Position numbers and translations under genes: made by a program. The notes under the pieces were generated by a model. That model was not told the origin of the DNA. It ran no database searches and saw only the letters and a list, made by a program, of their open reading frames with translations. DNA of 64,000 nucleotides, from positions 1-64,000 of the forward strand of contig NZ_CVPE01000004.1 in assembly GCF_001049895.1 (NCBI RefSeq), in the 5' to 3' direction. Position 1 is the stretch's first letter; every line of letters starts with the position of its first letter. The DNA comes from Rubeoparvulum massiliense. GTDB taxonomy: Bacteria; Bacillota; Bacilli; Rubeoparvulales; Rubeoparvulaceae. This document shows, in pieces, positions 1 through 64,000 of this stretch.

Positions 1-264
1 TGAGCTTGATTGCTCAAAATAAATCAACTGGTCCGCTTCTTTTCCATTGTTCAGTTTTCAAAGAACGACGGTTCGCATATATCATTTATTTATCTCGCGC
101 TCCTGCAACCGGAGGTTGCGGTGTCGCGCTACGATAAAAGAAATGATATATTGCTCACAGAGCATGAAAAAGCTGTTGGTAATGCTCTGTAGTTTTTATC
201 GGCGTTGCAACAAGGATGTTGCAATTTTAGCCGATGTTCTTTTGTTGCCGTTTATCGCGGCGAC
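1..264 (-). other. Leader of an rRNA operon (16S gene lies beyond the left edge)
   Basis: Read on the minus strand this stretch has no credible gene but several strong hairpins: TTGCAAC/GTTGCAA flanked by CGGC/GCCG (about 201-236), CAGAGCAT/ATGCTCTG (about 157-190) and GCAACC/GGTTGC inside a GCGC stem (about 94-127). They are followed by TTCTTTGAAAACTGAACA (49-66), the boxA-type antitermination element found in Bacillales rRNA leaders and spacers. A promoter lies just upstream at 272-300. In B. subtilis ygxA and ygzB lie directly upstream of an rRNA operon, which supports the reading. Whether 16S follows immediately cannot be seen. Confidence 0.75.
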
Positions 265-271
265 AAAAATT

Positions 272-300
272 ATCTTAACACAGGGTAATGAAATGGTCAA
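272..300 (-). promoter_or_regulatory. Probable rRNA operon promoter
   Basis: On the minus strand TTGACC (300-295) and TAAGAT (277-272) are separated by exactly 17 bases. This is a good sigma-A type promoter between the end of ygxA and the structured leader. Transcription would begin near 264 and run leftward off the window. Confidence 0.7.
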
Positions 301-357
301 GGGAAAGAATATAAAAAAGCACAAGAAAAAGCTGGATAAGGAGAGTACGTGAAATAT

Positions 358-1212
358 TTAGACATAATACTTACGAATAGCCACTCCATCTAGAAGCTCA
401 TCTTCACATGCAAAAACAATCTCTCTCTCCACTAGTTTCTCCATTAACAGTGAAAGATCAATATCACTCTCTTGGATTAATGGATAGTCTGCAATCTCTT
501 CAATGGTCCAAGGTTCTTTTCTTGAAGATAAAATATGTTGAATTAAACGGGAAGAGCTACGCATCAGTTTGTTTACAGAAAACTGGCTCGCTAGTAAGAG
601 TAATTGGAGACGTTTGGCTAATGGTTCATCTCCTTCGATTAACTCGCAGTATAATTTATAGATTTCTTGATCCACTAGGCGCACTTGATTCCACATGCTT
701 ACTTCTGGGTGTAATCCATTCTCAATTAATAATATGCGCGCCCAATGATGAAGTGCATGAACAATATGCGAATATGCATCCATGGCGTATCCCTGATTCA
801 ATAGATCCTTACCTGCCATATAGCGGCGCAAAAAGGCGGAAAATTCAATGCAGATCTTTCTTTCCTTCATCGCTTCAGGGAAGTGGTGAAGCTGATCATG
901 ATAATGCGTAAACCAGCTTTCTTTCTCATATAGTACTGTCGCATTAAAAATCCACTCCACAATTCGCTTCGTCCGTTGATGATAGAACCAATTCTCCAGT
1001 TCTTGTTGGTTCACATAGATCTCTTGTACCGTATGTTCTGCAATAACATAATGTTGAATTGAAGTAGGTCCTTCATTGGTGATAACAATTAGCAATGCAT
1101 CAAATCCGTCAGAGATGGGGCTAAATTTATCCTCCTGCTTTACTAATAGTATGGATAAAATATTGGGGTTGTTCTGCAGTTGACGGATATACCCTTGAAT
1201 GGTTTGTTCCAT
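358..1212 (-). CDS. ygxA: YgxA-like nucleotidyltransferase-fold protein
   Basis: Protein of 284 residues resembling B. subtilis YgxA (about 289 residues), annotated as nucleotidyltransferase-like; its substrate is unknown. The N-terminal half has the alternating strands expected of such a fold, and the C-terminal part is helical and winged-helix-like. The start is placed at 1212 because AGAGGTGG precedes that ATG by a normal distance; a longer version from 1278 has no ribosome binding site. The gene ends 58 bases before the rRNA promoter, in the same position and orientation relative to rRNA as in B. subtilis, which is the main support for the name. Biochemical function is not known. Confidence 0.8.
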   Translation of the reverse strand: MEQTIQGYIRQLQNNPNILSILLVKQEDKFSPISDGFDALLIVITNEGPTSIQHYVIAEHTVQEIYVNQQELENWFYHQRTKRIVEWIFNATVLYEKESWFTHYHDQLHHFPEAMKERKICIEFSAFLRRYMAGKDLLNQGYAMDAYSHIVHALHHWARILLIENGLHPEVSMWNQVRLVDQEIYKLYCELIEGDEPLAKRLQLLLLASQFSVNKLMRSSSRLIQHILSSRKEPWTIEEIADYPLIQESDIDLSLLMEKLVEREIVFACEDELLDGVAIRKYYV

Positions 1213-1412
1213 AAATGCCACCTCTCTGTGTTGACCCTCTCTGTATGGTCTAATTCGTTTTTTCACTTCTACATGCAATCAGAAAATTCCTGCCTAACAT
1301 TGATTGATATGGTGAAGTAACTCAAGGAAAATCGAATGTTTTTACACAAGACATTGTAAATATCTTAGTAAAATGTTTTATGATATAATCCGCTATAGGA
1401 GGGAATAAATTC

Positions 1413-1790
1413 ATGATATTTTCGGGTAAAATAAATCGACTACGCTCTTATGCGATGGGTATGATATTTCTTGGTATTGCTTTGATGTACCTTGGTTATG
1501 TATTCTTCCGTGGTTGGCTAGGTAGTTGGGCAGAAGGCTCACAAACAATCATGGCAATCTTTCTTGTCTTAGGCGTTCTAATGGTATTATTTAGTGGAGC
1601 GATGTACATGTGGATTGGTATGTTATCTTCACGGTCACCAATGGTAGAATGCCCTTCATGTGGAAAGATGACGAAGGTATTAGGACGCGTTGATGAATGT
1701 ATGTTTTGTAAGCAAAAACTAACCCTCGATCCTACGCTTGCAACAACACCAATTCATCATACACCAGAGAATCCTGCAGGGTTAAAGTAA
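1413..1790 (+). CDS. ygzB: YgzB-like small membrane protein with zinc-ribbon tail
   Basis: A 125-residue protein with two membrane segments (about residues 15-33 and 46-70), then a short domain with two Cys pairs, CPSC and CMFC, typical of a zinc ribbon. It matches the size, layout and position of B. subtilis YgzB, which sits between perR and ygxA. A strong AGGAGGG lies just before the ATG, and a TATAAT box at 1384-1389 may belong to its promoter. It is divergent from ygxA. Function is unknown; the ribbon faces the cytoplasm if the N terminus is inside. Confidence 0.8.
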   Translation: MIFSGKINRLRSYAMGMIFLGIALMYLGYVFFRGWLGSWAEGSQTIMAIFLVLGVLMVLFSGAMYMWIGMLSSRSPMVECPSCGKMTKVLGRVDECMFCKQKLTLDPTLATTPIHHTPENPAGLK

Positions 1791-1845
1791 GCTAAAGAAG
1801 GAAGTGAGGGAACAACACCCTTACTTCCTTCTTTTATATCGTCAA

Positions 1846-3669
1846 TTAGTGACGAAATGGAGTTGATTGAAGCTCTTCATGCATTACGTCCCAGATCTCT
1901 TCGTTAGCAAAGAAGCGGCTCCATGAAGCGACTCCTGCTAATTCATACTTATGAACTAGCCTTATGCGTTGTCGCATAGAAACGTCATCTTCTAACCAGA
2001 TCTTATAGGTCACCTTTTCCTTAGGGTCATAATACTCAGCATAATTTTGCCCGGTTTTTTCATCGTAAATGAGCTGCACTTGACGTTCTGTCATCCACGC
2101 TTGAATCGCATCCATTTTATAAGCCTTTTGCGTTACTTTAATCGAACCGTCTGCCTGTGGTTCCTCACGCCAGAGCCGCGTGTAAAACGGAACGCCTAAA
2201 ACCACTTTTTCTGCAGGCACCTCTTCTAATATGCCTTGAAGTCCCTTCTCTACCCAAGGTAAAGAGGCTACTGAACCAGCGATTGGACTAGAGCCCCAGT
2301 GTTCATCATAGGTCATTACGATGACATAATCCACAACTTCGCCAAATGCTTCACGATCGTAGAACATCGACCAATTTTCTGATGTTGAATGGATGGTTAC
2401 ATCCACAGAGACCACCAGTCCCATTTCATGGAGGTAAGGTGTTAGCTCACGAACAAATTGGACGAGATTCTCCTTATCCTTTAAATAAACATTCTCAAAA
2501 TCCAAATTGATTCCGTCTAATTGGTACATATGTGCATATTGGAGAAGCTGTTGAATCATTTGCTTCCGTTTTCCATAGTCTTGAAGTACTGCATGAGTTT
2601 GTTCTGGCTCAAAACCGTTACTAAAAAGGGCCCATACCTGATAGCCTCGTTGGTGCGCCCATTCCACATATTGAAGCGAAGCATTCTTATTTTTTATTGT
2701 TCCCTGATCATCTACCAATTCAAACCAGGTCGGCGAAACCACATTCAGGCTTGGCATGGCTCCTAATTTTGAGGTGTCTGGATTGGCACTATATACCTGC
2801 TCCCAAGTTAAATTGATCTTTGTACCTAGGGGGTACCAAATTGGTGTTCTCTTAGGAAGATCAGGTAAAGCAATTTGCATCATTTCGTCCAATTGGACCA
2901 TCTCTTCTGAAAGATATCCAACCATCCCCTCTGCTGTCTCCACCAATAGCCAGTTATTTTCCTCACCGAGTAGAATAAGCTTTGAATCACGGATTAATTG
3001 CTCCACAATGGGTGCTTTTTTAGACGGAGACTGGCGAAGCTGTGTATTCTCTTCCCTGTTGTTCTCAATTACTACATGGGCTAATTGCTTCAGAGATCCT
3101 GCTTGATAAAGCACAAGAATAGGTGGCTGAGTCTCATTTTCTGGTAGAATCTTTAGCTCCATTGGATAGAGTGTGGCGAGGTGTGCATAAGGAATATAGA
3201 TCGTATCCTGCAGCTTCACTGTAGGTACTGTAAGCGAGAACGGTGATTCATTAATAAAGGCTTCAATGGCCGACTGAGGAAAGCGAATTACTTTATCTTC
3301 GGTAGTTATGAGCACGGATTGGACTGACTCATCCCAATAAATACGTGGGTCGATCTTTTCCTTGATCAAGTCAAATGGCAAAAGAACCTCTTCTCCACTT
3401 AAAAGAGCCTGTTCTGCCATGATTTGGCCATCTAGTAAAATCGGCATCGATTGGAAGGTCATATTTGTTGCATCATCTATGAAAGAGCTGAACTGCTCTT
3501 TGGGAAAAAGAGAGACCTGTTCATCATTGGGAAGTTGCTCAATATACCACCACCCTGCCAATGCACCGATCAATAGCAAGAATGTGATCATGAACATTGC
3601 GAACCAGGGACGACGCTTTCGTTTTCTTCGAGTCATTCGACTGGGATTCAATTCCAATTCTGGTGCCAT
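1846..3669 (-). CDS. Membrane-anchored GH18 family glycosidase with SH3 domain, sporulation type
   Basis: A 607-residue protein: basic N terminus, one membrane anchor (about 22-42), a copper-amine-oxidase-N-like domain (about 75-180), a bacterial SH3 segment (about 210-262), and a GH18 barrel (about 275-600). The catalytic motif DGINLDFE lies at 385-392 with Glu392 as proton donor. Architectures of this kind occur in Firmicute cell-wall or spore-cortex glycosidases of the YaaH/YdhD/YvbX group, which act on N-acetylglucosamine-containing glycans outside the membrane. The SH3 domain suggests binding to peptidoglycan. The gene is monocistronic and divergent from nothing nearby. Exact substrate and sporulation timing are inferred. 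Confidence 0.85.
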   Translation of the reverse strand: MAPELELNPSRMTRRKRKRRPWFAMFMITFLLLIGALAGWWYIEQLPNDEQVSLFPKEQFSSFIDDATNMTFQSMPILLDGQIMAEQALLSGEEVLLPFDLIKEKIDPRIYWDESVQSVLITTEDKVIRFPQSAIEAFINESPFSLTVPTVKLQDTIYIPYAHLATLYPMELKILPENETQPPILVLYQAGSLKQLAHVVIENNREENTQLRQSPSKKAPIVEQLIRDSKLILLGEENNWLLVETAEGMVGYLSEEMVQLDEMMQIALPDLPKRTPIWYPLGTKINLTWEQVYSANPDTSKLGAMPSLNVVSPTWFELVDDQGTIKNKNASLQYVEWAHQRGYQVWALFSNGFEPEQTHAVLQDYGKRKQMIQQLLQYAHMYQLDGINLDFENVYLKDKENLVQFVRELTPYLHEMGLVVSVDVTIHSTSENWSMFYDREAFGEVVDYVIVMTYDEHWGSSPIAGSVASLPWVEKGLQGILEEVPAEKVVLGVPFYTRLWREEPQADGSIKVTQKAYKMDAIQAWMTERQVQLIYDEKTGQNYAEYYDPKEKVTYKIWLEDDVSMRQRIRLVHKYELAGVASWSRFFANEEIWDVMHEELQSTPFRH

Positions 3670-3835
3670 GGACGTTCTCTCCCTCTCTCTTTCTATCTTC
3701 TCGCATCTACTTTGATCTCAGCAGAGTTCTTTTTGGTCTACTTTATCATATCAGTTTTATCATTAAAAAGGATAGTGGCGGTTTCCACCTCCCTATGTGA
3801 ATATCTAGAAGCAAATGAATAACTTTGGTGAATTA

Positions 3836-3870
3836 GAAAAAACGCTTATGGAAAGGTTCTTCCATAAGCG
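3836..3870 (-). terminator. Terminator after perR
   Basis: An 11-bp perfect stem (CGCTTATGGAA at 3843-3853 with its complement at 3860-3870) and a six-base loop, followed on the minus strand by a run of T (A run at 3837-3842 on the plus strand). It lies 60 bases beyond the perR stop codon. Confidence 0.7.
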
Positions 3871-3930
3871 CTGAGTAAACACCTTTTAATGGCTGTATAG
3901 ATCATTAAGTGAATTATTTATTGAGCTGAT

Positions 3931-4371
3931 TTATTTGCGCCTCTTACTCTGACAAGCTGGGCAAACACCATAGAGTTCTAAACGATGCTCCGATATCTTA
4001 AAACCAGTCCGTTCCCCTGCTTGCATTTCTAAGTCAAAGAGATACGAATGTTCAAAGTCATGGATGGCTCCACATTCCGTGCAGATTACATGATAATGCT
4101 CGGTCATGTTGGCATCATAACGGCTTGAAGCATCGCCATAGGTTAACTCACGTACTAAGCCATTCTCCTTAAAAACACGTAGGTTATTGTATACTGTAGC
4201 TACACTCATATTTGGGAATCGATCAACCAACGCTTTATAAATATCATCGGCTGTAGGGTGATTGAGATTATTCATCAAGTATGCAAGGACAGCATGACGC
4301 TGTGGTGTCATCCGCACTCCGGTCTCTTTCAAGCGTTCAATTGCAGCTTCCACTTCTGCCGTCATCGTCAT
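3931..4371 (-). CDS. perR: Peroxide-sensing Fur-family repressor PerR
   Basis: A 146-residue Fur-family protein. All residues that define PerR are present, offset by one from B. subtilis: regulatory-metal ligands His38, Asp86, His92, His94 and Asp105, and the structural zinc site Cys97, Cys100, Cys137, Cys140. The Asp86 ligand separates PerR from Fur. PerR represses peroxide-defence genes and is inactivated by iron-catalysed oxidation of its His ligands. A GGGAGGTG site precedes the ATG. A Fur/PerR-like inverted repeat at 4399-4414 suggests autoregulation. Its neighbours ygzB and ygxA match the B. subtilis locus. Confidence 0.95.
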   Translation of the reverse strand: MTMTAEVEAAIERLKETGVRMTPQRHAVLAYLMNNLNHPTADDIYKALVDRFPNMSVATVYNNLRVFKENGLVRELTYGDASSRYDANMTEHYHVICTECGAIHDFEHSYLFDLEMQAGERTGFKISEHRLELYGVCPACQSKRRK

Positions 4372-4398
4372 GCACCTCCCTTACCTTAAATAATTGTC

Positions 4399-4414
4399 AT
4401 TATCAAGTGATAAT
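4399..4414. promoter_or_regulatory. Candidate PerR/Fur-type operator upstream of perR
   Basis: ATTATC-AAGT-GATAAT is an inverted repeat 28 bases upstream of the perR start, embedded in AT-rich sequence resembling Fur-family boxes. The match to the 7-1-7 PerR consensus is only partial, so the exact box is uncertain. PerR autoregulation is known in B. subtilis. Confidence 0.45.
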
Positions 4415-4487
4415 AAAAGTAATTCTAGATTTTAGTGTATCCTTTGAATAATCTCTTTGTCAATCATCGTTTATCGGAACAACATCA

Positions 4488-4775
4488 TTACATGGTCATT
4501 AAAGGGGGTTCATCAAGAACAAATAGCGTTACATTTGATGTTTTATCATCCTTTTCCCTCTTCCATGACGCTTCAGATTCTTCACAAACCTGTTTAAGTT
4601 TATTCAAACAATTGGTTAAGTCGCTTTCTTCTACTCCAATGAAGAGCGTCGTGCTACCTTGGCGTAAAAACCCGCCACTACTAGTCAGCTTTGTGACCCG
4701 ATATTGTTCTTGTGTTAGCGTCTGTACAATGGCTTCTTCAGCCCAATCTTGTACAACAGCAACAAGCATTTTCAT
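4488..4775 (-). CDS. PII-like protein of the DarA/PstA (YaaQ) cyclic-di-AMP receptor family
   Basis: A 95-residue protein starting MKMLVAVVQD, with the RVTKLTSSGGFLRQGSTT stretch, IGVEESD and a VTLFVLDE end. These are hallmarks of the YaaQ/DUF970 family, whose members DarA (B. subtilis) and PstA (Listeria, Staphylococcus) are trimeric PII-like proteins that bind c-di-AMP. Family members are about 109 residues; this one is shorter in the region of the long ligand loop. AGGAGGTGG before 4775 fixes the start. It follows nth by 11 bases and is probably cotranscribed with it; the usual site of yaaQ is beside tmk, so this may be a second copy. Ligand binding is inferred. Confidence 0.75.
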   Translation of the reverse strand: MKMLVAVVQDWAEEAIVQTLTQEQYRVTKLTSSGGFLRQGSTTLFIGVEESDLTNCLNKLKQVCEESEASWKREKDDKTSNVTLFVLDEPPLMTM

Positions 4776-4786
4776 TCTTCCACCTC

Positions 4787-5449
4787 CTATGTATTCTCTA
4801 CCAAATCGGCATTTTTCATTCTTTTCAATCCTTCTCGACACAGGTCCAGTAGCTGACAATCTGCACACTGCGGGTTCTGTGCCTTACATTGATAACGTCC
4901 CAAAAAGATGAGACGGTGATGTGTTTGTGTCCATTCCTCTTGAGGAATCAATTTCATTAAATTTTTTTCAACCTCAAGCACACTATCCTTCCATTTACTT
5001 AATCCTAAACGTTTTGAAACACGATCAACATGGGTATCCACTGCAATAGCAGGAACATGAAAGGCATTTGAAATAACGACATTAGCCGTTTTCCTTCCCA
5101 CACCAGGCAATTTTACAAGCTCTTCCCTCGTCTGTGGAACTTCACCATGGTATTCTTCTAATAATATTTTACTCATGGCAATGATATGCTTTGCCTTTGA
5201 CCGAAATAGGCCAATACGACGAATATGCTTTTCCAGCTCTTCCTGTGACATCGCCGCATATTGCTCAGGTTGATCATATGATTGAAACAGATCCTTGGTG
5301 ACTCGATTAACCATCTCATCGGTGGTCTGTGCACTTAACATCGTTGCTACGAGAAGCGTAAACGGAGAATGATGAACTAATTCACACTGTGCATTAGGAA
5401 ACATCTGGTCTAACCGTTGTATCAATTCAGGGATATCTCTTTTTCTCAC
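4787..5449 (-). CDS. nth: Endonuclease III, DNA glycosylase/AP lyase
   Basis: A 220-residue protein matching endonuclease III along its length (E. coli Nth is 211). It removes oxidised pyrimidines and cleaves at abasic sites in base-excision repair. The helix-hairpin-helix reads LPGVGRKTA with catalytic Lys120, and catalytic Asp138 lies in VDTHVDR. A C-terminal [4Fe-4S] loop has Cys188, Cys195, Cys198 and Cys204 in the usual C-x6-C-x2-C-x5-C spacing. It is the first gene of a likely two-gene unit with the PII-like gene downstream. Proximity to perR and mutY gives the region an oxidative-damage theme. Confidence 0.95.
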   Translation of the reverse strand: MRKRDIPELIQRLDQMFPNAQCELVHHSPFTLLVATMLSAQTTDEMVNRVTKDLFQSYDQPEQYAAMSQEELEKHIRRIGLFRSKAKHIIAMSKILLEEYHGEVPQTREELVKLPGVGRKTANVVISNAFHVPAIAVDTHVDRVSKRLGLSKWKDSVLEVEKNLMKLIPQEEWTQTHHRLIFLGRYQCKAQNPQCADCQLLDLCREGLKRMKNADLVENT

Positions 5450-5539
5450 TCTGTATCAATCCTTTCATGCCCTCTCTAGAACTGCTTGTCCATAGAGAGG
5501 AAGGAGTGTGTAGAATTACACTCTTCCTTTTCACTATGA

Positions 5540-5629
5540 TTAATTAAACAAGCCTACGAATAAGATGACAAGCAAGATGATGATCAAGATCCATAAAAAA
5601 ACTTCTTCATCAACCCAATGTCCTGCCAT
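5540..5629 (-). CDS. Small hydrophobic protein, 29 residues, YjcZ-like
   Basis: A 29-residue frame beginning MAGHWVDEE followed by a nearly uninterrupted hydrophobic stretch rich in Ile, Leu and Val and ending LFN. AAGGAGGA lies eight bases before the chosen ATG at 5629; another ATG six bases upstream is too close to that site. Size and composition recall the YjcZ family of tiny sporulation-associated membrane proteins, but the usual Gly/Tyr-rich head is absent. It lies alone between nth and the divergent DUF1128 gene. Function unknown. Confidence 0.6.
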   Translation of the reverse strand: MAGHWVDEEVFLWILIIILLVILFVGLFN

Positions 5630-5739
5630 TCCCATTCCTCCTTCTATATCTCCCACTATACCATATGAGACGAAGTGGCTTTAAGTATAGGCAGAAGACC
5701 ACCCATGATGTAAAATCATAGTGAAAAAGGAGGAATATC

Positions 5740-5973
5740 ATGAATCTTAATCAAGCAAATCGCCCTAATCTGGAGTATATTCTTGAGGAAATCATTAAAA
5801 AGTTACAAGCTATTAATCCAGCGCTCCTACATCCTGATTATTTTTCACTAGATAAATACGATGATTTATATGACCTTTATTTATTATTAAAAAGTAAAAA
5901 CCAGCTAAGTATTGCGGAGATATCTGCCATTGTCGATGAATTAGGTCGTTTGAGAACATCTGAAACAGAATAG
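5740..5973 (+). CDS. DUF1128 family protein (YfkK-like)
   Basis: A 77-residue acidic, helical protein. The NLEYILEEIIKKL and LHPDYFSLDKYDDLYDLY segments are typical of the DUF1128/YfkK family of Bacillales, about 70 to 80 residues long and of unknown function. AAAGGAGGAATATC precedes the ATG. It has no membrane segment or known catalytic motif. It is followed after 28 bases by an NAD-binding oxidoreductase gene and may be cotranscribed with it. Confidence 0.8.
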   Translation: MNLNQANRPNLEYILEEIIKKLQAINPALLHPDYFSLDKYDDLYDLYLLLKSKNQLSIAEISAIVDELGRLRTSETE

Positions 5974-6001
5974 TAAATATGGATTCAAAGGAGTGATTAG
6001 G

Positions 6002-6895
6002 ATGGATCATACGATACATCGTCTGTTTGTAACAGGCGCTACTGGGTTTGTTGGACAGCATGTTGTTCAACAATTAATTCGGCAAGGACACCATGTTACC
6101 TGCTTGATTCGACGCGAAGAGCAAAAACAGCTATTTCAAACTCTCCCTCAATCATCCCTTCGTTTTATTGTTGGAGATCTCTTTCAACCTGAACTGCTTT
6201 CAGAGTCAATGCGCTCATGCGATACTGTTATTCATCTCGTAGGGATTATTCGCGAAGTTCCTCGCCAAGGCATTACCTTTCAAAGAATCCATGTGGATGG
6301 TACGCGCTTCCTCTGTGAAGCAGCACAAAATGCTGGTGTACAGCGTTTCATCCATATGAGTGCACTCGGGGCTCGAGCAAATTCTAATACTGGTTATCAT
6401 CAAACCAAGTATATTGCTGAGCAAGTGGTTCAAGCTAGTGATATTCCCTATATCATCTTTCGACCATCCATCATCTATGAGGTGCAGAGTCCTTTTGTCC
6501 AACAATTACGCTCCCTCGTTCAACTGCCCTTGACACCTGTAATTGGACATGGAAATTACTTACTTCAGCCTGTAGCACTTAAAACCGTTGCTTCACTCTT
6601 TGAAAAGGCGGTCTGGAAGTCACACCTCTCCAATCTCATCTTTGAGGTAGGAGGTCCAGAACAGGTAAGCTTTCTTCAGATGCTTCAGCATGAGGCAGAG
6701 GTTCTCAACCGAAAACTGCGCCCTGTTTATCTTCCTTTAAACTTAATGGAGTTAAGTGTTCGCATGTTACAGGGCATCCCTCGCTTCCCACTCACGATGA
6801 CTCAATTAACCATGCTGAAGGAAGGAAATATTCTTTCAGAGGAAACTCCACTTTATCAATTGTTTGATGAAGCAGCAGTCCCTTATTACTCTTGA
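6002..6895 (+). CDS. NAD(P)-binding atypical SDR / complex I 39-kDa-subunit-like protein
   Basis: A 297-residue Rossmann protein. The nucleotide-binding motif is TGATGFVG near the N terminus, followed by VIHLVG and a Tyr-containing YHQTKYIAE segment in the position of the SDR YxxxK. The overall pattern matches NAD-dependent epimerase/dehydratase relatives called NDUFA9-like or YbjT/YfhF-like, which bind NAD(P)H, often without known substrate. The ATG at 6002 is chosen because AAAGGAG precedes it by about nine bases; a GTG at 5993 lies too close. The gene's end overlaps the convergent cobalamin adenosyltransferase by 10 bases, so no terminator fits between them. Confidence 0.8.
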   Translation: MDHTIHRLFVTGATGFVGQHVVQQLIRQGHHVTCLIRREEQKQLFQTLPQSSLRFIVGDLFQPELLSESMRSCDTVIHLVGIIREVPRQGITFQRIHVDGTRFLCEAAQNAGVQRFIHMSALGARANSNTGYHQTKYIAEQVVQASDIPYIIFRPSIIYEVQSPFVQQLRSLVQLPLTPVIGHGNYLLQPVALKTVASLFEKAVWKSHLSNLIFEVGGPEQVSFLQMLQHEAEVLNRKLRPVYLPLNLMELSVRMLQGIPRFPLTMTQLTMLKEGNILSEETPLYQLFDEAAVPYYS

Positions 6896-7437
6896 TGAAG
6901 GACAGGTTCTGCTACCCCAATTTGCTGATTAATATAGCGAGCAAGGACAAAAAGATAGTCCGATAAACGGTTAAGATAACGAACCACAATTGGATTGAGT
7001 GGTTCCTCCATGGCCACACTGGTGGCACAACGTTCAGCGCGTCGGACAATGGTACGGGCTAGGTGAGTATAAGCTGCTGCAAGGTGACCTCCTGGAAGAA
7101 TAAACTGCTGCAAGGGAGTCAGTTGCTGATCCTTCCAATCGATGGCTGTCTCTAAAAACTGCACATCCTCTTCTTTTGCTGGCCAATGAACCGTTTTATC
7201 AGCAGGTGTTGCTAGCTCACTACCGATATGGAATAGTTTTGTTTGTATTTGCTTAAGCTCGAGTACTAAAGGTTGGGTCCATTCCTCATTTGGCAGTGCA
7301 GCCATGATCACACCAATAGCCGAGTTAGCTTCATCAACCGTACCATACCCTTCCACGCGCAAAGAATTTTTAGGTACTCTCTTTCCGTAGGCTAAAGAAG
7401 TCTCTCCACGATCTCCCGTTCTTGTATAGATCTTCAT
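6886..7437 (-). CDS. Cob(I)alamin adenosyltransferase, PduO type
   Basis: A 183-residue protein starting MKIYTRTGDRGETSLAYG, the ATP-binding N terminus of PduO-type adenosyltransferases, with the later RRAER motif and a C-terminal Asn-Arg-Leu-Ser-Asp segment. The family transfers adenosyl from ATP to cob(I)alamin, making coenzyme B12. It shows that the cell handles B12, which fits the cobalamin riboswitch at 32090-32265. It lies 13 bases after the 2-hydroxyacid dehydrogenase gene and is probably cotranscribed with it. It overlaps the convergent SDR gene by 10 bases. Confidence 0.92.
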   Translation of the reverse strand: MKIYTRTGDRGETSLAYGKRVPKNSLRVEGYGTVDEANSAIGVIMAALPNEEWTQPLVLELKQIQTKLFHIGSELATPADKTVHWPAKEEDVQFLETAIDWKDQQLTPLQQFILPGGHLAAAYTHLARTIVRRAERCATSVAMEEPLNPIVVRYLNRLSDYLFVLARYINQQIGVAEPVLHQE

Positions 7438-7450
7438 CTTGTTCTCCTTT

Positions 7451-8401
7451 CTAATACCTTCTGGTTAAATCTACTTTATTCTTTAACTCTCCTGTACGGT
7501 CTTCCCAAACATGGAGGTTATGATAAAAAATATTCATTGCTCGCTCCATGTATTTCGGGAAGCGTCCAGATAAATGTGGCGTTACAATACAATTCTCCAG
7601 CGACCAGAAGGGATGCTCAACTGGAAGTGGTTCCGTTTGAAATACATCGAGCACTGCCCCTTTAATCCTTTGGTTACGTAAAACTTCAATGAGTGCCTCC
7701 TCATCTACTACATTGCCACGGCCAATATTGATAAAAGAAGCATCCCTCTTCATCAGATGGAGTCGTCTTTGATCAACTAGTCCATCCGTATCCGCTGTAC
7801 GCGGTAATACCGAAACAATATAGTCTGCCTCTTGAAATAGCTGATTTAGATCGGCGCCGGTAACAATTACATCAAAGTGTTTTGGATGCTCACCGCTTCG
7901 ATTATATCCAATGACTCGTAAATCTAGGGCTTTCGCTTTCCTGGCAATCTCCTGCCCAATGGCTCCCGTCCCCAGTATTCCTAATGTTTGCTCCGCCACC
8001 TCGGTCATTCGAGTAGAACGATCCCAGAGACATTCCTCTTGTTGCGTGAATAGTTTCTTCCCTTGACGAGCAAGAGTCAAAATCGCCCAAATGGTGTATT
8101 CAGCCATGGGAATCGCGTGGATCCCCCTTGCATTGGTTACAAGTATCCCTCGTTGTTCCAGCTCATTAAATGGTAAACGATCAATGCCTGCGCTGATCAC
8201 ATGAATCCACTGAAGCTGTTTCATCTCTTCAAGCAAGTCAACCGTTAAATCCTCCCCATATGTAAGCAGAATCTCAGCTTGGGGCAGACTATGACGAGCT
8301 TCGTCGATGGAGGGGTACACTTGAAGCTCATGTTGGGGAAATTGATGGTGAAATTGCTCTTGATGCTTTTCTGATAAATGCATTGTTGTCACAACTAGCA
8401 T
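7451..8401 (-). CDS. D-2-hydroxyacid dehydrogenase family protein
   Basis: A 316-residue NAD-dependent dehydrogenase. The Rossmann motif is LGTGAIGQEIA. The catalytic residues of the family are visible: Arg in NIGRGNVVDE, Glu in VFQTEPL and His in TPHLSG. Members reduce 2-ketoacids or oxidise D-2-hydroxyacids; the substrate here cannot be told from sequence. It resembles the divergent D-isomer dehydrogenases of Bacillales annotated as phosphoglycerate dehydrogenase-like. It is upstream of the cobalamin adenosyltransferase in a probable two-gene unit. Confidence 0.9.
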   Translation of the reverse strand: MLVVTTMHLSEKHQEQFHHQFPQHELQVYPSIDEARHSLPQAEILLTYGEDLTVDLLEEMKQLQWIHVISAGIDRLPFNELEQRGILVTNARGIHAIPMAEYTIWAILTLARQGKKLFTQQEECLWDRSTRMTEVAEQTLGILGTGAIGQEIARKAKALDLRVIGYNRSGEHPKHFDVIVTGADLNQLFQEADYIVSVLPRTADTDGLVDQRRLHLMKRDASFINIGRGNVVDEEALIEVLRNQRIKGAVLDVFQTEPLPVEHPFWSLENCIVTPHLSGRFPKYMERAMNIFYHNLHVWEDRTGELKNKVDLTRRY

Positions 8402-8576
8402 GAATGCTCCTCCTTTAATCTTTATAGCGGCGACTGATTTTTATCGTTTTTATTTTCGTACTCTTATTAATTGTAAGATGTAAAAAATGGGAACATTGAT
8501 TTCTCATACTTTCTTTGCACAAGGTTGATGCTAAATATGAATGATTTCACGTAATCCTAATGAAGGGGGTGTAGGT

Positions 8577-9275
8577 TTGTTAAAAAGCTTTAAACGTCTT
8601 GGACAATTACTATGCTTGACATCCTTAACCTTAATGCTCATTCCAACAGTGAGCTACGCGAAGGAGATCCCCATCTATTCAGTTCCTACTGATGAAAAGG
8701 TGGTTGCCCTTACTTTTGATATTAGCTGGGGCGAGCATGTAGCGCTACCTGTTTTAGATGCTTTAGCTCTCAAGTTTGTGGATAAAGCAACCTTCTTCCT
8801 CTCAGGCCCATGGAGTGATAAGCATCCTGAGGTTGTACAAGAGATCGCAAGGCGCGGCTATGAAATCGCTAGCCATGGATGGCATCATTATAACTACAGC
8901 CAGTATAGTGATGACTGGATTCGTGAGCAGGTTACTAAAACAGAGCAAACATTAGAGCAGATCATTGGACACAAACCCTCGCGACTGATTCGTACTCCTA
9001 ATGGTGATTACAATACAAGAGTCGTGCGGACACTTCGAAACATGGGGTACGAAGTGATCCAATGGGACACAGACTCCTTGGATTGGAAGAAACCTGGTGT
9101 TGAGCAAGTGGCAGCTAGGGTTCTCGAACGGGTACACCCAGGTGACATCATCTTGATGCACGCCAGTGATTCCTGCCCGGATACACCAGAGGCCTTGTTA
9201 ACCATCCTAGAAGCGTTACAGATGGAAGGATATCGTTTTGTTACTGTCTCGGAATTATTGAAATACCAAAAGTAA
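8577..9275 (+). CDS. pdaB: Polysaccharide deacetylase, PdaB-like sporulation protein
   Basis: A 232-residue secreted NodB-fold deacetylase. A signal peptide (Lys-rich start, hydrophobic core, SYA before the mature part) is followed by VALTFDISWG, where the TFDISW form is typical of PdaB of B. subtilis, then SHGWHH, the metal-binding motif, RTPNGDYN, and a C-terminal ILMHASD. PdaB helps maintain the spore cortex late in sporulation. GAAGGGGGTG six bases before a TTG at 8577 makes that the likely start; an ATG at 8541 has no ribosome binding site. Monocistronic. Evidence for the PdaB subgroup is motif-based. Confidence 0.85.
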   Translation: MLKSFKRLGQLLCLTSLTLMLIPTVSYAKEIPIYSVPTDEKVVALTFDISWGEHVALPVLDALALKFVDKATFFLSGPWSDKHPEVVQEIARRGYEIASHGWHHYNYSQYSDDWIREQVTKTEQTLEQIIGHKPSRLIRTPNGDYNTRVVRTLRNMGYEVIQWDTDSLDWKKPGVEQVAARVLERVHPGDIILMHASDSCPDTPEALLTILEALQMEGYRFVTVSELLKYQK

Positions 9276-9357
9276 GCGAACATCTATCAAAATGAATTCT
9301 CTTAGAGCAATTGAATCTCCTTCACTGCCTTGAGCATTTGCCAAGCTAAACATCTGT

Positions 9358-9414
9358 AAAAAAAGATTATCCAAATCGGCATGAATATCTACATGAACCA
9401 ATTTGGATAATCTT
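9358..9414 (-). terminator. Terminator after bcp
   Basis: A perfect 14-bp inverted repeat (AAGATTATCCAAAT at 9363-9376 and 9401-9414) with a 24-base loop, followed on the minus strand by seven T. It lies 31 bases beyond the bcp stop. Confidence 0.65.
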
Positions 9415-9444
9415 GATATTGAGCTTCAACTGTGCTACTTCATT

Positions 9445-9912
9445 TTAAGATTGTAGCGCTTTTAATATGTTGAGGACATCCTCGACGTGACCTTTTACCT
9501 TCACCTTTCGCCATTCCTTAAGCAATTTTCCCTCTGGATCGATGATAAAGGTAGAGCGTTCGATTCCCATATACTCACGACCATACATTTTCTTAAGCTT
9601 CCATACTCCAAATGCCTCAGCAAGAGCATGCTCTTCATCGGAGAGTAAGAGGAATGGTAGCTCATGTTTTTGGATAAACTTCTCGTGAGATTTTAGTGGG
9701 TCAGGACTAACACCGACGATCATGGCATTGAGTGCTTCATATTGACTGGTCATATCACGGAACTCACATGCTTCCGTTGTACAGCCTGGTGTCATATCCT
9801 TGGGGTAAAAATAGAGCACAACATATTTCCCGGCATATTGTTTTAACGAAACCATTGTCCCATCGGATGCCGGTAACACTAGATCAGGAACCTGTTCACC
9901 AACTTGTATCAT
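9445..9912 (-). CDS. bcp: Thiol peroxidase of the Bcp/PrxQ family
   Basis: A 155-residue peroxiredoxin with the PrxQ motif TPGCTTEAC: peroxidatic Cys44 and resolving Cys49 five residues later. It reduces hydrogen peroxide and alkyl hydroperoxides using thioredoxin. The end VKGHVEDVLNIL is typical of the family. In B. subtilis the orthologue ygaF is beside perR; here it is 5 kb away. No clear PerR box was seen upstream. Monocistronic, with its own terminator. Confidence 0.93.
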   Translation of the reverse strand: MIQVGEQVPDLVLPASDGTMVSLKQYAGKYVVLYFYPKDMTPGCTTEACEFRDMTSQYEALNAMIVGVSPDPLKSHEKFIQKHELPFLLLSDEEHALAEAFGVWKLKKMYGREYMGIERSTFIIDPEGKLLKEWRKVKVKGHVEDVLNILKALQS

Positions 9913-9994
9913 ATTGATCCCCTTTCATCATTGGATTAATGTAAGTTTGGTTAAGATGGACAATCTTTCCACCCCTATTATACCCTACTCTACA

Positions 9995-10570
9995 TTAAGC
10001 ACGAAGGGAATTCACCTTGATTTTTGGAATAAGCTTTATCATTAAGGGATAAGCAATCACGGCAATAATCAACCCTTTAAAGAAATTGAATGGACTAATG
10101 GCATAGAGGATCAATTCGAATTTAGTATCATTCATGAATCCCATATCAAGGAAATAGGCATATGCAGGAATTAGGATAAAGTAATTGGCGAAGGCCATAC
10201 CTACGGCCATTACCACTGTGCCTGTAAGCATTCCAAAAATAAGTGCTTTCCAAGTCCGCCATTTCCGATAAATCACAACGGTACTAATGACAAAGAGGGA
10301 ACCGGCAATAAAGTTGCCTAACTGCCCAATGGGAACCCCTGTAGCAGCAGATTTAAAAACATAATGAAGTACATTTTTAATCAATTCAATCATTACACCA
10401 GCAGCTGGCCCAAAGAGAATGCCACCAATTAATGCTGGAACTTCGCTAAAATCGATTTTTAAGAAGTCTGGGAACATCGGAAGTGGAAAATCAAAATACA
10501 TCATGACAAAAGCAACACCTGACAACATTGCAACAGAGACTAAAAGCTGTACTGATCGTTTCTCTTTCAT
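9995..10570 (-). CDS. ribU: Riboflavin ECF transporter substrate-binding subunit RibU
   Basis: A 191-residue hydrophobic protein with about six membrane segments and the RibU-type signatures FPDFLKIDFSEVP and GPAAGVMIELIKN. It is the S component that binds riboflavin and works with the shared EcfA/A'/T module, which is not in the window. The assignment is greatly strengthened by the FMN riboswitch and terminator directly upstream, so expression should fall when FMN is plentiful. B. subtilis RibU (YpaA) is about 190 residues. Single gene. Confidence 0.95.
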   Translation of the reverse strand: MKEKRSVQLLVSVAMLSGVAFVMMYFDFPLPMFPDFLKIDFSEVPALIGGILFGPAAGVMIELIKNVLHYVFKSAATGVPIGQLGNFIAGSLFVISTVVIYRKWRTWKALIFGMLTGTVVMAVGMAFANYFILIPAYAYFLDMGFMNDTKFELILYAISPFNFFKGLIIAVIAYPLMIKLIPKIKVNSLRA

Positions 10571-10628
10571 TTCTTCTCCTCCTCAATTTTTTTGCGTCCC
10601 TTCACATGAAGATGAGAAGTCGAAGAAC

Positions 10629-10663
10629 AAAAAATGCCCCGGTAATAAATAACCGGGGCATTT
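10629..10663 (-). terminator. Attenuator terminator of the FMN riboswitch
   Basis: A 12-bp stem (AAATGCCCCGGT with its complement, 10632-10643 and 10652-10663) and an eight-base loop, followed on the minus strand by six T. It lies between the riboswitch and the ribU start, where transcription-terminating FMN riboswitches carry their expression platform. Confidence 0.85.
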
Positions 10664-10726
10664 CTGTGCACGACAAATAAGGATCGACAATCACATTGGA
10701 TTGACTCTATCCATACTCGACATTCA

Positions 10727-10856
10727 TCTTCCTTCTCCCATCCAGACTGTACTGTCGGCTCCGGAATTACACCGGATCCTGCCTATAAAGGCTCGCGGGC
10801 TGACAGCATATGCTGATTACCGCCGGTCAGGAATTTCACCTAGCCCCGAAGGAACA
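10727..10856 (-). ncRNA. FMN riboswitch (RFN element)
   Basis: The minus strand holds the conserved RFN blocks in order: CGGGGCTAGGTGAAATTCC, GACCGGCGGT, AGCCCGCGAGCC, GGATCCGGTGTAATTCCGG, AGCCGACAGT and AGTCTGGATGGGAGAAGG. The terminal strands pair to close the six-helix junction. It lies upstream of ribU, a typical target, with an intrinsic terminator in between. FMN binding is expected to favour termination. Confidence 0.97.
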
Positions 10857-10915
10857 TATTTAATTTGCACTTATATTATAACGATATTATCTACGAAATT
10901 GCAAGATTTAAAGTA

Positions 10916-12397
10916 CTACCTCGACCAGGACTTCACCAATTGACGAATCCGTTCTAAGCGACCAAATGAATGCTCAATTGCATGCTGCTGTTCTTCAGCA
11001 GATGCGGTGACTTCTTCTGCACTGGCACTAGCCTCTTCAACAATCGCTGATAGATTATCGAATTCTGCTAACACCTTATCAGAAAACTTCTTAATCTCTT
11101 GTGTCTCATCTGTTGTATGCTCAACTTGCTCTACGAGCACTTGAATGCTCTGAACAATATTATCGAAGGACCCTTTTGCTTCACCTACCATCTCAAGACT
11201 GGCAGTAGTCACTGTAATTCCTTCCTGGGCTCGCTCTTCCATTTTATGCATACGTTCTCCAACTTCTCCTAAACCTTCTTGAATATTCTGCGCTAAACGA
11301 TTGGTCTGTTCAGCTAGCTTACGAATCTCTTCTGCTACAACAGCAAAACTTCTCCCATGTTCGCCAGCATGTGCTGCTTCGATGGATGCGTTGAGTGCTA
11401 GCAGATTGGTCTGCTCTGCAACATCCTTGATGGAGGCTAAAAGTCCACTTACTTCCACAATCTTGTGGGACAAGGCATTAGTTGCTTGATTGATCGCTTC
11501 AATCATGCTGCCATTCTGTTGCATCTTCTCGGATAATTCATCCATTTGCTGACTGCTCTCTCCAGCACGTTGGGAGGTACCACTAGCTACTTCATTGACG
11601 TGTGCTGTCTCTTCTGCTACCCGTTCAATCCGTTCTACCACTTGCCGTAAAAAGTTTACCGCATCATTGATGCTCTCTGTTTGATGCTCTGCCCCTTTAG
11701 CAATCTCCCGAATCGCTTGAAGCACTTGACCGCTGATCTCTTGAAGTTGATTCCCTTCTTCTGTAAATTGATCTACCTCATGATCCACTTCATTAGCACC
11801 ATCTTTAAGATTGCTAAGTAAGCTCTCTACTTTCTCCATTTGTACCGCTGTCTCTTCAGCATGATGCTCAGCATCTATGATATAGCCTCGTCCCAGCTTT
11901 CCCTGAACCATGGCGATAATACTGACAAGAGCATATACAAAAAGAAGTTGAACATACACAGACATGGTCACAGTGGATTGAATTAATTCAGGTATAGCAA
12001 AGATAAAGGAGATTTGAATAAAAAAGCTTAAACCGATGGTTGTATAGATAATTCCCCTTTTATAGAACAGCGTAGAAGTCATTAATGCTACGTAATACAT
12101 CATAAAAAGCAGATTGAAGCGTGATGCATCTTCTGTAAACACAGTTAGAATTGTACTATAGGAAATAAGACCGATGATTAAAATATATGGAGTTTGAGGA
12201 TCGAGCTTAGGAATGAATGTTGTTATGGTTGGAAGAACTAACAACACAATCCCCAATATGAGATTAAGTAGAACAGAATCCTCTCGTAAATAGTCTGAAA
12301 TCATTAATGCGGCCCATGCAACCCACATTAAAACTAGCATATAACGAACAACCTTACGATTACTCACAACAACACTCCCCCTTATTTCTGGTAGCAT
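10916..12397 (-). CDS. Methyl-accepting chemotaxis protein with multi-span membrane N terminus
   Basis: A 493-residue protein. The N-terminal 160 residues form about six membrane segments without a large extracellular sensor; a long coiled coil follows. The signalling tip is [39 protein letters not shown], read here only as the family hallmark around residues 335-375. Such receptors talk to CheA/CheW. With no periplasmic domain it may sense membrane or intracellular cues. Ends about 60 bases from the FMN riboswitch, transcribed toward it. No HAMP domain was recognised. Confidence 0.9.
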
Positions 12398-12672
12398 CTT
12401 TACTCCAATACCACCATTTTACTATGAAAAGATCCGAAATTATCATACTTTAGGTCTTTGTTCACTCTTTAGCCACATTCGTTTGTCAACATTTGGAACT
12501 ATCGAAGGGTTTCTATCTTTAATTTCTATTAGGAAAATATTTTTCATATTAACAATAATTTTGAATTAGATAAGCAAAGGTAGAACAGAACAAGAGACTT
12601 TCTTTAACTCCTTCCCCTCCCTACCCCATTTGCTATACTAATGAAAGGTATAGGGGATAAGGAGTAGCAGGA

Positions 12673-13590
12673 ATGACATCCATACGGAATCATGAAGAAA
12701 AAACAACACAGGGAGAGATAGGTGCTTGGCTTAGTATTATCGCCTACCTCGTACTCTCCTTGTTTAAACTGATCGCGGGGAATATGAGTAACTCTAAAGC
12801 CCTTATTGCTGATGGCATGAACAATGTAACCGATATTATTGCCTCTGTAGCAGTACTGATCGGGATAAAAATTGCGAAGCGCCCTGCCGACGATGATCAT
12901 CCATACGGTCATCGTCGAGCAGAAACCATTGCTTCTCTCTTCGCTTCATTTGTCATGGCTACCATAAGCATTCAAGTACTGATGGATGTAATTATCGATC
13001 TCCTGAATAAGACCCCTGTAACTCCTGACCCTATCGCTGCTTGGTGCGCTCTCATCTCGGCGATAATCATGTATTTCGTTTATCGCTATAATCTCCGATT
13101 AAGTAAAAAAATTAAAAGCCTTGCTCTCAAAGCTGCAGCAAAGGATAATCTCTCCGATGCTTGGGTGAGTATTGGTGCTGGCGCAGGTATCCTTGCAGCA
13201 CAATGGAACATGGCCTGGTTAGATCCTATCTTTGCATTAATCATTGGCTGTATCATTGCCAAGACAGCTTGGGGCATCTTTCATGAGTCTTCTCATATGC
13301 TCACAGATGGGTTTAATATAGAGCAACTTGAAGCATATCAGGCGCATATCCTTACAATGGATGGCGTAGTGGAAGTCACCGAAATGAAAGGACGAATGCA
13401 AGGAAATCAAATCTTTATTGAAGCCACTATCCTTGTTGATTCCAGTTTAACCATTGCTGAAGGACATCGTATTAGTGATCAGATTGAGTGGAGCATGGCT
13501 CAGTACTTTGATATCCATCACGTCCATATTCATGTAGAACCTGCCTATTTTACCGATATAAATAGAGACAAAGGTTCAGATGGTGTTTAA
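12673..13590 (+). CDS. Cation diffusion facilitator (CDF) family metal exporter
   Basis: A 305-residue CDF protein with about six membrane segments. The metal-site pattern is ALIADGMNNVTDI in one helix and DDDHPYGHRRAE after it, followed by a C-terminal cytoplasmic dimer domain ending in HIHVEP. It exports divalent metals in exchange for protons. It resembles the Mn-exporting MneP/MneS group of B. subtilis more than zinc exporters, but metal choice cannot be fixed by reading. An extended -10 (TGCTATACT, 12631-12639) lies upstream. The last codons take part in a terminator-like stem. Confidence 0.9.
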   Translation: MTSIRNHEEKTTQGEIGAWLSIIAYLVLSLFKLIAGNMSNSKALIADGMNNVTDIIASVAVLIGIKIAKRPADDDHPYGHRRAETIASLFASFVMATISIQVLMDVIIDLLNKTPVTPDPIAAWCALISAIIMYFVYRYNLRLSKKIKSLALKAAAKDNLSDAWVSIGAGAGILAAQWNMAWLDPIFALIIGCIIAKTAWGIFHESSHMLTDGFNIEQLEAYQAHILTMDGVVEVTEMKGRMQGNQIFIEATILVDSSLTIAEGHRISDQIEWSMAQYFDIHHVHIHVEPAYFTDINRDKGSDGV

Positions 13591-13617
13591 GACTCCAACT
13601 GAACCTTTGTCTCTATT
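13561..13617. terminator. 19-bp inverted repeat overlapping the end of the CDF gene
   Basis: Perfect 19-bp arms at 13561-13579 and 13599-13617 with a 19-base loop that contains the stop codon of the CDF gene. The stem therefore includes the last coding codons. No long T run follows, so termination on the plus strand may be weak or the hairpin may protect the mRNA end. Confidence 0.55.
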
Positions 13618-13666
13618 CGTAAATCTGATTCATGTGTTCGATTCATTTAGAAGCTGAATACGATCA

Positions 13667-14146
13667 TTAATCCTTGATATTAAGGTATTCCTTTACTTGA
13701 GGAGTAACCTGCTTCTGAAGCTTCGTATTCATGATTAAATCACGAAGGAGCTCTTTTCTTGGATGATAAATCCCAATCTGAAAAGCTCGGCCCTTAAACT
13801 CAACCACATCCCGTTTAATAAAGAGACGAAAACGGAAGAAGCGGCTCAGCCAAGAATCACTACCATCATCCACTTGAACAGCTTTAATATCCTTCAAATC
13901 ATAGGTGCCAGTTACCTTATCCCCAAAGTAGTGCATAAACTTTCCATTTTCAAGTACAATGCGTAAACGGGTATATTGAAAATATAAAAATGTAAATAAT
14001 GTTACACCGATAAAACCCATGATGGACATCCATGATTTATCCACCCAATAACCATATACCACAATAAAAATTGCAAAGAGTATGTAAGATATCGTTCCTA
14101 GCTTCACGTTAGGTGATACAGGAAATTCTCGTCGCTCTTTCTTCAT
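13667..14146 (-). CDS. Small membrane protein with a PH-like C-terminal domain
   Basis: A 159-residue protein with two membrane segments (about 15-55) and a soluble C-terminal domain of alternating strands (LRIVLENGKFMHYFG, VEFKGRAFQIGI) that looks like a bacterial PH-type domain. I do not recognise a characterised homologue. The ATG at 14146 is preferred over a TTG one codon upstream. It lies alone between the CDF gene (convergent) and ntdP. Function unknown. Confidence 0.7.
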   Translation of the reverse strand: MKKERREFPVSPNVKLGTISYILFAIFIVVYGYWVDKSWMSIMGFIGVTLFTFLYFQYTRLRIVLENGKFMHYFGDKVTGTYDLKDIKAVQVDDGSDSWLSRFFRFRLFIKRDVVEFKGRAFQIGIYHPRKELLRDLIMNTKLQKQVTPQVKEYLNIKD

Positions 14147-14282
14147 CAATAAGACCCCCTACAAAATAATCCAAGCTCGTGATTTTTTTCACCATTGCTG
14201 TGAGAATTGATCGAACCTATGGCTTACTTTACCCTTATAGTGCACATTCATTGTAAACATGATTCTCCTGCCAAGCAACAAG

Positions 14283-14309
14283 AAAAAAGATGCTCCAATC
14301 GGAGCATCT
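14283..14309 (-). terminator. Terminator after ntdP
   Basis: A nine-bp stem AGATGCTCC/GGAGCATCT with a four-base loop (14288-14309), followed on the minus strand by six T. It lies 15 bases past the ntdP stop. Confidence 0.8.
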
Positions 14310-14323
14310 CTTGAAACATCTTC

Positions 14324-14911
14324 TTAATTAATTTTTTCAGAGCGCTCCTGCCAATGAAATGTTTCTTGATGAACTTGACGTAATTCAGGCTGAAATTGCA
14401 TGTATTTTTGATACCACATTTCAACGGTTGAAGGATGAAACGGTCCCTTGCGATTCTTAATTAAGTATAGCAATTGATCCAATCCTTGATAGATTTTCGT
14501 AACCGTGGCCTTATCGTAGTTCATCGCTGCTCTGTGCTCTGAAAACTCATCCTTATCTAAGATGATGTAATCGCCATTGGGAAAAACTTTGACATCAAGA
14601 TCATAATCGATATACGTAAGTGTTCCATTCTTCCAACGGACCGGGGAACCTAAATTGCAATAATAAAAGATACCCGTATCACGTATCATGGCAATAATAT
14701 TATACCAGCGGTCCCGTCGAAAAAAGCCGATTGCTGGTTCACGTGTTTGCCAGTGCTCCCCATTGGATTCACTAACCTGGGCATGATAATTTCCAATGAT
14801 TGGGTGAGCACGATGTTTCAATAACATCGATGATTCCCATTTACGGTGAAAGGATCCATCGTGCTTGTAACTGATAATTGTTATGTTGGATCCCACCTTT
14901 GGCTCTTCCAT
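14324..14911 (-). CDS. ntdP: DUF402 nucleoside tri-/diphosphate phosphatase (YgaC/NtdP)
   Basis: A 195-residue DUF402 protein. The string ISYKHDGSFHRKWE, REPAIGFF and the acidic YIDYDLDVKVFP are characteristic of YgaC and its relatives, including Staphylococcus NtdP, which hydrolyse nucleoside tri- and diphosphates using metal bound by the Asp/Glu cluster. Length agrees with YgaC (about 176). In B. subtilis ygaC also lies near perR. It starts 17 bases after the preceding gene ends and is probably cotranscribed with it. Confidence 0.88.
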   Translation of the reverse strand: MEEPKVGSNITIISYKHDGSFHRKWESSMLLKHRAHPIIGNYHAQVSESNGEHWQTREPAIGFFRRDRWYNIIAMIRDTGIFYYCNLGSPVRWKNGTLTYIDYDLDVKVFPNGDYIILDKDEFSEHRAAMNYDKATVTKIYQGLDQLLYLIKNRKGPFHPSTVEMWYQKYMQFQPELRQVHQETFHWQERSEKIN

Positions 14912-14928
14912 AATGAACTCCTTTCTCT

Positions 14929-15399
14929 CTAACGTGGTTTGCGATGTGTGATCATATTCTCCTGATCTGTTAGGTAGGTATCAATTGATGGGCGTTCATC
15001 TAAATAATCGCGCAGTTTCAAATAGCTAACCTTATGATACGGATCACCATCAATAATCGGTAATTCATTCCGTTCAAAAATATAACGATCAACTGCTTTC
15101 TGCACAAGATCTAGGATCCTTGGTATTTCACCATCCTCAAACAATTCGTATGTTGCCTTTGACATAAAGTATGTTTGGCGTGGGATCCCATGCAGATACG
15201 GAATCAATAAAGAATAATCGATGGAGTTATCATCACAAATAATAATAGACAAATTTGTCCCTTTGGGCAAATCACGATAATATTGGTGAATCGCCTTACG
15301 TACTTCTGAGAGGGTGCAATCGATCTGTGGCACTTCCTGGCTTGGCTCTTCAATGGTGGATTGCACTTCGTCATCCCGCTTCTTTCTAAACCAACGCAT
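14929..15399 (-). CDS. Conserved hypothetical protein, possibly DUF3939
   Basis: A 156-residue soluble protein with no membrane segment. The centre LPKGTNLSIIICDDNSIDYSLL and the C-terminal YHKVSYLKLRDYLDERP look like a conserved Bacillales family that I believe is DUF3939; I am not certain of the number. The start at 15399 follows AAAGGGG by eight bases. It is upstream of ntdP with a short gap, so the two are likely cotranscribed. Function unknown. Confidence 0.65.
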   Translation of the reverse strand: MRWFRKKRDDEVQSTIEEPSQEVPQIDCTLSEVRKAIHQYYRDLPKGTNLSIIICDDNSIDYSLLIPYLHGIPRQTYFMSKATYELFEDGEIPRILDLVQKAVDRYIFERNELPIIDGDPYHKVSYLKLRDYLDERPSIDTYLTDQENMITHRKPR

Positions 15400-15440
15400 C
15401 AATACCACCCCTTTACGTTCTGCTTATGGACAAGTCAGCA

Positions 15441-15848
15441 CTATAGCTTCTTCGACATGGTGATATACCGTTCCACATCATAGCCCAAGGACTGATAAAA
15501 TGGAATCACCTTTTCATTCTTTTGATTCACCATAATGAAGATTTGATAGGCACCTCGCTTTTGCAGCCGCTCTTCCAGGGCTTGAACTAAGCCTCGTCCA
15601 ATTCCTCTTTTTTGGTAGGCCTTCAGTACAGCTAAGCGATAAAAATAAGCCCGCCCCCTGTCAATAGTACCTACGATTACCCCCACTACATTTTCGTCCA
15701 ATTCGGCTACCAGCACCAATTCACTGTCCCATGCTAGTTGTTTTGCAATGGCATCCATGGACTCCATATCTTCGTATGCTAGCCCTGTCTCTTTCCAAAT
15801 TTCCATTATCGCTGCATAATCACTAAGCCGAAAAGAACGAATGACCAC
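15441..15848 (-). CDS. GNAT family N-acetyltransferase
   Basis: A 135-residue GNAT protein. The acetyl-CoA binding motif A reads LAVLKAYQKRGIGRGLV, and the C terminus FYQSLGYDVERYITMSK is typical of YpeA-like single-domain acetyltransferases. The substrate is unknown. It begins with GTG at 15848, preceded by AAAGGAGG at normal spacing. It sits between the coiled-coil gene and the DUF3939-like gene, all on the minus strand. Confidence 0.88.
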   Translation of the reverse strand: MVIRSFRLSDYAAIMEIWKETGLAYEDMESMDAIAKQLAWDSELVLVAELDENVVGVIVGTIDRGRAYFYRLAVLKAYQKRGIGRGLVQALEERLQKRGAYQIFIMVNQKNEKVIPFYQSLGYDVERYITMSKKL

Positions 15849-15907
15849 ATGATAGCCTCCTTTACCTTCTCTTCTATTTTACAATAAAAAGCCAGTAACT
15901 TCTTCAT

Positions 15908-15938
15908 AAAAAAACATCCGATGGATCGGATGTTTTTT
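15908..15938 (-). terminator. Terminator after the YgaB-like gene (usable in both directions)
   Basis: AACATCCGAT-GG-ATCGGATGTT flanked by seven A on the left and six T on the right (15908-15938). It lies eight bases past the stop of the gene at 15946-16278 and separates it from the GNAT gene. Confidence 0.85.
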
Positions 15939-15945
15939 ATCTCCC

Positions 15946-16278
15946 TTATGAGAGCTGTGGAGTGAAAGGACGCTGAGGGGAAGATTGATCCCGTAAGAGA
16001 TGGCCGATGGTAAGCTGTACCCTTGCAGATAGCTCCTCCTCTAATTCATGCAGCGTTCTCTCTACCTTTTGCAATTCTCGTTCGAGTCGTATGCCCTCTG
16101 CTTCAATTCCCTGAGAATTGTGTTGTAATCCTAAGTGTTGAAGAACTCGTGCACGTTCTAGCCGTCTCCTCACATGCTCCACTTCACCTTGCAAAAATGC
16201 TCGCTGTACCCGTAATCGTTCCTTTTCATGCTCAAGGATCACATGCCAATTTTGGAGTTGAATCAACTCAGATTCCAT
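15946..16278 (-). CDS. YgaB-like coiled-coil protein
   Basis: A 110-residue, almost wholly helical protein with strong heptads and many Glu, Arg and Leu (for example VEHVRRRLERARVL and LERELQKVERTL). By character and by its place between ntdP (ygaC) and mutY it resembles B. subtilis YgaB, a coiled-coil protein of unknown function; sequence similarity was not tested. AAGGAGGAGATTGACG places the start at the ATG 16278. No catalytic motif or membrane segment. Confidence 0.6.
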   Translation of the reverse strand: MESELIQLQNWHVILEHEKERLRVQRAFLQGEVEHVRRRLERARVLQHLGLQHNSQGIEAEGIRLERELQKVERTLHELEEELSARVQLTIGHLLRDQSSPQRPFTPQLS

Positions 16279-16392
16279 CGTCAATCTCCTCCTTACTCAG
16301 GTATTGCGCGTGGAAATTCTACTGTTGATTCACTTCTCCATCCTCCAGTTGATTCCTTGCACGAAGATTGACTACATCTGACAGCTTTTGTC

Positions 16393-17133
16393 TTACTGCA
16401 AAAGATCTTTTCGACGGAAAATGAGATCCGTCAACAATAGAGAGAGCACAAGATAACCTACGCTAACACTTGTCCAAAGCAACAGATCGTGACTCTCCAT
16501 AGAAAAAGGCTCTAATCGATCGAGATAGATGGGTAGCAAAAATTGACCAATCTTTGGTTTGAGCATATCCACAATACTACTACCAATTAAGAAAAGAAAT
16601 AAAGCCCCCATGGTCGTTGCACCATGATTAATGAGAATAGCCAGTAAAAACATGAGACTGACTAAGCCTGCTTGTGGTAAGATGGCAGCCAAATACATCC
16701 CGATCAGCTCTGAGAACGCTACACCAGTACTCTCTAAGCTAAAAAAGATAAAACCCGTCATCAGTGAGGTAAGCAATAGAAAAAGCAATATGGTGAGTAA
16801 AAAAGTGATGGCTGCAAGCCACTTCCCTAAAAGTACTTGACTACGGGTATAGGGACGAATCAAAGTCATTCTCATCGTTCCATCACGTAAGTCTGTATTG
16901 ATCAATTCTAAAATTGTAATCACCATAATGACTGGGATCAAGACTCCGCTAAATCCCTGTAGCATGGATGCAGAAAAGTCGAATGCAGACATCTTAGGTG
17001 CCCCAAACTGCCTATTCATCTCTAAGATTGGCCAAACCGCCACCAATTGAAGCACTAGTAAAAAACCAAAAGCAAAATATGTTTTTTTTAGTCGACATAG
17101 CTTATACCATTCTGCCTTCATAATCCGAATCAT
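16393..17133 (-). CDS. ABC-2 family transporter permease
   Basis: A 246-residue membrane protein with about six segments, starting MIRIMKAEWYKL, typical of ABC-2 type permeases paired with BcrA/YhcH-like ATPases. Its ATG overlaps the stop codon of the ATPase gene (ATGA), which indicates translational coupling. The substrate is unknown; such pairs serve in bacitracin or lantibiotic resistance, or export lipids. No two-component system lies beside it. Confidence 0.88.
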   Translation of the reverse strand: MIRIMKAEWYKLCRLKKTYFAFGFLLVLQLVAVWPILEMNRQFGAPKMSAFDFSASMLQGFSGVLIPVIMVITILELINTDLRDGTMRMTLIRPYTRSQVLLGKWLAAITFLLTILLFLLLTSLMTGFIFFSLESTGVAFSELIGMYLAAILPQAGLVSLMFLLAILINHGATTMGALFLFLIGSSIVDMLKPKIGQFLLPIYLDRLEPFSMESHDLLLWTSVSVGYLVLSLLLTDLIFRRKDLLQ

Positions 17134-18044
17134 CCCACATGCCTCCCACCTGTCATCTGTAAGAAGGATTCTTCTAAGGAGGTACCTGTGGGAATTAAGG
17201 CAACCACATCATAGCCAGCTTGGATGAGCTGACGATTGAGCTCGGCAACCCGATTCTCATCCACTCTTACCTGCAAAGCATTCCCTTGGTTAACCACTTC
17301 GTTAATCCAATCCCAACCTTGTAGTAATTCATAGGCCTCCTGCAATCGATTAACATGAATGATATAACGTTTTTCTCCTTCTTCTAATAAGGTATCCACC
17401 CGTTCTTCACGGATTAAGTGACCCTGTTGAATTATCCCCACACGATCACAAATCTGTTCAATATCATGGAGAATGTGACTTGAGATAAAGAAGGCGATTC
17501 CTTCTTCACTGGCCAATTGTTTGATTAATTGACGAAGCTCAAACATTCCTTGTGGATCAAGGCCATTCGCAGGCTCATCTAAAATGACTAGCTTAGGATG
17601 ACTGAGCAGGGCTTGAGCAATCCCTAGGCGCTGTCGCATTCCTAGGGAGTACCCCTTCACCTTATCATCTGCTCGCTCCGTAAGCCGAACCAGTTCTAAT
17701 ACTTCGTCAACTCGCTTACGATCTATCTGGGGATCCAGCATCGCTAAGCGCGTTAAGTTTTGGCGAGCTGTTAAGTACCCATACATATAGGGTGTTTCAA
17801 TAATGGCTCCTACCTGCTTGATAGCTTGCCGAAACTCTTTTCCCACATGATGACCATCAATATAGACCTCACCCTCTGTAGGGTGAATTAACCCCACTAG
17901 CATTCGAATTACAGTTGTCTTCCCTGCACCATTGGGGCCAATGAAGCCATACACTTCGCCTGCATTGACTTGTAGATTCACATGATCTACTGCGACGAAG
18001 TTTTTAAAGCGCTTCGTTAGGTTCCTCGTCTCTAATAATGCCAA
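17130..18044 (-). CDS. ABC transporter ATP-binding protein, BcrA/CcmA type
   Basis: A 304-residue ATPase with Walker A GPNGAGKTT, signature YSLGMRQRLG, Walker B LVILDEPANGLDP and H-loop SSHIL, then an approximately 80-residue C-terminal extension common in drug-export ATPases. It would power the permease at 16393-17133, with which it overlaps by four bases. The frame opens at a TTG (18044) shortly after GATGAGG, so the exact start is not firmly set. Confidence 0.92.
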   Translation of the reverse strand: MALLETRNLTKRFKNFVAVDHVNLQVNAGEVYGFIGPNGAGKTTVIRMLVGLIHPTEGEVYIDGHHVGKEFRQAIKQVGAIIETPYMYGYLTARQNLTRLAMLDPQIDRKRVDEVLELVRLTERADDKVKGYSLGMRQRLGIAQALLSHPKLVILDEPANGLDPQGMFELRQLIKQLASEEGIAFFISSHILHDIEQICDRVGIIQQGHLIREERVDTLLEEGEKRYIIHVNRLQEAYELLQGWDWINEVVNQGNALQVRVDENRVAELNRQLIQAGYDVVALIPTGTSLEESFLQMTGGRHVG

Positions 18045-18107
18045 GCCTCATCCCATCCTTTCCGTCCGAACCACTACTCCAATTCATTTTACCAAATCGA
18101 ACCTATC

Positions 18108-19241
18108 TTATTCGAACTCTGATTTCATCCATTCTGTGATTTTTTGATGGACTACAGGAAGTGGCAGTTGCGCTAACTGGTCGATGGGAATAAAATGGTA
18201 CGCTCCCTTTATTTCATCAGACCACTGCTTCTCTACATCCATCTCCTCATCCCAGCGACACTGATAAACATGAACATTCCACTCCAGATGGCTAAACTGA
18301 TGGCGTAGCTTCATCACCTCATGGAGGTACAGAAGTTGAATGGCAAATTGCTTATCCACCCATTGGCTTAATTGCAAGCTATCTTCAGCCTCCCCATCAG
18401 GGTCAAGGAACATAGGGAACTCCCACATTTTTGCCAAGAGTCCTGAAGCGGGGCGTTGATGCAGGAGGACATGGGTGGCTGTTCGGATCACTGGGACAAA
18501 ATAGGTTTCATGGCGGACACGAATCTTCTTAATCTTGACCGGTAATCGTTCCGCTTGTCCAGCCTCTCTCCCTAAGCAATGCTGCTGAACGGGACAATTG
18601 CGACAAGCTGGATTCTTCGGCGTGCAGACCATGGCTCCTAGATCCATAATGGCTTGATTAAAGGCTCCTGGCCGCACCGGATCAATACAGTGTGCCACCA
18701 CCCACTCAATCTCCTTCTTGGTCTTGGTCTTTTCAATATCCTCAGCATAATTAAAAAGACGTGTAAATACTCGGAGTACATTGCCATCCACAGCAGGTGT
18801 AGGCTGTTGATAGGCCATACTCAGAATGGCTCCCCTGGTATAAGGACCAATGCCAGGGAGCTCACCGAGCTTCACTGGATCATCAGGTACTTGACTCCCA
18901 TACTCCGCGACCACCTCTTTCACAGCGTGATGAAGGTGACGAGCACGCGAGTAATAGCCTAATCCTTCCCATGCCTTAAGTACCTGCTCCTCAGGCGCCT
19001 CAGCCAAAGCCTCCATGGTAGGAAACTGTGACATAAAGCGTTGAAAATAGGGAATGACGGTGTCCACTCGTGTCTGCTGAAGCATGATCTCCGACACCCA
19101 AACCTTATAAGGCGTTGGTTTCTGGCGCCACGGTAAAACGCGCCCTTCTGTATCGTACCAATGTAGCAGATCCTTACGAAACTGTTGGATCTGATAACTT
19201 GCAATTTTCTCTTGTAATTCCTGTGCTACACTCTCTTTCAA
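18108..19241 (-). CDS. mutY: A/G-specific adenine DNA glycosylase MutY
   Basis: A 377-residue protein with the MutY layout: catalytic HhH-GPD domain (LPWR, LPGIGPYT, VDGNVLRVF with the catalytic Asp), a [4Fe-4S] loop CTPKNPACRNCPVQQHC, then a NUDIX-like C-terminal domain that recognises 8-oxoguanine. It removes adenine mispaired with 8-oxoG. The start is placed at TTG 19241 because GGAGGG precedes it by seven bases; an ATG at 19256 contains that site within it. In B. subtilis mutY (yfhQ) is also in the perR region. Confidence 0.95.
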   Translation of the reverse strand: MKESVAQELQEKIASYQIQQFRKDLLHWYDTEGRVLPWRQKPTPYKVWVSEIMLQQTRVDTVIPYFQRFMSQFPTMEALAEAPEEQVLKAWEGLGYYSRARHLHHAVKEVVAEYGSQVPDDPVKLGELPGIGPYTRGAILSMAYQQPTPAVDGNVLRVFTRLFNYAEDIEKTKTKKEIEWVVAHCIDPVRPGAFNQAIMDLGAMVCTPKNPACRNCPVQQHCLGREAGQAERLPVKIKKIRVRHETYFVPVIRTATHVLLHQRPASGLLAKMWEFPMFLDPDGEAEDSLQLSQWVDKQFAIQLLYLHEVMKLRHQFSHLEWNVHVYQCRWDEEMDVEKQWSDEIKGAYHFIPIDQLAQLPLPVVHQKITEWMKSEFE

Positions 19242-19280
19242 ACTGCTTCCCTCCATGCTGTATTGGACAATCCTTTGATC

Positions 19281-20171
19281 TTATTCGGAAACAGGTAGTG
19301 GTTGCTTCGCAAGATCTTCACGGAGCACTTTACTAGCTATGGGTACTGCATCTATCTGCTCCCCCTCTGTGGACCAACGGATCGCTCGATAATAGGCGTC
19401 ATGATAAAAGGTAAACCAAGCATTCTCTGCCATACCCGGCACCACCCATGCTTCCTTTGCTGCAATGGACGTCATGGGATAATCATCATAGGCCATCACC
19501 CAAAGGGAGGGACGATGAGCATGGGTTCCCATTAAATCACCCATATGTAATGCCACATCACCTGCACTAGCCATCCGAATGATCCCGTGTCCATCGCTAT
19601 GGCCACCGGTATGATGCATCGAGATACCTGACATGATCTCAAGTTCCTTTTCAAAGGTTACTACTTGATCTTGGATCGTCTCCCAGTTTTCCCGCCAATA
19701 GGTATTACGGGAACGTAGATTGGGAGAGCGCATCTCCTTCCATTCGATCTCACTGGTATAGATAGTAGCCCGTGGAAAAGTGCTACGATATTCGCCCTCA
19801 ACCAGTTCCGTTAGTCCGCTGGCATGATCAAAATGGAGATGGGTCATGAGCACCCCATCAATATCATTTACGGTTAATCCTAATTTTGCTAAGCTCTGAT
19901 GAATCTTTGATTCCTCGGTACAGCCATAGTTACGTCGAGCTTTTTCATTTAGTTTACCATTCCCAATCCCTGAATCAATCAGGAGATACTTTCCTTCATG
20001 CTGGATAAGAACCGGGTCCGTACGTAACTCAATTTGATCGAGATGATTAAATGGATATTTCCTACTCCAAAGCGGCTTGGGCACGACGCCAAACATAGCA
20101 CCACCATCAAGATGATTATTGCCACCATTTAACCAAGTTAACGAGAGTTTCCCTACTTGAAGCTGTTCCAT
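19281..20171 (-). CDS. ytnP: MBL-fold lactonase, YtnP-like
   Basis: A 296-residue metallo-beta-lactamase-fold enzyme with [10 protein letters not shown] (the HxHxDH metal motif), a later GGHSDGH and a buried Asp in HMGDLMG. The sequence pattern ([25 protein letters not shown]) is that of YtnP, a B. subtilis lactonase able to degrade acyl-homoserine-lactone-like signals. GAGGAGG precedes the ATG 20171; an ATG 18 bases upstream has none. It is monocistronic between helicase and mutY. Natural substrate inferred only. Confidence 0.85.
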
Positions 20172-20258
20172 AAGATCCTCCTCAGCCATTTATAATTAGA
20201 ATCGAGTTCATCACCCAAATATATACTTTTGATGAATATTGTAGCATAAGTAAGGTAC

Positions 20259-20303
20259 AAAAAATATCGTCAAGGATCGAAAAATCAGATCCTTGACGAT
20301 ATT
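20259..20303 (-). terminator. Terminator after the DEAD-box helicase gene
   Basis: A perfect 16-bp stem (20263-20278 with 20288-20303) and a nine-base loop, followed on the minus strand by six T. It lies 18 bases beyond the helicase stop. Confidence 0.85.
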
Positions 20304-20320
20304 ACCTGCTGCAGCTTCTG

Positions 20321-21655
20321 TTATTTAGTTCGTGATGAAGCTCTTCCCGATCGCTTCCTTGTTTGATTTCTAGATTGACCACCTTGTTTACGTTGCGATT
20401 GTTCTCCCTTCAATCCAGCTTTACTACGGGATGTTGGCTTTCCCACTGTTGCCTTCTCTTTCACCGATTTCGATGGAGCTGGTCTCTTGCCCTGTGGACG
20501 TTGGCCAACGAGGGGAGGTGCAGTCTCAATTTCTCCACGGACTAAACGTTTCGCAAAGAACTTAATTCTCTTCTTTTCTATGAGATTCTGAAGCATCTTC
20601 TCCTGCTCTTCTGCTACAAGGACAACAGAGAGCCCCTCAGCCCCAGCACGCCCCGTACGTCCTGCTCGGTGAACATAGTAGTTAAGATCCTTGGGCAAGT
20701 CATAGCTAATAATGTGACTTACACCCTCGATATCGATCCCACGGGCTGCCACATCCGATGCGAGGAGGAACGGAAACTTTCCTGCGCGAAATTGCTCTAG
20801 GACCTTCTTCCGTTCCCGCGTATTCATATCTCCATGGATCATTCCTGTCTCAATGCCTCCATTGAGAAGGGCCTCATACACCGCTGCCATCTCTTCCTTT
20901 TTGCTCACAAAGATAATCCCTAAATAAGGTCGGTACTGCTGACATAGCTCCACCAGAATGGGTAAGCGATTACGATTCTTCGTTAGGAAATAGTGATGCT
21001 CAACGGTGGACGCAACCTGAGATTGATCCACTCGAACAATATAAGGTTGGTTCATCATCTTTTTTAAGAAACTTTCTAAGTTTTTGGGAATCGTAGCTGA
21101 GAAACAAAGAGTTTGATGCCCTCGTTTCATACTGCGATGGAGCTGCGCAATCTCTTCAAGAAAGCCCATCTCCACCATCTGATCCGCCTCATCAATCACG
21201 AAGGTACGTGCAGTATGGATGGAGAACCCTGACTCCACTAAATCCTTAATGCGTCCAGGTGTTCCAATTAAAATTTGAGGTGGCGTATTAAGCTGCCGTA
21301 GCTGACGCTCTCGATCAGTCCCACCCATCAACAGTTTAGCACGTAGAATCTCACCATTAGGCAGAGCAGTGATATATCGTTGAACCTCTCCATAGATTTG
21401 CTTCGCTAATTCCCGTGTAGGAGCGAGGACTATGAACTCAACTTCATCCTTCTTGCCCTGAAGATTATTGAGCAGTGGTAATAGATAGGCTAGTGTCTTC
21501 CCTGAACCAGTCTGGGATTGGGCTATAACGTCTCGTCCTTGTTGGATCAGGGGCATCACTTGGCTCTGTACTTCAGTGGGTTCGATGATACGCTGCTGTT
21601 TTAAGGCTTGTACTAAGCCCTCATGCAGTTTAAACGTCTCAAATCCTTGCTTCAT
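20321..21655 (-). CDS. DEAD-box ATP-dependent RNA helicase with basic tail
   Basis: A 444-residue helicase with motif I AQSQTGSGKT, DEAD in VIDEADQMVEMG, SAT in CFSATIPK and motif VI HRAGRTGRAG. The last 65 residues are rich in Lys, Arg, Ser and Gly and should bind RNA. Size and tail recall CshB (YqfR) of B. subtilis, which acts in ribosome assembly and cold adaptation. GGAGGAAATAAT before 21655 fixes the start, which lies 17 bases inside the end of the methyltransferase gene, so translation is probably coupled. Confidence 0.92.
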   Translation of the reverse strand: MKQGFETFKLHEGLVQALKQQRIIEPTEVQSQVMPLIQQGRDVIAQSQTGSGKTLAYLLPLLNNLQGKKDEVEFIVLAPTRELAKQIYGEVQRYITALPNGEILRAKLLMGGTDRERQLRQLNTPPQILIGTPGRIKDLVESGFSIHTARTFVIDEADQMVEMGFLEEIAQLHRSMKRGHQTLCFSATIPKNLESFLKKMMNQPYIVRVDQSQVASTVEHHYFLTKNRNRLPILVELCQQYRPYLGIIFVSKKEEMAAVYEALLNGGIETGMIHGDMNTRERKKVLEQFRAGKFPFLLASDVAARGIDIEGVSHIISYDLPKDLNYYVHRAGRTGRAGAEGLSVVLVAEEQEKMLQNLIEKKRIKFFAKRLVRGEIETAPPLVGQRPQGKRPAPSKSVKEKATVGKPTSRSKAGLKGEQSQRKQGGQSRNQTRKRSGRASSRTK

Positions 21656-22817
21656 TATTATTTCCTCCATCCTGATCTCGTGGTGGGCGTGGCCCATAGT
21701 ATTGATAGTAGTCACAGCGAATGCGCCCATTATACAACTTTCGTTTTTTCGTTGCAGGTTTGCCAAAGATTTCCTCAAACTCCTCATCAGCTGTGAAGAT
21801 GTAGAGGGACCATGTTGGAAATGAGCGTTCATAGGTTGCAGCGAGCTGCCGATAAATCATCCGGGCAGTTTCCACATCCTTCAGTCGCTCTCCATAGGGT
21901 GGATTACCCACAAGGTAGCCATAGGTGAGGTCGGTCCTTAGGTCAGCTACAGCCACTTGCTTAAACTTAATCAGATCAGCAAAGCCTGCTTCTTGGGCAT
22001 TATGATTAGCCAACTCAATGGTATCACGATCGATATCTGTCCCCATAATCTCTAATGGTTGATCGTATCGTGCCAAGTCTTCTGCTTCCTCTAATGCTTG
22101 ATCCCAGATCTCTTTCGGAAAGTTACGCCATGTTTGTGAGATAAAATTCCGATTAAAGCCTGGAGCGATGTTCTGTCCAATCAAGGCAGCCTCGATGGGA
22201 ATGGTTCCGGAGCCACAGAAGGGGTCATGGAAGGGGCGATCTGGCCTCCAGTTCGTAAGCTGAATCAGCGCAGCTGCCATGGTCTCCTTCAAGGGCGCCT
22301 CATTATGAAGCTGACGGTACCCTCGCTTATGTAACCCATCACCACTGGTATCGATGGAAAGAGTGGCTATATCCTTTAATAAGGAAACCTCAATTCGATA
22401 GAGGGGACCATCCTCAGGAAACCAAGGCATACCAAATTTCATTTTCATTTTTTCCACAATCGCTTTCTTCACGATGGCTTGGCAGTCGGAAACACTAAAT
22501 AATTGTGATTTCACAGACTTCCCGATCACAGGGAACTCCGCATTGCGTGGCAATATTTCGCCCCATGGTAAGGCCTTCGTCTGTTCAAACAGCTCATCAA
22601 AGCTGGTAGCACGGAATTGACCTACCTGCCATTTCACCCGATCTGCAGAGCGTAACCACAGATTGGCTCGAGCAATGCCTGCTGCATCAGCCTGGAACAT
22701 GACCTTGCCATTCTCAACCTCCACATTTTCATAGCCAAGATCTCGCACTTCCTTGGCGACAATTGCTTCTAGTCCAAATGCTGCCGTTGCAATTAATTGA
22801 TACTGATTTTCCTTCAT
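21639..22817 (-). CDS. THUMP-domain class I methyltransferase, RlmL/YpsC family
   Basis: A 392-residue protein: N-terminal THUMP-like RNA-binding domain, then a SAM-dependent methyltransferase domain with DPFCGSGT (SAM binding), a later IMGTDID motif and the NPPYGER motif of N6-adenine or N2-guanine methylation. B. subtilis YpsC (about 385 residues) and the N-terminal half of E. coli RlmL, which makes m2G2445 in 23S rRNA, are the closest known families. AAGGAGATGG precedes the ATG 22817. Coupled to the downstream helicase, which points to a ribosome-maturation unit. Confidence 0.9.
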   Translation of the reverse strand: MKENQYQLIATAAFGLEAIVAKEVRDLGYENVEVENGKVMFQADAAGIARANLWLRSADRVKWQVGQFRATSFDELFEQTKALPWGEILPRNAEFPVIGKSVKSQLFSVSDCQAIVKKAIVEKMKMKFGMPWFPEDGPLYRIEVSLLKDIATLSIDTSGDGLHKRGYRQLHNEAPLKETMAAALIQLTNWRPDRPFHDPFCGSGTIPIEAALIGQNIAPGFNRNFISQTWRNFPKEIWDQALEEAEDLARYDQPLEIMGTDIDRDTIELANHNAQEAGFADLIKFKQVAVADLRTDLTYGYLVGNPPYGERLKDVETARMIYRQLAATYERSFPTWSLYIFTADEEFEEIFGKPATKKRKLYNGRIRCDYYQYYGPRPPRDQDGGNNNEARI

Positions 22818-22930
22818 GCTGCCATCTCCTTCTCTACCTGGGGACACTGATGGATTCTAGTTTAGCTGGGGAAGGAAGAAACGTCAATTTTTTTCAGTAT
22901 AGAATCTACCCTTGTGATCTGAATCAGGTA

Positions 22931-22959
22931 TTGACTTCTCCGTTTTTGATCATTATCAT
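22931..22959 (+). promoter_or_regulatory. Promoter of tRNA-Thr
   Basis: TTGACT (22931-22936) and TATCAT (22954-22959) lie 17 bases apart and 24 bases ahead of the mature tRNA. Confidence 0.7.
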
Positions 22960-22983
22960 AATAATTGTCGTTTTTCTTTCGAT

Positions 22984-23059
22984 GCTGGTGTAGCTCAGCC
23001 GGTAGAGCACATCACTCGTAATGATGGGGTCGCAGGTTCGATTCCTGTCACCAGCACCA
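22984..23059 (+). tRNA. tRNA-Thr (anticodon CGT)
   Basis: A 76-base cloverleaf: acceptor GCTGGTG/CACCAGC with discriminator A and an encoded CCA, D stem GCTC/GAGC, anticodon stem CATCA/TGATG enclosing CTCGTAA, and T arm with TTCGATT. Anticodon CGT (23017-23019) reads ACG threonine codons. It is a single-gene unit with promoter before it and a terminator after it. Confidence 0.97.
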
Positions 23060-23097
23060 CTTCAAAAATCACAAGGGTTTCATCCTGATCAAATCAG

Positions 23098-23149
23098 CGA
23101 CTACTTTACTTTGTAGACTTAATCCGCAAAGTAAGAAGGTCGTTTTTTT
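23098..23149 (+). terminator. Terminator after tRNA-Thr
   Basis: An imperfect stem of about 16 bp (CGAC..TACTTTG at 23098-23113 with CAAAGTAAGAAGGTCG at 23127-23142), followed by seven T. Confidence 0.65.
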
Positions 23150-23150
23150 A

Positions 23151-24221
23151 TTATTCAAATGCTGAAAAGAACAGGAATAACTGCTTCAGCCAATGCTCCT
23201 TCCATCTCTCATACGCTTGAACTTGTAACCCTTGCGATTGAAGCTCACCAATACGAAGTGCCATGGCTTGAACACGCTGAAGTGCCTCTGTAGCAAGAAT
23301 AATTTGAGCCCTATATTGATCATGAAGTCTAGATAACCGCTTTGCTGCTGTTGTCTCAATGGTAGGATCGATACACTGGACAAATAGGTCGATCACTTCA
23401 TCAGTCTCACGGTCAGGAAGAATGACATGAGGAGTGGTACCATCGAGTACAGCCGTATTAAGGGCTGGAATGACTACCATATCGATACTGGAAGGATCAA
23501 AGCTACAATGATAGTATTCCACATCATGTCCGGCTAACTCTCCTGCTCTCCCTACTTTTTTTAATAACGTTGATTTTCCACTTCCCGAACGGCCATGGAG
23601 AATGTACCGTTTCATATTCTTAGTATTCTCTTCAATATAGTTCACTGCTCCTTCAGGTGTCGCAGCACCAAAAAAGAAGCAATAAGTTATAGGATCTTCC
23701 TTTTTCTTCGTATCTGCTTGAAAGATCTTGCCACATAGCTGCTCTGCAATCCGATCAGCTGTTGTAAAGTCCATGCTCTGCACATAAGTTTTCTCTCTCT
23801 GATGATGAAAACCTCGTGCAGCTGCTAAGTGATTTAACACCTGAGCCTCTTCTTCCTCCATTTCTCCTTGCAGTTGCGTGATTTCTTCGATATTCTGCTG
23901 GATCCACTCCAGATTCCAACAGTCATCTAGGTTTATCGCAGTTCCTTCAAGGTCTGGTGCATAGAGAATATCTATCATTGCAAACGAGTAGGCTGGTATG
24001 ACAAGGCCAACGATCTGTTCCCTAACTAGAGGGGTATGGAATATCCATATCTCCTCACCACTGGTCTTAATATGCTCGTAGAGAGCCTTTAGCAGTTCAT
24101 ATTGACCCACATCGGGATAATGCTCCAGCAGATAGAGATGTTGGATCCCGCGCAGTGCATCCTCTGTTAATCTTACAAACCCTTGGCTCGTATAAGCTCC
24201 AGCATAGAAGTGTTTCTCCAT
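23151..24221 (-). CDS. P-loop ATPase/nucleotide-kinase-like protein (PRK06851 type)
   Basis: A 356-residue cytoplasmic protein with a central Walker A, HGRSGSGKSTLLKK, around residue 210, and an N-terminal half with a weaker P-loop-like fold, a two-lobe pattern I associate with the PRK06851 family. Family members are conserved in Bacillales and Clostridia, with no established function; some annotations say ATP-binding or nucleotide kinase. GGTGG before the ATG 24221 supports that start, but the site is weak and 24236 is possible. It is convergent with the tRNA-Thr unit. Confidence 0.75.
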   Translation of the reverse strand: MEKHFYAGAYTSQGFVRLTEDALRGIQHLYLLEHYPDVGQYELLKALYEHIKTSGEEIWIFHTPLVREQIVGLVIPAYSFAMIDILYAPDLEGTAINLDDCWNLEWIQQNIEEITQLQGEMEEEEAQVLNHLAAARGFHHQREKTYVQSMDFTTADRIAEQLCGKIFQADTKKKEDPITYCFFFGAATPEGAVNYIEENTKNMKRYILHGRSGSGKSTLLKKVGRAGELAGHDVEYYHCSFDPSSIDMVVIPALNTAVLDGTTPHVILPDRETDEVIDLFVQCIDPTIETTAAKRLSRLHDQYRAQIILATEALQRVQAMALRIGELQSQGLQVQAYERWKEHWLKQLFLFFSAFE

Positions 24222-24309
24222 TTTACCACCATCCATTCAATACATTGCTATTCTGACGCCTATCATTACCCTATGTATCCACATAAAAAAAGTGAAGATA
24301 AAGCGGATC

Positions 24310-24341
24310 AAAAAAGATGAGGGGATATGCCTCATCTTTTT
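24310..24341 (-). terminator. Terminator after the first tatA
   Basis: A 12-bp stem AAAAAGATGAGG/CCTCATCTTTTT with a seven-base loop, functional in either direction. It ends eight bases before the tatA stop. Confidence 0.8.
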
Positions 24342-24348
24342 CATACAT

Positions 24349-24627
24349 TTATTCCTTGGTTACATCCTTAGCCTCACTATTCTCATTACTTGGAGAATCC
24401 GCTGTCATTGTGGAAGTGGTTGTAGAAACGTGATTTTCCGTTTTTTTACGCGGCGTAGTAGGAGTTGATTTTGGATCAATATCCTCCATAATTCCTCGAG
24501 TAGCCTTACGAAATTCTCGAACAGTTTTGCCAACAGTTCGACCTAGCTCTGGCAACTTACTCGGTCCAAATATGACAAGTGCAACGATAATAATAATAAT
24601 TAGTCCTGGCGTACCAATGTTTGCCAC
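24349..24627 (-). CDS. tatA: Twin-arginine translocase subunit TatA (first copy)
   Basis: A 92-residue protein with one N-terminal membrane helix (GLIIIIIVALVIF), then GPSKLPELGRTVGKTVREFRK, the amphipathic helix of TatA/E, and a polar Thr/Ser-rich tail. TatA forms the pore of the Tat system with TatC, which is not in the window. The start is a GTG at 24627, preceded by GGGAGGTG seven bases upstream. A second TatA is at 30380-30583. Which substrate each serves is unknown. Confidence 0.92.
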   Translation of the reverse strand: MANIGTPGLIIIIIVALVIFGPSKLPELGRTVGKTVREFRKATRGIMEDIDPKSTPTTPRKKTENHVSTTTSTMTADSPSNENSEAKDVTKE

Positions 24628-24781
24628 GCCAATCACCTCCCTTTTCATAAAGCAAAAGAGTATAGCTTGTCTACTTGAATAATAAGTAGACGTGGTTCAG
24701 GTGAAGCTTCATACCTCCTCTGAACCTTAGTCACACTTATTTTACCACAGTGTAGTAAATTTTTATGCCTTTCCATTCACG

Positions 24782-25870
24782 TCATGATTTTGTCATATTT
24801 AACTCCATCGAAGCTTTTTTACGCGCTCTCCATTTTTGACGAACACGTAATACTTGAAGATATGCACCACTCAGCAGAATAATAAAGAGAATTAAGTAGG
24901 AGAGAGGATGCTGCCAACGCCATAGCAAGGTTGCTGAGAATGAGAGAGAAAGTGAAATTAAAGGAGAGTAGACCCAGATTCGAATAATTCGGCGGGTAAC
25001 ATCCTTCTTCCAAATCCCTTTCCTTTCATTTCCCGCTGCAATGCCAAAGATCGCCATGGTCGTAGCTTGAGTTAATGGAACTGGCAGACCAAACCATGAG
25101 GAGATAATGACCAACGTTCCACTTGTAAAGGAGACAAGACTTCCCTGCATCAATGATAATTGAGTAATCTTCTTACCATTGGTTTCTAATACCCGCCCAC
25201 CTAGCCAAATTGCTCCGATAGATAAGCAGGACCCACCTAATAGGATGGCACTTGTGGAATGAATAAGTCCTGCTCCCACCAGTGGTCCAATGGCATTTGC
25301 CACATTATTCATACCTGCAGAAAATGCCTCATAGCAACCACAGCAAACGAGTAGCCATGCCAGAACCCTTCGTGTCCTTGCTGCTGGTAGATGCTGATAC
25401 AACCAGTCTTCCATCTTCGGAAGAAAACGATTCAGGCGACTGGCGATCAGAAATGCCATAAAGGGAATGATTAACCAAGTTGCGGTGATGAGTAGCAGTT
25501 TTCCGAGGTAGATCTGTTGATAGGCGAGACCTACTCCGACGATGGAGCCTACGGTCACTTCGCTCGTTGATAATGGAATCGCCATTAGATTAGCAACTGT
25601 AAGTGTGGTACATGCTGCAAGGAGGATAATTAAGGTCAATTCTACATTGAGTAGTTCTGAAGGGATAATGCCACTCCCCAATGTCTTTACAACCTCCCCG
25701 CCACCAAGAACCGCTCCTAAAAAAGCCATTACTGCAACGAAAAGTACCGCTTTTTTTCTGGTGGTTGCTCCACCTCCATATGCTCCCCCCATTGCTGCTG
25801 CTGTTCCACTTGCACCAATATTGATGGCAAAGAAACAAGCGACGAGAATCGCAAATATTGTCAACATCAT
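24782..25870 (-). CDS. PiT-family anion permease, CysP-like
   Basis: A 362-residue permease with 9 to 10 membrane segments and the duplicated PiT signature: FFAINIGASGTAAAMG in the first half and GMNNVANAIGPLVGAG in the second. The first form, and GGGEVVKTL with SGIIPSELL, resemble B. subtilis CysP, a PiT-type sulfate permease, more than phosphate transporters. Substrate could be sulfate or phosphate. Start placed at ATG 25870, after AAAGGGTGG. Sulfur-assimilation genes are not adjacent. Confidence 0.85.
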   Translation of the reverse strand: MMLTIFAILVACFFAINIGASGTAAAMGGAYGGGATTRKKAVLFVAVMAFLGAVLGGGEVVKTLGSGIIPSELLNVELTLIILLAACTTLTVANLMAIPLSTSEVTVGSIVGVGLAYQQIYLGKLLLITATWLIIPFMAFLIASRLNRFLPKMEDWLYQHLPAARTRRVLAWLLVCCGCYEAFSAGMNNVANAIGPLVGAGLIHSTSAILLGGSCLSIGAIWLGGRVLETNGKKITQLSLMQGSLVSFTSGTLVIISSWFGLPVPLTQATTMAIFGIAAGNERKGIWKKDVTRRIIRIWVYSPLISLSLSFSATLLWRWQHPLSYLILFIILLSGAYLQVLRVRQKWRARKKASMELNMTKS

Positions 25871-26049
25871 TACCACCCTTTGCTTGTTTCAACTAACAAC
25901 CCAACGGATTGATATTTTATCTTATAAACAATCCTCCTATCTTGTGACCAAAATCTCTGTATAATTGACCAGTTCTAGTGGGTATGGAAAAATAAGAGTA
26001 GGAAAAACTATCTACGGAGCGATGATCCGTGGTTAATCAAGGTGATACC

Positions 26050-26625
26050 ATGTCAAAAAAGAAGTTAGATATCACGCAAATTTTTGATGCTACAGAGCAA
26101 CTTTTATTGGAACGTGGTTATAGTGGTTTGAACTTCTCTGTTCTGTCAGATCGGCTTCATGTAGGACGAAGTACGCTGTATGAGTATTTTGCTAGCAAGG
26201 AAGAGTTGATCGTAGCTTACATGGATAATCTCCTGTCCATGGTGATACAGAGCTGTGAGGAGATCGATCCGGTAGCAAGCGGGATGGAGCAGCTCAAGGA
26301 GACAATCCGCTTATTCCTACAATCTTCGCAGATTCATCAGATCGGTGCCACAATCCCACTTGTCCAATGTAAGAATTCCCCCCAAATCATGAAGGCTTTA
26401 GCCCACTTACAGGAGCAGCATCAAGCCATCTATCGCTGGGTGTGTCAGGTTGTAGAAAGGGCGCAAGCTGAGGGTGGAATTCGTCGTGACCTACCAACAC
26501 CAATGATTGCAACACTGATAACACAGGCGATCAATATTCCTGCTAACCATCTCGATGGCTCTCAACGAGAGGAGCTTGTATTTGATATGATTCTTAACGG
26601 TATCGGCAATCGTCATCTTGACTAG
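26050..26625 (+). CDS. TetR/AcrR family transcriptional regulator
   Basis: A 191-residue regulator with an N-terminal TetR helix-turn-helix (LLLERGYSGLNFSVLSDRLHVGRSTLYEYFASKEEL, residues about 18-53) and a helical ligand domain. Directly ahead of an MMPL exporter in the same orientation, it probably represses that gene and itself. AAGGTGAT before 26050 chooses this ATG. A near-perfect palindrome sits between the two genes. Confidence 0.92.
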   Translation: MSKKKLDITQIFDATEQLLLERGYSGLNFSVLSDRLHVGRSTLYEYFASKEELIVAYMDNLLSMVIQSCEEIDPVASGMEQLKETIRLFLQSSQIHQIGATIPLVQCKNSPQIMKALAHLQEQHQAIYRWVCQVVERAQAEGGIRRDLPTPMIATLITQAINIPANHLDGSQREELVFDMILNGIGNRHLD

Positions 26626-26645
26626 ATTAGCAACACATGCAATAA

Positions 26646-26671
26646 TTATCCCGACACAAGTGTCGGGATAA
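26646..26671. promoter_or_regulatory. 26-base palindrome between tetR and the MMPL gene
   Basis: TTATCCCGACAC-AA-GTGTCGGGATAA: 12-bp perfect arms around two bases. There is no T run, so it does not look like a terminator. A TetR-family operator controlling the MMPL gene is the most likely reading, which is inference. Confidence 0.5.
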
Positions 26672-26747
26672 GGTTTGTTCTTCCCCTCTGGTGAGGAGCA
26701 TGGCCATCTCGAACATCTGAGAACAACCAGAAAGGAAGATCTTATTC

Positions 26748-28994
26748 ATGTTAGGTTTTCGTAAGCTAAGTACTATATCGAGTACCAGAAAAGGAGCTTG
26801 GGTAACACTGCTGGTTTGGCTATTAATCGCTGGCCTTTTCAGTGCAGTAGCTCCCCCTGCCAAAGAGTACGCGACCAATTTGGTTTCCAGTGATCTCCCT
26901 GACAATGTACCGTCTGTAGTAGCCAACCAGATTATTGAAGAGAATTTTCCTACAAATGAAGGATTCCCAGCACTTTTGGTCTTCCATGACCCTAATCAGA
27001 TTTCAGCAGATGAATTTACCACCATCATTCAACTAAGCGAATGGCTCTCTTCAGCGGAGCGACCAGCAAAGATCAGCGATGTTGTTCCCTTTCACGCCAT
27101 GCCCGCACCAGCAAAGGCCAAATTTCTCTCTGAAGATGGGACAAGCTTACTCTTACCTGTTAACTTGTACCCTAATCTTCCCATGGAATCCATTAACCAG
27201 ACAGTAACTGCAATTCAAGAGCAGAGCCAACAGCTATCCATGGGTAATATGCAGCTATATATTACTGGTCCAGCGGGGATTGCATCTGATTCCATTGCCA
27301 TTTTCGCTAATGCAGACTTAGTCCTACTTTTCTCAACCATCGGCTTAATCCTTATTCTATTGGTGGTCATCTATCGTTCACCTTTATTAGCAATCATCCC
27401 TCTCCTAGCTGCTGGTTTTGTTTATCAGGTTGTAGATCGAGTATTAGGCTTCTTTGCCAAGCAAGGGCTATTTCATATTCAAAATGAATCGTTATCCATC
27501 ATGATGATCTTGTTATTTGCAGCATTAACCGATTATTCCATGTTCATTTTTTCACGCTTCCGTGAGGAATTGACTCGTTATCAAGATAAACATGCTGCCA
27601 TGGTGGAAGCGATGACACACGTCTCTTCCCCAATTTTCTATAGTGGCGGAACTGTTCTTGTAGCCATGCTTACCTTGTTTACTGCACTTTATCGACCCTA
27701 TCAGAACTTTGCCCCCGTTTTTTCCATCGCCATGGTCGTCATTCTCCTGGCTGGCTTAACCTTACTTCCAGCTATCTTTGTACTCTTTGGTCGTCGGGCG
27801 TTCTGGCCATTTATACCGAAACTCGGCGTACCTCTCCATAAGCATGAAAGCTTTTGGGAGAAGGTGAGTCGCTTTGTGGTGAAAAAGCCTTGGGTAAGCG
27901 GCGGAGCTGTCTTCATCATCATTGCCATTTTCGCCATCAATGCCTTGGGCATACAATACTCATTTAATATGATCAAATCCTTCCCAGCGGATATGAATTC
28001 TCGCATTGGTTATGAGGTGTTAGAGCAATCCTTTCCAAAAGGTGAATTAGCACCAATCCAAGCAATCCTAGTAAAGAAAGATGGTAATGAGCTGCCCTCC
28101 GATCCAGAAGCGATGCAATCCCTTCTAAAGCTTGGTGAAACGCTTAATAATTTAGATGGAATTGCTCATGTCTCTTTGCTCGATACACCACCTCATGCCT
28201 TACCTAGCCAGATGGGTGAAAGCACTTCTACTGCTCATGCTAATACAGGTATGGCGATGATGAACTCTTCTTTATCTCAGGATAAAAATGCAATGCGTTT
28301 CACCATATTGCTTGCTGAAAATCCCTACGATCAAAGCTCCCTAGACAACATCCAGGTACTTCGCGATCGCGCAGATGAGCTATTACAGGCAAGTGGCTTT
28401 TCTCCAGAAGAATACGCACTATATTATGCTGGTGAGAGTGCGCATCAAGCTGATGTACGTTCCCTGAATGAGCGTGATACGAAACTGGTAGTTATCCTAA
28501 TTACCTTGTTTATCACATTGATGCTGGTGTTCCAAACCCGCTCCCTTGTGGCACCCATTTATATGATCGCCACCATTCTATTCTCCTTCGCCTCTGCCAT
28601 GGGATTAGGTTGGTTTATTATTCACTCCATTCAAGGCATCGGAGCCATTAGCTATCGGATTCCTCTGTATGCCTTTGTCTTTCTCGTGGCATTAGGCGTA
28701 GATTACAATATTATGCTCATCTCCCGTATTCATGAGGAGGCCACCAAGCATCCGATCAAAGAGGCTGTCCAAAAGGGCTTAGCTTTAACAGGTGGTGTCA
28801 TCTCCTCAGCAGGGATCATTCTTGCTGCTACCTTTGCTGTTCTAATCACACAGCCCTTACAAGAGCTCCATTTATTTGGCATGATTGTCTCCCTCGGGAT
28901 TCTAATGGATGTTTTCCTCATCCGTGGACTCTTAGTTCCTTCCATCATTACACTTGTTGGTAAGTGGAACTGGTGGCCATCAAAACTAAAATAG
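26748..28994 (+). CDS. MMPL-family (RND superfamily) exporter
   Basis: A 748-residue transporter with the doubled RND layout: one membrane segment, a large extracellular loop (about 40-180), five segments, then a second loop (about 390-560) and five more. The proton-relay motif appears as ALTDYSMF in the first half and GVDYNIML in the second. It resembles B. subtilis YdfJ and mycobacterial MmpL proteins that export lipids or hydrophobic drugs. Its TetR neighbour suggests inducible expression. A strong terminator follows at 29025-29058. Confidence 0.92.
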   Translation: MLGFRKLSTISSTRKGAWVTLLVWLLIAGLFSAVAPPAKEYATNLVSSDLPDNVPSVVANQIIEENFPTNEGFPALLVFHDPNQISADEFTTIIQLSEWLSSAERPAKISDVVPFHAMPAPAKAKFLSEDGTSLLLPVNLYPNLPMESINQTVTAIQEQSQQLSMGNMQLYITGPAGIASDSIAIFANADLVLLFSTIGLILILLVVIYRSPLLAIIPLLAAGFVYQVVDRVLGFFAKQGLFHIQNESLSIMMILLFAALTDYSMFIFSRFREELTRYQDKHAAMVEAMTHVSSPIFYSGGTVLVAMLTLFTALYRPYQNFAPVFSIAMVVILLAGLTLLPAIFVLFGRRAFWPFIPKLGVPLHKHESFWEKVSRFVVKKPWVSGGAVFIIIAIFAINALGIQYSFNMIKSFPADMNSRIGYEVLEQSFPKGELAPIQAILVKKDGNELPSDPEAMQSLLKLGETLNNLDGIAHVSLLDTPPHALPSQMGESTSTAHANTGMAMMNSSLSQDKNAMRFTILLAENPYDQSSLDNIQVLRDRADELLQASGFSPEEYALYYAGESAHQADVRSLNERDTKLVVILITLFITLMLVFQTRSLVAPIYMIATILFSFASAMGLGWFIIHSIQGIGAISYRIPLYAFVFLVALGVDYNIMLISRIHEEATKHPIKEAVQKGLALTGGVISSAGIILAATFAVLITQPLQELHLFGMIVSLGILMDVFLIRGLLVPSIITLVGKWNWWPSKLK

Positions 28995-29024
28995 AGTAAC
29001 GTATGCGAATGTAAACACCTAGAA

Positions 29025-29058
29025 AAAGCCATCTGAATTTAACTTCAGATGGCTTTTG
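29025..29058 (+). terminator. Terminator after the MMPL gene
   Basis: A 14-bp stem AAAAGCCATCTGAA/TTCAGATGGCTTTT with a six-base loop, 30 bases beyond the stop codon. Confidence 0.85.
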
Positions 29059-29134
29059 AACTATAAGAATCTGTTATTAAGGCATAGTGGAGTGCTGGAC
29101 TTCAAAACAGTTCTCCACTAGATTTTTATGGTTA

Positions 29135-29155
29135 TTACTATTATTATATTAGTAA
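29135..29155. promoter_or_regulatory. Palindrome ahead of the 4-TM membrane protein gene
   Basis: TTACTA-(9 bases)-TAGTAA, an AT-rich inverted repeat 40 bases before the start at 29195. Its TACTA/TAGTA arms recall operators of MarR/DUF24 regulators such as YodB, but this is only a resemblance. Confidence 0.35.
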
Positions 29156-29194
29156 ACAGATATTTACACTAGTGCCGAGAAGGAGAGGTTAAAT

Positions 29195-29653
29195 ATGTCA
29201 ATGCAAGCGATCGTCTACTTTTTCCACATTACAGGACTTGCTATTTGGCTTGGTTCACTAATTATCTTTGCCTTGCAGTTACAGCAAATGCGCCATTATG
29301 CCGACCAACAGGAAACACTACTACCTTCTTTAACCAAACTGGTCAAGTGGTTACTCAATCCTAGTGCCTTCATTGTTCTAGTTAGTGGAGTTGCTCTTAT
29401 TCTCCAGATGGGGCTCATGGGAACCACAAAGCCATTCTATCTTAATTACATGGAACAGTTTGGCGGTGTAGTCATTCTCTTATCCATGATCGTCCTATTC
29501 ATCCAAGCACGAGGTATCCAGAAATCCCTAGCGAAAAGCCAAACATCCAAACACCATCTACAAGCCAAAGCACGCAACTTCGCAATCAGTATGATCGGCT
29601 CTACCGTATTAATCCTTAGTGTGGTATTGGTTGTAAGCATGAAGCTTGTTTAG
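29195..29653 (+). CDS. Four-span membrane protein of unknown function
   Basis: A 152-residue protein with four predicted membrane segments (about 5-25, 52-73, 84-103, 127-148). A conserved-looking His in FFHITGLAIWLGS near the start recalls small heme- or copper-associated membrane proteins such as CopD-like or DUF2269 families, but no firm family can be named. AGAAGGAGAGG precedes the ATG. It stands between two terminators. Confidence 0.75.
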   Translation: MSMQAIVYFFHITGLAIWLGSLIIFALQLQQMRHYADQQETLLPSLTKLVKWLLNPSAFIVLVSGVALILQMGLMGTTKPFYLNYMEQFGGVVILLSMIVLFIQARGIQKSLAKSQTSKHHLQAKARNFAISMIGSTVLILSVVLVVSMKLV

Positions 29654-29678
29654 TATGAAAAGTGATGAACAATTGATC

Positions 29679-29731
29679 AACCCCACATGGAGCTCTGATA
29701 ACAATCAGTGCCATGTGGGGTTCTTCTTTTC
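29679..29731 (+). terminator. Terminator after the 4-TM gene
   Basis: A 12-bp stem AACCCCACATGG/CCATGTGGGGTT with a 20-base loop (29679-29722), followed by T-rich sequence. Confidence 0.7.
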
Positions 29732-29734
29732 TCA

Positions 29735-30202
29735 CTATGGGGTATTCAGATTCATTTGTGATGTTTCTGCCCGATCCGCCTCTGGCGAAGTATCTGGGAT
29801 ATCCCCCACGGGTACCTTCTGTTTGTTCATGGCATGCATTCCTCTTGCATCGACATGGTACATCACATAGTACATTGCTTCATCTGTAAATGTATAGGTA
29901 ACCTCATAATGACCATCTGAGATGTGACTTGCATCTATCCATGTATGTTGAGGATCCCCTTGCTTCCAAACTTCAAATTGGACGCTACTAGCATCTTCAA
30001 CGGCTTGATCCTTCTGAAGGACTATCGCTCGTAGTAAACTTTCAGTACCCGGTTGGATCACAGTGGGTTCCATTTGTATTACCACTTCAATGGGTACAAC
30101 CTCTTCATATAGATTGTGTAGGGTTTCATCACTCTTATCTCCACAAGCTGTAAACACAAGAAGGAACACCAACACCAGCCCTAACTGCTGAATCCGAGCC
30201 AT
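29735..30202 (-). CDS. FixH/YtkA-like lipoprotein
   Basis: A 155-residue lipoprotein: lipobox VFTACG within the first 25 residues, then a beta-sandwich-like domain (VIQPGTESLLRAIV, VQFEVWK, DGHYEVTYTFTDEAMYYVMYHVDARGMH) of the FixH/YtkA type. Such domains occur near cytochrome oxidase and copper-delivery proteins. AAAGGAG precedes the ATG 30202. It is isolated; its neighbour at 29195 is on the other strand. The His/Met-rich MHAMNK end could bind copper, which is speculation. Confidence 0.75.
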   Translation of the reverse strand: MARIQQLGLVLVFLLVFTACGDKSDETLHNLYEEVVPIEVVIQMEPTVIQPGTESLLRAIVLQKDQAVEDASSVQFEVWKQGDPQHTWIDASHISDGHYEVTYTFTDEAMYYVMYHVDARGMHAMNKQKVPVGDIPDTSPEADRAETSQMNLNTP

Positions 30203-30341
30203 CGAATACATCTCCTTTCACCATTGACCTATCCTCTCTCTGTTGGTCAATCCATCAATAATTGTAAATGAGTGGTGATGAAGATGCAATCATGATGCAT
30301 TCAAGCTGCTACTGGTCACAAGAACTCCTACAAAAAAAGAA

Positions 30342-30373
30342 AAATCTCTTAATCATGAGTGACTAAGAGATTT
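30342..30373 (-). terminator. Terminator after the second tatA
   Basis: A 10-bp stem AAATCTCTTA/TAAGAGATTT with a 12-base loop, followed on the minus strand by T-rich sequence. Confidence 0.7.
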
Positions 30374-30379
30374 ACACCA

Positions 30380-30583
30380 TTATTCGTTCTTTGGTTCTTC
30401 TGTTTTCTTTGCTTTCTTTTCTTCTATATCATCGTCTTCTTGCAATTCACGTGTAGACTTTTTGAACTCCTTGAGGGTTTGTCCCACTGCGCGGCCTAAC
30501 TCAGGCAATTTCTTTGGGCCAAAGATGATGAGTGCCACTACTAAAATAATAATAAGTCCAGGTACGCCTATACTCGATAACAT
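30380..30583 (-). CDS. tatA: Twin-arginine translocase subunit TatA (second copy)
   Basis: A 67-residue TatA/E protein: membrane helix [13 protein letters not shown], hinge [13 protein letters not shown], amphipathic helix and an acidic-then-basic tail. It is shorter than the copy at 24349-24627, mainly by lacking its long Ser/Thr-rich tail. No tatC is nearby. B. subtilis likewise has several TatA proteins (TatAd, TatAy, TatAc) with different partners. Confidence 0.92.
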
Positions 30584-30701
30584 CGTATCATCACCCTTAA
30601 CTGTTAATCTTGAACAACTTGTGCATCTTTATCATCTCACAATTGGTCAATAAAATCCATGAGAAATAATGATAAAAAAAGTAAGTCAAATTATGGTATT
30701 T

Positions 30702-31814
30702 CTACAGAATCCTTTTTTTCTTGGCCATTTGATGATTGAGCAGCATTTCAAATCCCATCTTTAATACAGCAAAGAATGGGACAGCAAGAAACATGCCTAA
30801 TACGCCAAAAGTTCCTCCACCTACAATAATAGCGAGAATCACCCAGAATGGACTGATTCCTACTTTATCGCCAAGGATTTTGGGACCAAGATACAAGCCA
30901 TCAAACTGCTGTAGCGCCAAGATAAAAAGGAACACCCACAGAGCTTGAATCGGTGAGATAAACAGCGTAATCACTGTTGCAGGGATCATGCCAATGAATG
31001 GCCCAAAATAGGGGATCATATTGGTTACCCCAACAATTAAGCTAAGCAGAAGCGGGTAAGGTGCATTGAGTAGGAGAAGTCCACCATAACAGATCATTCC
31101 TATAATACTGGAATCCAGCAACTTCCCAACGAGATACCTAGAGAAGGTTTGATCACTTTCCTTTAGAAAATTGATAGTTGCCTCTGCATTCCGATCGGAC
31201 ATAAATGCATATAATATCCGTTTGCCCGTAGCAGCAAATTTCTCCTTATCAATCAGCATATAGATAGAAATAATAAATCCAAGGGAAAACTTCACCAGAC
31301 CCATGGCAAAATTTCTTAAGCCTAAAGCAACATTGCTAACAGCTTCATTCAATGAGCCGGATAAATCCTTAATATGGTCAATGGCAATCTTTTTATACTC
31401 CATAACATAGGGCTGGAGTTCATATTTCGTTACATATTCATGCTCCATCAGCTCTGTATCTACCCATCTCTCCATATTACTAAGATAGGTAGGGATATTC
31501 ACGATAAAGTTCTCTACACTGCGTAAGATCCGAGGAGTAAAGAAGGTCAGTGAGAAGATGACCAAGCCTAAAAAAGCGAGGTAGACGATCAAGATACTCA
31601 TATATCTTTTCATGCGAAATCTGGTTTCTAAATAGACAATTAGTGGCTTTAGGATATAAGCGATCCCAAAGGCAATAATCACCGGACTAATCAATCCTAA
31701 AAAACCACGAAATAGCTCTAGCAGGTAGCCCAGATTGTCCACTGCCTTAAACATGAGAAAGATAATGAAAAGGATTAGGAGATAAAAATACCACTTTCGT
31801 TCTCTCACTTCCAT
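30702..31814 (-). CDS. AI-2E family transporter (YtvI-like)
   Basis: A 370-residue membrane protein with about eight segments, an N-terminal pair, a coiled soluble region (about 100-150) and the C-terminal GPFIGMIPA and LGPKILGDKVGI signatures of the AI-2E/UPF0118 family. Members are exporters of autoinducer-like compounds or Na+/H+ antiporters; YtvI relatives in sporulating Bacillales are of unknown substrate. Single gene, divergent from the nrd operon. Confidence 0.9.
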   Translation of the reverse strand: MEVRERKWYFYLLILFIIFLMFKAVDNLGYLLELFRGFLGLISPVIIAFGIAYILKPLIVYLETRFRMKRYMSILIVYLAFLGLVIFSLTFFTPRILRSVENFIVNIPTYLSNMERWVDTELMEHEYVTKYELQPYVMEYKKIAIDHIKDLSGSLNEAVSNVALGLRNFAMGLVKFSLGFIISIYMLIDKEKFAATGKRILYAFMSDRNAEATINFLKESDQTFSRYLVGKLLDSSIIGMICYGGLLLLNAPYPLLLSLIVGVTNMIPYFGPFIGMIPATVITLFISPIQALWVFLFILALQQFDGLYLGPKILGDKVGISPFWVILAIIVGGGTFGVLGMFLAVPFFAVLKMGFEMLLNHQMAKKKRIL

Positions 31815-31975
31815 ATGCTCCTTTACCCAACTTATATCAGGTAGCTTTATGATGCTTATTCACCTGAGTATACTCAATATTATAGTATGAAACCCACTAA
31901 AAAATCATGTAAATACTCATTATTTCCAAAATTTTATTCATTCTTTCATCAAACTGTAATATGGCGCAACATAAA

Positions 31976-32022
31976 AATCAAAATATAGATATGTTTATAA
32001 TTCGTCACACAATATGTAGTGT
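31976..32022. promoter_or_regulatory. NrdR box pair upstream of nrdGD
   Basis: ACACAATATGTAGTGT at 32007-32022 matches the NrdR box consensus ACACWATATATWGTGT at 15 of 16 positions. Exactly 31 bases upstream (31976-31991) a degenerate copy matches at about 10 of 16. NrdR boxes come in pairs near this spacing. A TATAAT at 31996-32001 and another at 32064-32069 mark possible promoters; the -35 elements are weak. Confidence 0.75.
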
Positions 32023-32089
32023 ATTTCACCTTGAATTAGGGTGCAATGATTGAAGCTTCACGTTATAATCGAAGAGACAATTCACCATA

Positions 32090-32265
32090 GAATGATTAGG
32101 TGCCGTAATAGGGCTTAATAGGGAAGTTGGTGCAAGGCCAACACTGTCCCCGCAACTGTATATGAGGACGAAATGAGCTGTCACTGTCTAAGATTAGGTG
32201 CAAGCCATTTAGATGGGAAGACCTCAGAGTAGGAAGATCCATAAGCCAGGAGACCTGCCTAACCA
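32090..32265 (+). ncRNA. Cobalamin (B12) riboswitch
   Basis: Conserved blocks occur in order: AGGGAAG, GGTGCAAGGCC, TGTCCCCGCAACTGTA, GGGAAGACCTCAGAG and the B12 box AAGCCAGGAGACCTGCC (32243-32259). It lies between a promoter region and nrdG. Riboswitches of this class usually repress when adenosylcobalamin is bound. A terminator follows at 32312-32341. Confidence 0.97.
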
Positions 32266-32311
32266 TTGCTTTACCTGCTCTTCGGGAGAAGGAGCCTGGC
32301 TTCTTTGTGAT

Positions 32312-32341
32312 CGGCTCATTTCCCAGAATGAGTCGTTTTTT
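32312..32341 (+). terminator. Attenuator terminator of the cobalamin riboswitch
   Basis: A nine-bp stem CGGCTCATT/AATGAGTCG (one G-U pair) with a six-base loop, followed by six T, ahead of the nrdG ribosome binding site. Upstream GAGCC (32292-32296) can pair with GGCTC inside the stem, a possible antiterminator. Confidence 0.8.
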
Positions 32342-32366
32342 ATCTTGTTAAGGGGATGAATTTACT

Positions 32367-32858
32367 ATGCAATTACGACTAGCAACACAGCTACAGGAGG
32401 CGATTATTGAGAGCACCTGTGATGGGGAAGGCATCCGCCTTGTCTTATTTACAGCCTATTGCCCCCATCATTGTCTAGGTTGCCATAATCAACAGCTCTG
32501 GTCGAGAACAAGTGGCGTTACATATGAGGTAGAGCAGGTGGTTCGATCTCTATTACAACGATTGGAGGGGGGGCCATACTCAGGTATTACGATCTCCGGT
32601 GGTGACCCATTGGCTCAATCTACGTCCATAAAAATTTTACTACAAACATTAAAGCGAGAGCAGCCCACCCTGAATATTTGGTGCTACACTGGCTATCGAT
32701 TAGAAAATCTACCTGATCCCAGCCTCCTCCCCTTTCTGGATGTACTCGTGGATGGACCCTTTCAGAAAGAACACTGTCCTACTACCCTTCCCTTTCGCGG
32801 TTCCAGTAATCAGCGAATGATTCGACTTCAAGCAGGTAAAGTCATAAGCTTTGAGTAA
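32367..32858 (+). CDS. nrdG: Anaerobic ribonucleotide reductase activase NrdG
   Basis: A 163-residue radical-SAM activase. CPHHCLGC provides the C-x3-C-x2-C cluster ligands (Cys32, Cys36, Cys39), and TISGGDPL is the SAM-binding GGE-like motif. It installs the glycyl radical on NrdD. It precedes nrdD, the reverse of the E. coli order, and both lie behind the cobalamin riboswitch and NrdR boxes. AAGGGGATG-type site upstream. Confidence 0.94.
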   Translation: MQLRLATQLQEAIIESTCDGEGIRLVLFTAYCPHHCLGCHNQQLWSRTSGVTYEVEQVVRSLLQRLEGGPYSGITISGGDPLAQSTSIKILLQTLKREQPTLNIWCYTGYRLENLPDPSLLPFLDVLVDGPFQKEHCPTTLPFRGSSNQRMIRLQAGKVISFE

Positions 32859-32917
32859 AATCACACACTTCAAATAATGTTCCCCAACAATGAATCACTG
32901 AAATGGAGAGATGATTG

Positions 32918-34864
32918 ATGATAACAGATAGCATGTCATACACAACCCTTGATCAGGAGATTGCAGCAATCTGTAAACAGACCCATCGGGAGAATGCCAA
33001 TGTTGGTCATGGCCCTTCCAGCAAGCTCTTGCAGATTGCGGAGCTTGCTAATCAAGAGTATAGCGCCACCCTACTGCCTACTGAAATTAAAGAAGCTATT
33101 GCAAGTAATATTCTCTATCCCCATGATTTTTCCTGGTATAGTGTAGGCACAACAACCTGTACTTTCATTCCCCTACGCAAACTATTAGAACGTGGCTTCC
33201 ACACCGGACATGGTTTCATTCGTTCACCAAAGCGAATTCGTACAGCAACGCAATTGGCTTGCATCATCTTTCAGTCCAATCAGAATGATCAACACGGAGG
33301 ACAAGCATTTGGATGGTTTGATCGAGATCTAGCACCCTACGTTCAGCGTGAATTCACTTGGCAACTTCAGCATTTACAAGAGCTCTTTGCAAGCAGCGGA
33401 AGTGAGAAGCCCCTTACTGTGCAAGAACTTGAAGGGTTAGCTTGGAATGCGACGAAGGATGAGACCTTTCAAGCGATGGAAGGACTTATCTTTAACCTAA
33501 ATAGTATGCACGCACGGGCTGGAGCACAAGTTCCCTTTACCAGTATTAATTTTGGAACAGATATCTCCAAGGAAGGACGCTTAGTCAGTGAGATGCTACT
33601 ACGGGCTTATGATCGTGGGTTGGGATATGGAGAACAGCCCCTCTTTCCCAACTTAATCTTCAAGGTGAAGAAGAGCGTCAATTTTGAGGAGTTTTCACCC
33701 AATTACGATCTTTTTCAGCTTTCCCTACGTGTAACAGGTCATCGTCTCTTCCCTAACTATGTGTTTCAAGACTGCACGTTGAATCAAGATTTTCCTGAGG
33801 ATGTGCCTGTGATGGGGTGTCGGACTCGGATTGCTTGGGATCGCTATCAGGATGAAGCGACTCAAACCTGTGAAGGTCGAGGAAACCTCTCCTTTACTAC
33901 ACTCAATTTGCCTGGCCTTGCCCTTTCATTAAAAAAAAGAAAAACTCCGTCTACGCTAGACCGCGAAACTTTTGCTCAGCTAAAACAATTATATTCCATC
34001 CTTTTACCAACAAGATTCTTAGAAGATCCAATAATTCAGACTTACTTTATTGAGTTATTTCAAGCGCTTCAACTAGCCATCCAACAACTACACTTGCGTT
34101 TTCAGTATCAAGCTTCTTTTTCTAAACATGATTTTCCTTTTCTCATGAATGGCGTCTGGATGGATTCAGATCAATTAAAGAGAGAGGAGAACTTAGAACC
34201 AGTACTACGGCATGGTAGCTTGGCTGTTGGCTTTATCGGACTGGCTGAAGCATTAATTGTCCTATGTGGAGAACATCATGGTGAAAGTCCCCTTGCCAAT
34301 GAACTAGGCCTTTCGATCATTCAATTTATGCGAACAGTTCTAGATGCGGCTAGTGAGGAATATCAGCTGAATTATTCCCTCTTGGCAACACCAGCAGAGG
34401 GACTCTGTGGTAAGCTGCTGGAACGAGATCGTCAACAGTATGGTATGATCGATGGTGTAACTGATCACGACTGGTATACCAATTCTTTTCACGTGCCTGT
34501 TAACTATCCTATTTCCATCTTCGGGAAGATTGGTGTTGAGGGACCCTATCATCGCTATTGCAATGGTGGCCAGATTAGCTATATTGAACTTAAAGAGGCA
34601 CCTCGCAATAATCCGCAGGCATTGGAGCGCATCTTACACGCCATGTCTGTTAGTGACATGGGCTATGTAGCATTTAACTTTCCTGTTGATCATTGCTTAG
34701 ACTGTCACTATGATGGCATAATTGAAGATGCTTGCCCAGAATGCCATAGTCATCATATCTCACGGATTCGTCGCATTACGGGATACCTTGCAGAGTTTGA
34801 TAACTTCAATAAAGCAAAACGTGCAGAGACGGAGCAACGAGTGGCCCATGGAGAAGGGAAGTAA
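32918..34864 (+). CDS. nrdD: Anaerobic (class III) ribonucleoside-triphosphate reductase NrdD
   Basis: A 648-residue class III reductase that makes dNTPs without oxygen. The radical glycine lies in RRITGYLAE (about Gly622), after two Cys pairs, CLDC and CPEC, that bind zinc. MHARAGAQVPFTSINFG in the middle is typical of the family. No N-terminal ATP-cone of the usual form (VxKRDG) was seen, so allosteric activity control may be reduced. The ATG 32918 follows GGAGAG; a TTG one codon upstream also opens the frame. The end overlaps ydcF. Confidence 0.95.
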   Translation: MITDSMSYTTLDQEIAAICKQTHRENANVGHGPSSKLLQIAELANQEYSATLLPTEIKEAIASNILYPHDFSWYSVGTTTCTFIPLRKLLERGFHTGHGFIRSPKRIRTATQLACIIFQSNQNDQHGGQAFGWFDRDLAPYVQREFTWQLQHLQELFASSGSEKPLTVQELEGLAWNATKDETFQAMEGLIFNLNSMHARAGAQVPFTSINFGTDISKEGRLVSEMLLRAYDRGLGYGEQPLFPNLIFKVKKSVNFEEFSPNYDLFQLSLRVTGHRLFPNYVFQDCTLNQDFPEDVPVMGCRTRIAWDRYQDEATQTCEGRGNLSFTTLNLPGLALSLKKRKTPSTLDRETFAQLKQLYSILLPTRFLEDPIIQTYFIELFQALQLAIQQLHLRFQYQASFSKHDFPFLMNGVWMDSDQLKREENLEPVLRHGSLAVGFIGLAEALIVLCGEHHGESPLANELGLSIIQFMRTVLDAASEEYQLNYSLLATPAEGLCGKLLERDRQQYGMIDGVTDHDWYTNSFHVPVNYPISIFGKIGVEGPYHRYCNGGQISYIELKEAPRNNPQALERILHAMSVSDMGYVAFNFPVDHCLDCHYDGIIEDACPECHSHHISRIRRITGYLAEFDNFNKAKRAETEQRVAHGEGK

Positions 34865-35477
34865 ATCAGGACGGAAAGGAGGAGTCACGATCACAAAAAT
34901 TCGAAAGAGCAAGAGATGGTTCTATTTTCTTTCATCACTACTCCTGATAGCCATCATATATGTAGCAATTATCCATACCTTAATCATGAACACAGCCAAT
35001 CAACCAGCCTATGAAGATGCCCCTTATCTCATCGTTTTAGGAGCAAAAGTAAATGGTGAGGAAATGTCCCTCGCCTTATCCAATCGAGCAAACACCGCAT
35101 TGGAATATTTACACCATTCCCCCAATACGAAGGTGATCGTAACAGGAGGAAAAGGGGCGGGAGAACAAATCAGTGAAGCGGAAGCTGTTCGTCGCTTTCT
35201 AATTCAACACCAGATAGATACGGAGCGAATTCTCACGGAAGACCAATCGACGACCACCTATGAAAACTTATTATTTGCCCAAAGATTGATGGACTCTTCC
35301 AATGCAAAAGTGGTCATTGCCAGTAATGATTTTCACCTACTGCGGGCACTCACCATTGCAGAAAGGTTGGGAATGGATGCCTCTCCATTAGCTGCACCCA
35401 CTCCCACCGTTGTAAAGTTGAAACTATACATTCGAGAATATCTCGCCCTTGCGAAAAGTTGGTTATTCGATTGGTAA
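34848..35477 (+). CDS. YdcF-like (DUF218) membrane protein
   Basis: A DUF218 protein with one membrane segment (LLLIAIIYVAIIH), then APYLIVLGAKVNGEEMS, the family's opening motif, VIVTGGKG and the ending ASNDFHLLRA. Family members such as E. coli YdcF and SanA/ElyC are involved in envelope processes. The ATG at 34848 gives 209 residues and lies 17 bases inside nrdD, but a perfect AAAGGAGG is followed seven bases later by ATC (34890), which would give 195 residues and a more natural N terminus. The gene ends flush with convergent msrAB. Confidence 0.82.
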   Translation: MEKGSKSGRKGGVTITKIRKSKRWFYFLSSLLLIAIIYVAIIHTLIMNTANQPAYEDAPYLIVLGAKVNGEEMSLALSNRANTALEYLHHSPNTKVIVTGGKGAGEQISEAEAVRRFLIQHQIDTERILTEDQSTTTYENLLFAQRLMDSSNAKVVIASNDFHLLRALTIAERLGMDASPLAAPTPTVVKLKLYIREYLALAKSWLFDW

Positions 35478-36485
35478 TTATGGCATGAGAAATAACGAAG
35501 AATATTCTCCATACCCTGCTTCTTCCAATTCTTCTTTAGGGATAAAACGTAAGGCAGCAGAGTTGATGCAGTAGCGTAATCCTGTTGGTTCTGGTCCATC
35601 ATCAAACAGATGCCCGAGGTGGGAGTCTGCAAAATGGCTTCGCACTTCAGTACGAATCATCCCATGACTCAAATCAAGCTTGCTGCTGATCAGTTCTTCA
35701 TGAAGTGGCCTTGTAAAGCTAGGCCAGCCACAGCCAGCGTCAAACTGATCTTTACTACTAAAAAGTGGCTCTCCAGATACGATATCTACATAGATGCCTT
35801 CCTTCTTATTGTTCCAGAAAGGATTTTGGAAGGGAGGCTCTGTCACATTCTCTTGTGTGACCCGAAATTGAATAGGGGTAAGACGTTCCTGCAATTCCTC
35901 TCTCGTATCAGTTCGTTCCTCTGCCCATGCCGGTAAGATACTTGCATCTACGCCCCAATTTTCAATGAGATACGCTTCCCGACCTGATCCCTTGCGATAC
36001 ATTTTGTAGCGGAGGGGATTTTTTTTATGATACTGCTGATGATACTCCTCCGCTGGGTAGAAGGCTTGGGCAGGAAGAATCTTGGTCACGATGGGCTTTT
36101 TGAAGCGACCACTTTCCGCCAATGCCTGTTTTGATGCCTCTGCCACCTGTCGTTGTTCCTCATCATGATAGAAGATAGCTGTTTGATAAGAGGAACCACG
36201 ATCATGGAATTGACCACCTGCATCAGTGGGATCGATCTGGCGCCAAAAGATATTTAACAAGGTACCATAGGTAACTTTCGTAGGATCATATGTAATCTGA
36301 ACCCCCTCATAATGACCTGTTTTACCACTACATACCTCCTCATAGCTAGGATTCTCCTGATGCCCACCAGTATAACCCGAAACAACAACGATCACACCCG
36401 ACTCTGCTTCAAATGGTCCTACCATACACCAAAAACAGCCTCCAGCAAAGGTGGCTAACTTCACTTGAGCTTCCGTGGATTGCAC
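35478..36485 (-). CDS. msrAB: Fused peptide methionine sulfoxide reductase MsrA/MsrB
   Basis: A 335-residue bifunctional enzyme. Residues 8-165 are MsrA with GGCFWC (catalytic Cys17), reducing methionine-S-sulfoxide; a linker leads to MsrB (about 195-330) with [10 protein letters not shown] and catalytic Cys in [11 protein letters not shown], reducing the R form. The CxxC zinc pairs of many MsrB proteins are absent, so it belongs to the zinc-free type. Repair of oxidised methionine fits the region's redox genes. It starts with GATTGAGC-like weak site; no signal peptide, so cytoplasmic. Confidence 0.95.
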
Positions 36486-36502
36486 TGCTCAATCACACCC
36501 TT

Positions 36503-37207
36503 TCACGTTAATGGATAAATAATACTATTACTGTCATTATATACATTCAGCCCATGTAAAATAAACTGTACCGTACGCTCTAGTTCTGCTTCATCATCCC
36601 AAGGCACATTAGGTGCTAACCAATAACGGACAATAAAGTGTCCAATGATGGTTGATGCAAGCAAACGCAATACGGATTCAGTAGGCCATGTAATGATTTG
36701 CCCCTTTTCTCTGTAATAATCAATCACCTCATGCATGCGCTCCACCAGCTGATCGGCAATATACTGTTTATACTGCGCTTGTAATTCTTCATGGAAAGCA
36801 ATCTCCTGCATAAAAATTTTTAGTACGGGACGATAGCGTTGGACAAATTGCTGACGATTACGCACCATCGCCCGTAAGAATTCTTCAAAGGTCTCGTATT
36901 TTGTATCCAAGAATTTTTGCATATCCTTCATAATAAAGGGGCGGACTAACTGTGTCATCACTGGCCTGACGATAGAGATGAGCAAATCCTTCTTTGTTTT
37001 ATAATGGCGAAAAATCGTTCCTTCCGCCACTCCTGCTTTTTTCGCAATCTCACTTGTTGAGCTGGTAGCGTATCCCTTCTCAGCAAACGTTTTAATGGCT
37101 GCTGCTAAGATTTTACTCTGTTTCTCTGTTAAATGCTCCTCTTCTGAGCATAGGTGTAAAATTTCATTGATCCAAACTTGTTGTTGCTTATCATTAACTT
37201 CAGTCAT
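36503..37207 (-). CDS. TetR/AcrR family regulator
   Basis: A 234-residue TetR-type regulator; the helix-turn-helix is AIKTFAEKGYATSSTSEIAKKAGVAEGTIFRHYKTKKDL, residues about 33-71. It lies downstream of an ABC-2 exporter on the same strand with a 60-base gap, and probably controls it. Ligand unknown. Similar arrangements in Firmicutes control drug exporters. Confidence 0.9.
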   Translation of the reverse strand: MTEVNDKQQQVWINEILHLCSEEEHLTEKQSKILAAAIKTFAEKGYATSSTSEIAKKAGVAEGTIFRHYKTKKDLLISIVRPVMTQLVRPFIMKDMQKFLDTKYETFEEFLRAMVRNRQQFVQRYRPVLKIFMQEIAFHEELQAQYKQYIADQLVERMHEVIDYYREKGQIITWPTESVLRLLASTIIGHFIVRYWLAPNVPWDDEAELERTVQFILHGLNVYNDSNSIIYPLT

Positions 37208-37270
37208 TTCCGTTACTCCTTTACTTCTAGTTCAGTTTTCTATGCTGGATTATTAATCTATTCGTTTTGA

Positions 37271-38302
37271 TTATTGTGCCCGATGTTTTCGCAGGGCAAA
37301 AATATTCGCAAACATAAAGATGAGGGTAAATAATAGAAGAATTAGCACGTCCCACTGTATTGCATCCCACCCTTTCCCACGGAGCATAATGTTACGAAGG
37401 GCTTCAGCTCCATAGGTTAATGGCATGGCCTTACCAAGTCCTTGTAACCATGGTGCCATGGTCTCCGTTGCAAATAATCCAGAGAAAAAGATCTGGGGAA
37501 CAATTACGATGGGAATGAACTGAATCATTTGTAGTTCATTATTGGCAAAGGTTGAAAGAAAAGTACCCAGGGCTAAAGCACTCATTGCGATGAGAAGAAT
37601 AACCAATAATACATAGAAGATTGAACCAACCTGCATCATATCAATGACTTCAATGGCAAACCAAGTGATGAGAAAGGACTGGATGATGGCAAAGAAGCCA
37701 AATCCTCCTAGATAGCCAACAACCAGCTCCCACCGTTTTAAAGGAGTGGCAAGAATACGTTCAAGGGTTCCTGTGGTTCGCTCACGTAACAAGGAGACAC
37801 CCGATAGAAGAAAAACAAAGAAAAATGCGAAAAAGCCTAGGAGTACCGGGCCGATATTATCAAATAAGCTCATCTCAGCAGAGCCATAGTAATAATGAAT
37901 CTCTGGTTTAATTAAAGGCGCATGCGTCATCCCCTCAAAGCTCATCTGGAGCATCTGGATAATCCGATTCCCCTTACCTGGATCACTCCCCTCGAGGATG
38001 AGACGTGGAGCACCTACCTCAGAGCCAATCAGTATGGCGTCCAACTCCCCCTCTTCTAGAGCCAGATTAGCCTCCTCTTCCTGATTATAAGATAATATTT
38101 CTGCTCCATTCTTCTCTAGCCGTTCTTCCATAACTTCTGGTACTTGGAGCACAGCAATTTTGGGCTGATATAGCGCACCACCAAACACTTGATCCATGAG
38201 CCATAATACTAAAATTGGCGCAAGGAGTAGCAAGGCTAAGCTTCTGCGATCCCGTAAAAATTGCCGAATCACTCGTACAATGATCGCACTGATTCTCATC
38301 AT
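37271..38302 (-). CDS. ABC-2 type exporter permease with large extracellular loop
   Basis: A 343-residue permease: one N-terminal segment (SLALLLLAPILVLWLM), a large extracellular domain (about 45-170), then five segments including LLSGVSLLRERTTGTLERILATP, the hallmark of YhgE/YadH-type ABC-2 exporters. The ATG 38302 overlaps the ATPase stop (ATGA) after GGAGGGG, so the two are translationally coupled. Probable drug or toxin exporter; substrate unknown. Confidence 0.9.
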   Translation of the reverse strand: MMRISAIIVRVIRQFLRDRRSLALLLLAPILVLWLMDQVFGGALYQPKIAVLQVPEVMEERLEKNGAEILSYNQEEEANLALEEGELDAILIGSEVGAPRLILEGSDPGKGNRIIQMLQMSFEGMTHAPLIKPEIHYYYGSAEMSLFDNIGPVLLGFFAFFFVFLLSGVSLLRERTTGTLERILATPLKRWELVVGYLGGFGFFAIIQSFLITWFAIEVIDMMQVGSIFYVLLVILLIAMSALALGTFLSTFANNELQMIQFIPIVIVPQIFFSGLFATETMAPWLQGLGKAMPLTYGAEALRNIMLRGKGWDAIQWDVLILLLFTLIFMFANIFALRKHRAQ

Positions 38303-39039
38303 ACTTCCCCTCCTTGCATACATTCTTCATAATGGAGAAAAACATCCTCCACATTAAAACTACCCGTACTCTCCTTCAATTGCTGAAGTGTACCATAGAC
38401 TAGTAGTCTTCCTTCTCTTAAGAGTGCTAATTCATCACAATATTCCGCTTCATCCATCACATGCGTTGTAATTAAAATGGTTGTTCCAGCATCCCGTAAT
38501 TGTTGAAGTTTCTGCCAAATCGCTCTTCGCAAGACAGGATCAATACCCACCGTGGGCTCATCTAAAATTAAGAGTTTAGGATGGTGCAACAAACTTATGG
38601 CAAGCGAGAGTCGACGTTTCATTCCACCAGAGTAATGACCCACCAATTTTTTTAACTCCCCCTGCAATCCCACCCATTCCATTACTTCTCGAATTCGATC
38701 TTTCCGTAATCCTTTCGGAATCTGGTATAAGGCAGCATAGAACTGCAAGTTTTCCCATGCACTTAATTCTTGATACAAGGCATCTGATTGCGCCATATAC
38801 CCTATCTCCTGCATAAGAGGGAGATTAGGCATCGGTGTGCCGAATACAGCCACCCTTCCCTGGGTTGGGCGTTCAAGGCCCACGATCATACGGATTAGCG
38901 TGGTTTTCCCTGCCCCTGAGGGGCCTAAGATCCCTACGATTCTCCCTCCCTCAATAGAAAGCGTACAAGCAGTAATCACGTCCTTCTTTCCAAAGCTTTT
39001 ATAAACCCTTTCCAAGCGAATCACATCATTTTCACTCAT
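38299..39039 (-). CDS. ABC transporter ATP-binding protein
   Basis: A 246-residue ATPase: Walker A GPSGAGKTT, signature YSGGMKRRLS, Walker B LLILDEPTVGIDP, and H-loop TTHVM. It is of the drug-export (DrrA-like) type and pairs with the permease at 37271-38302. Order on the strand is ATPase, permease, TetR. It has a good GGTGAGGTG site before the ATG. Confidence 0.93.
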   Translation of the reverse strand: MSENDVIRLERVYKSFGKKDVITACTLSIEGGRIVGILGPSGAGKTTLIRMIVGLERPTQGRVAVFGTPMPNLPLMQEIGYMAQSDALYQELSAWENLQFYAALYQIPKGLRKDRIREVMEWVGLQGELKKLVGHYSGGMKRRLSLAISLLHHPKLLILDEPTVGIDPVLRRAIWQKLQQLRDAGTTILITTHVMDEAEYCDELALLREGRLLVYGTLQQLKESTGSFNVEDVFLHYEECMQGGEV

Positions 39040-39195
39040 CTTTGCACCTCACCTTATCTGAGAGCCTGACATTAAGATATTCGATTTATTGTACACCTTA
39101 AGCATACCAAATTCTCGCATAAAAACAAAGTGATTACTCACTCATTTCGTGCTTGTAAAGAAGCTCCCTTAGTACGGGGAGCCTTATAGGATATG

Positions 39196-39744
39196 CTAAT
39201 CCTCTAATGATGTTCCACAATGATCGCAGAAGCGGGCATCTAGTGCCACCTCTTCACCGCATTGAGGACAGAAGCGCTTCTCTGGTAGGGTACTACCACA
39301 AGCCTTACAAAATCGAGCATCCCCCTCATTCACAATCTCACACTGTGGGCAGATAACTCCTATTTCTCCTTGATCAGCTGAAGATTCTTTCAATCCTGCA
39401 TGAATCGCTTTCGCCACCTGTTTTACGCCTTCCTTGCCCTCATCTGCCACATAATTGAAAGCATCCTTCGCAACCGGAGACATTTCCCGAGCTTTGTAAC
39501 GAGCGATTGCTCCCATGTAAGCAAACTGTGTCATTCCTAACCCAATCAGTGTTAGAAACCCCCCGATGATAAAATTACGTAAAGGATTACGGAAGCCATC
39601 ATCAGTAAATGGATCAAATCCAAAGGGATTCATAAAATGCCTAATTAATATGATGATACCTGTAATGAGTAGGATCGGACCAACAACACGCAAAACCCGT
39701 CTCAGCTGCACATGTTCATCGGAGATAAATTTTTTTCTATTCAT
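39196..39744 (-). CDS. Membrane protein with two C-terminal zinc ribbons
   Basis: A 182-residue protein with two membrane segments (about 22-38 and 57-77) and a soluble tail with four Cys pairs: CPQC, CKAC, CPQC and CDHC, that is two zinc ribbons in tandem. A similar plan (membrane plus double zinc ribbon) is common in Firmicutes with no known function. It is 30 bases past the end of the ger operon and reads in the same direction; it may be a late member of it. Role unknown. Confidence 0.78.
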   Translation of the reverse strand: MNRKKFISDEHVQLRRVLRVVGPILLITGIIILIRHFMNPFGFDPFTDDGFRNPLRNFIIGGFLTLIGLGMTQFAYMGAIARYKAREMSPVAKDAFNYVADEGKEGVKQVAKAIHAGLKESSADQGEIGVICPQCEIVNEGDARFCKACGSTLPEKRFCPQCGEEVALDARFCDHCGTSLED

Positions 39745-39773
39745 TTCTCACACTCCTCCACTTTTTGGTCTTA

Positions 39774-40895
39774 CTACTCTATACGTACATCCTTCTTTCC
39801 TGTTTCACCTTCTTCTTCTCCATTCTTCCCCTGCTTCCAACTCATCGCAATCAGCAAGAGGAGTGGGATAATAATTCCGTAGGTAGATGAATAAGCCCAA
39901 AAGATCTCCTGCGTGAAAAAGAGCAGGTAGGTATAGTTAGGAAACATCACAGGGCTAAGTACAATAAGAAGCATTGCAATCGGAAAACGAAGAGCATGAA
40001 TTGACTGCATACCTAGAATCTGCTTAATCCCTTGGAGAAGAGCGAAAAAGCATAATGTTAATTTAATAAATAGACTAATCACCCAGATTACCGCAATGAC
40101 TACCTCCACACGGGTTGCAATGTTCCCAATGACAATATGTTGTGCCAATCGATAGCTAGGGAAATTTACGCTTCCTGTCTCACCAGGTCCCATTACCCAG
40201 ATCGCAAAGAAAGTAAAGAGGAGTAAGATAAAACCTCCAATAGCTGTTCCAATCATCAGCGCTTTTGTAACTTTTTTATTATTATGAACAAAAGGTGTAA
40301 TAGAGAGAAGAACAATTAGTTCCAAGAAGGGAAAAGCAAAAAAATTAAGTGTTGCATGTAGAATTGACTTCATGTCATTCTCTAGCATTGGGAGCATTTC
40401 ATCCAGCTTAACCTCAGGAAGTAAAAAAAGAAAAAGCAAAATTAACAAGGTTAATACACCTGGTAAAAAGAGCTCCGCTGTTCGAGCAAGACTCTCGATC
40501 CCATATGTTATGGCAAGGAGTATAACCAACATAAAAATTAGATAAATTGCATAGATTGGCGTCTCAGGGGTTATCTCTGTTAGCATGAAGACCCCCATAT
40601 CATTGAGAGCTAATGCTGATAGAATAAAGAAGTAGAACAAATATTGTATGGTGAAAAAACTACCAAAAAACGGTCCAAAACCCGTAAGCATCGCCTCAAT
40701 CAATCCTGCGTTACTTATTTTTTTATTCAAGTAGCCATATAGACAAACCATAAGGAGACTAAGACTGAATGCCAAGAGACCAGCTATCCAGCCATCCTGC
40801 TCTGCCATGCCTATCAAAACAGATGGTGCAAAAAGGATCGAGCTTCCTGTAGTAAAAAAGAGGACAAGAATCGTAAATTGACGTATATTGATCAA
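39774..40895 (-). CDS. GerB-family spore germination permease (third copy)
   Basis: A 373-residue APC-like permease with about ten membrane segments, beginning INIRQFTILVLFFTTGSSILF, the hallmark start of the GerAB/GerKB family (INIRQ then TxGSS). B subunits bind the germinant amino acid or sugar. An upstream ATG at 40922 has no site, whereas GGAGGGG lies nine bases before TTG 40895, which also aligns the start with the other two copies. Last gene of the ger operon. Confidence 0.9.
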   Translation of the reverse strand: MINIRQFTILVLFFTTGSSILFAPSVLIGMAEQDGWIAGLLAFSLSLLMVCLYGYLNKKISNAGLIEAMLTGFGPFFGSFFTIQYLFYFFILSALALNDMGVFMLTEITPETPIYAIYLIFMLVILLAITYGIESLARTAELFLPGVLTLLILLFLFLLPEVKLDEMLPMLENDMKSILHATLNFFAFPFLELIVLLSITPFVHNNKKVTKALMIGTAIGGFILLLFTFFAIWVMGPGETGSVNFPSYRLAQHIVIGNIATRVEVVIAVIWVISLFIKLTLCFFALLQGIKQILGMQSIHALRFPIAMLLIVLSPVMFPNYTYLLFFTQEIFWAYSSTYGIIIPLLLLIAMSWKQGKNGEEEGETGKKDVRIE

Positions 40896-40956
40896 TTGAC
40901 TGTTCCCCTCCTCACTAGACATATTATATAAAAGGACCACAGATAATTGATTATGG

Positions 40957-42042
40957 TTACACTTGTTTACTCTTCAGATGTGCAATCCCATAGAGAAGAA
41001 GTGGCAGAACCGTTCCCATTGTAATTACATAGGGCCACCAATAATTACGGGAAAAGTTAAGTAAATATGCAATACTCGGAACTGCAATCGGTATTATTGT
41101 TACAAGCAAAATAGATAGCGGAAGGCTAGCTGTCTCAATTCGTTGCAACTTGAAAAGCTGACTTATTCCTAAGAAACATGCATACATGGCTAAAGTAAGC
41201 TTTATAAAAACAGATAGCATCCAAGTCGCTCCAATGGCTACCTCGATCCGAGTCAAATACTCTCCAATGACAATTTTCTGGGCCAACATATATGTAGGAA
41301 ATGTACTAATTGCAGTAAATTCTGGGCCAAGCACCAAGAGAGAGAATAAAGCGATCAAAATCAGAACAACTCCACCGATAGTAGATCCTACTACCATCGC
41401 TTTGCCCACCTTCTCCTTATCATGAATAAAGGGAGAGAACATCATGAGAACCACAAGATCATTAAATGGAAATGCATAGAAATTGAGGGTTGCATAAAGA
41501 ACTGGCTTAATATCCTGATTTAATATAGGTAGCAACTGATCACCTTGGACTTGGGGAAGCAGTAAGACGAACATCAACAGGATAAGAAGCATCGTAGCTG
41601 GAAAAACCATCTCGATTGTTCGGGCAATGCTTTCAATGCCATAGCTGACGGCAAGGAGTACTACAAGTATCATGATGATATAAATTACCCAAATGGGGGT
41701 CTCAGTCATTATTTGCGTCACGATAAAAGTCCCCATATCACTGGCAACAAGGATACTTAAAATAAAAAGATAAAAAAGGTAAAGAATCGTCAATAGGGTC
41801 CCCCAAAATGGGCCAAGCATCTTGAGCATAAATTGTATCATGCTTAGATCACCGAAACGCTGCATCATCGTTGAAAAAAAATAAGCTAACATCATTCCCA
41901 TACCAAGACCTAACAAGCCGGCAAGCCAACCATCCTGTCTGGCAGTTCCGATTAAGTATGAGGGAACAAAGAGAATGGAGCTTCCGATGGTGAGCATGAT
42001 CACAAGTAGGGTAAATTGACGAATATTGATTTTCTCCATCAT
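40957..42042 (-). CDS. GerB-family spore germination permease (second copy)
   Basis: A 361-residue permease, about ten membrane segments, opening EKINIRQFTLLVIMLTIGSS. It shares the family repeats TETPIWVIY and YGIESIARTIE with the flanking copies. AAGGAGGAGG precedes the ATG. It begins two bases after the stop of the first copy. Three different B subunits in one operon may widen germinant recognition. Confidence 0.93.
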   Translation of the reverse strand: MMEKINIRQFTLLVIMLTIGSSILFVPSYLIGTARQDGWLAGLLGLGMGMMLAYFFSTMMQRFGDLSMIQFMLKMLGPFWGTLLTILYLFYLFILSILVASDMGTFIVTQIMTETPIWVIYIIMILVVLLAVSYGIESIARTIEMVFPATMLLILLMFVLLLPQVQGDQLLPILNQDIKPVLYATLNFYAFPFNDLVVLMMFSPFIHDKEKVGKAMVVGSTIGGVVLILIALFSLLVLGPEFTAISTFPTYMLAQKIVIGEYLTRIEVAIGATWMLSVFIKLTLAMYACFLGISQLFKLQRIETASLPLSILLVTIIPIAVPSIAYLLNFSRNYWWPYVITMGTVLPLLLYGIAHLKSKQV

Positions 42043-42044
42043 TT

Positions 42045-43148
42045 TTATCCTCCTCCTTGTTTCGAACTTCGCTTCCTAAATTGAAATAGAATCCAAAGTA
42101 CTAGAGGATAAAAAAATCCCAATGTAATCTCAAATAGCCAGAAATAATGAAGATTAACGCTTTGGATATACATTTGGCTCGGTATCATGAGAAGAGTGAA
42201 GCTAATCAGTAAGAATGAAAGCGGGAAAGTGAGCGTCTTTTGAGACTTTAGAGATAGGAGCTGTTTTAAGCCGATTACTACTGCATGAAGAGTGATAAAC
42301 AGCTTTATAAACAGTCCGATGAGCCAAATGATGGCAATAAGTGCCTCAACACGCGTTAAAAAATTCCCGATGTTTACCTTCTGTGCTAATAGATACGTGG
42401 GATATGCACTCCGTGCCGTTATATCTGGTCCTAGAACCGCAATGGAAAGAAAGATCAGAATAGTCAAGACGAGCCCACCAAAAAATGTTCCATAAAGGAA
42501 TGCGTAGGCCAATTTTTTCTGATCATGAACTTGAGGCGTAAATATAAGAAAGGCAGAGATCTCACAGAATGGGAATGAGAAGAAGAGAAGGCTCCCATGA
42601 ATGATCGGTTTCACTCCTTCAGCAACCACTGGCTTAATATTCTCCAAATCCACCTCCGGTAAGACAAATAGGATGAGGATAATTAGCACAGAGCAGTAAC
42701 TCGGGAAGAATAGTTCAGTTGTACGTGCAACACTCTCCACTCCATACCGCAAAGCAAGCAACAAAATGAACAAAAAAAGCGTATAAATCGCTATGATAGG
42801 CGTCTCAGGGATAATCTGTGATACCATGAAGAAACCCATATTTTCTAGAATTAACCCCGATAAAATATAGAGATAGAACAGGTAGAGGAAGGAAAAAAAA
42901 GTCCCTATATATTTTCCCATCAACTTTCTTGTAAATTGCACGATGGTTTGATTCGGAAAACCGATTGCCAATTGCATAAAGAGATAGACCGCTAATAGAC
43001 CAGCACCTAGTGTAATTATTCCTGCAAGCCAAGCATCTTGTTTTGCTACTGTAGTGATGTAAGCTGGAGTGAGTAGAATGGAACTCCCTACAGTAAACAT
43101 AAAGATGAGCATGGTTAGCTGACGAATATTGATCGATGTTTTTTCCAT
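42045..43148 (-). CDS. GerB-family spore germination permease (first copy)
   Basis: A 367-residue permease, about ten membrane segments, opening TSINIRQLTMLIFMFTVGSS. PETPIIAIYTLFLF and YGVESVARTTELF match the other two copies. It follows the small D-subunit gene by 23 bases. GerB proteins sit in the spore inner membrane with GerA and GerC. Substrate not predictable. Confidence 0.93.
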   Translation of the reverse strand: MEKTSINIRQLTMLIFMFTVGSSILLTPAYITTVAKQDAWLAGIITLGAGLLAVYLFMQLAIGFPNQTIVQFTRKLMGKYIGTFFSFLYLFYLYILSGLILENMGFFMVSQIIPETPIIAIYTLFLFILLLALRYGVESVARTTELFFPSYCSVLIILILFVLPEVDLENIKPVVAEGVKPIIHGSLLFFSFPFCEISAFLIFTPQVHDQKKLAYAFLYGTFFGGLVLTILIFLSIAVLGPDITARSAYPTYLLAQKVNIGNFLTRVEALIAIIWLIGLFIKLFITLHAVVIGLKQLLSLKSQKTLTFPLSFLLISFTLLMIPSQMYIQSVNLHYFWLFEITLGFFYPLVLWILFQFRKRSSKQGGG

Positions 43149-43171
43149 TTTCCCATCCTCTTTTCACCATC

Positions 43172-43405
43172 CTATTGGAGCCAGCCAAGAATTCGAGACG
43201 TAATGGGCTCATAGATTTTTACAATCAGCTCTAAAGGATTAAAGTAGTGAGTATGTTTCGCTGCAAGAATGCTTACCCCCACTGCTAATCCTAAAAATAG
43301 ATAGAAGAAGCGAATGTCACGTTGATGCCCTTTCTTTTTTAGCAATGGAACCTCGATCAAGGCCAACACCACAGCGATTGTTAGGATAATTACGCTTGTT
43401 CCCAT
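43172..43405 (-). CDS. Germinant receptor D-subunit-like small membrane protein
   Basis: A 77-residue protein with two membrane segments (about 4-20 and 28-46) and a short amphipathic tail. Small two-span proteins encoded inside ger operons are known in Bacillus as D subunits that tune receptor function. The ATG overlaps the gerC stop (TAATG) and the gene lies between gerC and the first gerB. Assignment rests on size, membrane plan and position. Confidence 0.75.
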   Translation of the reverse strand: MGTSVIILTIAVVLALIEVPLLKKKGHQRDIRFFYLFLGLAVGVSILAAKHTHYFNPLELIVKIYEPITSRILGWLQ

Positions 43406-44607
43406 TATGAACCTCCCATCTCCTGCAAGAATGGATTGACCTCTGTGCCTGTTCGACGTAAATGTACATCGGCGGTTACTTCCACATCCATCTTTGTGAA
43501 GATTTCATCCCAATCTTCCTTCACCTCCTTGAAATACTTAGGATACTTCTTATAGGTCTTATCACTAAAGCCAATCACATCGGCTTTTAACCCTTTTGCT
43601 GCTCCTATCGATGACTCAATCATCCTAATGATCTCCATTGCCATCCTTTTCTCTACCTGGTGAATGGTGGATAATTTCGCAAGATCGATAGCACAATCCG
43701 TTTCCGCAATGGAACCATCGGCATACACATGGATCTTTCCCGATAACTTTCCTTCTTTTAACTGTACATCTACAGTAGATCTTGCTTTAATCACTTCCAT
43801 TGCCATCACTCCCTGCTTAGGGCAAGGGGCACTAATAATCGTACTTTTCATTTGATCCTTTGCAAATGTGATCCCTTTACTCTCCTCTTGGTTTAACCAT
43901 CCGATCAATTTCCCTTTTTTCAGAACACCCAAACCTACATATTCTACAATGGTTGCAGGATCACTACTCTCCACATTTTCTCGTTTTTCACCTGTAGAAA
44001 GGTCACCTTGAAAATGGATCCCGCTCAATGTCGTACCCTTCTCAGTACTGACCAAATCAGAGATTAGATCAGATAAATAAACCGTCTGTGTTGAACCCCA
44101 AGATTCTGCTGAAGTTTTTAATGATGCAAACATCTTTTGTGCAGGAATCTTATCGATGGGTGTCATGACCCCAAGCACCTCTTCAGCACGAACACCATGA
44201 GAAAGCACAATGTAAAAATCGCCTCGAATCTCGTGATCACGAGCAAGAAAATCCAGAACCTTCGTCACCCCATCTTCCTTCGCAAGCTCTTCCCCAATAA
44301 TTACGATCCGAAGGTGCGACCAATAACTACGTCGGGGAATTTTCTTCGTCATGTCACGCACTGCTTCGAGGACGGTCTTCCCTGTTCCTCGGTAAGTGAC
44401 GATGGGCGCTCGTCCTGCTGCTGAACGCTGGGGAGAGATTTCGCCTGGACTAATCACTTGAAGTGAAAGTAGAACCTCATCATCACTTTTATCCAATCCT
44501 GCTGCCACAATAATGGCTAATTCATTGAGCTCTCTACTGCTCCAGCAGCCAGTAAGACCTAGAGATACTATTAAGAAAATGAGTATTATCCAGATACCTC
44601 TACGTAT
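43405..44607 (-). CDS. Spore germination lipoprotein GerC, apparently starting at ATA
   Basis: The frame encodes a GerC-type lipoprotein of 400 residues: hydrophobic signal, lipobox LTGC, then the germination domain (GEISPQR, GRAPIVTYRGTGKTVLEAVRDMT). No ATG, GTG or TTG exists upstream of the lipobox; the first ordinary start, GTG 44508, would remove the signal. A perfect AGGAGG (44616-44621) sits eight bases before ATA at 44607, overlapping the end of gerA by eight bases. The rare start is inferred. GerC stabilises the GerA/B complex in the spore inner membrane. Confidence 0.88.
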   Translation of the reverse strand: MRRGIWIILIFLIVSLGLTGCWSSRELNELAIIVAAGLDKSDDEVLLSLQVISPGEISPQRSAAGRAPIVTYRGTGKTVLEAVRDMTKKIPRRSYWSHLRIVIIGEELAKEDGVTKVLDFLARDHEIRGDFYIVLSHGVRAEEVLGVMTPIDKIPAQKMFASLKTSAESWGSTQTVYLSDLISDLVSTEKGTTLSGIHFQGDLSTGEKRENVESSDPATIVEYVGLGVLKKGKLIGWLNQEESKGITFAKDQMKSTIISAPCPKQGVMAMEVIKARSTVDVQLKEGKLSGKIHVYADGSIAETDCAIDLAKLSTIHQVEKRMAMEIIRMIESSIGAAKGLKADVIGFSDKTYKKYPKYFKEVKEDWDEIFTKMDVEVTADVHLRRTGTEVNPFLQEMGGS

Positions 44608-46486
44608 TTTCGCTACCTCCTGTCCTCTCTTGATCTTGCGTTCCTTTTGTCTTCCCTTGTAAATTTTTATTTTGACTATGCGATGTTTGCCCCTGCCGAA
44701 TGATGTTCTTCCGATTATAGCTATGAGGACGCTTATTCATCATCCAGAGGGGAAACCGAAAGATGGTATCCTTTTGGTCAGTAAGATTGATGGGAGCCAA
44801 TGGTGACATATAGGGTATCCCAAACGAGCGGAGATGACTGAGATGAAGAAACGTCGCCAATAACCCCATTACAATTCCAAATAGACCAAAGGTAGCGGAT
44901 AAGAAGATAAACCCAAATCGTAAAACACGGATAGGGAAGCTCATGGCATAATAAGGTATCATAAAGGTTGTGATCGCAGTTAATGAGATCACAATGACCA
45001 TCCCTGCCGAGATAACCCCTGCCATTACCGCAGCCTCACCTAAAACCAAAGCGCCCACGATGGAGATGGCTGAACCAATGGCCTCCGGCATTCGAACCCC
45101 TGCTTCCCGTAAGATCTCGAAGGTGATCTGCATAAAGATGGCTTCAATCACAGCAGGGAAGGGAACACCTTCCCGTTGTGCTGCAATACTGATCAGGAGG
45201 GTTGTTGGTAACATCTCTTGATGAAAAGTAGTAAATGCAACATAGAGAGCTGGAAATAGCAAGGAAATAAAGAATGCGATGAAACGCAGAGAACGGATAA
45301 AGCCATAGTCACCAATCGTATAGTAATCTTCCGCGTCTTGAATGAACTGTATAAATAAGGTAGGCGCCAAGAGGACATAGGGTGTTCCATCCACTAAGAT
45401 GGCTACTTGACCTTCCAACAAACCGGCAACCACCGTATCGGGACGTTCCGTATTAAAAATGGTTGGGAAAATTGTAAAATATCGATCCATGATTAGTTCT
45501 TCAATATAGCTACTATCAAGAATGCCATCGATATCAATCTGCTTGATCCGTTTACGGACATCATCAACCAGTTGAGGCTCCGCTACACTATTTAAGTAGA
45601 TAATTCCTACATCGGTCTGGGTTAGACGACCAACCTTCAACAGTTCAAAGCGTAGATCTGGTGTTTTTAGGCGGCGGCGAACAAGACTCATGTTGGTAAC
45701 CAACATCTCTGTAAAGCCTTCATGGGGGCCACGCACCACATTTTGTGCTGTGGGCATCTCTACGGCTCGATGCTCCATTTCTGAGGTGGGAGCAAGATAC
45801 GCATTCGTATCATTTTCGATGAGGATTGCCGTATTGCCATTTAATACTTCTTGAACTAGCTCGTTGAATTGCGTAACCTGCTTGATTCCTGCTATGGTTA
45901 GCTGAAGCTGCGTGGTACTTCTCTGAGTTGAAGCTGATCCATCTTCTCCTGTTTTCTTTTGTTTCTCCTGCTTTCCATCCTGCTCATTTTCTGCATTTTG
46001 CTCCCCGTCACGCCGAAGGTTTTTAATCTTGCGCGTTCGTTTGTTCCATTTACGTACTCCTTTTTCATACTCATGATTTTGTTCAGTACATTCCGCTTGA
46101 CTTTGATTTTGAACAGAGGACTGCCCCTGACCTGCACCACCTTGATTGAGTGAGTCGATGTATCGGAAGATATCATTCATCACGTAATGGATGTACTCTT
46201 TTCCCACCAATCCATCTAAATAGATAACCCCCACCTTCTCCTGCCCTGTACCATCCTTCAACATGGTCATCACTAGATCTGGTGTATTTCCGAGAATGCT
46301 CTTAAGCTGTTGAAGATTCTGCTGAAGGCTGCTCGCCAGTTCCGCTTGTGCAGCAGATGAATTCTTACTTTTCTCTTGATTCTCTTGATTCCCTTGATTC
46401 CCTTGAATTCCTCCCTGCTGAGATGATTGATTACGCTGAGAGCCCTGCTGCTTGCCTCTTTTTCGTGATAATAGTCGTCCAAACAT
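44600..46486 (-). CDS. Spore germination receptor subunit GerA
   Basis: A 628-residue GerA-family protein. It has an N-terminal soluble domain, a low-complexity Gln/Asn-rich start (about 10-45) and an unusual Lys/Arg/Glu/Gln-rich insertion (about 120-195) before the conserved EVLNGNTAIL and REPEH-like region (GPHEGFTEMLVTNMSLVRRRLKTPDLR), then 5 to 6 membrane segments. GerA opens the germination response on nutrient binding. The ATG 46486 follows GAGGTG; a GTG at 46495 is an alternative. First gene of the operon gerA-gerC-D-gerB x3. Confidence 0.93.
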   Translation of the reverse strand: MFGRLLSRKRGKQQGSQRNQSSQQGGIQGNQGNQENQEKSKNSSAAQAELASSLQQNLQQLKSILGNTPDLVMTMLKDGTGQEKVGVIYLDGLVGKEYIHYVMNDIFRYIDSLNQGGAGQGQSSVQNQSQAECTEQNHEYEKGVRKWNKRTRKIKNLRRDGEQNAENEQDGKQEKQKKTGEDGSASTQRSTTQLQLTIAGIKQVTQFNELVQEVLNGNTAILIENDTNAYLAPTSEMEHRAVEMPTAQNVVRGPHEGFTEMLVTNMSLVRRRLKTPDLRFELLKVGRLTQTDVGIIYLNSVAEPQLVDDVRKRIKQIDIDGILDSSYIEELIMDRYFTIFPTIFNTERPDTVVAGLLEGQVAILVDGTPYVLLAPTLFIQFIQDAEDYYTIGDYGFIRSLRFIAFFISLLFPALYVAFTTFHQEMLPTTLLISIAAQREGVPFPAVIEAIFMQITFEILREAGVRMPEAIGSAISIVGALVLGEAAVMAGVISAGMVIVISLTAITTFMIPYYAMSFPIRVLRFGFIFLSATFGLFGIVMGLLATFLHLSHLRSFGIPYMSPLAPINLTDQKDTIFRFPLWMMNKRPHSYNRKNIIRQGQTSHSQNKNLQGKTKGTQDQERTGGSENT

Positions 46487-46573
46487 CGCATTCACCTCGC
46501 TTCATGCTCTTCTGTCTTAAATAGCTTGCCTCATTTCCATTTTGTTCATTCTTCCCCGCTCTTCACCAAAGAG

Positions 46574-46612
46574 AAAAAGGACGGCATCTCTTATTCAGAG
46601 AAAACCGTCCTT
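46574..46612 (-). terminator. Terminator after the second CalY/TasA-like gene
   Basis: An eight-bp stem AAGGACGG/CCGTCCTT (46577-46584 and 46605-46612) with a longer inner pairing, followed on the minus strand by T residues. Confidence 0.65.
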
Positions 46613-46663
46613 CAATATGAGCTAGTTCAGACTATTAAAACCAGATATCAAGCTCGATAAAAT

Positions 46664-47317
46664 TTAGGGATTATTGCGCAGTTGCTCCGCATGGAAGGTG
46701 AAATCAAAGACAAAGGTATCACCTTGCAATTGATTGCTTCCGCTAATGTCTAAAGCGGCTTCAAAGGTGATATTGACATCTCCACCATCTGCTACAGCTA
46801 AGATCGTTGGGATATTTACATAACCATTGAGGAGACCTTCTAATGAGCCATCATACAGTACGATATTGGCAGCGGGATAGAGTACTTTAATATTCATCTT
46901 CTCAATAAACTCTTCATAGGCTGGACCTGATGTGAGGCCAGCTGGATTTACATTGGCTTTCAGTTGGGTGATTTTGATATCAAGACTTCCTTCATTAATT
47001 AGGTACATCGCTCGTGTTGCCTTATCGCCAGGGGCCCAGCCTCCGAGGGCTTCAGCACCAGGTGGTGCGTAAGGGTTCAGCGTCGTATCGTAGGGGAATT
47101 TTCCAGTTGGATCAGACGCCGCAGAGTAGAACACGGGACCAGGAACTGTATCACCCATATTTCGCTCATGTCCGAGAATAACTGTACCCGCTTGGAAGTG
47201 ATTATTGGCATTCACAATATTATCCGTAAAGAGTGCCATAGTCCCACCAGCTACTGCCACAACCAAAGTAAGCATCAAGCCCATTACCACTAGTAAGCTT
47301 TTCTTATTCTTCTTCAT
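46664..47317 (-). CDS. TasA/CalY-family secreted fibre protein (second copy)
   Basis: A 217-residue secreted protein with a SipW-type signal peptide: long hydrophobic core, then TMALFTDN followed by ANNHFQAGTV, the typical sequence at the mature N terminus of TasA and CalY. The beta-rich mature part is like the amyloid matrix protein family. Cleavage is expected by the SipW encoded upstream. It lies after the shorter copy, behind a hairpin, and so may be expressed at a different level. Biofilm or spore-coat role inferred. Confidence 0.88.
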   Translation of the reverse strand: MKKNKKSLLVVMGLMLTLVVAVAGGTMALFTDNIVNANNHFQAGTVILGHERNMGDTVPGPVFYSAASDPTGKFPYDTTLNPYAPPGAEALGGWAPGDKATRAMYLINEGSLDIKITQLKANVNPAGLTSGPAYEEFIEKMNIKVLYPAANIVLYDGSLEGLLNGYVNIPTILAVADGGDVNITFEAALDISGSNQLQGDTFVFDFTFHAEQLRNNP

Positions 47318-47333
47318 GAAGTTGCACCTCCAG

Positions 47334-47358
47334 AAAAAGGGTGGGTTACCCCACCCTT
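47334..47358 (-). terminator. Intergenic hairpin between the two TasA/CalY-like genes
   Basis: A nine-bp stem AAGGGTGGG/CCCACCCTT (47337-47345 and 47350-47358) with a T run on the minus strand. It could partly terminate after the first copy or protect its mRNA end, altering the ratio of the two products. Confidence 0.55.
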
Positions 47359-47396
47359 ATTTCATTGATTATTGGTTTTAAACAAGGTTGAAAGAA

Positions 47397-47906
47397 TTAG
47401 TTCCAGCTAATCGGACCTGTGCCACCTGGATTGGTGTTATTGCGTGCTTGCACAGCAATGATCTCTACATCTACAGTGCCAGTTGCACCTTGATACTCAT
47501 TGCCTGCTTCCAAGGGGAAATAGTATTCCACAGCGAAATCAGCAGTGCCGCCTGCAGGAATCTTCACAGCATCACCTGAGATATTAATTTCAAGCGGATT
47601 TGCTCCAGTAAAGAGGGCTCCAGTTCCTGCGTAATCATCTACCTTTACCCATGCGTCCAAGGTGCCTCTATTTTCGACACGTAAGGTTGCAGATTCACGA
47701 TCGCCAGGTGCGAGGTTATCGTAGTACAGCGTATGGTGGAAAACAGGACCTCCTGTCACATCCTCAATAGCTACTGTTCCAGCAGTAAAGGTATTGTTGG
47801 CATTCGTTGTTTCATCAGTGAATAATGCGAACACACTACCTGCTACTAGCATGGTTCCTAATGCTGTTGTTGCTAAAGCCATACCTACTTTTTTCTTAAC
47901 ATTCAT
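47397..47906 (-). CDS. TasA/CalY-family secreted fibre protein (first copy)
   Basis: A 169-residue secreted protein with a SipW-type signal, GSVFALFTDE then TTNANNTFTAGTVAI. The mature part has the beta-strand pattern and LAPGDRESATLRVEN segment of camelysin/TasA proteins, which form extracellular fibres. It follows sipW after a 118-base gap and precedes the second copy. Confidence 0.9.
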   Translation of the reverse strand: MNVKKKVGMALATTALGTMLVAGSVFALFTDETTNANNTFTAGTVAIEDVTGGPVFHHTLYYDNLAPGDRESATLRVENRGTLDAWVKVDDYAGTGALFTGANPLEINISGDAVKIPAGGTADFAVEYYFPLEAGNEYQGATGTVDVEIIAVQARNNTNPGGTGPISWN

Positions 47907-48024
47907 CGTTCAACCATTCCCCTTTCACATATACACTCAATGTATTGTGGTTTTCCCCCTGGAGTTGAGAAGTATTTGGGCCCTTAACAATACCCTCCCT
48001 CTCCAGAGTGAAAATTGATAACGA

Positions 48025-48609
48025 TTAAGAATTGGCTAATTTCTCTTGCTCCTCTGAAGCATTCTCCTTATTATCCTCTTTGGTAAAGAGACGCCAAATC
48101 GACCAAAATTGACTCAGAACTAAGAAGATTCCTGGAATAAATAGTAATAGAAAAATCCCGACTTTTGTCTTCATAAATGCGAGGAATTGCCCGATGTAGG
48201 GGATAGTTATGTTGGCATATTTTCCCACCACCCTATCATGTGCCACTGGAGAGGGATCAGGGACATCGTTGTTATCACCTTTTGTAACATAATAAATTCC
48301 TTGTTCCGTCTCGTTCACTTCAATGATTCGATGGGTAATCAGGATGTTCGGGTCATCTGCAGAACGGAAGGTGATCACATCGCCTAATTCATATTCAGTT
48401 TCATTGGTATGCATTTTTATTGCAATTATGGAGCCTGTTTGGATACTGGGTTCCATTGAGCCTGAGAGAACTGACATGACTTCATGTCCCAGAATGCGGG
48501 GAGCACTCCCAGTAATCTTGGAATACCCTACTTCAATTGCCATGGTAATCAGCAGAAAAATAAACAACCAAAAAGTGACACGTTTAATCCACGACCACCA
48601 TCTATTCAT
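48025..48609 (-). CDS. sipW: ER-type signal peptidase I SipW
   Basis: A 194-residue membrane signal peptidase with an N-terminal segment (about 10-30), catalytic Ser51 in SGSMEP, and His93 in the place of the usual Lys, within NILITHRI; this Ser/His pair defines the ER type. A second segment is near residue 150-170. SipW processes TasA, CalY and TapA, all of whose likely substrates surround it. It starts 12 bases after the TapA-like gene ends. Confidence 0.95.
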   Translation of the reverse strand: MNRWWSWIKRVTFWLFIFLLITMAIEVGYSKITGSAPRILGHEVMSVLSGSMEPSIQTGSIIAIKMHTNETEYELGDVITFRSADDPNILITHRIIEVNETEQGIYYVTKGDNNDVPDPSPVAHDRVVGKYANITIPYIGQFLAFMKTKVGIFLLLFIPGIFLVLSQFWSIWRLFTKEDNKENASEEQEKLANS

Positions 48610-48620
48610 AATTCCCCTCC

Positions 48621-49580
48621 CTATCCATCTCCATTTCCTTTCGGTTCATCGAATAGATTATCATCATCTGGTTTCTCACCTATTTGCTCCTCATCTCCCT
48701 GACCATCTTCCTTTGGGTCAATGGTCATTTCATCGATAGGATTGATGATTGGAGGCTGTACTTCACCAGGAGGTGGTAGGACTGGTTCAATCCCTAACTC
48801 AGGAGTAGGATCACTCCCTAATTCATCAGGCGGTTCTTCACGAGGTGATTCCTCAACAGGAGGTTCCTCAATGGGTGGTTCTTCTTCTGGGGGTATCTTA
48901 CCATCTGGAGGTTCTTCTACTGGAGGTAGTTCTCCGACTGAAGGCTCCTCGCTAGGTGGCTGCTCTTCCAATGGTGGCTGTTCCAACTCTGCTGCTTTCT
49001 TGGCTTCTTCCTCCAAACGGATGATCGCCAGACTAAGCATCTCTTCAAAATCCAGTGCCATACGTTCTAATCTAGTCACGAGTTGATCCACATCATTCTG
49101 AATCACTTGCGCTCTCTCATCGACTGCACGTACATTTCGGAGCAGACGATGTGCTGAGTGCGAATCATCAAGCTCTACTTCTTCCTCCGCTCGTTCAACA
49201 TAGCTGTGAAAACGTACAACCATTGCATCCACATCACTTTGTAAAAGATATGCTTCTCTCACAACCACACGTAACGAGGAGATCGCACGCTCCCCCGCTT
49301 CCACGTCATCATTTGTCGTAATGCTTGGAAAATCAGCTTGGGAGTATATTGTTCTTTCCAATTCCTGTAGTTTTGAGCGCTTCTCCTCAAGTTCTTCCTC
49401 CAGGACCGATGGGAAAACAAATGCCGTTTTTAATTGCCCAGCATCTGCTTCATGATGAGTGGTCAACAAGGCAAATGAGCTCGAACTTAGCTGAGCTAGT
49501 AGTAAAGCAACTCCAGCAACGCCAAAAAAAGCCACAATTCGCTTCCGCCAACGCTTCAATTCTTTGTAATAGGAGTTCAT
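48621..49580 (-). CDS. TapA-like (DUF4047) matrix accessory protein with Pro/Glu-rich tail
   Basis: A 319-residue secreted protein. A signal peptide ends SSSFALLTTHHEADAG, the TapA/YqxM-type (DUF4047-like) SipW signal. Residues about 60-195 are coiled-coil, and about 200-319 are dominated by PPxEEPP repeats, which should form an extended linker or wall-spanning stalk. TapA helps assemble TasA fibres in B. subtilis. GGAGGGGA before the ATG 49580 sets the start. First gene of the matrix operon. Confidence 0.8.
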   Translation of the reverse strand: MNSYYKELKRWRKRIVAFFGVAGVALLLAQLSSSSFALLTTHHEADAGQLKTAFVFPSVLEEELEEKRSKLQELERTIYSQADFPSITTNDDVEAGERAISSLRVVVREAYLLQSDVDAMVVRFHSYVERAEEEVELDDSHSAHRLLRNVRAVDERAQVIQNDVDQLVTRLERMALDFEEMLSLAIIRLEEEAKKAAELEQPPLEEQPPSEEPSVGELPPVEEPPDGKIPPEEEPPIEEPPVEESPREEPPDELGSDPTPELGIEPVLPPPGEVQPPIINPIDEMTIDPKEDGQGDEEQIGEKPDDDNLFDEPKGNGDG

Positions 49581-49631
49581 ATTCCCCTCCATCGTGTGAG
49601 TTGATCTGGCTATGTCTGATTGACTAAACCC

Positions 49632-49637
49632 ATTATA
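49632..49637 (-). promoter_or_regulatory. Candidate -10 box of the matrix operon
   Basis: TATAAT on the minus strand about 52 bases before the TapA-like start. The matching -35 region is ATTTAG, a poor match, which suggests need for an activator. Confidence 0.4.
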
Positions 49638-49769
49638 TCGGGTTCATTCTTCTTCTAAATCCGTCAGGAGGTTACTCTCGCTACTCCTATAGGATGGCTA
49701 GTCTATTCAAAAGTAGCATCAAATTCACACAAAAGTGGTAGTTGGTGATCACGTAGCGATTAAAGGATC

Positions 49770-49816
49770 AAAAAAGCTATGATAGGAACCAAATGGTGCC
49801 CTACCATAGCTTTTTT
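49770..49816 (-). terminator. Terminator after the LuxR-type regulator
   Basis: A 17-bp stem with one mismatch (AAAAAAGCTATGATAGG at 49770-49786 and its complement at 49800-49816), running both ways, 24 bases past the regulator's stop. Confidence 0.8.
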
Positions 49817-49839
49817 CATAATACTGGAAAAATGTTGGC

Positions 49840-50484
49840 TTAATGATGCTGGTATTCATACTGATAGCGAACGATACCTTTCATATTGGCATATAATGCA
49901 GCTTGGGTTCGATCAGCTACCTGTAGCTTATCGAGGATCTGACTCACATGCTTCTTCACTGTATACTCTGAAATGTATAAACGACTGGCAATATCCCGAT
50001 TGGATAATCCTTCTCCTAGCGCTTTTAGCACTTCCAATTCCTTCACGGTCAAGCGACTGAGAGAATCGGATATCTTCCCTCTATTCATCATCAACTCCAT
50101 AATGCGCGAATCGTAATACTTACCTCCTTGCGATACAAGTTGAATCGCTGTAACCAGTTCTTCTGGTGTGGCTGTCTTTAGAACAAAGCCATCCACACCC
50201 GCCTCTTTTGCATCACGGAAATCCAAAAGATCCGCTTTACTATTTAAGATGATCACTTTGGTTTGAAATCCTTTCCCCTTCACATACTTCAGCAATGTAA
50301 GAGCATTCCCATCCTTTACATACATTCGAGTTACAAGTAGATCTGGGCAAAAGTGTTGCAACAGCTGGCGAGCTTCTTTCATAGTAGTAGCTTCTTCAAC
50401 ATGGATTTTTGGAAAATGTGGTATGAGGAGTGAGAGCATTCCTTTTCGTACGAGTGTTTGATCATCAACAATGACCACTTTCAA
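49840..50484 (-). CDS. NarL/LuxR-type response regulator with a degenerate receiver domain
   Basis: A 214-residue protein: receiver-like domain (1-115) and LuxR helix-turn-helix (about 145-205, with GLSNRDIASRLYISEYTVKKHVSQILDKL). The acidic pair Asp7-Asp8 and Lys103 remain, but the phospho-acceptor Asp is Arg53 (PDLLVTRM) and the conserved Thr/Ser is Asn81. It is therefore unlikely to be phosphorylated normally. It starts at TTG 50484 after GGGAGG. It lies upstream of the matrix operon with no histidine kinase beside it and may regulate that operon. Confidence 0.9.
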   Translation of the reverse strand: MKVVIVDDQTLVRKGMLSLLIPHFPKIHVEEATTMKEARQLLQHFCPDLLVTRMYVKDGNALTLLKYVKGKGFQTKVIILNSKADLLDFRDAKEAGVDGFVLKTATPEELVTAIQLVSQGGKYYDSRIMELMMNRGKISDSLSRLTVKELEVLKALGEGLSNRDIASRLYISEYTVKKHVSQILDKLQVADRTQAALYANMKGIVRYQYEYQHH

Positions 50485-50722
50485 CGTCCCATTACCTCCC
50501 TAAAAGCCGTACTGGTCTGCCACTTTTTTAAAAGCAACAACTTATTCTATGCATCCTTTCCATGAAAATATACTAGGATAACCGATAGAGATAAGCGAAA
50601 TTTTTACCCTTGGTATTGAATCCGATTCGTATAATTTCTCCTATGACCATAGTGACTTGATCCCGTGTCATTCGTAAATAAGTAATACATCCTAATTTCC
50701 ATTTGGCCATTAATTACACAAT

Positions 50723-50738
50723 TGGTCATATTGGACCA
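50723..50738. promoter_or_regulatory. Short palindrome in the gap upstream of the regulator
   Basis: TGGTC-ATATTG-GACCA, in the 479-base gap 50485-50963. No gene or RNA was recognised elsewhere in that gap, which is AT-rich. Possibly a protein-binding site; no direct evidence. Confidence 0.3.
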
Positions 50739-50908
50739 TTTTTAAGGGTAACCGTCCATTACTTCTAATAATTTCCGAATGAATCATCATGAATTCATCT
50801 TAACAGGATAAAAACTTCACAATAACTGGTACCTATTACATTCAACAATCTCCAATATTTACAAAGTTTTTACCTTTCAATTCAACACTAGCAGAAACAT
50901 GAAACATA

Positions 50909-50955
50909 CAAAGCCCCCTAGCCGCTGACTAATCAGCTTCTAGGAGGCTCTGTGA
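50909..50955 (-). terminator. Terminator after the 77-residue membrane protein gene
   Basis: AAAGCCCCCTAG pairs imperfectly with CTAGGAGGCTCTG about 20 bases away, with T residues after it on the minus strand. Confidence 0.5.
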
Positions 50956-50963
50956 TTATTAAA

Positions 50964-51197
50964 TCAACATTTCTTTTTTACTTTAATAGGGACATTCCCC
51001 ATCTTCTTATCAATCAAATTGATGGCGAGCATAATACAGCCAATAAATAGGAAGACAATGGCGATGCTGTAGTTGATGATCGTATCATTATATTTTTCCC
51101 AACGATACGTATTCAACATATCAAAGATAAAAAGCAAGATACCTAAGGGAAAAAGATAATTGAGCGACCTTTTTAAAATCAGTTTTGCCTTTTCCAT
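50964..51197 (-). CDS. Small two-span membrane protein of unknown function
   Basis: A 77-residue protein with two membrane segments (about 12-27 and 42-62), rich in Lys at the C terminus. No family recognised. AGGTGATC precedes the ATG. It is followed by a terminator and is divergent from the osmolyte transporter operon. Function unknown. Confidence 0.6.
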   Translation of the reverse strand: MEKAKLILKRSLNYLFPLGILLFIFDMLNTYRWEKYNDTIINYSIAIVFLFIGCIMLAINLIDKKMGNVPIKVKKKC

Positions 51198-51504
51198 TTG
51201 ATCACCTAGCCAATCCTTATCGATGATCGGATTTTTCCACCACCGAATTGACTCGAACCGTTTTTAGTGTACCCTGTCCTCCTTCCTTCATGCAATAAAA
51301 AAGGGGGGCTGTAACAGAATCGTTATTTGCATCGATTATCTAGGTGATTTCCTCTATCGCTACTCTTTGGGCTAAGGTTGCTATATTTGTTACACGATGA
51401 AGGGGGTATAGGGAAGGAGAATCACCATTTCCATGTGAATTCCTTCGCCTGGTTTATAATGACTAGAACCTTCGGCGTATATGTTAAGAATATTTGAAAA
51501 AAAC

Positions 51505-51532
51505 TTGACACTGGCAACTCATTTGTTATAAT
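51505..51532 (+). promoter_or_regulatory. Promoter of the osmolyte transporter operon
   Basis: TTGACA (51505-51510) and TATAAT (51527-51532) are perfect sigma-A hexamers with a 16-base spacer, 108 bases before the ATPase gene. The strength of the core with repeats lying across it implies repression. Confidence 0.85.
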
Positions 51533-51577
51533 TAGGTTGTTAGTTTAGGCAACTCATGAATTCATATAGGTTGTTAG
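51513..51577. repeat. Tandem bipartite repeat across the transporter promoter
   Basis: GGCAACTCAT (51513-51522) followed by AGGTTGTTAG (51534-51543) is repeated as GGCAACTCAT (51548-51557) and AGGTTGTTAG (51568-51577). Each pair forms a loose inverted repeat with CAAC and GTTG cores 16-17 bases apart. It overlaps the -10 box and the start of transcription. It could be the operator of the BusR-like regulator encoded at 54440-55060. Confidence 0.7.
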
Positions 51578-51639
51578 CTGACATACAGATTGCGGTATGT
51601 TTTTTTTATTCACTTTTTTCTACTAGGGAGGGAAATTAG

Positions 51640-52752
51640 ATGATTCAATTTCAAGAGGTATCGAAGAAATTCAAAGAACAATTAGCCGTACGGAACATCA
51701 CATTTACCATTGAAGAAGGGGAGTTCATCGTCTTAATCGGTGAGAGTGGTAGTGGAAAAACAACGACGATGAAGATGATCAATCGCCTGATTGAGCCAAC
51801 ATCAGGTACAATCCTGATCAATGGTCATAGTATCTCTACCATCAATCCCATTCAACTACGTCGTAGTATCGGCTATGTCATCCAGAAGGTGGGATTGTTC
51901 CCCCATATGACTGTAGGTGAAAACATTGAGATTGTACCATTGCTCAAGCATTGGTCTGCTGAAGATCGTCGTGCTCGTGCAGAAGAGCTGATGGATCTCG
52001 TAGGCCTACCTGCTAAGGAGTATTATGAGCGTTATCCCCATCAGCTTAGCGGTGGTCAACAGCAACGGATCGGAATTGCTCGGGCCTTGGCAGGAAGGCC
52101 TCATTTGATTTTAATGGATGAGCCTTTCTCTGCTCTGGATCCTATCACAAGAGAGCAACTACATGATGAAATGCTCCGTATCCATGAAGAATTAAATACA
52201 ACGATTGTGATGGTCTCCCACGACATGGATGAAGCCATTAAATTAGCCGATCGCATCGGTGTTATGAAAGATGGCGAACTGCTCCAATTTGGAACACCAG
52301 AAGAGATTCTACTAAAGCCTGCCAACCATTTTGTTGAAGACTTAGTGGGACGTGATCGGCTCTGGCGTCAGCCTGAACTCCTTGTAGTATCAGAGATCAT
52401 GTCGAAGCAATTTCCAACCATCACACCAGAGAAAAACGTGGAAGAAGCCATCCACCTCATGCACGAGAAGCGTCTAGACTATCTGCTAGTTATCAACGAG
52501 CAAGGTTTGCTCCTTGGTGAAATCACCCCCCATGAATTACATGGACAAGAGTCTCATATTGCCATACACATGTTGATGAAAAACACAATTCCACCACTGC
52601 ATCTAAATAACAATCTAGTAGATGCACTAGACCGAATGCGCCAAAAAAGACATCCAGTTCTCCCTGTGCTTGATGATGAGGGTCGCCTCTGTGGTGTTAT
52701 CACGAGAGCCAATATGTTACGTACACTTACAGACCTATTACCCATTCATTAA
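51640..52752 (+). CDS. Osmolyte ABC transporter ATPase with tandem CBS domains (OpuFA/OpuCA type)
   Basis: A 370-residue ATPase: Walker A GESGSGKTT, signature LSGGQQQRIG, Walker B LILMDEPFSALDP, then two CBS domains (about 250-370; the second contains HPVLPVLDDEG). Such ATPases drive glycine-betaine, carnitine or choline uptake, and CBS domains of OpuCA bind c-di-AMP in Listeria. It precedes a permease-binding-protein fusion, the two-gene plan of OpuFA-OpuFB. GGGAGGGAAATT precedes the ATG. Confidence 0.92.
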   Translation: MIQFQEVSKKFKEQLAVRNITFTIEEGEFIVLIGESGSGKTTTMKMINRLIEPTSGTILINGHSISTINPIQLRRSIGYVIQKVGLFPHMTVGENIEIVPLLKHWSAEDRRARAEELMDLVGLPAKEYYERYPHQLSGGQQQRIGIARALAGRPHLILMDEPFSALDPITREQLHDEMLRIHEELNTTIVMVSHDMDEAIKLADRIGVMKDGELLQFGTPEEILLKPANHFVEDLVGRDRLWRQPELLVVSEIMSKQFPTITPEKNVEEAIHLMHEKRLDYLLVINEQGLLLGEITPHELHGQESHIAIHMLMKNTIPPLHLNNNLVDALDRMRQKRHPVLPVLDDEGRLCGVITRANMLRTLTDLLPIH

Positions 52753-52794
52753 CGTAATATAACCATTCATTACTTTTATGATAGAAAGGACTTG

Positions 52795-54357
52795 ATGCCC
52801 TTGCTCTTCGATTATTTAATCAGTAACCTGCCGGAAGTTGTTATGAAAACACTTGAACATATGGAGATTACATTTCTCGCTGTATTCCTCGCCATCATCG
52901 TTGGTGTACCCTTAGGAATTATCGTTTCTAAGAATGAAAAAGCCGGTCAGCTAATTCTCGGAATTGCGAATGTGTTTCAAACGATTCCAAGTCTCGCACT
53001 ATTCGGTTTCATCATCCCCATTCCCATTATTGGTGGGATTGGTTATCGACCCGCTGTCTTCGTACTCTTCCTCTATGCACTCTTACCGATTATAAAAAAT
53101 ACTTATCTTGGCTTAAAAAGTGTCAGCCCCGCTGTCATCGAATCTGCTCGGGGAATGGGAATGACCTCGAAGCAAATTCTTTTCATGGTCTCCCTGCCCT
53201 TGGCCTTCCCCATCATGATGGGGGGAATTCGTGTCGCCACCGTAATTAATATTGGAACAGCCACCATTGCTGCTCTAATTGGAGCAGGAGGTCTGGGTGA
53301 CTTTATCTTTGCAGGGATCTCCATGAGTGATCCGGGAATTATCATGGCTGGTGCTATTCCTACCACCATCCTTGCCTTAACGGTAGATTATCTATTAGGA
53401 CTGATTGAGACGAAGTTCCCTGTACGCACCTTTGGTCATCTCGTATTACGACCTGGAATGGGCAAGCGATTCCTTATCGTTGCCCTCACCCTAATTCTTC
53501 TCATAAGCGGTGGATACATGTGGTTTAATCATAATGATGATCGAATAATGATCGCTCAGAAAAATTTCACGGAATCTCGGATCATGGCACAGCTACTTTC
53601 CGTACTCATTGAAGAGAATACCGATTTAAAAACCGATGTAAGAGAGCTAGGAGGTACTATGCCTACCTTCGAAGCCTTAAAAAATCGGGATATTGATATG
53701 TATGTGGATTATACAGGAACAGGCTATGTGAATATCTTGAAAATTGATGGTGAGATTCCTCCTACAGATGAAGTATATGAACGAGTTAAGGACGAGTATC
53801 AGAAGCGTTTTAATATCCACTGGCTTCAGCCTCTCGGATTTAACAATACCTATACACTGGCTGTCCCAAAGGAGCTTGCTGCGCAATATCAATTAAAATC
53901 CTATTCTGATTTAGCAAAGATCTCTGATCAATTGGTGATGGGTGCTACTGCTGAGATCCTGAATCGTCCTGATGGTTTACCTGGTTTGCAAAGCTTATAT
54001 GAGATGGAATTTAAGGAGATTAAGGTGCTCGATCCAGGCCTTCGCTATAATGCCGTGGAGAACGGCGATGTTCAAGTGATTGATGCCTTTGCCACCGATG
54101 GTAAGCTAAAGGAATTAAACCTCATTATCCTTGAGGATGATCAAGAATATTTTCCACCCTATTATGCAGTCCCCCTTGTCACTGATGAGGTCATCAAGCA
54201 ACATCCAGAAGTACAGCCCTTATTAGAGCAATTGGGAGGAGTACTTGATGATCTCACCATGCAGGAATTAAATTATCGTGCTGATGTAGAAAAGGAGAAC
54301 TTACGGCAAATTGCGACGGATTTCCTGCAACAGCAAGGTCTAGTGCAACAGAATTGA
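52795..54357 (+). CDS. Osmolyte ABC transporter permease fused to binding protein (OpuFB type)
   Basis: A 520-residue fusion: N-terminal permease with about six segments (1-210; GAGGLGDFIFAG is the EAA-like loop), a membrane linker, and an extracellular QAT-type binding domain (about 250-520, starting IAQKNFTESRIMAQLL and containing YVDYTGTGYVN). The whole transporter needs only this and the ATPase, as in OpuF of Bacillus infantis. Related fusions (EgtU) bind ergothioneine, so the solute is not proven. AAAGGAC lies before the TTG-ATG pair; ATG 52795 chosen. Confidence 0.92.
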   Translation: MPLLFDYLISNLPEVVMKTLEHMEITFLAVFLAIIVGVPLGIIVSKNEKAGQLILGIANVFQTIPSLALFGFIIPIPIIGGIGYRPAVFVLFLYALLPIIKNTYLGLKSVSPAVIESARGMGMTSKQILFMVSLPLAFPIMMGGIRVATVINIGTATIAALIGAGGLGDFIFAGISMSDPGIIMAGAIPTTILALTVDYLLGLIETKFPVRTFGHLVLRPGMGKRFLIVALTLILLISGGYMWFNHNDDRIMIAQKNFTESRIMAQLLSVLIEENTDLKTDVRELGGTMPTFEALKNRDIDMYVDYTGTGYVNILKIDGEIPPTDEVYERVKDEYQKRFNIHWLQPLGFNNTYTLAVPKELAAQYQLKSYSDLAKISDQLVMGATAEILNRPDGLPGLQSLYEMEFKEIKVLDPGLRYNAVENGDVQVIDAFATDGKLKELNLIILEDDQEYFPPYYAVPLVTDEVIKQHPEVQPLLEQLGGVLDDLTMQELNYRADVEKENLRQIATDFLQQQGLVQQN

Positions 54358-54439
54358 ACATCATGAAGAGGACATTTGCAGTTTCACTCCAATTCTCCTA
54401 TGCTAAGAATATGTAAAATGGAAAAAGGAGAATCATTCG

Positions 54440-55060
54440 ATGGATATGCCACGTTATGTGAAAATCGCCATGGATATTGCACAGCGTATCTATGTAGGCG
54501 AGTTACAAGTGGGTGAGAAGGTACGGGGACGTTCCACCCTGGCTAGTCAATATAGTGTCTCCCCAGAAACCATTCGACGTTCCATTAGCTTGCTCAGCGA
54601 AATGGGCGTCGTTAAAGTGTATGAAAAAAGTGGGATCTTCATTGAGTCACCACAGCGGGCTTATCTCTTCATTCAGCAGCATAAAGCGAAGCAGAACCTC
54701 CATGAGATTCGCCAGAAAATCAATCACCTCCAGCATCAAAAATTTGAGATTGAGAAAGAGCTAAATAACTACCTTGATATTCTATTAGAATATTCTATGG
54801 GATTAGAGCTTCACAGCAGCATGGATCTGCATCGCGTCACCATACAACATGGCTCTCCAATTATTGGTCAGTCGGTGGCTGCTACACAATTCTGGAAGCA
54901 TACCAATGCGACGATCCTTTCGGTGATTCGTGGTGATGAAGAACATATCTCCCCTGGGCCCAACTTTATGTTTGAACAAGAGGATGTTCTCACCATTATC
55001 TGCGCTGAAGAGAATCTCCCGAAGGTAAACAAATATCTTCAACCCACAAAATCAAAATAA
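54440..55060 (+). CDS. busR: GntR-RCK_C regulator, BusR-like, probable c-di-AMP sensor
   Basis: A 206-residue protein: GntR winged helix (about 5-70, with VSPETIRRSISLLSEMGVV), a coiled coil (75-115), and an RCK_C/TrkA_C domain (about 118-205). This exact architecture is that of BusR, which represses the BusAB osmolyte transporter in streptococci and lactococci when c-di-AMP binds its RCK_C domain. It follows the transporter operon by 80 bases. GGAG before the ATG fits. Regulation of the upstream operon is inferred from this. Confidence 0.9.
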   Translation: MDMPRYVKIAMDIAQRIYVGELQVGEKVRGRSTLASQYSVSPETIRRSISLLSEMGVVKVYEKSGIFIESPQRAYLFIQQHKAKQNLHEIRQKINHLQHQKFEIEKELNNYLDILLEYSMGLELHSSMDLHRVTIQHGSPIIGQSVAATQFWKHTNATILSVIRGDEEHISPGPNFMFEQEDVLTIICAEENLPKVNKYLQPTKSK

Positions 55061-55063
55061 AGT

Positions 55064-55109
55064 AAAACTCGTTCCCTCACCCTTAAGGAGTGAGGAGAAC
55101 GAGTTTTTT
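55064..55109. terminator. Shared terminator between busR and the ABC-F gene
   Basis: An 11-bp stem AAAACTCGTTC/GAACGAGTTTT with an inner CCTCAC/GTGAGG pairing, then six T on the plus strand and four on the minus. It serves both converging genes. Confidence 0.85.
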
Positions 55110-56961
55110 ACCTTTTTATCTGTAGATCATATTCTCTTTTCTTTAGCATATTGATCTGCTGCTTAAGCTCCTTGATCCGCTGCATGTGTGTGTTTTGCAT
55201 CTCCCCATCCTGGGTATTGTCTGCACTAAGTAAAGTTAGTAACTCTAGTTCCAAGACATGCTGTTGATTACGGATGGCTTGCTGCTCGGAAGAGCGCTCC
55301 ATATGCCCCACCCATTCTTTGTAATCTCCAGGATAAATCGCTATTTGTCCCGCTTCAATGGTCACCACCTGATTGGCTACTTTTCGTAGTAGGTAAGGAT
55401 CATGGGATACGATCACCACCGTACCAGGATAAGTAAGAAGGGCATCTTCAATCCGTTCTCGTGTCATAATATCTAGATAATTCGTCGGCTCATCCAGTAT
55501 CAACAAATTCGCATCAGAGAAATAGAGCTTCACAAAAGCAACACGACATTTTTCACCCATACTCAGTTCCTTAATTTTTTTCATGACACTCTCTTTCCGA
55601 AAGAGAAAGCATGCAAGAATGGTACGGGCCTCCGCTTGCGTCATCTGAGGTATGACGAGAAGCTCCTCTATGATAGATCGCTCAGGATGGAGGTTCTCCA
55701 GTTCTTGAAAGAAATATCCGATTTTGAGTTGAGGATTCCTCACTACCTCACCTCGTAACGGCGCCAGCTCTCCCGACATGAGCTTTAACAGCGTCGACTT
55801 ACCTGAGCCATTTTTCCCAATCACCGCAATGCGATCGCCACGATGAACCACAAGATTGATATTCCGTAAGAACGGTTGATCCTTCTGAGCAACCTCATAG
55901 GAAAAATCCACATGACGAAGCTCTAGTAATCTCCTCCCTGCAAAATCACTGGCAGCAAACTGAACCTGGATTGTATTTGATTCTGCTGGTCTTTCAATGC
56001 TCTGTTTTTCCAGACGTTCCAGCGCTTTTTCCTTAGCTTTGAAGGTGGCAGCACGCTTAGAGGCCTTCTTTTGTGCATATGGATCACGGACGCTTGCGGC
56101 TGCATTGGCCTGCTGATACCAGTTTTTATAGGTTTGGATCACTTGGATCAGCTGTTTACGCTCCTGTTCCTGCTTATCATACAATGCTTGAAGGCTCTTA
56201 AGCTCCTGCTCCTTTTGCACCTGATAAGCTTGGTAACCTCCTGGATACCTTTTCATCCCGCTCTTCGTTAATTCATACGTCACGGTTGCTACCTGATCAA
56301 TAAATTCCCGTTCATGGGACACAAATAGTACACTGCCTGAATAGCGCTGTAGCCAGCCTTGTAGCCATTCAATCGTTTCCAAGTCTAAATGATTCGTCGG
56401 TTCATCCAATATGAGGAGCCGAGGCTGACCCATCATCACTTTCGCTAGCTTTGCCCGCGTTTTCTGACCACCGCTCAGGCTATGAAATGGAACGTCCCAA
56501 AGTTCAGAGGTGAGTCCCAGCTGATGCAGTATTTTTTCCACCTGCACCTCCCACTCATACCCACTGTGTTCTGTATAGGCTTGAATCACACGACTATAGC
56601 CATCTAGTACCAGTGGGTCAGTTCCTTGATGCTGTAATGCTGCTTCGTACGATTGCAACTCTCTTCGTAAGCGGGCTAACACCTCATGATGCTGTTCCAC
56701 CCATTGGCGAGTAGATAAGCGCTTAGATGATTCCACTTCTTGTAGCATCCAGCCCACCTCATCTCGATGGATCCCAAACTGAATGTATCCCTCTGCAATC
56801 GGCAGTGTACCCAGCAAGCTCCGCAATAAGGTGGTCTTGCCCACACCATTTTCACCGATGAGTGCCACCCGTTCTTTATCGTTGATCTCAAATGTAGCCC
56901 CGCGAAATAATTCTTGCCCACTCCGTTCGATTCTTAAGTTATCCACTTTTAGAATTGGCAT
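55108..56961 (-). CDS. ABC-F family ATPase, possible antibiotic-resistance type
   Basis: A 617-residue protein with two ATPase domains, no membrane segments, and a linker of about 80 residues rich in Lys, Glu and Gln between them. Motifs: GENGVGKTT and LSGGQKTRAK with LILDEPTNHLD in the first, GKNGSGKST, LSMGEKCRV and LILDEPTNYLD in the second, plus a coiled C-terminal tail. ABC-F proteins act on the ribosome; some protect it from lincosamides, macrolides or pleuromutilins. A terminator in its leader supports a drug-inducible role. ATG 56961 follows AAGGAG. Confidence 0.92.
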   Translation of the reverse strand: MPILKVDNLRIERSGQELFRGATFEINDKERVALIGENGVGKTTLLRSLLGTLPIAEGYIQFGIHRDEVGWMLQEVESSKRLSTRQWVEQHHEVLARLRRELQSYEAALQHQGTDPLVLDGYSRVIQAYTEHSGYEWEVQVEKILHQLGLTSELWDVPFHSLSGGQKTRAKLAKVMMGQPRLLILDEPTNHLDLETIEWLQGWLQRYSGSVLFVSHEREFIDQVATVTYELTKSGMKRYPGGYQAYQVQKEQELKSLQALYDKQEQERKQLIQVIQTYKNWYQQANAAASVRDPYAQKKASKRAATFKAKEKALERLEKQSIERPAESNTIQVQFAASDFAGRRLLELRHVDFSYEVAQKDQPFLRNINLVVHRGDRIAVIGKNGSGKSTLLKLMSGELAPLRGEVVRNPQLKIGYFFQELENLHPERSIIEELLVIPQMTQAEARTILACFLFRKESVMKKIKELSMGEKCRVAFVKLYFSDANLLILDEPTNYLDIMTRERIEDALLTYPGTVVIVSHDPYLLRKVANQVVTIEAGQIAIYPGDYKEWVGHMERSSEQQAIRNQQHVLELELLTLLSADNTQDGEMQNTHMQRIKELKQQINMLKKREYDLQIKR

Positions 56962-56990
56962 ATTGTTCACTCCTTCTTTGTTGTCAAAAC

Positions 56991-57022
56991 AAAAAACACA
57001 GGGAATCCATCGCCTGTGTTTT
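56991..57022 (-). terminator. Leader terminator (probable attenuator) of the ABC-F gene
   Basis: On the minus strand AAAACACAGG/CCTGTGTTTT (57022-57013 and 57002-56993) with a ten-base loop is followed by a T run and then the ABC-F ribosome binding site. A terminator between promoter and gene is the arrangement of antibiotic-induced ABC-F genes. The rest of the leader (57023-57284) has weak hairpins and no convincing leader peptide. Confidence 0.75.
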
Positions 57023-57284
57023 CACTGGACAAAAAAGAATAGAATAGTACACCCTAATATGGTGTATACCAATTCCTTTTTTCACACTGTTCCACTTATC
57101 AATGGCATTCAAAAAAGACAGACGTATCCCGATTCTCTGCTGTAAAGCAAAGTGTTTTTTGCTTTGAAATTATTTTGCAAAAAACTATCGGATATCCATC
57201 GTCTAATCTAGATGCCTCCTTCAAGGTTGATAATATTATTCTAGCTTACTTTTCTAATTATGTCACTGAAGTCGCACGTTCATT

Positions 57285-57404
57285 TTACCTACTCTTCAAT
57301 TTACGAACCAGTAAAATAACAGTCATGGTCATAATGGCAAAGAGTAAAACGATTAAACCGATACTCAACACAGAATAAGTAAATGTACCCCATTGAATGC
57401 TCAT
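57285..57404 (-). CDS. Single-span small membrane protein, 39 residues
   Basis: A 39-residue frame starting MSIQWGTFTYSVLSIGL with one hydrophobic segment (about 9-31) and a Lys/Arg-rich end. AAAGGGTG lies at good distance from the ATG. No family is recognised. It is separated from the ABC-F leader by about 100 bases and could be cotranscribed with the ABC-F gene or belong to a separate unit. Function unknown. Confidence 0.55.
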   Translation of the reverse strand: MSIQWGTFTYSVLSIGLIVLLFAIMTMTVILLVRKLKSR

Positions 57405-57494
57405 TATGGTTTCACCCTTTCTCTACACAATGTTCCCTCTGCAGTATCACTTCAAAATTAGTATATTATACCTTTTCTGTATATTCAAGTAACA

Positions 57495-58130
57495 CTACGC
57501 AGTTTTTCGCTTTTTCGGCCAGATGAAATAAGAGATGGTGATAATGGCATCAATACCCAGGATAAACGTCCATAGCTGTGCCACCTGCTGCGCCTGCTCA
57601 TGGGGAAAGAGTCCAGCCTGAAGATACCGAAACCAGATGGGACCTGTATAGGTATCCGAAATTGCTTGCTCATCCATCAGTCCAAGCTGAGTATACAGAA
57701 TGAGCATAATCGTTACATATAATCCAAGATGAACTAAAAAATTCTTACCATTTTTCATTGCATAGATGATCCCATAGTCCGCTTCCTTCTTCATGGCAAA
57801 GGTTGGAATCGGTTCACCTCGCCATATTGCCAACCGCCGTGCTACCCAACGGTCTAAGCGTTGAATATCCTTGCGACCACTGGTAACAGCATAGATAAGC
57901 ACAATCACGATAATAATCTGAAAGGTTTCGATTTTTCCTGTATTACGGAAATCAAACCATCCTAGTAAAAAAAGCCAAAGATCACTCAAGATAAAGATAA
58001 GTAGAAAAGCCCAGCTACCTCGTCGCCAACCGAACCAGTATCTGCCGATGAGAAAACCTAAAATACTCAGCCAAAAGATAATCTCACCCGAAATGAAGAA
58101 GAACCACTTATTTTGGAGAATCCAATCCAT
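57495..58130 (-). CDS. Integral membrane protein, about five to six spans
   Basis: A 211-residue hydrophobic protein with about six membrane segments and aromatic-rich ends (Trp and Phe clusters), plus a soluble stretch (about 95-125, DIQRLDRWVARRLAIWRGEP). I recognise no characterised family. The ATG 58130 lies 15 bases after a GAGGAG; a GTG at 58145 lies too close to it. It stands alone. Function unknown. Confidence 0.7.
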   Translation of the reverse strand: MDWILQNKWFFFISGEIIFWLSILGFLIGRYWFGWRRGSWAFLLIFILSDLWLFLLGWFDFRNTGKIETFQIIIVIVLIYAVTSGRKDIQRLDRWVARRLAIWRGEPIPTFAMKKEADYGIIYAMKNGKNFLVHLGLYVTIMLILYTQLGLMDEQAISDTYTGPIWFRYLQAGLFPHEQAQQVAQLWTFILGIDAIITISYFIWPKKRKTA

Positions 58131-58398
58131 GTGCTTCGAACACACTCCTCATCCCATTGCTTCATTCTTTCTGTTGCTGAGATAACATGTATATCATACC
58201 AATTAAGTATATATGTAGGAAGCACTATTCGCATGGAGAAGATGTCTTGAGTCCAATCCTTTTTTCATTATTTTCTAATGAATTAGGTAGATATTTCACT
58301 ATACATTCGAAGAAAGAGCATGATATAGTAGGCTTAATTATAGGTGCATGCTGAGATCAGACCAACAATTTCTAAAGCGAATAGGAGGGAGAATAACG

Positions 58399-58836
58399 AT
58401 GAATGCAGTGAGCAATGAAATGATTCTTCAGGCAATCAAAGAATTGGCAGACCATTTAACAGAACACCGCGATGAAACCAGAGTGAAATTTGAACAGATC
58501 GATCAGCGCTTCGATGAAGTAGACAAGCGCTTCGAACAAATCGACCTACGATTCAATGAAGTGGATAAGCGCTTCGAACAGATCGACCTACGATTCAATG
58601 AAGTGGATAAGCGCTTCGAACAGATCGACCTACGATTCAATGAAGTGGATAAGCGCTTCGAACAGATCGACCTACGATTCAATGAAGTGGATAAGTGCTT
58701 CGAGCTGATGGATAGGCAGTTCAATTCCATGAAGACAAGCCTAGGGGAACTAGCAACGGGACAACAGCTCTTCATCACAGAAGTGTGGAACAATAAGAAA
58801 AATCTCCAGCAACTTAAAAATCTACTAGGGTTATAA
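58399..58836 (+). CDS. Coiled-coil protein with 14-residue tandem repeats
   Basis: A 145-residue helical protein. A short head (NEMILQAIKELADHL) leads into RFEQIDLRFNEVDK repeated about five times, two heptads each, then a tail SLGELATGQQLFITEVWNNKKN. The fixed 14-residue period predicts a long continuous coiled coil. The pattern (RF..ID.RF.EVDK) recalls DUF1640/XhlA or tail-fibre-like coils but no family is firm. AGGAGGGAG sets the ATG 58399. Function unknown. Confidence 0.75.
   Translation: MNAVSNEMILQAIKELADHLTEHRDETRVKFEQIDQRFDEVDKRFEQIDLRFNEVDKRFEQIDLRFNEVDKRFEQIDLRFNEVDKRFEQIDLRFNEVDKCFELMDRQFNSMKTSLGELATGQQLFITEVWNNKKNLQQLKNLLGL
58519..58686 (+). repeat. 42-bp tandem repeat inside the coiled-coil gene
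   Basis: Four units of 42 bases at 58519-58560, 58561-58602, 58603-58644 and 58645-58686; the last three are identical and the first differs at a few bases. A diverged 36-base unit precedes and an 18-base partial unit follows. Near identity at DNA level implies recent expansion. Confidence 0.95.
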
Positions 58837-59055
58837 AACTCCGATTCACGATCCCCTGCTGAAGGAGCAAAAAGACTGCTCCAAGTAAAAAATAGCCCCC
58901 TGAACTTATATTGAAGCAACAACAAACCACTTTCATATTTCCAATGCATTTGTCGATAGATCGTGATATTTTTATGAAAAATGACTGCTATACTTTAGGA
59001 TAGACATATATAGATGATCGCATCACGTTCTTATTCAATTCGGAGGTGGGTCATA

Positions 59056-59583
59056 GTGAAGCATATTGATGAATCGGGAAATGCATCGGAGATTCACCAG
59101 GCTGAAGTACAATCTGTCAAGGGGGATACACAGAGCCATCTTGCAAAGATTAATTCATTTATTGGCTTAATTGAGCAGCTTCGCAAGGTCATGGAAGGAG
59201 CAAAGACCACACCCATTAAGCATTCATTGAAGCAGCTTGACCAACTCTTAAATGCCTTATATGATGCAGGTTCCAAACTACCAGATGGAAATCCAGATTA
59301 CTGTAAAATGGCAACACATGCCGCTCACTGGGAGTATCTGTTTGCTGAGGATCGCGATCCACTTTCCTCAAGTCCAGAATTAGAAATGCTTTCTGAGAAT
59401 CTCATCGAGATCCTCAATGACCTCGAGGTATACCAAGAATACATGCCGATCCAGGATGCTACTAATGACTGGGCAGGAATCATCTGTGATTGGAACATCT
59501 CATTCCTTGGTGCCTCTGGTTGGGGTAAATCTATCCTCGAATCCTTAAGTATCATTCACGATTTACAAGAAAGAGAATCATAA
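59056..59583 (+). CDS. Hypothetical protein, 175 residues
   Basis: A soluble, mainly helical protein with a Trp- and Asn-rich C-terminal third (HAAHWEYLFAEDRDP, DATNDWAGIICDWNISFLG). No family is recognised and there is no signal or membrane segment. It begins with GTG at 59056, nine bases after GGAGG. It follows the repeat protein by 219 bases and has its own terminator. Function unknown. Confidence 0.7.
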   Translation: MKHIDESGNASEIHQAEVQSVKGDTQSHLAKINSFIGLIEQLRKVMEGAKTTPIKHSLKQLDQLLNALYDAGSKLPDGNPDYCKMATHAAHWEYLFAEDRDPLSSSPELEMLSENLIEILNDLEVYQEYMPIQDATNDWAGIICDWNISFLGASGWGKSILESLSIIHDLQERES

Positions 59584-59608
59584 ATTCCAAAATAGCATTA
59601 CAAATGAA

Positions 59609-59639
59609 GGGTAGGATCCTGTTCCTACCCTCTTTTTAT
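59609..59639 (+). terminator. Terminator after the 175-residue protein gene
   Basis: An eight-bp stem GGGTAGGA/TCCTACCC with a six-base loop (59609-59630), followed by T-rich sequence. Confidence 0.8.
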
Positions 59640-59646
59640 TATGCTA

Positions 59647-60639
59647 TTATGCCAAATGAGCAGGGATAATCTTATGCTCAATCAATGTGGCAATCGCTTC
59701 CTCTGCCCGTTGCTGATAGGTATGCTTGGCCACCGTCTTCATCCCCTGAGCGCGAATATCCTCACGCTGAGACGTAAACTGTTCCAAATAGTAACGAACC
59801 ACATCGATGGTACCCGTTTCATATTGGGATATGACAAGATCTTTCCCTGGCTGAAAATACTTTCGAACCGCTTGTGTATCTGATGTGAGTAGAAATCCGC
59901 CTGATGCTAATATTTCAAAGGTCCGATGTGTCAGCTGATCAATAAATGACTGTAAACCGATGGTAATACAAGCAGTATGATAAATTTTTCTCGTCTCTGT
60001 ATAAGGGACTGAACCATGAATCCATTCTGGCGGAATGGTAACCCCCATATAAGGTTCCATCCGCTCCCAGCCCTCACCCCAGAAGTCCACACGGATGCCT
60101 GCTCTAATTAATGGGGAGAGTAGGATCCGGATCGATTCAAGCCGATAGCTATCGCGATACATGTGGAGTTCATCTATAAAGGAGCTCGCCACAACTGCGA
60201 TATTACAGCGATACCGTTCATCCCATTCGGGATAGTTCACACTGGGTTGATACGCAAAATCAAGATATGCTGCTTTTAAACTCAGAATCTTAAAGTACTC
60301 TACCATATCAGAGCAGATGCTAAAGATAAAGTCCGGCTGCATTCGACTGATTAATGGTAGAACGAAGGTATAGGTATGCCGTGGGTCTTCCACAGACCAA
60401 TAGGCATGAGGGATTCGATATTCTGTTACGAAGTGCCGAATCCATTCTTGCTTCTCTTGCGTTTGTTCAGGTCCCCAGCCCATGGTAAAGACGAGATCCG
60501 GCTGAAATTGTTGGATCATGACGGGTATACTATCCCATGTGATTGGACCTGACACCATCACCTCATGTCCTGCATCACGGAATCCCTCTGGTAGTAATAG
60601 AGAGAGTACAGGATGACTCGTAAAAAAAAGAACGCGCAT
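59647..60639 (-). CDS. CgeB-like glycosyltransferase (GT-B fold)
   Basis: A 330-residue glycosyltransferase of GT-B type, starting RVLFFTSHPVLSLLLPEGF with the C-terminal HRTFEILASGGFLLTSDTQAVRKYF block of the CgeB family. CgeB modifies the outer spore surface (crust) in B. subtilis. GAGAGGTG before the ATG 60639 sets the start. It ends a minus-strand cluster with deacetylase and WbqC genes. Substrate unknown. Confidence 0.85.
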   Translation of the reverse strand: MRVLFFTSHPVLSLLLPEGFRDAGHEVMVSGPITWDSIPVMIQQFQPDLVFTMGWGPEQTQEKQEWIRHFVTEYRIPHAYWSVEDPRHTYTFVLPLISRMQPDFIFSICSDMVEYFKILSLKAAYLDFAYQPSVNYPEWDERYRCNIAVVASSFIDELHMYRDSYRLESIRILLSPLIRAGIRVDFWGEGWERMEPYMGVTIPPEWIHGSVPYTETRKIYHTACITIGLQSFIDQLTHRTFEILASGGFLLTSDTQAVRKYFQPGKDLVISQYETGTIDVVRYYLEQFTSQREDIRAQGMKTVAKHTYQQRAEEAIATLIEHKIIPAHLA

Positions 60640-60703
60640 AGCGATCACACCTCTCACTGTTTTCTCTCTATACTATGAAAGTGAAAGTTATTAGAAACGG
60701 CCA

Positions 60704-61450
60704 TTATCCAAGCCAATTCAGCTTGGTTAAGATGTTCTGATAGCCTTGAATATTATTAGCCAATTCTTCCTTGGTATACTTCACCACATCGCGTTGGTAG
60801 AGTTCTAGCTTAATTTGAGGCGAGATTGACTCTTTTGAAATCCACCAGATCGGATGAATTAAAAGGTTCAGCTTCTTCTCATGATGCAGATGCTGGCACG
60901 CACATCCTTCACGCCAATGATGATTGGAATCGGATAAATACTTATACTCTGTAAAGAATCGTTGATCATATGCATTGAGATAACCTGGAATCTGAATCTG
61001 TTGATTCAATAACGTGTTAGAGGGACGATGGAAGGAATAGATTTGGACGGGAGAATCGATGATTTGCGATAGAATCTTAGATTCATGAATAATTTGATCT
61101 ACCAGCTCATTAGACTCCTGAAAGGGAGAAGCATCAAAATGAAGACCGAGTTGATGCCCCATGCCTTTGATCTCTTTTAGAAGGGTACGCGAGGCCGAAG
61201 AGAGGACATTATAGAATGGTGAAGTTAGCCAAACAAAGTAGGTTGAGCGAATATTAAGTTTCTCCTCCAATTCTGCCATCTGATGTGCATAAGAAATACT
61301 TAAATCAATATCATGGCGCAAAATAACTTGCCGTTCCTGTTCCCACAAGCTATCTTGGTCAAGCTCATCATATATCAGAAACGGGAAGTTTAATCGTTGT
61401 AACTCTTCAAGGATCTCACAGTAGTGTTGCTTTGTAAAATGTGTATTCAC
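60704..61450 (-). CDS. NodB-like polysaccharide deacetylase family protein
   Basis: A 248-residue protein with LRHDIDLS (catalytic Asp and metal Asp of NodB folds) and LGLHFDAS (the metal His), and later LLIHPIWW. It lacks a signal peptide, so it probably acts on a cytoplasmic lipid- or nucleotide-linked glycan rather than wall. GAGGTGAAGTCAT precedes its GTG start. Part of the WbqC/CgeB cluster. Confidence 0.8.
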   Translation of the reverse strand: MNTHFTKQHYCEILEELQRLNFPFLIYDELDQDSLWEQERQVILRHDIDLSISYAHQMAELEEKLNIRSTYFVWLTSPFYNVLSSASRTLLKEIKGMGHQLGLHFDASPFQESNELVDQIIHESKILSQIIDSPVQIYSFHRPSNTLLNQQIQIPGYLNAYDQRFFTEYKYLSDSNHHWREGCACQHLHHEKKLNLLIHPIWWISKESISPQIKLELYQRDVVKYTKEELANNIQGYQNILTKLNWLG

Positions 61451-61513
61451 ATGACTTCACCTCACCTCTTTATGGAATAGTCGAGAACACTCGTGGCTTT
61501 AGCCATGAGTGGT

Positions 61514-62203
61514 TCAAGACGTCCGTGCTTGGCGGATGATCTCCAATGATGCGGGTCCACAGTTGAAGAGTAAATCGATTATGGATAGCTGCGGTATGAA
61601 TTCCCCCCATAATTGACGATAGACAGGGTGTTGAAATTGATGATATCTCAACTCTAGCCCCCTTTCTCGATACAACTGTTCATCATTATATACCCTCGCA
61701 CCATCCCCTGATAAATAGATTGTGGCATTTAACCTTTCGCAAATATTAAGATTACGGTAATTCCCCCCGACTCCCTCAACTTTTAACTCTGATTCCAGTA
61801 TTAACGGTGTATGAATTGAAAGCGTCTCTTTAATGGCCTGTATAAGCCGAATATTAAGCTGAGCTAAGGAATGCCACTGCTGTGTATAGATTTCTTCAAG
61901 AAGCTCACCATACAAATTCCAATATGGTGCTCTCCGATAATTCGCTACAATCTGGTGCCAATGTTTATGGCGCCACTTCGGATCAGCTGCAATCATCGTC
62001 TGACGAATGGATGGATTGCCATTGTTCTGAATAGGCACAGTTAGAAGTAATGAGCCTTGCGGAGTTTTGATTCGATTGCGATGTGTCACACTTGAACGAG
62101 AAAATTGTGCCTGATCTAAGAGAACAAAATAATCCACCCGATCCATCTTGTCGAAGAAGCCAATCCACGGGAGATAATTAGGTTGATGTATGGCAACGAT
62201 CAA
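61514..62203 (-). CDS. WbqC family protein (first copy)
   Basis: A 229-residue protein opening IVAIHQPNYLPWIGFFDKM, the WbqC hallmark, with YRNLNICERLNATIYLSG and LLFNCGP near the end. WbqC proteins occur in polysaccharide and surface-sugar loci; their reaction is not established. TTG 62203 lies six bases after GGGGGTG and gives the standard N terminus; a GTG at 62212 is possible. Related to the copy at 62749-63426. Confidence 0.88.
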   Translation of the reverse strand: MIVAIHQPNYLPWIGFFDKMDRVDYFVLLDQAQFSRSSVTHRNRIKTPQGSLLLTVPIQNNGNPSIRQTMIAADPKWRHKHWHQIVANYRRAPYWNLYGELLEEIYTQQWHSLAQLNIRLIQAIKETLSIHTPLILESELKVEGVGGNYRNLNICERLNATIYLSGDGARVYNDEQLYRERGLELRYHQFQHPVYRQLWGEFIPQLSIIDLLFNCGPASLEIIRQARTS

Positions 62204-62218
62204 GCGTCTCACCCCCAG

Positions 62219-62674
62219 TTACTTTCTCCGTTGATCTCCCATCTCCCGTGCCATCCAAAACCATGCCCCTTCTTCACCAATATGTTGAAACTTCATTCTG
62301 ATGTAGAAACGAATGGCACCACTATTGATTTGCGCTACTTTTAGGGTGATTTTCGGGATCTGAGCTTCCATGACCTTTTGACAAAATGTCTGCATAAGTT
62401 TCTCTCCCAATCTCAGAGAGCGAAACTGGTAATCCACGATCAGCTTGTGGATATGAATGGAGTTTAACACCTCTTTATCGGATGCTAATAGATAACCGAT
62501 AACCTGACCTCGATGAAGTAATGCTAAGGAATACTTCCACTTTCCAGGAAGTTCCATAAGAAATTGTGATTCAGCCCAGCATTCATCTGGGGTCTCCGCT
62601 GCAATCTGCATTATCCTCTCCATGTGCTTCCGCATAAAAGGTAAATCAATGACCTGAATCTTGTATTCTCCCAT
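62219..62674 (-). CDS. GNAT family N-acetyltransferase
   Basis: A 151-residue GNAT protein: HKLIVDYQFRSLRLGEKLM is motif A, and NSGAIRFYIRMKFQHIGEEG is the C-terminal half. It lies between two wbqC genes with short gaps, so it likely acetylates an amino sugar of the same glycan. Start at ATG 62674 after AGGTG; two further start codons lie just upstream. Confidence 0.85.
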   Translation of the reverse strand: MGEYKIQVIDLPFMRKHMERIMQIAAETPDECWAESQFLMELPGKWKYSLALLHRGQVIGYLLASDKEVLNSIHIHKLIVDYQFRSLRLGEKLMQTFCQKVMEAQIPKITLKVAQINSGAIRFYIRMKFQHIGEEGAWFWMAREMGDQRRK

Positions 62675-62748
62675 ATCCATCACCTACAATTATCTTATGC
62701 AGGTGATGCATTACCGCTTGTTGATCCACCTAAGCTGACGAATTGAGC

Positions 62749-63426
62749 TTACTCTCTACCCTTACGGATTATCTCTAAAGAATCTGGACCACAATTAAAG
62801 AGAAGATCCAGCGCAGATAGACGGGGAAGGAAGCTTCCCCCTAGCTGCGGATATTCAGGATGAGAATATTTTTGTTGTATCAGTGTAATGCCTTGCCCCT
62901 GAAGGGCTTTAATATCCACGCGCTCACCCTCTTTCGAGAGAAACCTCTTCGCACCGAGATGTCCACAGAGCTTATGAATACGCTCACTACCTTGGCCAAA
63001 GGCTTGATCCATTTCTGAAGCAACAAGAATAGATGTTTGGATGCTAAAAGCTTCTTTCAGGATAAAAATCACATGAATATTGAGATCGGAAAGAAAAGTC
63101 CATTCATGTTGATAAATAGAATGGACGACGCCTTGATACTTCGACCAATATTTTGCTTTGCCATAGGAGGATTCAATACTCTTCCAATGCTGCTCCCGCC
63201 AGCTTTTCCGATTATCAATGTAGGTATTACGTAAGGTTTGATTGCTTGGACTGATGGGAACGTTTAAAGGTAATACACTTGAAGCTCTTTTAATCATCCC
63301 ACGATGATTCCCACCTCTTCTATTTTGGTGAGCATCATCATCTAAAACAATGAGATCCACCTGATCCATACGATCAAAAAAGCTCAACCCAGGGAGATAG
63401 TCTGGCTGTTGAATCGTCACCTTCAT
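62749..63426 (-). CDS. WbqC family protein (second copy)
   Basis: A 225-residue WbqC protein opening KVTIQQPDYLPGLSFFDRM. It shares SALDLLFNCGPDSLEIIR with the first copy, but the two differ widely elsewhere, indicating an old duplication or two different substrates. It follows the DUF2935 gene by four bases and is likely cotranscribed with it. Confidence 0.9.
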   Translation of the reverse strand: MKVTIQQPDYLPGLSFFDRMDQVDLIVLDDDAHQNRRGGNHRGMIKRASSVLPLNVPISPSNQTLRNTYIDNRKSWREQHWKSIESSYGKAKYWSKYQGVVHSIYQHEWTFLSDLNIHVIFILKEAFSIQTSILVASEMDQAFGQGSERIHKLCGHLGAKRFLSKEGERVDIKALQGQGITLIQQKYSHPEYPQLGGSFLPRLSALDLLFNCGPDSLEIIRKGRE

Positions 63427-63430
63427 TGTG

Positions 63431-64000
63431 TTACATTTCTCCCTTCATCTTCTGTTCTAGCCTTTCCTCTAACACATGAATCATATAGAGAAAATGCTCT
63501 GCCTCCCGTACCACATGGTCAGCTAGCAAGGGATCGATCACATTGCGAATCTGACAGGTCTTAATCAGTTCAAGCCCTGTTTTCTTAAAATCTCGTAACT
63601 CCTCCGTAGCGCTCTCGCTATCCTTATTCATCTTTCCAATGATGGGGTAGGTGGGTTTTTTATGCAGTAGCATCGATTCTACATCCCGCGCTTGATTCAA
63701 TAGCACTTCAAAATCATCGCCAAATTTGCGAGCGGTAATCACCAAATTACGCTCTGATTGATCCAGTAAAGCTGAAATAAAGCGTGAATGCTCCATCATG
63801 ATTCGGAGCCAGAATACATTCTCTTGAATGATCGCATCTTGAATCGGATCAAGGATACCCTGATTTAATTTTTGTAAGGTACCCATAAAGTACTCCGCTT
63901 CACGAGCAATATGATCCACCAACAAAGGGAAATTGAAGCCTAAAATTTTGCAATTAACAATCAGGATTAGCAGATTTCGCTTAAAATTACGGAAACCATA
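63431..64000 (-). CDS. DUF2935 protein, N terminus beyond the right edge
   Basis: The reading frame stays open from 63431 to the last base, so the gene is cut by the window. Upstream of the first TTG (63925) the frame encodes NFKRNLLILIVNCKILGFNFPLL, which continues the family pattern. Two similar repeats (FNFPLLVDHIAREAEYF and IDPLLADHVVREAEHF) with His and Glu suit the DUF2935 four-helix, metal-binding-like fold. Function unknown; first gene of the cluster seen here. Confidence 0.85.
   Translation of the reverse strand, partial: YGFRNFKRNLLILIVNCKILGFNFPLLVDHIAREAEYFMGTLQKLNQGILDPIQDAIIQENVFWLRIMMEHSRFISALLDQSERNLVITARKFGDDFEVLLNQARDVESMLLHKKPTYPIIGKMNKDSESATEELRDFKKTGLELIKTCQIRNVIDPLLADHVVREAEHFLYMIHVLEERLEQKMKGEM

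Follow-up and report, generated by a model that had tools for sequence, protein, structure and literature searches.

A germinant receptor operon with one A, one C and three tandem B subunit genes in Rubeoparvulum massiliense

Can a single pair of germinant receptor A and C subunits serve several nutrient-sensing B subunits? The question is raised by an operon on the minus strand (46486 to 39774) of the 64,000-nt stretch of DNA analysed here (the window), for which an earlier note had proposed that one GerA/GerC is shared by several ligand-binding permeases. B subunits are described as the nutrient sensors in the accessible text of PMC8617281, and in that of PMC13170314 the Ger receptor is modelled as a channel gated by nutrients and built from five or six A-B-C(-D) protomers, in which B sits where germinants would be received. 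The claimed gene order, gerA-gerC-D-gerB-gerB-gerB, was borne out by the open reading frames together with Pfam, so that more than one intact B stands beside one A and one C. gerA (44600..46486, minus strand as all genes of the operon) codes for the channel (A) subunit of 628 aa (PF03323, 581 bits), for which ATG 46486 is the best choice of start. It is followed by gerC (43405..44607), coding for the lipoprotein (C) subunit of 400 aa with an apparent AUA start, whose product matches PF25198, PF05504 and TIGR02887 (280 bits) and carries two Spore_GerAC domains at 121 and 142 bits in Pfam. After the D-subunit gene (43172..43405), which codes for a small membrane protein of 77 aa recognized with an iterated profile, come the B subunit (nutrient sensor) genes gerB1 (42045..43148; 367 aa; PF03845, 193 bits), gerB2 (40957..42042; 361 aa; 182 bits) and gerB3 (39774..40895; 373 aa; 186 bits). 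The start of gerB3 is best placed at TTG 40895, which is better than GTG 40940. All three gerB products score as Spore_permease above the PF03845 cut-off over nearly the whole profile and without stops, and by Pfam and NCBIfam the A and C proteins, like the three Bs, are firm members of germinant receptor families. Two of the gerB genes do lie two bases apart, as had been claimed, gerB1 ending at 42045 and gerB2 starting at 42042; the gap between gerB2 and gerB3 is 61 nt, and a purine-rich Shine-Dalgarno-like stretch precedes each gerB. We considered gerB3 as a transcription unit of its own and rejected this, as the 61-nt gap holds no terminator-like or coding-strand promoter-like site. In the N-terminal domain of the gerA product we also observed a low-complexity insertion rich in Q, N and K (about 46160-45930, ~60-70 residues), which exceeds those of the relatives scanned.

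The start of gerC deserves attention. The mechanical ORF call places it at GTG 44508, and this start was ruled out because a lipoprotein signal lies in frame upstream of it: the frame read upstream of GTG 44508 gives IRRGIWIILIFLIVSLGLTGCW, and the LTGC lipobox of GerC, which lies upstream of the listed ORF, is reached when reading from AUA. There is no ATG, GTG or TTG before the lipobox, back to the preceding in-frame stop, which leaves ATA 44607 (44607-44605), 7 nt after GGAGGT (44620-44615), as the one suitably placed start. An ATG, GTG or TTG was found within 40 codons before the lipobox in 62 of the 65 GerC genes of the surveyed loci, and the window gerC is the only one of the 65 without such a start, L107 and L110 being unscored with a lipobox outside the search pattern. 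Either AUA initiation is real, or the base at this position is mutated, or the assembly is in error there.

The surroundings of the operon were also inspected. A weak sigma-G-like site, GAATG-18-CAAGCTA (46522..46551, minus strand), lies ahead of gerA with 10 of 12 matches to what we take to be the sigma-G consensus; the minus strand of the 64-kb window holds 218 sites that are equal or better, and this candidate promoter thus appears to be no more than chance. Between a TasA-like gene and gerA, at about 46606-46570, an AGGACGG...CCGTCCT element followed by a T run was seen by eye and is likely a terminator; our terminator scan, with its loop limit of 8, did not list it. Further upstream on the same strand (46664-49592) are genes for two camelysin/TasA-like proteins, a SipW-like signal peptidase and a proline/glutamate-rich protein, which by their sequences make up a biofilm-matrix-type cluster. 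Downstream, a gene for a small zinc-ribbon membrane protein (39196-39744, same strand) starts 31 nt after gerB3. We rejected it as a seventh cistron: apart from its own sequence, the open frames of 72 loci hold a single weak match to it (E 1.5e-4, L115), so it is not a conserved partner of the operon.

The 77-aa protein has no match in the Pfam or NCBIfam libraries. Its position and size are those of the published D subunit, a membrane protein of ~75 aa in or next to ger operons in the accessible text of PMC4661057, the window gene coding for 77 aa between C and B. In addition, the iterated profile built from this protein recovered the same ORF in most related operons, where it likewise separates C from B.

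The three GerB proteins are clearly divergent, as the earlier note had stated, with pairwise identities of 40, 43 and 47%. They are intact and retain the conserved residues of the family. At the DNA level gerB1-3 are 52-55% identical and no 90-nt window exceeds 0.72 identity, which rules out recent gene conversion among them. According to the accessible text of PMC8617281, GerAB senses L-alanine in an APC-type pocket for which G25, V101, L199, G200, T287 and Y291 are named. B1 is confidently predicted to be an APC-fold permease, since its AlphaFold2 model (pLDDT 91, pTM 0.90) matches AdiC, ApcT and GkApcT (5oqt) in the PDB; by sequence, B1 found no match among solved structures. For the pocket alignment we used what we take to be the GerAB sequence, in which the six named residues were found at those positions. 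Against this presumed reference, B1, B2 and B3 agree in the G25, V101 and T287 columns (G/G/G, L/L/L and K/K/K, respectively) and differ in the L199, G200 and Y291 columns (C/N/L, E/D/E and T/A/C, respectively), the alignment near L199/G200 being possibly off by one residue. A ligand change among GerB1-3 is possible. Across 17 multi-B loci, some of them non-independent and with L112 and L073 excluded for their non-tandem Bs, the mean frequency of differences between tandem Bs was 0.00 at G25, 0.56 at V101, 0.54 at L199, 0.38 at G200, 0.33 at T287 and 0.69 at Y291, and 0.56 in the same count over 362 columns; the GerAB mutagenesis positions are thus not enriched for tandem-B differences in these loci. 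Furthermore, the GerAB pocket positions did not stand out when the alignment was scanned for columns in which tandem Bs differ and orthologs agree. The T287 column, the equivalent of a reported alanine-pocket residue (TM8 of B1), holds Lys or Arg in all 90 B proteins of this receptor lineage, and the G200 column (TM6) holds Glu in 61 of the 90. Conceivably, these residues make the pocket a charged one or take the place of a sodium site.

How did the three Bs arise? A phylogeny of the GerB proteins recovered them as a single clade, (B1,(B2,B3)), with SH-aLRT values of 99 for the whole clade and 98 for B2/B3 in a tree of 97 rows, and of 99 and 97, respectively, under the C20 mixture model with 81 rows, a quick tree without bootstrap from which 16 long or near-duplicate rows had been removed. 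Because they form one clade, the tree shows that gerB1-3 are tandem copies that arose in this lineage, one ancestral B having been duplicated twice, and the copies are old enough for the proteins to be only 40-47% identical now. Other multi-B operons present different histories: in the tree, the two Bs of the Paenibacillus ACDBB operons belong to types that lie far apart, in families f4 and f17 B1 and B2 are ortholog groups across genomes (support 100), and L095 and L096 each hold Bs from distant parts of the tree within one locus. Since these origins differ, the phylogeny argues that extra Bs have been gained repeatedly, by at least two modes of origin across Bacilli.

Of the 398 genomes of the class, 85 gave matches to a profile of the three Bs (E<=1e-60), and these belong to 39 of 145 genera. 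We compared 72 loci, comprising 60 regions from 52 of the 85 genomes, with preference for high scores and different genera, 10 named loci, the second ger locus of this genome and the window. Sixty-two chains in these loci carry both A and C, and their number of intact Bs was one in 41, two in 14, three in 2 (the window and L095), four in 1 (L042) and none in 4; L042, from P. contaminans, is arranged B+ACDBBB, with one of its four Bs upstream. L087 also holds four Bs and falls outside the 62 chains, as a contig end cuts the locus before A. These counts agree with the statement that most ger operons have one B, in a sample selected for likeness to the window Bs, from which no frequency among ger operons at large can be taken. 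Genes of this receptor lineage normally follow the order ACDB; additional Bs turn up repeatedly, often as ACDBB and in another genome as ACDBBB. Plasmid records with a match to B2 number 84, Priestia accounting for 70; four of the 84 were inspected (pBM700, F16, Cytobacillus spongiae and P. cellulosilyticus), the P. cellulosilyticus stretch carrying no annotation. The Priestia megaterium F16 plasmid (L121, 1-9107) reads A-C-B-B-B, one gene, then a fourth B, and is related to GerU; the Cytobacillus spongiae plasmid reads A-C-small ORF-B. We also observed orphan D-B pairs (L080, L104, L114) and lone B genes (L074, L079, L097, L102) of the same lineage in stretches without A or C, which would therefore need an A and C from elsewhere. 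In L062 and L085, B genes at the ends of related operons are split into two frames and are probably decaying copies or sequencing errors.

Selection was estimated on the operons of relatives. In three Paenibacillus species with ACDBB, dN/dS lay at 0.07-0.08 in the A genes, 0.22-0.30 in the C genes, 0.09-0.12 in B1 and 0.24-0.26 in B2, and with values of 0.09-0.26 both Bs of these operons are under purifying selection. The ratios in f4 and f17 were lower than or similar to these and rest on saturated dS (>1.5); 4 of the 28 comparisons were incomputable owing to saturation, and the 12 Paenibacillus values are the firm ones.

Operons of this kind have been described before. The accessible text of PMC5083711, published in 2016, reports gerX type 4, 'gerACxBBB', in Clostridium botulinum Group III, which like the window operon has A, C, a small protein (74 residues) and three co-clustering Bs, although its host belongs to another class of Firmicutes; the small protein is said there to be without homology outside Group III, and its likeness to ours is one of description. 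The same text proposes that new niches may become open to strains with several GerXB, and because of this operon and this proposal the sharing idea of the earlier note is not new; both the layout and the shared-sensor idea are already in print. In B. (Priestia) megaterium QM B1551, the GerU/GerVB system of pBM700 also has one A, one C and two adjoining Bs (A-C-B-B), within the same wide B lineage as the window Bs, but 213 nt separate its Bs, no D gene is annotated between C and B, and its B copies are 80% identical and form a clade separate from ours. For B. megaterium, the accessible text of PMC5935672 reports that GerUA and GerUC work or interact with a GerB encoded apart from them. The Paenibacillus ACDBB operons (L039-L041) and the B+ACDBBB operon of P. 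contaminans resemble the window operon in order, lineage and B identity (35-40%), whereas their two B types lie far apart in the tree and the three of the window form one clade. Finally, the gerXB-XA2-XB2-XC2-XB operon of C. botulinum Group I and the tetracistronic operon of C. sporogenes share extra Bs beside one A and one C, but have an A-B-C core with flanking Bs and, in the accessible text of PMC4161481, no mention of a D subunit. With gerXA interrupted, multi-B operons of these two clostridia had no role or a role in rate only, according to the accessible text of PMC4161481 and PMC5083711. A literature search that lay mostly outside subscription papers found no survey of triple or quadruple B operons in Bacilli, and their recurrence across Bacilli is perhaps what is new here.

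With respect to the use of the three Bs, the genome codes for 2 GerA proteins and 4 strong GerB proteins, three of the latter in this operon (four weaker GerB matches, in open frames of 464-481 aa, were left out of this count), and the GerD scaffold gene is present. With 2 GerA against 4 strong GerB proteins, it is most economical to suppose that several Bs are served by one A/C, and this part of the earlier proposal is retained as likely, so that the proposal is supported in part. The purifying selection on both Bs of the Paenibacillus pairs and the recurrence in relatives of A-C-D followed by one to four Bs speak for it, whereas the clostridial multi-B operons with no role or a rate role, and the pocket-equivalent positions without enrichment for paralog differences, point the other way. 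As the phylogeny shows, the ancestral B of an A-C-D-B operon was duplicated twice in tandem, leaving an operon that encodes one A, one lipoprotein C, one small D and three intact APC-fold Bs. We consider it fairly probable that B1, B2 and B3 all assemble with the same A and C, as suggested by the analogous GerU/GerVB of Bacillus megaterium. By the same analogy, the resulting receptor variants would respond to different nutrients or with different sensitivity, and the three Bs would probably widen the range of nutrients sensed. Each A oligomer could then contain one kind of B or a mixture. Protomers bearing B1, B2 and B3 on the same A and C might share one pentamer or hexamer and integrate several nutrients, as the five- or six-protomer models (accessible text of PMC13170314) and the joint encoding of three Bs would allow; we nevertheless regard such mixing as unlikely, for the GerUB/GerVB precedent requires alternative partners only. 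Its fuller form, a heteromeric receptor with up to three nutrients per channel and a subunit balance partly set by weak AUA initiation of gerC, is similarly doubtful, and the accessible text of the literature searched held no demonstration of a heteromeric multi-input Ger channel.

The extra Bs could also be of little consequence, one B being functional and the others dosage extras or in the course of being lost. The disrupted Bs of L062 and L085 are consistent with this, as is a C. botulinum Group I extra-B operon without phenotype (accessible text of PMC4161481), but all three window Bs are intact and have diverged to 40-47% identity without stops, and relatives with a pair of Bs retain each of the two from species to species, which makes redundancy or decay improbable. 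That some of the Bs serve instead the A and C of the second ger locus of this genome (G000:C6, order A-C-B) is suggested by the existence of that locus; the window Bs, however, are 20-22% identical to its B and group together and with the Bs of ACDB operons, and we consider this partnership very unlikely. The same low probability applies to a crippled operon in which gerC has no efficient start codon and the extra Bs are irrelevant: the missing ATG, GTG or TTG before the gerC lipobox, the sole such case in the survey, speaks for it, whereas the GGAGGT ahead of the AUA is perfect and the 400-codon gerC frame shows no other defect.

The three Bs on a shared A and C thus remain our preferred reading of a real, intact and somewhat unusual example of an already described operon type. 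With Ger receptors now modelled as oligomeric channels that nutrients gate, the way in which a spore integrates signals from several nutrients has become a topical question. Operons in which several old and intact Bs accompany one A/C lend themselves to testing whether B is a plug-in sensor and whether Bs mix in a channel. With two A and four B proteins in its genome, this operon is a clean case for such tests, even if its layout is not the first of its kind.

Follow-up and report, generated by a model that had tools for sequence, protein, structure and literature searches.

In the Wbp/Vim pathway of Porphyromonas gingivalis and Tannerella forsythia, a diamino uronic sugar is made by WbpA, WbpB, WbpE and WbpD, an amine on it is freed by the putative CE4 deacetylase VimE and re-acylated with Ser or Gly by VimA, and a glycosyltransferase then follows (PMC7468200). 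Deacetylation and subsequent N-acylation of the freed amine are also the steps of LpxC and LpxD in lipid A synthesis. During the formation of mycothiol (MshB-MshC-MshD) and bacillithiol (BshB-BshC), an amino sugar is deacetylated and a group is then coupled to the amine, and in mycothiol the added amino acid is acetylated by MshD, which is a GNAT. WbqC proteins occur widely in surface-glycan loci, and none of the papers found in our literature search assigned a function to them; a glycine-transferase role has presumably been proposed for one relative in the Pfam notes. The family (PF08889) is represented in O-antigen and exopolysaccharide clusters (E. coli; Pseudomonas stutzeri EPS273, PMC5532660), and glycosyltransferases of the CgeB family are found in the cgeAB-cgeCDE and sps spore-crust genes of the spore former Bacillus subtilis (PMC7439481).

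The six-gene run described here lies in Rubeoparvulum massiliense (NZ_CVPE01000004.1), at the right end of the window, which denotes the whole stretch of 64,000 nucleotides that was analysed. It contains a putative CE4 deacetylase, recognized by fold match, that is the counterpart of VimE by type, and most of the loci that unite WbqC with a CE4 enzyme carry WbpA/B/D/E-type genes. It differs from Wbp/Vim in that WbqC stands in place of, or beside, the FemAB/GNAT-type VimA and that the run has no local wbpA, B, D or E. A Pfam search of the run gave no match to a FemAB aminoacyltransferase of the VimA type, while a short RimI-like GNAT is present, so the run may work like Wbp/Vim and was not filed as such. 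There are three Bacillota loci in which LpxC adjoins WbqC, and beside CE4 deacetylases WbqC is replaced by LpxD-like proteins, but the window combines CE4 with WbqC, neither of which is known to be a homologue of LpxC or LpxD; lipid A genes are absent from the run, and no LpxD-like protein was found there near the deacetylase, where WbqC stands instead. The likeness to mycothiol and bacillithiol synthesis is one of analogy, as WbqC is not known to be a homologue of MshC or BshC. Unlike the B. subtilis genes, the run has no cgeA-like crust protein, and neither WbqC nor a deacetylase is described for the B. subtilis operons (PMC7439481). Compared with the O-antigen and exopolysaccharide clusters, the glycan setting is shared, but in the window there are two WbqC genes, accompanied by genes for a deacetylase and a GNAT.

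Composition and borders of the gene run

All six genes were on the minus strand with intact frames, and the intergenic gaps, in order from the DUF2935 gene to the glycosyltransferase gene, were 4, 65, 6, 63 and 46 bp, an arrangement like that of an operon. The Pfam profile matches of five genes, the modelled fold of the deacetylase and these gaps of 4-65 bp confirmed the preliminary description, which had named the six genes and placed them on one strand with short gaps. The first gene (63431-64330, of which 63431..64000 is in the window; PF11155, 2.7e-49) encodes a 299 aa protein with two DUF2935 repeats. The gene begins at contig position 64330, which places 330 bp of it beyond the window edge, and the next gene, a TPR-like one at ~64545-65111, is on the plus strand. 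The expected continuation of the cluster beyond the window therefore held only marginally, with the run ending 330 bp past its edge. At the other border, a terminator-like hairpin (59607..59632, minus strand; 10-bp stem GAGGGTAGG...CCTACCCTT) was located between the glycosyltransferase gene and a convergent plus-strand gene, with the stronger T-run in the plus-strand reading.

Conservation of the set as a whole had been proposed as a check, and it held for part of the genes: WbqC, the deacetylase and the CgeB-type glycosyltransferase recur in other Bacillota, but the DUF2935 and GNAT genes are not conserved with them. DUF2935 had zero matches in ~125 comparison loci and was dropped as a pathway member for want of linkage; the protein is probably a passenger and not a glycan enzyme. 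A relative of the GNAT N-acetyltransferase (62219..62683, minus strand, 154 aa; PF00583, 2.7e-11; NCBIfam RimI-type match below cut-off) adjoined WbqC in no more than two of the 80 deacetylase loci, both alphaproteobacterial (L110 and L131).

The predicted CE4/NodB-like amino-sugar de-N-acetylase (60704..61450, minus strand, 248 aa) passed the cut-offs of neither Pfam nor NCBIfam, and a polysaccharide-deacetylase match was absent up to E 0.1 in Pfam. Its predicted structure (mean pLDDT 94.5) gave 27 matches in the PDB at E <= 1e-3, nearly all of them to enzymes or pseudoenzymes of the CE4 family; ArnD and ChbG were also matched. The alignment showed conserved motifs at R45-H46-D47-I48-D49 (RHDID), GHxxGLH with H99 and H104, H141-R142-P143 (HRP) and H199 (HP), and the Asp/His metal and catalytic motifs thus appear to be kept. 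The earlier label of NodB-like deacetylase is consistent with the modelled fold and these motifs, although the sequence missed every Pfam and NCBIfam cut-off; because of the missing Pfam match, the protein was classed as CE4-like by fold and not as a Pfam member. As described before, no signal peptide was evident in the sequence, judged by eye.

The whole genome contained exactly two WbqC genes, WbqC1 (62749..63426, 225 aa; PF08889, 9.1e-52) and WbqC2 (61514..62212; PF08889, 3.3e-76), both on the minus strand, with full-model scores of 176 and 256 bits, respectively, against a Pfam cut-off of 21.3 bits. WbqC2 is a canonical HQP-type protein that keeps the N-terminal motif HQPNYLPWLGY, and its start is probably the TTG at 62203 (229 aa), preceded by the ribosome-binding site GGGGGTG. 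WbqC1 reads IQQPDYLPGLSF at this motif, where H6 is replaced by Q, W13 by G and G15 by S; it also has F in place of Y163, and was the most diverged of 67 WbqC proteins at the conserved columns. It keeps Q7, P8, P12, D30, R42, Y89, S138, Y195, Q197, S207 and D210, and its closest relative was WbqC2 (42% identity); WbqC1 is a diverged paralogue. The notion that H6 is an invariant catalytic residue whose loss makes WbqC1 dead was dropped, since in the wider set H6 is confined to a single subtype, with M, L or I at this position in the others, and WbqC1 keeps most conserved residues.

The last gene (59647..60657, minus strand; DUF3880 + Glyco_trans_1_2; PF13524 2.7e-22, PF12996 2.6e-11) encodes the CgeB-like glycosyltransferase, whose translation more probably starts from the ATG at 60639. 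Homologues with 32-38% identity were located near WbqC in six other genomes.

WbqC beside deacetylases and in the place of LpxD-like proteins

Among 398 Bacillota genomes, full-length relatives of the deacetylase were present in 6 and WbqC in 15; the 4 genomes with both always had them on the same contig. Of 80 deacetylase loci from many phyla, 35 had WbqC no more than ~10 kb away from the deacetylase, together with WbpA/B/D/E-type genes. The core trio of CgeB-like glycosyltransferase, deacetylase and WbqC was also found elsewhere in Bacillota, usually with uronic amino-sugar genes; the deacetylase was CE4 in L047, L076, L080/L158 and L155, and LpxC in L072, L073 and L075. When loci were collected with WbqC as the query, a deacetylase was present within 7.5 kb in 13 of the 15 loci of the HQP type (8 PIG-L, 3 LpxC and 2 CE4, with PIG-L and LpxC confirmed by Pfam) and in none of the 21 non-HQP loci. 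CE4, LpxC and PIG-L are three unrelated deacetylase families. MQP-type WbqC genes had RmlA/RmlB-type and DegT genes as neighbours, and in these loci the amine would come from transamination.

WbqC occupies the position of the N-acyltransferase in the deacetylase loci. Thirty-two of the 80 contained WbqC, 29 contained an LpxD-like N-acyltransferase (defined by NCBIfam TIGR01853/NF002060) and none contained both (p 2e-9; p 5e-6 for Bacillota alone), where the p values are from Fisher tests that ignore relatedness; 19 had neither within 8 kb. Relatedness is taken into account in part by the deacetylase tree, a quick tree with many weak forks, on which ~12 swaps between WbqC and LpxD-like proteins were counted, 5 of them forced by supported branches. 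The loci of Ureibacillus manganicus and U. xyleni, in which the FemAB assignments are weak (~1e-6), were alike except for WbqC in one and an LpxD-like protein in the other. Mutual exclusion was seen for LpxD-like proteins only, and was absent for WbqC versus FemAB or formyltransferase. Thus the set does help to define WbqC, as had been anticipated. The tie of the HQP subtype to deacetylases and its exchange with an N-acyltransferase raise the specific question of whether WbqC acylates the amine exposed by the deacetylase; if so, amino-sugar acylation would become predictable across many bacterial glycans, and a new type of enzyme would be added.

Proposed pathway and alternative readings

The gene set suits the synthesis of an acylated amino sugar destined for a glycan, as first suggested, and we favour, with a probability of about 0.55, a small amino-sugar module. 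The cytoplasmic CE4 deacetylase would take the N-acetyl (or N-formyl) group off a nucleotide-linked amino sugar, WbqC2 would then place another acyl group on the amine so exposed, the GNAT would acetylate either a second amine or the group that WbqC had attached, and the CgeB-like glycosyltransferase would transfer the finished sugar to a surface glycan; this order of steps is inferred. WbqC1 may be a second acylating enzyme of other specificity or a partner of WbqC2. The run has no nucleotide-sugar genes. It may co-operate with a second glycan locus elsewhere in the genome, which would supply part of the precursor enzymes and contains a Gfo/Idh oxidoreductase, a hexapeptide acyltransferase, a DegT aminotransferase and its own CgeB-like glycosyltransferase.

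The same chemistry could serve the surface of vegetative cells (an S-layer, a capsule or a secreted polysaccharide) and not the spore, a reading to which we give only slightly less than an even chance. A scan of the run for sporulation-sigma promoters gave no strict match, with relaxed patterns about as frequent as in shuffled sequences, and a sigma-70 scan was at background level too; most deacetylase/WbqC loci elsewhere, Gram-negatives included, resemble O-antigen or capsule loci. Against this, the host genome is that of a spore former (SpoIVA present) with the second CgeB-like locus, and the six other genomes with CgeB-like genes near WbqC are all from spore formers. However, spore formers account for nearly all of the WbqC genomes examined, with or without CgeB, and SpoIVA was dropped as a marker of CgeB-WbqC loci because nearly all of these genomes carry it. 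The CgeB-like name is thus too little by itself to put the product on the spore surface, to which CgeB had been said to point.

Within the amino-sugar module, WbqC would acylate amines. At rather less than even odds, it may be a new N-acylating class that is structurally unlike LpxD, GNAT and FemAB, perhaps with the HIGH/nucleotidyltransferase fold and the activity of an ATP-dependent amide ligase, repeatedly exchanged with LpxD-like proteins downstream of unrelated deacetylases. No resemblance to known acyltransferases and no convincing sequence relative in the PDB were found. The AlphaFold2 model of WbqC2 had a pLDDT of 95.4, and the sole PDB hint, which was also the best match of the WbqC model, was a TagD-type cytidylyltransferase (E 8.8e-3, prob 0.97). 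In BFVD, the best named viral matches after WbqC-like proteins were likewise cytidylyltransferases, with TagD foremost. Lower-ranking matches of the model included FAD synthetase and tRNA synthetases of class I. These matches would also suit an enzyme of the HIGH/nucleotidyltransferase superfamily that transfers nucleotidyl groups or activates, readying the sugar or the acyl group without joining them. We consider this unlikely: the PDB search gave zero matches below E 1e-3, hhalign of WbqC to CoaD/NadD sets scored no higher than an unrelated deacetylase control, by which homology at the profile level was rejected, and the one-for-one replacement of LpxD-like N-acyltransferases is not readily explained.

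It is improbable that the run makes a secreted amino-sugar metabolite and not a polymer. Two related Bacilli loci (L207, L208) do unite a UDP-sugar dehydrogenase, two DegT proteins, a FemAB-like protein, WbqC, PIG-L, a TIM-barrel protein, an MFS transporter and a GNAT, an arrangement characteristic of clusters for small molecules, but the window has a CgeB-like glycosyltransferase and the run has no transporter. Least probable of all is that the six genes are chance neighbours without a common pathway, as the non-conserved DUF2935 and GNAT genes might suggest, because the grouping of deacetylase, WbqC and CgeB-like genes is found again in genomes that are unrelated, and in differing gene orders.

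Organization of the cluster and its linkage in other genomes

The cluster consisted of six genes on the minus strand, running from 64330 to 59647 in the order DUF2935, a diverged WbqC (WbqC1, 62749-63426), GNAT, a canonical HQP-type WbqC (WbqC2, 61514-62212), a CE4-like deacetylase and a CgeB-like glycosyltransferase. The intergenic gaps were 4, 65, 6, 63 and 46 bp, in agreement with the single-strand, short-gap arrangement given in the preliminary description. The GC content of the run equaled that of the window, and a terminator-like hairpin lay directly past the CgeB-like gene, the last of the run. The cluster had also been expected to continue past the window; it did so by 330 bp and ended there, since the neighbor beyond DUF2935 was in divergent orientation. 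WbqC1 and WbqC2 were the only WbqC genes in the host genome (2.84 Mb in six contigs). An inverted repeat, CTCATGGC-TAAA-GCCACGAG, was located at about 61489-61508 between WbqC2 and the deacetylase, and a plus-strand ORF at 58348-58836 encoded a coiled-coil-like protein of 162 aa with near-identical tandem repeats (FEQIDLRFNEVDKR).

Of the 398 Bacillota genomes surveyed, 6 encoded a full-length relative of the deacetylase, 15 encoded WbqC and 4 encoded both; in all four of the latter the two genes shared one contig. A scan of genomes of about 85,000 species gave 80 deacetylase loci, 35 of which had WbqC within about 10 kb of the deacetylase, usually surrounded by WbpA/B/D/E-type genes. CgeB-like and WbqC genes occurred together with a CE4 deacetylase in four genomes (G238, G327, G448 and UBA3576) and with an LpxC deacetylase in three others (G232, G371 and G297). 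No DUF2935 gene was found in these comparison loci. LpxC-type deacetylase genes were observed near WbqC, CgeB-like, DegT, ATP-grasp and FemAB-like genes in three loci of spore-forming Bacillota (L072, L073 and L075). Two loci of Bacilli (L207:6161-15727 and L208:2288-13913), containing WbqC, a PIG-L deacetylase, FemAB-like, a DegT pair, a TIM barrel, an MFS transporter and GNAT, looked like an uncharacterized amino-sugar metabolite cluster.

Relationship of WbqC to the deacetylase

The deacetylase matched no family above the cut-off in Pfam and NCBIfam. Its AlphaFold2 model (pLDDT 94.5) matched 27 PDB structures at E <= 1e-3, PdaC, PgdA, chitin deacetylases and ArnD among them, and its Asp and His motifs were kept across 42 relatives. 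Because no hydrophobic signal was evident in its sequence, as had been described before, its substrate is likely a cytoplasmic, nucleotide-linked sugar.

In many deacetylase loci without WbqC, a left-handed beta-helix protein of roughly 300 aa was encoded directly downstream of the deacetylase, and the top matches of the five such proteins tested were LpxD models, at 1.7e-49 or better. Within 8 kb, WbqC was present in 32 of the 80 deacetylase loci and the LpxD-like protein in 29, and no locus had both. With relatedness not fully corrected for, this exclusion had a p-value of 2e-9 (5e-6 in Bacillota alone and 0.007 in the others), and about 12 changes between the WbqC and LpxD-like labels were needed on the deacetylase tree, where well-supported branches made 5 of these unavoidable. 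The loci of Ureibacillus xyleni, with the LpxD-like protein, and U. manganicus, with WbqC, otherwise matched, sharing DegT, an unknown gene, UDP-sugar dehydrogenase, CE4, Gfo/Idh, FemAB-like and a further DegT. Judged from gene content, WbqC is a putative replacement for the LpxD-like N-acyltransferase beside the deacetylase.

The neighboring genes differed with the type of WbqC. In loci found with WbqC as query and thinned at 80% identity, a deacetylase lay within 7.5 kb in 13 of 15 HQP-type loci (eight PIG-L, three LpxC and two CE4, with the PIG-L and LpxC assignments checked against Pfam); the two exceptions were L076, where a CE4 gene was present slightly beyond 7.5 kb, and L083, a short contig. 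None of the 21 loci of the MQP, LQS and IQS types had a deacetylase of the three families looked for (PIG-L, LpxC and CE4) within this distance, and the MQP-type loci sampled had RmlA-, RmlB- and DegT-like genes in its place, by which the amine would be formed by transamination. That a single subtype of WbqC is accompanied by deacetylases from three families with no relation to one another points to a freed sugar amine as the substrate feature common to the HQP-type loci.

Sequence and structure of WbqC

The function of WbqC is described as uncharacterized in the papers retrieved (PMC5532660, PMC7848895), in line with the preliminary description, and no solved structure was convincingly related to it by sequence. 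The model of WbqC2 was predicted confidently (pLDDT 95.4) and had no PDB match under 1e-3. Its top PDB match was a TagD-type cytidylyltransferase (8.8e-3), echoed in a viral library, but kinship with these enzymes was unsupported by profile comparison. The closest relative of WbqC1 was WbqC2 (42%), and the two formed a supported tree group with two Ureibacillus WbqC proteins, within which their sisterhood was unsupported; the branch of WbqC1 was twice as long as that of WbqC2.

Proposed pathway and destination of the glycan

In the proposed pathway, the CE4 deacetylase would deacetylate the sugar, WbqC would re-acylate it, GNAT would add a further acetyl, and the CgeB-like enzyme would transfer the sugar. 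The same deacetylate-then-re-acylate logic is found in the published Wbp/Vim pathway (PMC7468200), where VimE, a putative CE4 deacetylase, is followed by VimA, which adds Ser or Gly to the freed amine. The six-gene run lacked genes for precursor synthesis (Gfo/Idh, hexapeptide acyltransferase and DegT); all three were present on another host contig, C3, together with a second CgeB-like glycosyltransferase. This second glycan locus (L176:3566-12861, about 29565-38860 of C3) comprised Gfo/Idh, hexapeptide acyltransferase, glycosyltransferase, CgeB-like glycosyltransferase, double GT2 and DegT, with RmlD-like and GT2 genes divergent, and is likely the partner of the window cluster, with which we infer that it co-operates.

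The spore surface, hinted at by CgeB, is a possible destination; no promoter stood out in a sporulation-sigma search at the cluster, and SpoIVA, which the host genome encodes, was non-discriminating as an indicator. A conserved Cys/Pro-rich protein without Pfam match adjoined the CgeB-like gene in two other loci (L080:3063-3725 and L076:4282-4926) and is a possible spore-coat component. CgeB-like glycosyltransferases with an extra C-terminal domain were observed at L047:5677-7266, with a CBM96 match, and in L155 and L076. On host contig C5, nonulosonic-acid-type genes lay between flagellin and a filament-cap gene (L175:9979-15703), probably forming a flagellin glycosylation locus.
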